DNA from: Streptomyces sp. NRRL F-5630
Lineage (GTDB): Bacteria; Actinomycetota; Actinomycetes; Streptomycetales; Streptomycetaceae
Direction of reading: 5' to 3'
Assembly: GCF_000719475.1 (NCBI RefSeq)
Contig: NZ_JOGO01000106.1
Location: forward strand, 1-14,299
DNA: 14,299 bases
The notes beneath the pieces were generated by a model, which saw only the letters and a list, made by a program, of their open reading frames with translations, was not told the DNA's origin and did no database searches. Made by a program: the position numbers and the translations under genes. How positions within the stretch are numbered: position 1 is the stretch's first letter; each line of letters begins with the position of its first letter. Shown here piece after piece: positions 1 through 14,299 of the stretch.

Positions 1-37
1 GGCCGAGGGTGGCGGGGCGTCCCTCCGCCCCTCGGCC
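1..37 (-). terminator. Hairpin terminator downstream of MDR oxidoreductase gene
   Basis: An 8-bp outer stem (1-8 with 30-37, GGCCGAGG/CCTCGGCC) is followed by an inner GGCGG/CCGCC stem (11-15 with 25-29). It lies 22 bp past the stop of the minus-strand oxidoreductase gene. There is no clear U-tract, which is common for high-GC actinobacterial terminators. It touches the window edge, so its full extent is unknown. Confidence 0.5.
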
Positions 38-59
38 CGCTCCCCCGCCCGTCCCGGCC

Positions 60-1091
60 TCACGGTGTCAGGACGATCTTGCCGCTCACCGTGCCGGACT
101 CCGCGAGGCGCAGCGCTTCGGCGGCCTTCGCGAGCGGGAAGGTCCCGGCGACGCGGGCGGTGATCTCGCCGCGCGCGAGCGCGGTGAGGACCGCCGTGAG
201 GTCGGCGCGCAGGTGGGCGCGGAAGCGGGCCTTGTTCCGGGAGCCGGCCCAGATGTTGTAGAAGCCGGCCCTGCGCCCGTTGGGTAGCAGCTGCCACAGC
301 CCGAGGCGTACGAGGAGCTTGATGACCGGCCACTGCCGCGAGCCGGTGGCGTCGCGGGTGGACGCGGTCCCGTACGCGACGAGCGTGCCGCCGCGCGCGA
401 GCATCCGCCAGGAGTCGACGATGCCGGGGCCCCCGACGTGGTCGAAGACGGCCGCGACGCCGCCGGGCGCCAGCTCCCGCACCCGCGCGGCCACATCGCC
501 GTCGTGGTAGTCGAGCGGCGTGACGCCGAGCGCGCGCAGCGCCTCGTGGTGGCGGGCCGACGCGGTACCGATGACCTCGGCGCCGGCCGCCCGGGCGAGC
601 TGGACGAGGACGGAACCGACGCCGCCGCCCGCGCCGTGCACGAGGACGGTCTGCCCGGCGCTCACCCTGGCCTTGCGGTGCAGCATCTGCCAGGCCGTGA
701 TGCCGTTGACGACGACGGTCTCGGCCTCCTCGGCGCTCACGCCCTCGGGCACCGGTACGAGGTCGGCGGCGGCGACGCGTACGCGGCTCGCCCAGCCGCC
801 CACCTTGAGCAGTACGGCCATCCGCCGCCCCACGAGGGCCGGGTCGACGCCCGGGCCCGTCGTGTCGACGCGGCCCACGAGGTCGTACCCCGGCACGAAG
901 GGGAACGGCGGCTGGTCGAAGTACCGGCCGCGCCGCATCTGCTGCTCGGCGAAGGAGACCCCGCTCGCCTCCATCGCGAGCACCACCTCTCCCTCGCCGG
1001 GCACGGGCGCCTCCGCCTCGCGCACCTGAAGGCCCTCCGGTTCCACGATGCCCGGCAGGACGACCTCGACACGACGTGCGCTCTCACTCAT
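60..1091 (-). CDS. Zinc-independent MDR-family NAD(P)H oxidoreductase (quinone oxidoreductase-like)
   Basis: This 343-residue protein is of typical length for the medium-chain dehydrogenase/reductase superfamily. The GroES-like N-terminal domain has the SGVSFAE and PFVPGYDLVGRV signatures. The Rossmann domain carries the nucleotide-binding AGGGVG at about residues 154-159 (VLVHGAGGGVGS), and the C-terminus ends in the usual GKIVLTP. The cysteine cluster and catalytic zinc ligands of alcohol dehydrogenases are absent, so it belongs with the zinc-free quinone oxidoreductase/enoyl reductase-like branch, which uses NADPH on quinones or other electrophilic carbonyls. The substrate cannot be read from sequence. 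The ATG at 1091 has a GGGGAA site 4 nt upstream and a promoter-like TTGACT-18-TATAAC. It is divergent from a TetR gene, which is the likely regulator. Cytosolic; no signal peptide. Confidence 0.9.
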   Translation of the reverse strand: MSESARRVEVVLPGIVEPEGLQVREAEAPVPGEGEVVLAMEASGVSFAEQQMRRGRYFDQPPFPFVPGYDLVGRVDTTGPGVDPALVGRRMAVLLKVGGWASRVRVAAADLVPVPEGVSAEEAETVVVNGITAWQMLHRKARVSAGQTVLVHGAGGGVGSVLVQLARAAGAEVIGTASARHHEALRALGVTPLDYHDGDVAARVRELAPGGVAAVFDHVGGPGIVDSWRMLARGGTLVAYGTASTRDATGSRQWPVIKLLVRLGLWQLLPNGRRAGFYNIWAGSRNKARFRAHLRADLTAVLTALARGEITARVAGTFPLAKAAEALRLAESGTVSGKIVLTP

Positions 1092-1125
1092 GACGTTCCC
1101 CGATCCATAGAGGTTCTCGCTTTCG

Positions 1126-1183
1126 TGAGAAGTTATAACGCATTCCGTCTGCGAGAGTCAATAACTCAAGTGATAACCTCTCA
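1126..1183. promoter_or_regulatory. Inverted-repeat operator pair between MDR and TetR genes
   Basis: TGAGAAGTTATAAC on the plus strand (1126-1139) matches TGAGAGGTTATCAC on the minus strand (1170-1183) at 12 of 14 positions. This makes two facing copies of one site, 44 bp centre to centre. The left copy covers the oxidoreductase -10 element. The right copy lies 44 bp before the tetR start. Its position in a divergent TetR/oxidoreductase spacer makes it a likely TetR binding region (inference). Confidence 0.5.
1132..1161 (-). promoter_or_regulatory. Candidate promoter of the MDR oxidoreductase
   Basis: On the minus strand, TTGACT (1161-1156) and TATAAC (1137-1132) are separated by 18 bp. This is a good housekeeping sigma-type match in an otherwise very GC-rich window. 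Predicted transcription would begin near 1125, giving a leader of about 34 nt before the ATG at 1091. The -10 element lies inside the left arm of the inverted repeat at 1126-1183, so a repressor there would block it. Confidence 0.55.
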
Positions 1184-1226
1184 CCGAGAGCATCCGACCC
1201 GATCGATCCCGAGCCGAGGAGAGCGC

Positions 1227-1880
1227 GTGAGCGAGCCGAAGACCTCCCGCGAGCGGTACCGCGCCCAGGTGCGCGAGGACATCAAGCGCCACGCGTGGGA
1301 GCAGATAGCGACGGCGGGGGCGAGTGCCCTGTCCCTCAACGCGATCGCGAAGCGGATCGGCATGAGCGGCCCCGCCCTCTACCGGTACTTCGCCAGCCGC
1401 GACGACCTGATCACCGACCTCATCAGGGACGCCTACCGCAGCCTCGCCGACACCTTCCTGGCCCGCGCGGCCGAGGGCACCGACCTCCCGGGCCTGGCGC
1501 GGGCCCTGCGCGCCTGGGCGCTCGCCGACCCGCAGCGGTACTTCCTCGTCTACGGCACTCCGCTGCCCGGCTACCACGCCCCCGAGGACACGGTGGTCAC
1601 GGCCTCGGAGATCATGGCGGTGCTCCTCGACGTGTGCGCGGCACAGGACGGGCAGGACGACCGGCCCCGGGGTGTCGTGCCCCCTGCGGAGGGGTACTTC
1701 GCCGAGCACGGCGACTGGGCCAGGGGCCATCCCGCGAGCCCGGCCGCCCGCCTGCGCGCCCTCACCGTCTGGACCCGCCTGCACGGGGTGCTCTCGCTCG
1801 AACTCGCGGGCGACTTCGACGGCATGGGCTTCGATCCGGCGGTGCTGTACGCGGCGGAGGTGGACGCGCTCACGAAGTGA
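1227..1880 (+). CDS. TetR-family transcriptional regulator with WHG-type ligand domain
   Basis: This 217-residue protein has an N-terminal TetR helix-turn-helix at about residues 35-62 (LSLNAIAKRIGMSGPALYRYF). The C-terminal ligand domain carries the WHG hallmark near residue 190 (VWTRLHGVLSLELAGDF), typical of TetR_C_33 proteins. The GTG at 1227 is chosen because GAGGAG sits at 1216-1221 and the HTH begins at the usual distance from it. The open frame extends much further upstream, but that part is antisense to the oxidoreductase. The gene is divergent from the MDR oxidoreductase and shares its promoter spacer, so local repression and autoregulation are likely. The inducer is unknown. Confidence 0.88.
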   Translation: MSEPKTSRERYRAQVREDIKRHAWEQIATAGASALSLNAIAKRIGMSGPALYRYFASRDDLITDLIRDAYRSLADTFLARAAEGTDLPGLARALRAWALADPQRYFLVYGTPLPGYHAPEDTVVTASEIMAVLLDVCAAQDGQDDRPRGVVPPAEGYFAEHGDWARGHPASPAARLRALTVWTRLHGVLSLELAGDFDGMGFDPAVLYAAEVDALTK

Positions 1881-1890
1881 GCACCGCCTG

Positions 1891-1913
1891 CGTCCGGGCC
1901 CCGGGCCCGGACG
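1891..1913. terminator. Bidirectional hairpin between convergent tetR and Y-family genes
   Basis: CGTCCGGGC (1891-1899) pairs with GCCCGGACG (1905-1913), extendable to a 10-bp stem with a 3-nt loop. It fills most of the 42-bp gap between two convergent genes and can serve both strands. No T-tract is seen. Confidence 0.6.
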
Positions 1914-1922
1914 GGGCCGCTC

Positions 1923-3032
1923 TCACGCCGCCAGCGTCCCCGGGACGACCGCCCCCGCGCCGAAGCGCCGCCGCGCGCGGTCGGCCGCCGCCTCCAGGCG
2001 GTGCGCCTTGTCGTCCTCGGGGTCCAGGCTGAGCTGGTGGGCGGCCCCGGCGGCGGGCCGCAGGCCCTCGGCGCGCAGCACGAGCCCCCGCACCCGGGCG
2101 CGTTGCAGGCCGAGCGCCTCGTGCAGGCCGTACGCGGCGGCGGTGAGCGCCCGTGTGTGGGCGCTGGGCTCGGGCAGCGCGCGGGAGCGCACGGTGGTGG
2201 AGCGGTCGGCGTAGCGGACGGTGAGCTGGAGGCTCGCGCACACCTGCTCCTCGGCCCGCAGCCGGGTGCCGAGTTCCTCGGTGAGTGAGAGCAGGGCGCG
2301 GCGTTGGCGGTCGCGGTCGAGTTCGTCGCGGTCGAAGGCGCGGTGCGCGGAGAGGGCGCGGGAGAGCGCGTCGGGGGTGACGGGGGTGGGGTCGATGCCG
2401 TGCGCGCGGGCGCGCAGTTCGCGTCCGGCGCGGGCGCCGAGGATGCGCTGGAGGGTGCCGAGCGGGGCGGCGGCGACGCGTCCGGCGGAGTCGAGTCCGT
2501 AGGAGCAGAGCGTACGGGCGGTGGCGGGGCCCACGCCCGGCAGCGCGATGACGGGCTTGCGGTCGAGGTAGGCGGCGAGCCCGTCCTCGGTGACGGTGAC
2601 GGTCGCGCCGAAGCGGGCCTCGCGCGCGGCCATGCGGGCGATGAGCGGGGTGGGGCCCACGCCGATCGCGCACACGACACCGTGCAGGGCGAGGGTCCGC
2701 ACCCGTACGAGCGCGGCGAGTTCGGCGACGTCGCGCCCGAAGTAGCGGCGCGCGCCGCGCACGTCGGCGAGCGCGGTGTCGGGCGGGAGCGCCTGGACGA
2801 GCGGGGTGAGCCCTTCGACGGTGGCGAGCAGCGCGGGCAGCAGGTCGGGCGCGCCGGGCTCGCGCGAGAGCCGGAAGCGCACGCAGAGGACACCGGCGCC
2901 GGATCCCTCCCCCGTCCCCCCGGCCGCGCTTTCCGCACCACCGGTCGCGTCTTCCCCGTACGGGCCCGGGGCTTCGCCCGCCCTCTCCCCGTACGGGTCC
3001 GCGCCCTCCCCGTACCGTGCCGGGCCGCTCAT
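1923..3032 (-). CDS. Degenerate Y-family DNA polymerase-like protein (ImuB/DinB2-like)
   Basis: The protein has 369 residues. A Gly/Pro-rich N-terminal stretch (1-46) precedes a shortened palm/fingers region, a thumb helix-hairpin-helix (VIALPGVGPATARTL, 161-175; HGIDPTPV, 211-218) and a little-finger domain (about 225-335). The two catalytic acidic sites look lost: the usual VDMD of motif I reads VRFR (51-54), and DEAFLDVTG reads DTALADVRG (85-93), with Glu replaced by Thr. It keeps QLSLD (333-337), which resembles a beta-clamp binding motif. This pattern fits a non-catalytic, ImuB-like partner that brings DnaE2 to the clamp. The ATG at 3032 overlaps the dnaE2 stop (ATGA) and is preceded by AGGGGAG. 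A start at 3059 is possible but less likely. Some databases would call it DinB or UmuC-like. Confidence 0.82.
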   Translation of the reverse strand: MSGPARYGEGADPYGERAGEAPGPYGEDATGGAESAAGGTGEGSGAGVLCVRFRLSREPGAPDLLPALLATVEGLTPLVQALPPDTALADVRGARRYFGRDVAELAALVRVRTLALHGVVCAIGVGPTPLIARMAAREARFGATVTVTEDGLAAYLDRKPVIALPGVGPATARTLCSYGLDSAGRVAAAPLGTLQRILGARAGRELRARAHGIDPTPVTPDALSRALSAHRAFDRDELDRDRQRRALLSLTEELGTRLRAEEQVCASLQLTVRYADRSTTVRSRALPEPSAHTRALTAAAYGLHEALGLQRARVRGLVLRAEGLRPAAGAAHQLSLDPEDDKAHRLEAAADRARRRFGAGAVVPGTLAA

Positions 3033-6000
3033 CCCGCGCTCCCCTGGCTCTGGTGCCACAGCTTCGCCCGCGCGATCCCGCGGCCCGTCGCCGCCGTGTC
3101 CGCGCCCGCCGGTTTGAGATCGGCCCAGGGGTTGAGCGCGAAACCGGTGGGGAGGGTGATGCGGCGCGCGGCCGAGGCCGGTTCCGCGGGCTGCTCCTCC
3201 AGGGGTTCGGCGAGCTTCGCCGCGACCGCTTCGAGGCCGCCCTCGGCGCGCAGGTCGAGGAGTTCGGCGAGGTTCCAGGCGACGGTGCCGACGACGCTGA
3301 GGCTGCGCGGCCCGCGCCGCTGCACGGTGCCGCGCACGAGGAGCAGCCAGGAGTGGAAGACGGTGTGGGCGCAGCGCTCGTGCGAGTCGTCGAAGAAGGC
3401 GAGGTCGACGAGTCCGGTGCCGTCGTCGAGGGTCGTGAAGACGACGCGTTTGCCGGAGCGGATGGGCGGGGTCTGGGTCGCGGCCTTGGCGCCGGCGACG
3501 AGGACGGTCGCGCCGTGCGGGGCCTCGCGCAGGCGGCGCGCGGAAACGACGCCGAGTTCGCGCAGGAACTCCTGGTGGTCGCCCATGAGATGGCGGGACG
3601 CGTCCATGCCGAGGACGCCGAGTTCGGCGCTGAGCCGTTCGGTCTCGTCGAGGTCGGGGAGCCCGGCGGGCGCGGTGCGGCGACCGCCGGAGAGCGGGAG
3701 CTGGGTGCCGTGCGAGGCGGCACCCCTGCCCATGCGGTGGAGTTCGGCGAGGTGGAGGAGGAGGTCGCGGCGGTTGGCGCCGAAGGCGTCGAGCGCGCCG
3801 ACCTGCGCGAGGCGTTCGGCGACGGGCCGCGAGGGCCGCGCGCGCTCCCAGAAGTCGAGGAGCGAGGTGTACGGCTGCGCGGCGGCGATCCGCTCGCCCT
3901 CGGCCTCGCTCATGCCGTGCACGTCGGCGAGCCCGAGGCGGACACCCCAGCGGGCCGCCGGAGGCTCGTCATCGGACACCAGTTCGATGCGATGGGCCGG
4001 GGCGGAGTGGTTCACGTCCACGGGCAGGATCGGTACGCCCCTGCGCCGCGCGTCCGCGAGGAGCAGCCGCTTGGGGTACATGCCGGGGTCGTGGGTGAGC
4101 AGCCCGGCGTAGAAGGCGGCCGGGTGGTGGGCCTTGAGCCAGGCGGACTGGTAGGTGGGCACGGCGAAGGCGACGGCGTGCGCCTTGCAGAAGCCGTACG
4201 AGCCGAACGCCTCGACGATCTCCCACGTGCGCGTGACGGTCTCGGCGTCGTAGCCGCGTTCGGCGGCGCGCTGCGCGAACCAGAAGCGGATGCGGCCCTG
4301 CGACTCGGGGTCGGAGAGCCCGCGCCGCACCCGGTCGGCCTCGTCGCGCCCGCAGCCGGTCATGGTGTGCACGAGGTCGATGACCTGCTCGTGGAAGACG
4401 ACGACGCCGTAGGTGTCCGCGAGGGCGGGGGCGAGGTCGGGGTGCGGGTAGCGCGCGGGGGCGCGGCCGTGCCGGGCCTCGATGAAGGGCCGCACCATGT
4501 CGGCGGCGACGGGCCCCGGGCGGAAGAGTGAGATGTCCACGACGAGGTCGTGGAAGGTGGACGGCTGGAGCCTCCCGACGAGGTCGCGCTGGCCGGGCGA
4601 CTCGATCTGGAAGCAGCCGAGGGTCTCGGTGGAGCGGATGAGCTGGTACGTCCTCTCGTCGCCTGGCGGGAGCGCGTCGATGTCGGGCGCCTCGCCGGTG
4701 GCCCGGTCCAGTTCGGAGAGGGCGTGCGCCATCGCGGACTGCATCCGCACCCCGAGGACGTCGAGCTTGAGCAGCCCGAGGTCCTCGACGTCCTCCTTGT
4801 CGAACTGCGCCATCGGCAGCGACTCGCCGCTCGTGGGCACGACGGGGGTGCGCGAGAGCAGCGAGGCGTCCGAGAGGAGCACCCCGCACGGGTGCATCGC
4901 GACGCCGCGCGGGAGCGCGTCGAGCCCTTCGACCAGTTCCCAGAAGGTCCCGTACTTCTCGCGCTCGGCGGCGACGGAGGCGAGTTCGGGCAGTTCGTCC
5001 ATCGCGGTGCGGGCGTCGCGGGCGCGAATGTGCGGGAAGGCGGTGGCGATGCGGTCGATGTCGGCGGGGTCGAGCGAGAGCGCGGCGCCGACGTCGCGGA
5101 TCGCGTGCCGCACGCGGTACGTCTCGGGCATCGCGACGGTCGCGACGCGCTCGGGCCCGAAGCGGCCGAGGATCGCGCGGTAGACCTCGATGCGGCGCGC
5201 GGACTCGACGTCGATGTCGATGTCGGGCAGCACGGAGCGCCGCTTGGACAGGAAGCGCTCCATGAGCAGCCCGTGCTCCAGCGGGTCGGCGTGCGCGATG
5301 CCGAGGAGGTGGTTGACGAGGGAGCCCGCGCCCGAGCCGCGCGCGGCGACGCGGATGCCGAGGTCGCGCACGTCGTCGACGACGCGGGCGACGGTGAGGA
5401 AGTACGAGGCGAAGTCGTGGTGCCCGATGATGTCCAGCTCGTGGTGCATCCGCTCCCAGTACGCGCGCGCCTTCGGGCCCCGGTCGTAGCCGTGCCGGAC
5501 CATCCCGGCGGCGGCGCGCGAGGCGAGGGCGCGCTGCGCGGTGCGCCGGCCGGCGCCGACGAGACGCGGTTCGGGGAAGCGCACGGAGCCGAGGCCGAGG
5601 TCGTCCTCGGGGTCGACGAGGCACTCCGCCGCGGTACGGGCCGTGTGGGCGAGGAGCGCGGCGGCGGCCTGCGGGCCGAAGCCCGCGGCGGTCGTGATCC
5701 GTTCGGCCTCGGCGGCCATGCGCCCGGCGTCCTTGAGCCAGCGCTCGCCGCTGTCGAGGCCCTTGGCGGGGTCGATGGGAACGAGGCGGCGGGCCGCGTC
5801 GAGCACGTCGGCGATGCGGCCCTGGCCCGGGTCGGCGTAGCGCACCGCGTTGGTGAGCACGGGGCGTACGCCTTGCTCGGCGGCGAAGCCGACGGTGCGG
5901 GCGGCGAGGCGCAGGGAGCCGGGTCCCGTACCGGCGCGTCCGTGGTGGACGGCTTCGAGGCGCAGCGCGTCGCCGTAGCGCTCGCGCCAGGGGGCGAGGA

Positions 6001-6523
6001 GGCGGGCCGCGCGGTCGGGGCGCCCGGCGGCGAGGGCGCGGCCGATGTCGGACTCGGGGCCGAGCAGGACGGTGAGCCCTTCGCCGGGGTGGGCGTCCCA
6101 GGGCAGCAGCGGCGGGCGCTCGCCGCGGGCGTGGGCGGCGGTCACCAGCGCGCACAGGGAGGCCCAGCCGCGCGCGCCGTCGCGGGCGAGGAAGGTCACC
6201 CGCGGCGCGGACTCGTCGAGGAAGGCCCCGCCCCGTACGGGAGCGCGCCGCCGCCCGCCGCCGCGCGTGTCCCGCGTGGCGGGTACGTCCACGGCGAGAT
6301 CGACCCCGAACAGGGGCCGCACGCCTTCCTCGGCGCACGCCTTGGCGAAGCGCACGGCTCCGGCGAGGGTGTCGCGGTCGGTGAGCGCGACGGCGTCCAT
6401 GCCCCGCTCCGCGGCCCGTGCGGCGAGCGCCTCGGGATGCGAGGCGCCGTACCGCGCCGAGTTGCCGGAGACGGTGCGCAGATGCGCGAAACCGAGACCC
6501 GAAAGGCCCGGAGACCTGGTCAT
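3029..6523 (-). CDS. dnaE2: Error-prone DNA polymerase III alpha-type subunit DnaE2
   Basis: This 1164-residue C-family polymerase is the usual DnaE2 size and lacks the long C-terminal tau-binding region of DnaE1. The order is PHP domain (about 10-80), palm with catalytic PDIDID (433-438) and third aspartate in LLKLDVLG (D588), fingers (FQIESPGQR about 638; FGSYGFCKAHAVAFA about 773), HhH region (about 860-915), QLPLSG (941-946, clamp-binding-like) and OB fold (about 1004-1085). The polymerase site is intact. In the PHP domain, expected His ligands are replaced (HLR at 14-16 and TDR at 48-50, where HxH and TDH are usual). The ATG at 6523 is chosen over an upstream GTG at 6529 because GAGGAGG at 6535-6529 is perfectly spaced for it and overlaps the GTG. 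Role: translesion synthesis and induced mutagenesis with the downstream Y-family partner. Confidence 0.95.
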   Translation of the reverse strand: MTRSPGLSGLGFAHLRTVSGNSARYGASHPEALAARAAERGMDAVALTDRDTLAGAVRFAKACAEEGVRPLFGVDLAVDVPATRDTRGGGRRRAPVRGGAFLDESAPRVTFLARDGARGWASLCALVTAAHARGERPPLLPWDAHPGEGLTVLLGPESDIGRALAAGRPDRAARLLAPWRERYGDALRLEAVHHGRAGTGPGSLRLAARTVGFAAEQGVRPVLTNAVRYADPGQGRIADVLDAARRLVPIDPAKGLDSGERWLKDAGRMAAEAERITTAAGFGPQAAAALLAHTARTAAECLVDPEDDLGLGSVRFPEPRLVGAGRRTAQRALASRAAAGMVRHGYDRGPKARAYWERMHHELDIIGHHDFASYFLTVARVVDDVRDLGIRVAARGSGAGSLVNHLLGIAHADPLEHGLLMERFLSKRRSVLPDIDIDVESARRIEVYRAILGRFGPERVATVAMPETYRVRHAIRDVGAALSLDPADIDRIATAFPHIRARDARTAMDELPELASVAAEREKYGTFWELVEGLDALPRGVAMHPCGVLLSDASLLSRTPVVPTSGESLPMAQFDKEDVEDLGLLKLDVLGVRMQSAMAHALSELDRATGEAPDIDALPPGDERTYQLIRSTETLGCFQIESPGQRDLVGRLQPSTFHDLVVDISLFRPGPVAADMVRPFIEARHGRAPARYPHPDLAPALADTYGVVVFHEQVIDLVHTMTGCGRDEADRVRRGLSDPESQGRIRFWFAQRAAERGYDAETVTRTWEIVEAFGSYGFCKAHAVAFAVPTYQSAWLKAHHPAAFYAGLLTHDPGMYPKRLLLADARRRGVPILPVDVNHSAPAHRIELVSDDEPPAARWGVRLGLADVHGMSEAEGERIAAAQPYTSLLDFWERARPSRPVAERLAQVGALDAFGANRRDLLLHLAELHRMGRGAASHGTQLPLSGGRRTAPAGLPDLDETERLSAELGVLGMDASRHLMGDHQEFLRELGVVSARRLREAPHGATVLVAGAKAATQTPPIRSGKRVVFTTLDDGTGLVDLAFFDDSHERCAHTVFHSWLLLVRGTVQRRGPRSLSVVGTVAWNLAELLDLRAEGGLEAVAAKLAEPLEEQPAEPASAARRITLPTGFALNPWADLKPAGADTAATGRGIARAKLWHQSQGSAG

Positions 6524-6590
6524 CCGCACCTCCTCGGACGCTCGTGCTCACCCCCTGGTTCATCTCTCGGGCACCACGATAAACCACGTC

Positions 6591-6606
6591 TCGAACGTTC
6601 GTACGA
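6591..6606. promoter_or_regulatory. LexA (SOS) box upstream of dnaE2
   Basis: TCGAACGTTCGTACGA matches the actinobacterial/Gram-positive LexA consensus TCGAACnnnnGTTCGA at 11 of 12 defined positions; only GTTC reads GTAC. It lies 68 bp before the dnaE2 start. A weak -10 candidate (TTTATC, 6583-6578 on the minus strand) follows it. It implies DNA-damage induction of the dnaE2 operon. Confidence 0.75.
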
Positions 6607-6688
6607 TTAGCACGGCGGGCGTACGAACAGACGGGTGAACGGGCACGGGGAGTGACGGGCGACGGGGGCAGGGCAGGGGCAGGCACGA

Positions 6689-6731
6689 CCAGGGCCCCGG
6701 CCCCCGCGCGTGGCGGGGGCCGGGGCCCTGG
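6689..6731 (-). terminator. Strong hairpin terminator after sprD-like gene
   Basis: A perfect 19-bp inverted repeat (6689-6707 with 6713-6731) closes a 5-nt GCGTG loop. It begins 14 bp past the protease stop on the minus strand and stands between that gene and the dnaE2 promoter region. It should stop readthrough from the protease into dnaE2. Confidence 0.85.
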
Positions 6732-6745
6732 GGGTGGTGCGGGTG

Positions 6746-7828
6746 TCAGCCGATCTCGGCGCCGAAGGCGTCCAGCGCCTCCGTGACCGGCTGGAAGAAG
6801 GTCTCGCCGCCGGAGGTGCAGTCGCCGCTGCCGCCCGAGGTGAGGCCGATCGCGTTGCTGCCCGCGAAGAGCGAGCCGCCCGAGTCGCCGGGCTCGGCGC
6901 AGACCGTGGTCTGGATGAGCCCGTCCACGATGCCGTCCGCGCCGTAGTTGACGCTCACGTCGAGGCCGGTCACCTCGCCGCTGTGGACGCCGCTGGTGGA
7001 GCCGGAGCGGGTGACGGCCTGGCCGACCGTCGCGTCGGCGGCCCCGCTGATCGACTGGCTGGTGCCGTCGTAGAGGTCGACCTCGCTCGGGTGGGGGGTG
7101 TTCCCGCTGTACTTCACGAGCCCGTAGTCGTTGCCGGGGAACTCGGAGCCCGCGTTGCTGCCGAGCGGGTTGCCGTCCGCGTCGCTCCAGCTGCTGATCG
7201 CCTCGGTGCAGTGCCCGGCGGTGAGGAAGGCGGGCTCGCCGCCGACCGTCACGTTGAAGCCGAGCGAGCAGCGCCCGCCGGAGCCCTCGATCGCGTCGCC
7301 GCCCGCGATGAGGGGCTTGAAGGTGCCCTTGGACTGCTTGAGCGTCGCCGCGGTGCCGAGCTTCTCGACGGCGGTGGTCAGCTTCTTGAGCTGGGCGCCC
7401 TTGACGGTGCGGTCGGCGGTCACGACGACCTTGTTGGAGACCGGGTCCACGCCCCAGGAGGTGCCGGGTATCGCGGTGGTCTCCTTGGCGACGGCGGAGC
7501 GCGCCGACTTCAGCTCGGCGAGCGTGTGCGCGACGACTCTGGCCTTCGCGCCCGCCGCCTCGGCCGTCTTCGCGGCCGACTGGTCCGTCACGTTGACGAC
7601 GAGGTGCTTGGCCTGCGCGTCGTAGTAGGTTCCCGCCGCGTGCGCGCCCAGGTCCTGGGTGAGTCGCGAGGCGAGCTTTTCGGCCTTCGGCGCCGAGAGG
7701 GTGTGCGGGGCGGTGGGGGGCGCCTCGGCGGCGTTCGCGGTCTGGAAGGTGAATCCGGCCGCGAGCAGCGCGGCCACTCCGGTGCCCGCGATCGCGGCAC
7801 GTCGCACGGTGGTCCGTCGTTCGGTCAC
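6746..7828 (-). CDS. sprD: Secreted S1-family serine protease precursor, streptogrisin D-like
   Basis: The protein has 360 residues and is a secreted, alpha-lytic-type serine endopeptidase. A signal peptide (1-33) has Arg-rich start, hydrophobic core and ANA|A cleavage. A pro-region (about 34-173) includes the alpha-lytic pro-domain segment [14 protein letters not shown]. The mature enzyme starts at IAGGDAI (174). The catalytic triad is H206 (LTAGHC), D234 (NDYGLV) and S316 (GDSGGS). Two disulfides are expected: C187-C207 and C310-C337. The mature part closely resembles streptogrisin D (IAGGDAI start, [15 protein letters not shown] end) as I remember it. The GTG at 7828 is chosen because GGAGG sits 7 nt upstream and the signal peptide starts there; the longer frame upstream does not look like protein. 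The pro-domain acts as a folding chaperone and inhibitor in this family. Confidence 0.9.
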
Positions 7829-8292
7829 TTCACGTCCTCCTGTGGGGGGTTGGTCCCTGCGGTGTGGGGGTGCCGGGACCGGAAGGCGTTCACACACGGT
7901 GTCGCCGGACGGGAAAAGCTGTGTCCGTGTCACCGTGCGCCGCCCACTATTCCGACGGCCTGCAGTCGCACACAAGGTCGATATTCGGCCGCGCGCACGG
8001 AAGGAACGGACGCCTCCGCACCGACCCCGCCCGGCTGTCAAGTACGCCTTCGCGCGAGGGGGTTCGCAGGCGTAAAGCCCCGGTCGGAGCGGTACGGCGC
8101 CAGCCGCGCGCCTCCCTCGGCCTCGTGGCCGGTTCTCGACCCTGGCTCCTCACGGGCCACCGCGACCGCGCGAAGGCCCGGTGAAGGAGTCGCGGACGGG
8201 ACCGGGACCTCGCGTGACGGGCCGGTCACATGCCCGCGCCCGCGCCGGAAAAGCGATGGCCCCCTCCCCCGCGCCCCGTTACCGTGCCGGAC
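7829..8292. other. 464-bp intergenic region between divergent sprD-like gene and thrS leader
   Basis: I see no convincing gene here. The sprD-proximal half is less GC-rich and has a promoter candidate at 7946-7975. The motif CACGGTG occurs near 7895 (plus) and 7935 (minus strand reading). The stretch 8043-8074 can fold weakly through TACGCC/GGCGTA. The thrS promoter should lie at the right end; the best -10 I can offer is TACCGT at 8280-8285, with no good -35. Confidence 0.5.
7946..7975 (-). promoter_or_regulatory. Candidate promoter of the sprD-like protease gene
   Basis: On the minus strand TTGTGT (7975-7970) and AATAGT (7951-7946) are spaced by 18 bp. Transcription from it would start near 7939 and leave a 5' leader of about 110 nt. 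Assigned by eye and moderately weak. Confidence 0.35.
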
Positions 8293-8352
8293 ATGCAGCC
8301 CGCCGCGCACCACCAGGGGACGACGACGCCGGAGTACGTCCCGGCGCGCTGA
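8293..8352 (+). CDS. Threonine leader peptide of thrS attenuator
   Basis: A 19-codon ORF reads MQPAAHHQGTTTPEYVPAR and then TGA. Three consecutive threonine codons (ACG at 8320-8328) lie before a downstream terminator hairpin and a threonyl-tRNA synthetase gene. A ribosome slowed at these codons by lack of charged tRNA-Thr would leave 8337-8344 free to pair with the terminator's left arm. A ribosome reaching the TGA at 8350 would cover that segment. No Shine-Dalgarno sequence precedes the ATG. A possible -10 (TACCGT, 8280-8285) would place the transcript start within 1-2 nt of it, so it may be translated from a leaderless mRNA. An in-frame GTG at 8284 is an alternative start. This is inference from sequence layout; no known homologue is claimed. 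Confidence 0.6.
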   Translation: MQPAAHHQGTTTPEYVPAR

Positions 8353-8381
8353 GAGCTGTACCGAAGCGAAGCCCCGGGGCG
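8337..8381 (+). promoter_or_regulatory. Candidate antiterminator structure of thrS attenuator
   Basis: CGTCCCGG (8337-8344) can pair with CCGGGGCG (8374-8381) over 8 bp, including one G-U pair. This uses up the 5' arm of the terminator hairpin at 8369-8396. The left strand starts 8 nt after the last Thr codon, so it would be exposed by a ribosome stalled at the first Thr codons and masked by one at the leader stop. Found by eye; folding energies not computed. Confidence 0.4.
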
Positions 8382-8398
8382 GGTGCCCCGGGGCTTTT
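8369..8398 (+). terminator. Attenuator (intrinsic terminator) in thrS leader
   Basis: AAGCCCCGGGGC (8369-8380) pairs perfectly with GCCCCGGGGCTT (8385-8396) around a GGGT loop, and the transcript ends in a UUUU run (8395-8398). It stands 16 nt after the leader-peptide stop and 38 nt before the thrS start. It therefore terminates inside the leader rather than at a gene end, as expected for an attenuator. It is the only hairpin in the window with a T-run, which adds weight. Confidence 0.8.
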
Positions 8399-8436
8399 CC
8401 GCGTCGCCACCCGCTCCCCGTCCCGCAGGAGCGACC

Positions 8437-9657
8437 ATGAACGACCCCACCACCGCCCGCGCACACGACCACCACCGCCTCGGCCGTGTGCTCGGCCTCT
8501 ACGGCACCGACCCCCTGCTCGGCGCGGGCCTCCCGTACCTGCTCCCCGACGGCGCGAGCGTGCGGCACGCGCTGGAGGAGTACGTACGCGGCCTGGAGGT
8601 GGCCGACGGCTACCAGCACGTGCACTCGCCGGTGCTCGGGAAACAGGAGCTGTACGTCCGCTCGGGACACTGGGCGCACTACCGCGCGGACATGTTCCCG
8701 CCGATGGAGGTCGGCGGCGAGCACTTCGTCCTGCGCCCCAGCCTGTGCCCGCACCACGCGCTCATCTACCGCTCCCAGGCCCGCAGCTACCGCGAGCTGC
8801 CGCTGCGTCTCGCCGAGTTGGGCGGCATGTTCCGCGCGGAACCCTCCGGGACCCTCGGCGGCCTGACCCGGGTGCGGGCGATCCACCTCAACGACGCGCA
8901 CCTGTTCTGCGCCCCGGAGTCGCTCGCCGAGGAGGTCGCCGGGGCGCTCGCCCTGATCCGTACCGCCTACCGGACCCTCGGCCTGACCCCGAGCCGCTAC
9001 CGGCTCTCGCTGCCGGGCGAGGGCGCCTCGTACGCGCTCGACGGGGGGTGGGAGCGGTCGGCCGCGGCGCTCACCGAGGCGCTCGCGGCCTCGGGGCTCG
9101 ACTGGGAGGAGGGGCGCGGCGAGGCGGCGTTCTACGGACCGAAGATCGACGTGCAGGCGCGGGACGCGGCGGGACGCGAGTTCACCCTCTCGACCGTGCA
9201 GGCCGATTTCCATCAGCCGGCCGCCTTCGGTCTCGACTACCGCGCCGCCGACGGCTCCCGGCCGCGCCCCGTGATGGTGCACCGCAGCGTGCTCGGCAGC
9301 CTGGAGCGCGTCCTCGCGCGGCTGATCGAGGTGCACCGCGGCGCCTTCCCCGCCTGGCTCGCGCCCGTGCAGGTGGGCGTGGTGCCGGTGGGCGAGGAGC
9401 AGGAGGAGGCCGCGGAGTCCTTCGTACGGCGCTGCCGCGCGGCGGGGCTGCGGGCGCGGAGGTACCCGGCGCACGCGGGGACCCTCGCGGCGCGCGTCCG
9501 GCAGGCGCGCCTCGTCCCGCACCTCGCAGTGCTCGGCGCGCGCGAGGCGGCGGCGGGCGAGGTGGCGCTGCGCCGCAGGGACGGCGCACGGCTCCCGGCC
9601 CGCCCCGAGGCGGAGGCGGTGGCGCTGCTCGTGGCGGGGAGCGGGGTGCCGGAGTAG
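8437..9657 (+). CDS. thrS: Short auxiliary threonyl-tRNA synthetase (no TGS or editing domain)
   Basis: A 406-residue class II synthetase: the catalytic core spans about 8-300 and the anticodon-binding domain about 305-400 (PAWLAPVQVGVVPV). Canonical bacterial ThrRS is about 640-660 residues; the N-terminal TGS and Ser-tRNA editing domains are missing. All three zinc ligands that recognise threonine are present (C104 in LCPHH, H155 in NDAHLFC, H282 in VMVHRS), as are motif 2 Arg R133 (FRAEPSG), YGPKID (233-238) and motif 3 GSLER (287-291). This supports true Thr activation. Compared from memory with the E. coli enzyme, pocket positions differ: KPMNCPGH is RPSLCPHH, FTQDDAH is IHLNDAH, and L489/L493 align with Q260/F264. 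The ATG at 8437 has AGGAG 7 nt upstream. It sits behind a Thr-codon leader and terminator. It is likely a second, starvation- or inhibitor-induced ThrRS. Confidence 0.88.
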   Translation: MNDPTTARAHDHHRLGRVLGLYGTDPLLGAGLPYLLPDGASVRHALEEYVRGLEVADGYQHVHSPVLGKQELYVRSGHWAHYRADMFPPMEVGGEHFVLRPSLCPHHALIYRSQARSYRELPLRLAELGGMFRAEPSGTLGGLTRVRAIHLNDAHLFCAPESLAEEVAGALALIRTAYRTLGLTPSRYRLSLPGEGASYALDGGWERSAAALTEALAASGLDWEEGRGEAAFYGPKIDVQARDAAGREFTLSTVQADFHQPAAFGLDYRAADGSRPRPVMVHRSVLGSLERVLARLIEVHRGAFPAWLAPVQVGVVPVGEEQEEAAESFVRRCRAAGLRARRYPAHAGTLAARVRQARLVPHLAVLGAREAAAGEVALRRRDGARLPARPEAEAVALLVAGSGVPE

Positions 9658-9660
9658 GCG

Positions 9661-9734
9661 GGGGCGGGTCGCCCCGGGGTCGTAGGGGCGGGTGGCCCCG
9701 GGGCGACAGGGGTCGGGTGGCCCCGGGGGCCGTA
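9661..9734. repeat. Tandem 24-26 bp GC-rich repeat, about three units
   Basis: Units start at 9661, 9685 and 9709. Each has the form GGGGCGGGTsGCCCCGGGG followed by a short variable tail (CGTA, CGACA, GCCGTA). Each unit contains a CCCCGGGG palindrome. The second unit nearly repeats the loop and right arm of the thrS attenuator (8376-8394). The repeats lie directly after the thrS stop. Confidence 0.7.
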
Positions 9735-9779
9735 CGGGGGTGGGCCGGCCCGCGCCCCCCGGGCCGCCCACCCCCGTAC
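9732..9779. terminator. Bidirectional hairpin between convergent thrS and sprB
   Basis: GTACGGGGGTGGG plus CGGCCCG on the left (9732-9752) pairs with CGGGCCG plus CCCACCCCCGTAC on the right (9760-9779). The stem is 20 bp with one bulged C and a 7-nt loop. It lies between two genes that face each other and can end both transcripts. Confidence 0.8.
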
Positions 9780-9828
9780 CGCCTCTACCGGCTGTCCTGC
9801 CCGCTGCCGTGCCGCGGTGCGCCGTGGG

Positions 9829-10728
9829 TCAGTAGACGCTGACCCCGTAGGCGCTGAGCGCCTCGGTCACCGGCTGGAAGAAGGTCGTACCGCCCGAGGA
9901 GCAGTCGCCGCTGCCGCCGGAGGTGAGACCGATCGCCTTGTTGCCGGAGTAGAGCGGGCCGCCGGAGTCGCCGGGCTCGGCGCACACGTTGGTGCGGATG
10001 AGACCGCTGACGATGCCGTCCGCGCCGTAGTTGACGGTGGCGTTGAGGGCGGAGACCGTGCCGCTGTGGATGCCGGTGGTCGAGCCGCGCCGGGTCACGC
10101 TCATGCCGACCGTCGCGTCGGCGGCGCTCGTGATGTCCACGCTGCCCACGGTGCCGTCCTTGGCCACCGAGGAGTTGGTGTACTGCACGAGGCCGTAGTC
10201 GTTGCCGGGGAAGCTGGACCCGACGGTGGTGCCGAGCGTGGTGGAGTGCGAGGAGTTCGACCACCACGTGCCCGCGCCGTCGGTGCAGTGCCCGGCGGTG
10301 AGGAAGTAGTAGGTGCTGCCGCTCCTGACGTTGAAGCCGAGCGAGCAGCGCCAGGACGAGGCGTAGATGGCGTCGCCGCCGGAGATGAGCTTGCTGAACG
10401 TGCCGGGGGTGCGCTCGATCTCCAGGGCGCCCGCGTTGCTCCCGGCCGCGTCCTTGATCTTCTGGATCTCGGCCTGCGAGACGGTGCTGTCCACGGTGAC
10501 CTGGACCTTGCCGTTGCTCGGGTCGATGTTCCACGCCGTGCCGGCGACATCGGCGTCGAGCACGGCGTCGCTCGCGGCGGTGAGCTGGTTGGCGGAGTAC
10601 GTCTTCGCCTCGCCGGCCTGCGCGGCGGGGACGGCGAAGGCTGCGGTGGCGAGGAGGCCGGAGGCCACGGCGATCAGCCGGGTCCGTCTCGTGGTGCCGG
10701 TGCGGGGGGTGGTGCGCTTGGTCCTCAC
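9829..10728 (-). CDS. sprB: Streptogrisin B precursor (secreted serine protease)
   Basis: The protein has 299 residues, the known length of the streptogrisin B precursor. A signal peptide (1-38, ending AQA|G) is followed by a short alpha-lytic-type pro-domain (39-114). The mature chymotrypsin-fold protease begins at ISGGDAIY (115) and has 185 residues. The triad is H147 (LTAGHC), D177 (NDYGLV) and S255 (GDSGGP). Cysteines C128/C148 and C249/C276 should form the two disulfides. The end, SAYGVSVY, matches S. griseus protease B as I remember it. Expected activity is cleavage after large hydrophobic residues outside the cell. The GTG at 10728 has GGAGG 6 nt upstream (10739-10735). The adjacent sprD-like enzyme is a paralogue with a longer pro-region. 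Confidence 0.94.
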
Positions 10729-10951
10729 GTGGTTCCTCCAGTGGGGAATCGGGGGGCCCGCCGTGGGGGGTCGGGCCCGTGAGGCGCGGTGCGGGGCACG
10801 TGCCCCGGATCACGGGACGCGGGCACCGAACCGGCGCTGCTGGGGAGTTTCTGTGACCACGCCGTGACCGCACAAGGGCGACTTCCAGCCTCGTCCGCCA
10901 CCCCGGAAGCTCCTCCAACTCCCTTACCTAATCTTCCACTTGAGAATTGCT
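10729..10951. other. Intergenic region upstream of sprB
   Basis: I see no gene here. Contents: a 16-bp perfect palindrome CGGGGCACGTGCCCCG (10792-10807), 64 bp before the sprB start, and direct repeats of GTGACC at 10853-10858 and 10864-10869 (11-bp period). There is also an AT-richer patch at about 10921-10952 at the end of the DUF1684 gene. A weak minus-strand promoter could combine TTGTGC near 10877 with CAGAAA near 10853, with the direct repeats in its spacer. No good terminator for the DUF1684 operon is visible. Confidence 0.5.
10792..10807. promoter_or_regulatory. 16-bp perfect palindrome upstream of sprB
   Basis: CGGGGCACGTGCCCCG is a perfect dyad with no spacer, centred on CACGTG. 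It could be an operator for a dimeric regulator of sprB. It could also be a strong hairpin in the sprB 5' leader if transcription starts upstream. No regulator is identified. Confidence 0.4.
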
Positions 10952-11815
10952 TCACGACCCTCCCGGCCCCTCCTCCCCCTCCCCCACGAGGCGGCGCTCG
11001 CCTGCGGCGACGGCGAGAGCGAGCGTGTTCCCGGGCGGTGGGAACGGGCACAGGAAGTGCGTGCCGAGCGCGCGGGGCGGCAGCACGGCCCGGTTGAAGT
11101 CCACCGGGACCGTGCCGTCGGGGGCGGGCGCGGGGGTGAACAGGAAGCGGAAGCGGTGGCTGCCCGCACCGCTCGTGGCATCCGCGAAGATCGCTCCCAG
11201 ACCGCCATCCTGCTGTACGCCGACACGCAGTGCGTACGCCGATCCCTGGACGCAGAAGCGCAGTTCACCCCCGAGAGCGAGCCCCCGCTCGCGCCCGTCC
11301 GCGTGCGGCACCCGCACGGTCCGCCCCGCCTCGTACGGGACGAAGCGGCCCCCGACCGCCCAGCGCGCCTCCCAGGGGCTCACTTCGAGCCGGGGGAAGG
11401 CGCGGCGCGCGGGCGCGTCGGGGTCGTGCACCCGTACCGCCCACTCCCCCTCGCGCTCCAGGAGGGTGAGCCTGCGGCGGCGGTGAGCGACCTGGGCGCG
11501 CTCGGCGGGACCCGCGTCGGCGGCGAGCAGGGCCTCGCCCGCGTACGGCCGTCCCCGTACGAGCAGCCCCGCGCCGCGCGTGAGCGAGACGTGTTCCCCG
11601 GCCGGGCGCCAGCGTCCGGGAATGTCCGGAAGCAGTCCGTCCGGGTAGTCGTCGAGCCAGTGCGTGCCGGTGACGGAGAGCGGGCCCCAGGGAGCGGTGA
11701 GGGCCTGAGCGCGGGCGGCGCGCCACCGCCGCCACTCGGCGAGGGCGACGGTGGTCGCCGCGGAATCGTGCGGCGCGGTGTCGTGCGGCGCGGTGTCGTG
11801 CGGCGTGAGGCTCAT
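10952..11815 (-). CDS. DUF1684 domain protein
   Basis: A 287-residue protein of the DUF1684 family (PF07920), whose function is not established. Family traits seen: WRRWRAARAQAL with WGPLSVTGTHWLDDYPDG near the N-terminus (about 30-60), AVRVHDPDAPARRAF (126-140), and the C-terminal DFNRAVLPP (239-247) with a CPFPPPGN and AGER block (256-274). No signal peptide or membrane segment is seen. The first 20 residues hold a PHDTA repeat of low complexity. Its ATG (11815) overlaps the stop of the upstream LLM monooxygenase as ATGA, so it is translationally coupled to it. The frame continues open upstream, but that part is antisense or out of frame to the monooxygenase. Linkage suggests a role next to the flavin monooxygenases (inference). 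Confidence 0.85.
   Translation of the reverse strand: MSLTPHDTAPHDTAPHDSAATTVALAEWRRWRAARAQALTAPWGPLSVTGTHWLDDYPDGLLPDIPGRWRPAGEHVSLTRGAGLLVRGRPYAGEALLAADAGPAERAQVAHRRRRLTLLEREGEWAVRVHDPDAPARRAFPRLEVSPWEARWAVGGRFVPYEAGRTVRVPHADGRERGLALGGELRFCVQGSAYALRVGVQQDGGLGAIFADATSGAGSHRFRFLFTPAPAPDGTVPVDFNRAVLPPRALGTHFLCPFPPPGNTLALAVAAGERRLVGEGEEGPGGS
11766..11807 (-). repeat. 15-bp tandem repeat encoding PHDTA
   Basis: The unit TCGTGCGGCGCGGTG occurs at 11766-11780 and 11781-11795, with a partial third copy at 11796-11807. On the coding strand it gives PHDTA-PHDTA-PHDSA near the start of the DUF1684 protein. Being a multiple of three, it can change copy number without a frameshift. Confidence 0.75.
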
Positions 11816-13206
11816 GCGGCGGCTTCTTCCGGGGTCTTCCGGGTCGGAGCCTTCCGGGTGGCGGGGTGACGCAGGCCGAGGTGGTCGCGCAGGGTCGGGC
11901 CCGTGTACGCCGTGCGGAAGGCGCCGCGCTCCTGGAGGAGGGGCACGACCTGGTCGACGAACTCGTCGAGGCCGCCAGGGGTGAGGTGCGGGACGAGGAT
12001 GAAGCCGTCGGCGGCGCGGGAGTCCACGAAGTGACTCATCGCCTCGGCGATCGTCGCCGCCGAGCCGACGAAGGACTGGCGCCCGGACGCCTCGATCGCC
12101 GTCTCGCGCAGCGAGAGGTTCCTCGTACGGGCGAGGGCGCGCCACTTCTCGGCGAGCACGTGCGGATCGCCCTGCCGCACCCGGCCCTGGACGACGTCCG
12201 AGTCGACGACGGGGTCGAAGGCGGGCAGCGGCCCGTCCGGGTCGAAGCCGGAGAGGTCGGTGCCCCAGATCTGTTCGGCGGCGAGCAGGGCGTTCTGCGG
12301 GGAGACCTGGAGGCGGCGGATCTCCGCGGCCTTCTCCTCCGCCTCGGCGTCGGTGTCGCCGACGACGACGGTGACGCCCGGCATGATCTTCAGGTCGTCG
12401 GCCGTGCGCCCGTACCCCGGCAGGCGGCCCTTCACGTCGGCGTAGAACTCCTGCCCGGCCGTGAGCGTGCCGTGGCGCGTGAAGATGACGTCGGCGGTGC
12501 TCGCGGCGAAGTCGCGGCCCTCGGCCGAGTCCCCGGCCTGGATCACGACGGGGTGCCCCTGGGGGGAGCGCGGCAGGGTGAACTCGCCCTCGACCGAGAA
12601 GTGCCTGCCGTGGTGGGCGAAGGGGCGCGGGGTGCCGTCGGGGCTCCAGCTGTCCCACAACTCCCGGGCGGTCGCGACGAATTCGGCGGCGCGTGTATAG
12701 CGCTCGGTGCGATCGAGGTAGCCGCCGCGGCGGAAGTTCTCGCCGGTGAAGGCGTCGGAGGAAGTGACGACGTTCCAGGCGGCGCGCCCGCCGCTGAGGT
12801 GGTCGAGGCTCGCGAGGCGGCGGGCGAGTTCGTAGGGCTCGTTGAAGGTGCTGTTGACGGTGGCGGCGAGACCGAGGCGCTCGGTCACGGCGGCGACCGC
12901 GTTGAGGACGGCGAGCGACTCGGGGCGGCCCACGACGTCGAGGTCGTGGATACGGCCCTTGTGCTCGCGCAGCCGCAGTCCCTCGGCGAGGAAGAAGAAG
13001 TCGAAGAGGCCGCGTTCGGCGGTGCGGGCGAGGTGCGCGAAGGAGTCGAAGGCGATCTGCGAGCCGGAGCGCGGATCGGACCAGACGGTCGTGCTGTTGA
13101 CGCCGGGGAAGTGGGCGGCGAGGTGGAGAGGGCGGTGGGCGTCGGAGGACGGGGAGCGGCGGGGCGGGGCGGAACGGGTCTGCTGGGGCGGGCGCTGGTG
13201 GCTCAT
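11812..13206 (-). CDS. LLM-class flavin-dependent monooxygenase (NtaA/SnaA/DszA family)
   Basis: A 464-residue bacterial luciferase-like TIM-barrel enzyme that uses reduced FMN from a partner reductase. Hallmarks of the NtaA/SnaA/DszA branch: HFPGVNSTTVWSDP (32-45), FDFFFLAEG (68-76), VNSTFNEPYELARRLASLDHLSGGRAAWNVVTS (about 117-149), and PRSPQGHPVVIQAGDS in the middle. Family substrates are chelators, sulfones, sulfonates, sulfides or long alkanes; the substrate here is not predictable. The ATG at 13206 is preferred (GGAG 7 nt upstream). A TTG at 13227 in the same frame would overlap the upstream stop and lacks a ribosome site. It follows a paralogous LLM gene by 17 bp and overlaps the DUF1684 gene by 4 bp. 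No reductase gene is in the window. Confidence 0.9.
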   Translation of the reverse strand: MSHQRPPQQTRSAPPRRSPSSDAHRPLHLAAHFPGVNSTTVWSDPRSGSQIAFDSFAHLARTAERGLFDFFFLAEGLRLREHKGRIHDLDVVGRPESLAVLNAVAAVTERLGLAATVNSTFNEPYELARRLASLDHLSGGRAAWNVVTSSDAFTGENFRRGGYLDRTERYTRAAEFVATARELWDSWSPDGTPRPFAHHGRHFSVEGEFTLPRSPQGHPVVIQAGDSAEGRDFAASTADVIFTRHGTLTAGQEFYADVKGRLPGYGRTADDLKIMPGVTVVVGDTDAEAEEKAAEIRRLQVSPQNALLAAEQIWGTDLSGFDPDGPLPAFDPVVDSDVVQGRVRQGDPHVLAEKWRALARTRNLSLRETAIEASGRQSFVGSAATIAEAMSHFVDSRAADGFILVPHLTPGGLDEFVDQVVPLLQERGAFRTAYTGPTLRDHLGLRHPATRKAPTRKTPEEAAA

Positions 13207-13223
13207 GCGGTGGCTCCGGTGGC

Positions 13224-14299
13224 TCAAGCGGTGAGGTGGAGGTTGGCGGGGCGGGCGAGGCCGAGGTGTTCGCGCAGGGTGCTGCCGGGGTGGAAGGCCC
13301 GGAAGACGCCGCGGTGCTGGAGGAGTGCGACGGTGCCGTTGACGAGGCGTTCGAGGTCACGGCCCGGTGCGGCGGGGCGCAGGTGGAAGCCGTCGACGGC
13401 CCCCGCGGCGTACCAGTCGCCGATCAGCTCGGCGAGGTCGACGGGCCCGCCCCGGTAGTGCGGCCCGTGCGCGGTGAGGCGCGGGCCGCCCCCGCCGTGC
13501 CCGGGTTCGGCCGACTGCTCGCCGCCGCTCAACTCGACGGTGAGCGAGGCGAGTACGCGCAGCCCGGCGGGCTCCCGCCCGGCGCGCGCCGCCTCGGCCC
13601 GTACCTCCGCGGAGAGCGCGGCGGCCTGCTCGCGCCCGCACGCCTCGACGAGGAGTACGTCGGCGTGGCGGACCGCGAAGGCGCGCCGTACCGGGTCGTC
13701 CGCGTCGGCCACGATCACGGGGTGGCCCTGCGGCGGCCTCGGCACGATGGAGGGGCCCCGCACGGAGAAGGTGCTCCCGGAGTAGTCGGCGTAGTGGAGC
13801 TTGTCGCGGTCGACGAAGCGGCCTGTGGGGATGTCCCGTATCTCCGCGTCGTCCTCCCAGCTGTCCCACAACAGCCGTGCCGCTTCGACGACTTCCCCCG
13901 CCTCCCGCCATGCCTCGCGCGCCGTGACGGCGGCCCGCCGCCCGAAGAGCCGTGCTTCGGCGTCGGTGGTGGAGACCCCGGGCCGCCACCCGGCCCGCCC
14001 CCGGCTGACCCAGTCGAGCGTGGCGAGCGCGGCCTGCACGTGGAACGGCTCGGTGTGGGTCGTGGTCACGGTCGGCACCAGGCCCACGCGCCGGGTCTCG
14101 GGCGCGAGCCGCGCGAGGACGGAGAGCGCATCGAGTCCGGGCGCGGCGAAGGAGTCGCCGAGCGTGAGGAAGTCGAGCAGTCCCTCGTCGGCGAAGCGGG
14201 CGAGGGGGAGGAAGTCGTCGGCGCGGGTGGCGCCGGGGACGTCGATGGCGGTGGCGAGGTGGAGGCGGCGGGCGGTGGGAGGCAGGGGTGGGGTGGAGG
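13224..14299 (-). CDS. LLM-class flavin-dependent oxidoreductase, 5' end outside window
   Basis: About 357 residues are visible, open to the right edge with no stop, so the start codon lies beyond it. The N-terminal part reads RRLHLATAIDVPG and FADEGLLDFLTLGDSF, then RRVGLVPTVTTTHTEPFHVQ, LDWVSRGRAGW and PRPPQGHPVIVADADD. These are the segments expected of a luciferase-like flavin monooxygenase. It is a diverged paralogue of the next gene in the operon. The frame extends past the GTG at 14087 with well-conserved family sequence, so that GTG is internal, not the start. The C-terminal LLQHRGVFRAF and LREHLGLARP segments closely parallel those of its neighbour. Substrate unknown. Confidence 0.85.
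   Translation of the reverse strand, partial: STPPLPPTARRLHLATAIDVPGATRADDFLPLARFADEGLLDFLTLGDSFAAPGLDALSVLARLAPETRRVGLVPTVTTTHTEPFHVQAALATLDWVSRGRAGWRPGVSTTDAEARLFGRRAAVTAREAWREAGEVVEAARLLWDSWEDDAEIRDIPTGRFVDRDKLHYADYSGSTFSVRGPSIVPRPPQGHPVIVADADDPVRRAFAVRHADVLLVEACGREQAAALSAEVRAEAARAGREPAGLRVLASLTVELSGGEQSAEPGHGGGGPRLTAHGPHYRGGPVDLAELIGDWYAAGAVDGFHLRPAAPGRDLERLVNGTVALLQHRGVFRAFHPGSTLREHLGLARPANLHLTA

What the first reader, a model, noticed from the sequence alone, without database searches (positions are those of the whole stretch)
8293..8398. Threonine-codon leader plus terminator: likely ribosome-mediated attenuator of an auxiliary ThrRS
Seen: a 19-codon ORF with three consecutive ACG codons, a segment (8337-8344) able to pair with the 5' arm of a terminator, a perfect 12-bp terminator ending in UUUU, and then a ThrRS gene. 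The amino acid in the run matches the enzyme. Known: Streptomyces controls an auxiliary tryptophanyl-tRNA synthetase by Trp-codon attenuation, and trp/leu/ilv leaders exist in actinobacteria. I am not aware of a Thr-specific attenuator for thrS in this group, where enteric thrS is controlled by translational autorepression and many Firmicutes use T-boxes. Inferred: low charged tRNA-Thr turns the gene on.
Basis: partly seen in the sequence, partly recalled or inferred. Interest (0 to 1): 0.88.

Follow-up and report, generated by a model that had tools for sequence, protein, structure and literature searches.

The report
Threonine-sensing leader of spare ThrRS gene
A short stretch of RNA in front of a spare threonyl-tRNA synthetase gene of soil actinobacteria appears to sense, through a stalling ribosome, when charged threonine tRNA runs out and then to switch the gene on; a simple form was already reported in one species, but an extra paired segment that may also control translation was not found described.

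Summary
In detail: leader ORF 8293-8352 (MQPAAHHQGTTTPEYVPAR*), an antiterminator-like segment, a 12-bp hairpin and a short ThrRS gene. It is not chance. 89 of 90 same-genus loci examined carry the leader before the auxiliary thrS; a covariance model finds it strongly in 60 of 394 genomes of the class, 59 before thrS and one at a contig end. (1) A thrL leader before thrS was already listed for S. lividans in 2021 (PMC8079986). (2) The U-tract is found in the window and few relatives (TTTT in 6 of 131), so termination is uncertain elsewhere. (3) The promoter resembles the WblC/WhiB7 type and places the transcription start at the leader ATG. (4) A further layer was missed: the hairpin loop covaries with a segment just upstream of the Shine-Dalgarno, which also pairs with the Shine-Dalgarno region. 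This suggests output at translation, perhaps besides termination. Ribosome-masked folding supports the antiterminator before the hairpin is complete; equilibrium folding does not show release of the Shine-Dalgarno site. Response to threonine is untested.

The parts
8248..8253 (+). GAAAAG, WblC/WhiB7-like promoter box (published consensus GAAAWY; 5 of 6 positions)
   Evidence: sequence; consensus from passages of PMC7157823; relaxed WblC-type promoter in 102 of 142 loci, shuffled mean 1.3, max 5; strict in 52 of 142, shuffled mean 0.07, max 1; the window matches the relaxed form only
8257..8262 (+). TGGCCC, putative -35 (published TKGMNN), 3 nt after the box
   Evidence: PMC7157823 passages
8280..8285 (+). 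TACCGT, -10 (TANNNT), 17-nt spacer, ending 7 nt before the leader ATG: predicted leaderless start
   Evidence: (7 nt in 121 of 143 loci, 6 nt in 21, 5 nt in 1)
8293..8352 (+). Leader ORF MQPAAHHQGTTTPEYVPAR*
   Evidence: conserved Thr run and stop
8320..8328 (+). Three Thr codons ACG ACG ACG (control codons)
8328..8332 (+). Segment 1 (GCCGG), pairs with 8341-8345
   Evidence: never varies in 79 rows; 99.6% of cells paired in 135 rows
8338..8344 (+). Segment 2 (GTCCCGG), pairs with segment 3 CCGGGGC 8374-8380 (antiterminator)
8368..8397 (+). Hairpin 3:4 (terminator-like), arms 8368-8380 and 8385-8397, loop GGGT; T at 8395-8398
8377..8385 (+). Element L (end of 5' arm, loop, first base of 3' arm), pairs with A 8408-8416 (9 pairs, one G-U)
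   Evidence: for the window; family:
8408..8416 (+). Element A (CACCCGCTC): alternative partner of L and, shifted, of the Shine-Dalgarno region (8412-8417 with 8428-8433)
8427..8431 (+). Shine-Dalgarno AGGAG of thrS, inside the A:SD hairpin
8437..9657 (+). Auxiliary (short) threonyl-tRNA synthetase, 406 aa, without TGS/editing domains

Best explanation
A leaderless mRNA starts at the leader ATG from a WblC/WhiB7-like promoter. A ribosome translates the 19-codon leader while RNA polymerase goes on. With enough Thr-tRNA it runs to the stop, covers segment 2, and hairpin 3:4 forms (OFF). With too little Thr-tRNA it stalls at the ACG run, covers segment 1, frees segment 2 to pair with 3, and hairpin 3:4 is prevented (ON). 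Hairpin 3:4 may act as a terminator where a T run exists, as in the window. In the family at large it probably acts also, or mainly, on translation: with 3:4 formed, element A is free to pair with the Shine-Dalgarno region, while without 3:4 the loop element L can pair with A instead. Shown by sequence comparison: conservation of leader, promoter and helices, and covariation of 3:4, L:A and A:SD. Inferred: stalling, termination, release of the Shine-Dalgarno site, response to threonine starvation.
For: Leader in 89 of 90 same-genus loci fetched by the ThrRS protein. Covariance model: 60 of 394 class genomes at E <= 5.2e-6, one such hit each, 59 before thrS and one at a contig end. Thr run to segment 2 is 18 nt in 129 of 131 and 17 in 2, so a ribosome stalled at Thr leaves segment 2 free. 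Before segment 4 is made, mean P(2:3) = 0.99 with a ribosome on Thr1-3 and 0.17 without. Where the frame shifts after the Thr run (L006, L105) the end of the peptide changes but the helices stay, which argues for RNA/ribosome control rather than a nascent-peptide arrest. L:A covariation, all 135 rows: 92.5% of cells paired against 86.2% shuffled (max 87.6), 50 both-side changes against 12.8 (max 20); on a tree of 79 ThrRS, 11 pair-to-pair double changes against 0-1 in six slid controls; A:SD 9 against 0-3. RNAalifold chose L:A unprompted, on the 79 selected rows. thrS2 is listed as WblC-activated in S. coelicolor (Table 1 of PMC7157823, section read); a leaderless thrL is reported in S. lividans (PMC8079986, passages).
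Against: At equilibrium hairpin 3:4 wins in every ribosome state (mean P 0.97-0.98) and the Shine-Dalgarno stays mostly paired (unpaired 0.22-0.24), so the switch must be kinetic. Forcing 2:3 (130 of 131 rows) raises L:A only to 0.35 and does not open the Shine-Dalgarno (0.22 against 0.23 free). Only 6 of 131 have TTTT near the stem end, and 1 of 131 has 4 T in the 6 nt after the stem. The 6-nt core of L:A is fully paired in 91 of 131, not in 40, and 26 branches break L:A pairs, 74 A:SD pairs and 35 hairpin pairs. Helices 1:2 and 2:3 hardly vary, so covariation cannot test them. L007 keeps the hairpin but has no leader. The orthology of the window gene with the S. lividans and S. coelicolor genes was not tested with their sequences.
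Confidence: 0.77

Rival explanations
1. Classical transcription attenuation only: 2:3 against 3:4 decides termination; L:A and A:SD have no role of their own.
For: Attenuator geometry; window hairpin ends in TTTT; the same kind of control is known for an auxiliary TrpRS of Streptomyces (recalled).
Against: TTTT in few relatives; several loci have hairpins of 7-10 bp and no T run above 1, and of the 9 loci with T run 1, 6 keep the L:A core; L:A and A:SD covary.
Confidence: 0.25
2. Translational attenuation only: the hairpin does not terminate, and the leader ribosome sets whether the Shine-Dalgarno of thrS is paired with A.
For: A:SD and L:A covariation (selected rows); own A:SD best-helix score 2061 against 1955 with partners swapped among loci (max 2019); weak or absent U-tract; the S. 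lividans report notes no U-rich stretch.
Against: Folding does not show release of the Shine-Dalgarno in the 2:3 state; the strong hairpin and the 2:3 geometry look made for termination; the window has TTTT.
Confidence: 0.3
3. L pairs with A while hairpin 3:4 stays closed, as an H-type pseudoknot, so that L:A serves the OFF hairpin or mRNA stability rather than the ON state.
For: The loop is the covarying part of L; the linker between hairpin and A is often about 13 nt by eye.
Against: A 4-nt loop is tight for this (general knowledge); linker length varies; RNAalifold prefers an opened hairpin, though it cannot predict pseudoknots.
Confidence: 0.15
4. The leader senses ribosome-targeting antibiotics or general starvation, as described for the wblC leader, not threonine in particular.
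For: WblC-like promoter, WblC activation of thrS2 in S. [quoted passage not shown]
Against: The amino acid of the conserved codon run matches the enzyme, in the window and in the leaders before full-length thrS (L123, L125).
Confidence: 0.1

Closest known systems
thrL-thrS attenuator of Streptomyces lividans TK24 (PMC8079986; passages read)
   Same: Threonine leader MKRVRPFLETTPGFVPAR* before thrS, leaderless start, one hairpin, no U-rich stretch; same -VPAR* end as most of the window family
   Different: Reported in one species, in a table and a paragraph; the passages read describe no antiterminator for it, no covariation, promoter type or Shine-Dalgarno layer
trpS2 and leuS attenuators of Streptomyces (PMC1262725; abstract and results section read)
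   Same: aaRS gene behind a cognate-codon leader with antiterminator and terminator
   Different: Trp/Leu codons; thrS not among them; no loop:anti-Shine-Dalgarno helix described there for these genes
LEU element of actinobacterial leuA (PMC1262725, results section)
   Same: Leader peptide whose codon run can pair with the Shine-Dalgarno of the gene; alternative structures
   Different: Leucine, biosynthetic gene, pseudoknot model; no sequence relation tested
Auxiliary TrpRS attenuator of Streptomyces (recalled, not read)
   Same: Auxiliary, drug-tolerant aaRS under ribosome-mediated attenuation
   Different: Trp codons; transcriptional as recalled
E. coli thr operon leader (recalled)
   Same: Thr-codon leader and attenuator
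   Different: Biosynthetic operon, mixed Thr/Ile codons, no sequence relation tested
T-box on thrS of Bacillota (PMC12452182, passages)
   Same: Senses tRNA-Thr charging
   Different: Binds tRNA directly; no T-box match in the window

Membership tests
Ribosome-mediated amino-acid attenuator | Short translated ORF with a run of cognate codons before the gene | tested here: met
   Leader with Thr x3 before thrS; 143 of 143 parsed loci with in-frame -10-linked start; translation itself not shown
Ribosome-mediated amino-acid attenuator | Mutually exclusive helices 1:2, 2:3, 3:4 placed so that a stalled ribosome frees segment 2 | tested here: met
   18-nt spacing in 129 of 131; P(2:3) 0.99 stalled against 0.17 unmasked before segment 4; at equilibrium 3:4 wins in all states
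Ribosome-mediated amino-acid attenuator | Covariation in the antiterminator 2:3 | tested here: inconclusive
   Nearly invariant
Ribosome-mediated transcriptional attenuator | Intrinsic terminator with U-tract | tested here: inconclusive
   TTTT in window; TTTT in 6 of 131 loci
Ribosome-mediated amino-acid attenuator | Expression responds to charging of the cognate tRNA | not testable with these tools
   Needs reporters
Translational attenuator | Shine-Dalgarno region of the gene in a hairpin | tested here: met
   A:SD 84.4% of cells paired against 81.1% shuffled (max 82.0), 64 both-side changes against 32.6 (max 45)
Translational attenuator | Stalled state frees the Shine-Dalgarno | tested here: inconclusive
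   L:A covaries but folding with forced 2:3 does not open it
WblC/WhiB7 regulon promoter | GAAAWY 3 nt upstream of -35, 16-19 nt spacer, TANNNT | tested here: inconclusive
   Strict form in 52 of 142 loci, not the window; relaxed form in 102 of 142 incl. the window; shuffled means 0.07 and 1.3
WblC/WhiB7 regulon promoter | WblC binding and dependence at this locus | not testable with these tools
   thrS2 of S. coelicolor listed as WblC-activated; window gene untested
T-box riboswitch | Rfam T-box match | tested here: not met
   No match at gathering threshold in the window and none at E <= 1 in 8200-8480

The most novel reading that the evidence does not exclude
A dual-output attenuator: the loop of the terminator-like hairpin mimics the Shine-Dalgarno flank. 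When the leader ribosome stalls at threonine and the hairpin cannot form, the loop pairs with the anti-Shine-Dalgarno segment and releases the start site, so one stalling event both stops termination and opens translation. It sits behind a WblC-type promoter, giving an AND gate of general ribosome stress and a specific lack of charged tRNA-Thr, and an auxiliary alaS-like gene of the same genome has the same promoter-plus-leader layout.
Probability: 0.42. Interest if true: 0.7.

Novelty: new variant of a known kind. Interest (0 to 1): 0.52.

Why it matters
Backup tRNA synthetases can give actinobacteria tolerance to synthetase-targeting antibiotics (recalled; not tested for this gene). A conserved leader that ties one of them to its own tRNA charge, behind a promoter for general ribosome stress, would explain how the spare enzyme stays silent until needed. 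The loop / anti-Shine-Dalgarno covariation gives concrete, mutually exclusive helices that compensatory mutations can test, and a way to ask whether GC-rich actinobacteria with poor U-tracts use translation rather than termination as the output of attenuators.

Tried and rejected
Rfam at gathering threshold and at E <= 1: nothing credible. General terminator/promoter scan: nothing. T-box: no match. The idea that the leader marks other genes: of the 60 strong model hits 59 precede thrS and one is at a contig end; of nine weaker hits that I read, eight (E 2.8e-4 to 0.006; L226, L227, L229-L234) show no ThrRS by tblastn and look like chance, and one (G746, E 9.8e-4, L123) precedes a full-length thrS; the other weak hits were not read. 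The idea that the main thrS of this genome also has the leader: the model hits the genome only at the window and I saw none in the upstream bases printed. A pattern for a WblC-like or plain -10 plus leaderless small ORF at the own TrpRS/TyrRS-family loci L238 and L239 and at two of three AlaRS-family loci (L235, L236) listed nothing; the third, L237, matched. Equilibrium folding as proof of a switch: failed. The S. clavuligerus 3'-end study (PMC8269248, passages) does not mention thrS in its main text; supplementary files could not be opened. Lopatovskaya 2010 (Mol Biol 44:128) is cited in three papers seen (PMC8269248, PMC10272879, PMC4833913; passages) but was not read; it may already list thrS. 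Literature searches for thrS / threonine leaders; of the papers that I opened, only PMC8079986 reports one, and not every listed paper was opened.

Rows dropped: of 143 parsed loci, 5 gave no ThrRS start by script, 2 no Shine-Dalgarno and 1 was over length, leaving 135; 131 have a hairpin loop of 3-5 nt. A1 holds 79 of 105 non-redundant rows; I left out 26 long or divergent ones by eye, several of which lack L:A. So the A1 percentages, RNAalifold and the 55-tip tree lean towards L:A; one search repeats the test on all 135 rows and a 79-tip tree and is the one to use. Class loci were pre-selected by ACGACGACGCCGG, so Thr-run counts from them are not independent; the same-genus loci were fetched by protein alone but are the closest hits, and my scripts looked for at least two ACN codons. 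One search missed L096, whose leader was then seen by eye.

Full report
What is there. The protein scores over the TIGR00418 cut-off (388.4 against 383.65 bits) and has only the class II core and anticodon-binding domains in Pfam, so it is a short form without TGS and editing domains. The same genome has a full-length thrS elsewhere (G000:C31, 42% identity) with no such leader seen in the sequence read.

Conservation. I searched 392 genomes of the genus with the ThrRS protein (every genome matches because of its main thrS), fetched the upstream DNA of 90 of the best matches, and found the Thr-run leader in 89; L007 keeps the hairpin and Shine-Dalgarno segment but no leader. With class loci found by an ACG pattern and six named loci (Streptoalloteichus, three Nocardia, Actinoplanes, a Streptomyces), 143 loci were parsed. 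All 143 have a TANNNT box 6-7 nt before an in-frame ATG/GTG, none an out-of-frame one. All 85 same-genus rows measured have ACG ACG ACG; two loci of other genera, L221 and L223, begin the run with ACC. The third bases take part in the extension of helix 1:2 chosen by RNAalifold, so ACG may reflect structure rather than a rare tRNA. A covariance model built from the 79 rows of A1 gave 60 of 394 class genomes at E <= 5.2e-6, one such hit each, among them 17 of the 40 same-genus genomes of that draw; 59 are before ThrRS and one (G345) lies at a contig end.

Promoter. Counting back from the leader start, the commonest bases at -46 to -42 are GAAAA. Passages of PMC7157823 give the WblC promoter as GAAAWY, 3 nt, TKGMNN, 16-19 nt, TANNNT, with most starts 7-8 nt further. 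A strict form is met in 52 of 142 loci (shuffled mean 0.07, max 1), a relaxed form in 102 (shuffled mean 1.3, max 5); the window meets only the relaxed form: GAAAAG-CGA-TGGCCC-17 nt-TACCGT-7 nt-ATG. Table 1 of the same paper lists thrS2 among WblC-activated synthetase genes of S. coelicolor (section read). A passage of PMC10771440 names SCO3778 as a threonyl-tRNA synthetase with a sigma-E site found only under ethanol stress. The search listing has SCO3778 once in PMC7157823 but the text read did not show it; that thrS2 is SCO3778, and the orthologue of the window gene, is inference.

Helices. 1:2 (8328-8332 with 8341-8345) and 2:3 (8338-8344 with 8374-8380) are almost invariant: 99.6% and 98.5% of cells paired over 135 rows, with no useful covariation to test them. 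The distance from the Thr run to segment 2 is 18 nt in 129 of 131 and 17 in 2. Where one base is lost between (L006, L105) the frame shifts, the peptide end changes and the helices remain. Hairpin 3:4 shows 25 both-side changes against 5.7 shuffled (max 11), and 7 pair-to-pair double changes on the tree against 0-2 in slid controls. TTTT close to the stem end is found in 6 of 131 loci, 4 T in the 6 nt after the stem in 1 of 131, and 114 of 131 have no T run longer than 2 there.

The end of the 5' arm, the loop and the first base of the 3' arm (L; GGGCGAGTG in most loci, GGGCGGGTG in the window, 8377-8385) are complementary to a segment A (CACTCGCCC in the RNA consensus, CACCCGCTC in the window, 8408-8416) just upstream of the Shine-Dalgarno; A also pairs with the Shine-Dalgarno region. 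RNAalifold, given the 79 selected rows, chose the L:A helix without being told. Over all 135 rows L:A has 92.5% of cells paired against 86.2% shuffled (max 87.6) and 50 both-side changes against 12.8 (max 20); A:SD has 84.4% against 81.1% (max 82.0) and 64 against 32.6 (max 45). On a tree of 79 ThrRS proteins L:A has 11 pair-to-pair double changes against 0-1 in six slid controls, A:SD 9 against 0-3. Against: 26 branches break L:A pairs, 74 A:SD pairs and 35 hairpin pairs; the 6-nt core of L:A is fully paired in 91 of 131 loci, not in 40; the 8-9-bp form in 87 of 131. The earlier, more favourable counts on 79 selected rows left out 26 rows and should not be used alone.

Folding. With a ribosome masking up to 12 nt beyond the first base of the A-site codon on Thr1, 2 or 3, and before segment 4 is made, segment 2 pairs with the segment 3 region with mean probability 0.99; unmasked, 0.17 (131 rows). 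In the full RNA hairpin 3:4 wins in every state (0.97-0.98) and the Shine-Dalgarno is mostly paired in every state (unpaired 0.22-0.24), so any switch must be kinetic. Forcing 2:3 (130 rows) raises L:A from 0.01 to 0.35 but leaves the Shine-Dalgarno at 0.22 unpaired, against 0.23 free. The release step is thus inferred, not modelled.

Mechanism and rivals. The best reading is a ribosome-mediated attenuator sensing tRNA-Thr charge. Whether its output is termination, translation or both is open; the covariation favours a part for translation, the window's T run a part for termination. A pseudoknot reading of L:A and an antibiotic-sensing reading of the leader are less likely but not excluded.

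Prior knowledge. PMC8079986 (passages) reports for S. lividans a leaderless thrL, MKRVRPFLETTPGFVPAR*, before thrS, with one hairpin and no U-rich stretch, among 8 leader peptides. So a threonine leader before thrS is known. PMC1262725 (abstract and results section) found attenuators before trpS2 and leuS in Streptomyces, not thrS. In the papers opened after searches I found no description of the L:A/A:SD layer or of the spread across the class; Lopatovskaya 2010 could not be read. Filed as a new variant of a known kind.

Generalisation. In the same genome an AlaRS-family gene (G000:C7, L237, one of three) is preceded by GAAAAG, a TATCCT box 7 nt before an ATG, and the leader MNVTGRCTTATARAPRSPVAAA*, close to the S. 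lividans AlaL peptide printed in PMC8079986. Two spare synthetase genes thus share the layout of WblC-like promoter plus leaderless cognate leader; that both are under WblC here is inference.

Noticed in passing
L237 (G000:C7, upstream of 176737, minus strand): An auxiliary alaS-like gene of the same genome has a WblC-like promoter and a leaderless leader MNVTGRCTTATARAPRSPVAAA* ending in three Ala.
   Followed up: partly
L123 and L125: In two other genera a Thr x3 leader and a hairpin precede the full-length, TGS-like thrS rather than the short one.
   Followed up: partly
L007: The thrS2 locus keeps hairpin, segment A and Shine-Dalgarno but has no leader peptide: a natural variant.
   Followed up: partly
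L126 (G345:C18, contig end): A complete leader element with no ThrRS start recognised in the 166 bases behind it; the best ThrRS match of that genome is E 1.7e-90, so it may be a relic or an assembly break.
   Followed up: no
L116 and L117: L and A form one long hairpin (GGGCGAACG...CGTTCGCCC in L116) followed by TTT: the L:A helix itself looks terminator-like there.
   Followed up: no
window 6746-8041 (-) and 9829-10728 (-): Two alpha-lytic-protease-like serine protease genes flank thrS2 on the opposite strand.
   Followed up: no
window 1923-3059 (-) and 3029-6529 (-): Y-family polymerase-like (ImuB-type by recall) and DNA polymerase III alpha-like genes side by side, resembling an imuB-dnaE2 mutagenesis pair.
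   Followed up: no
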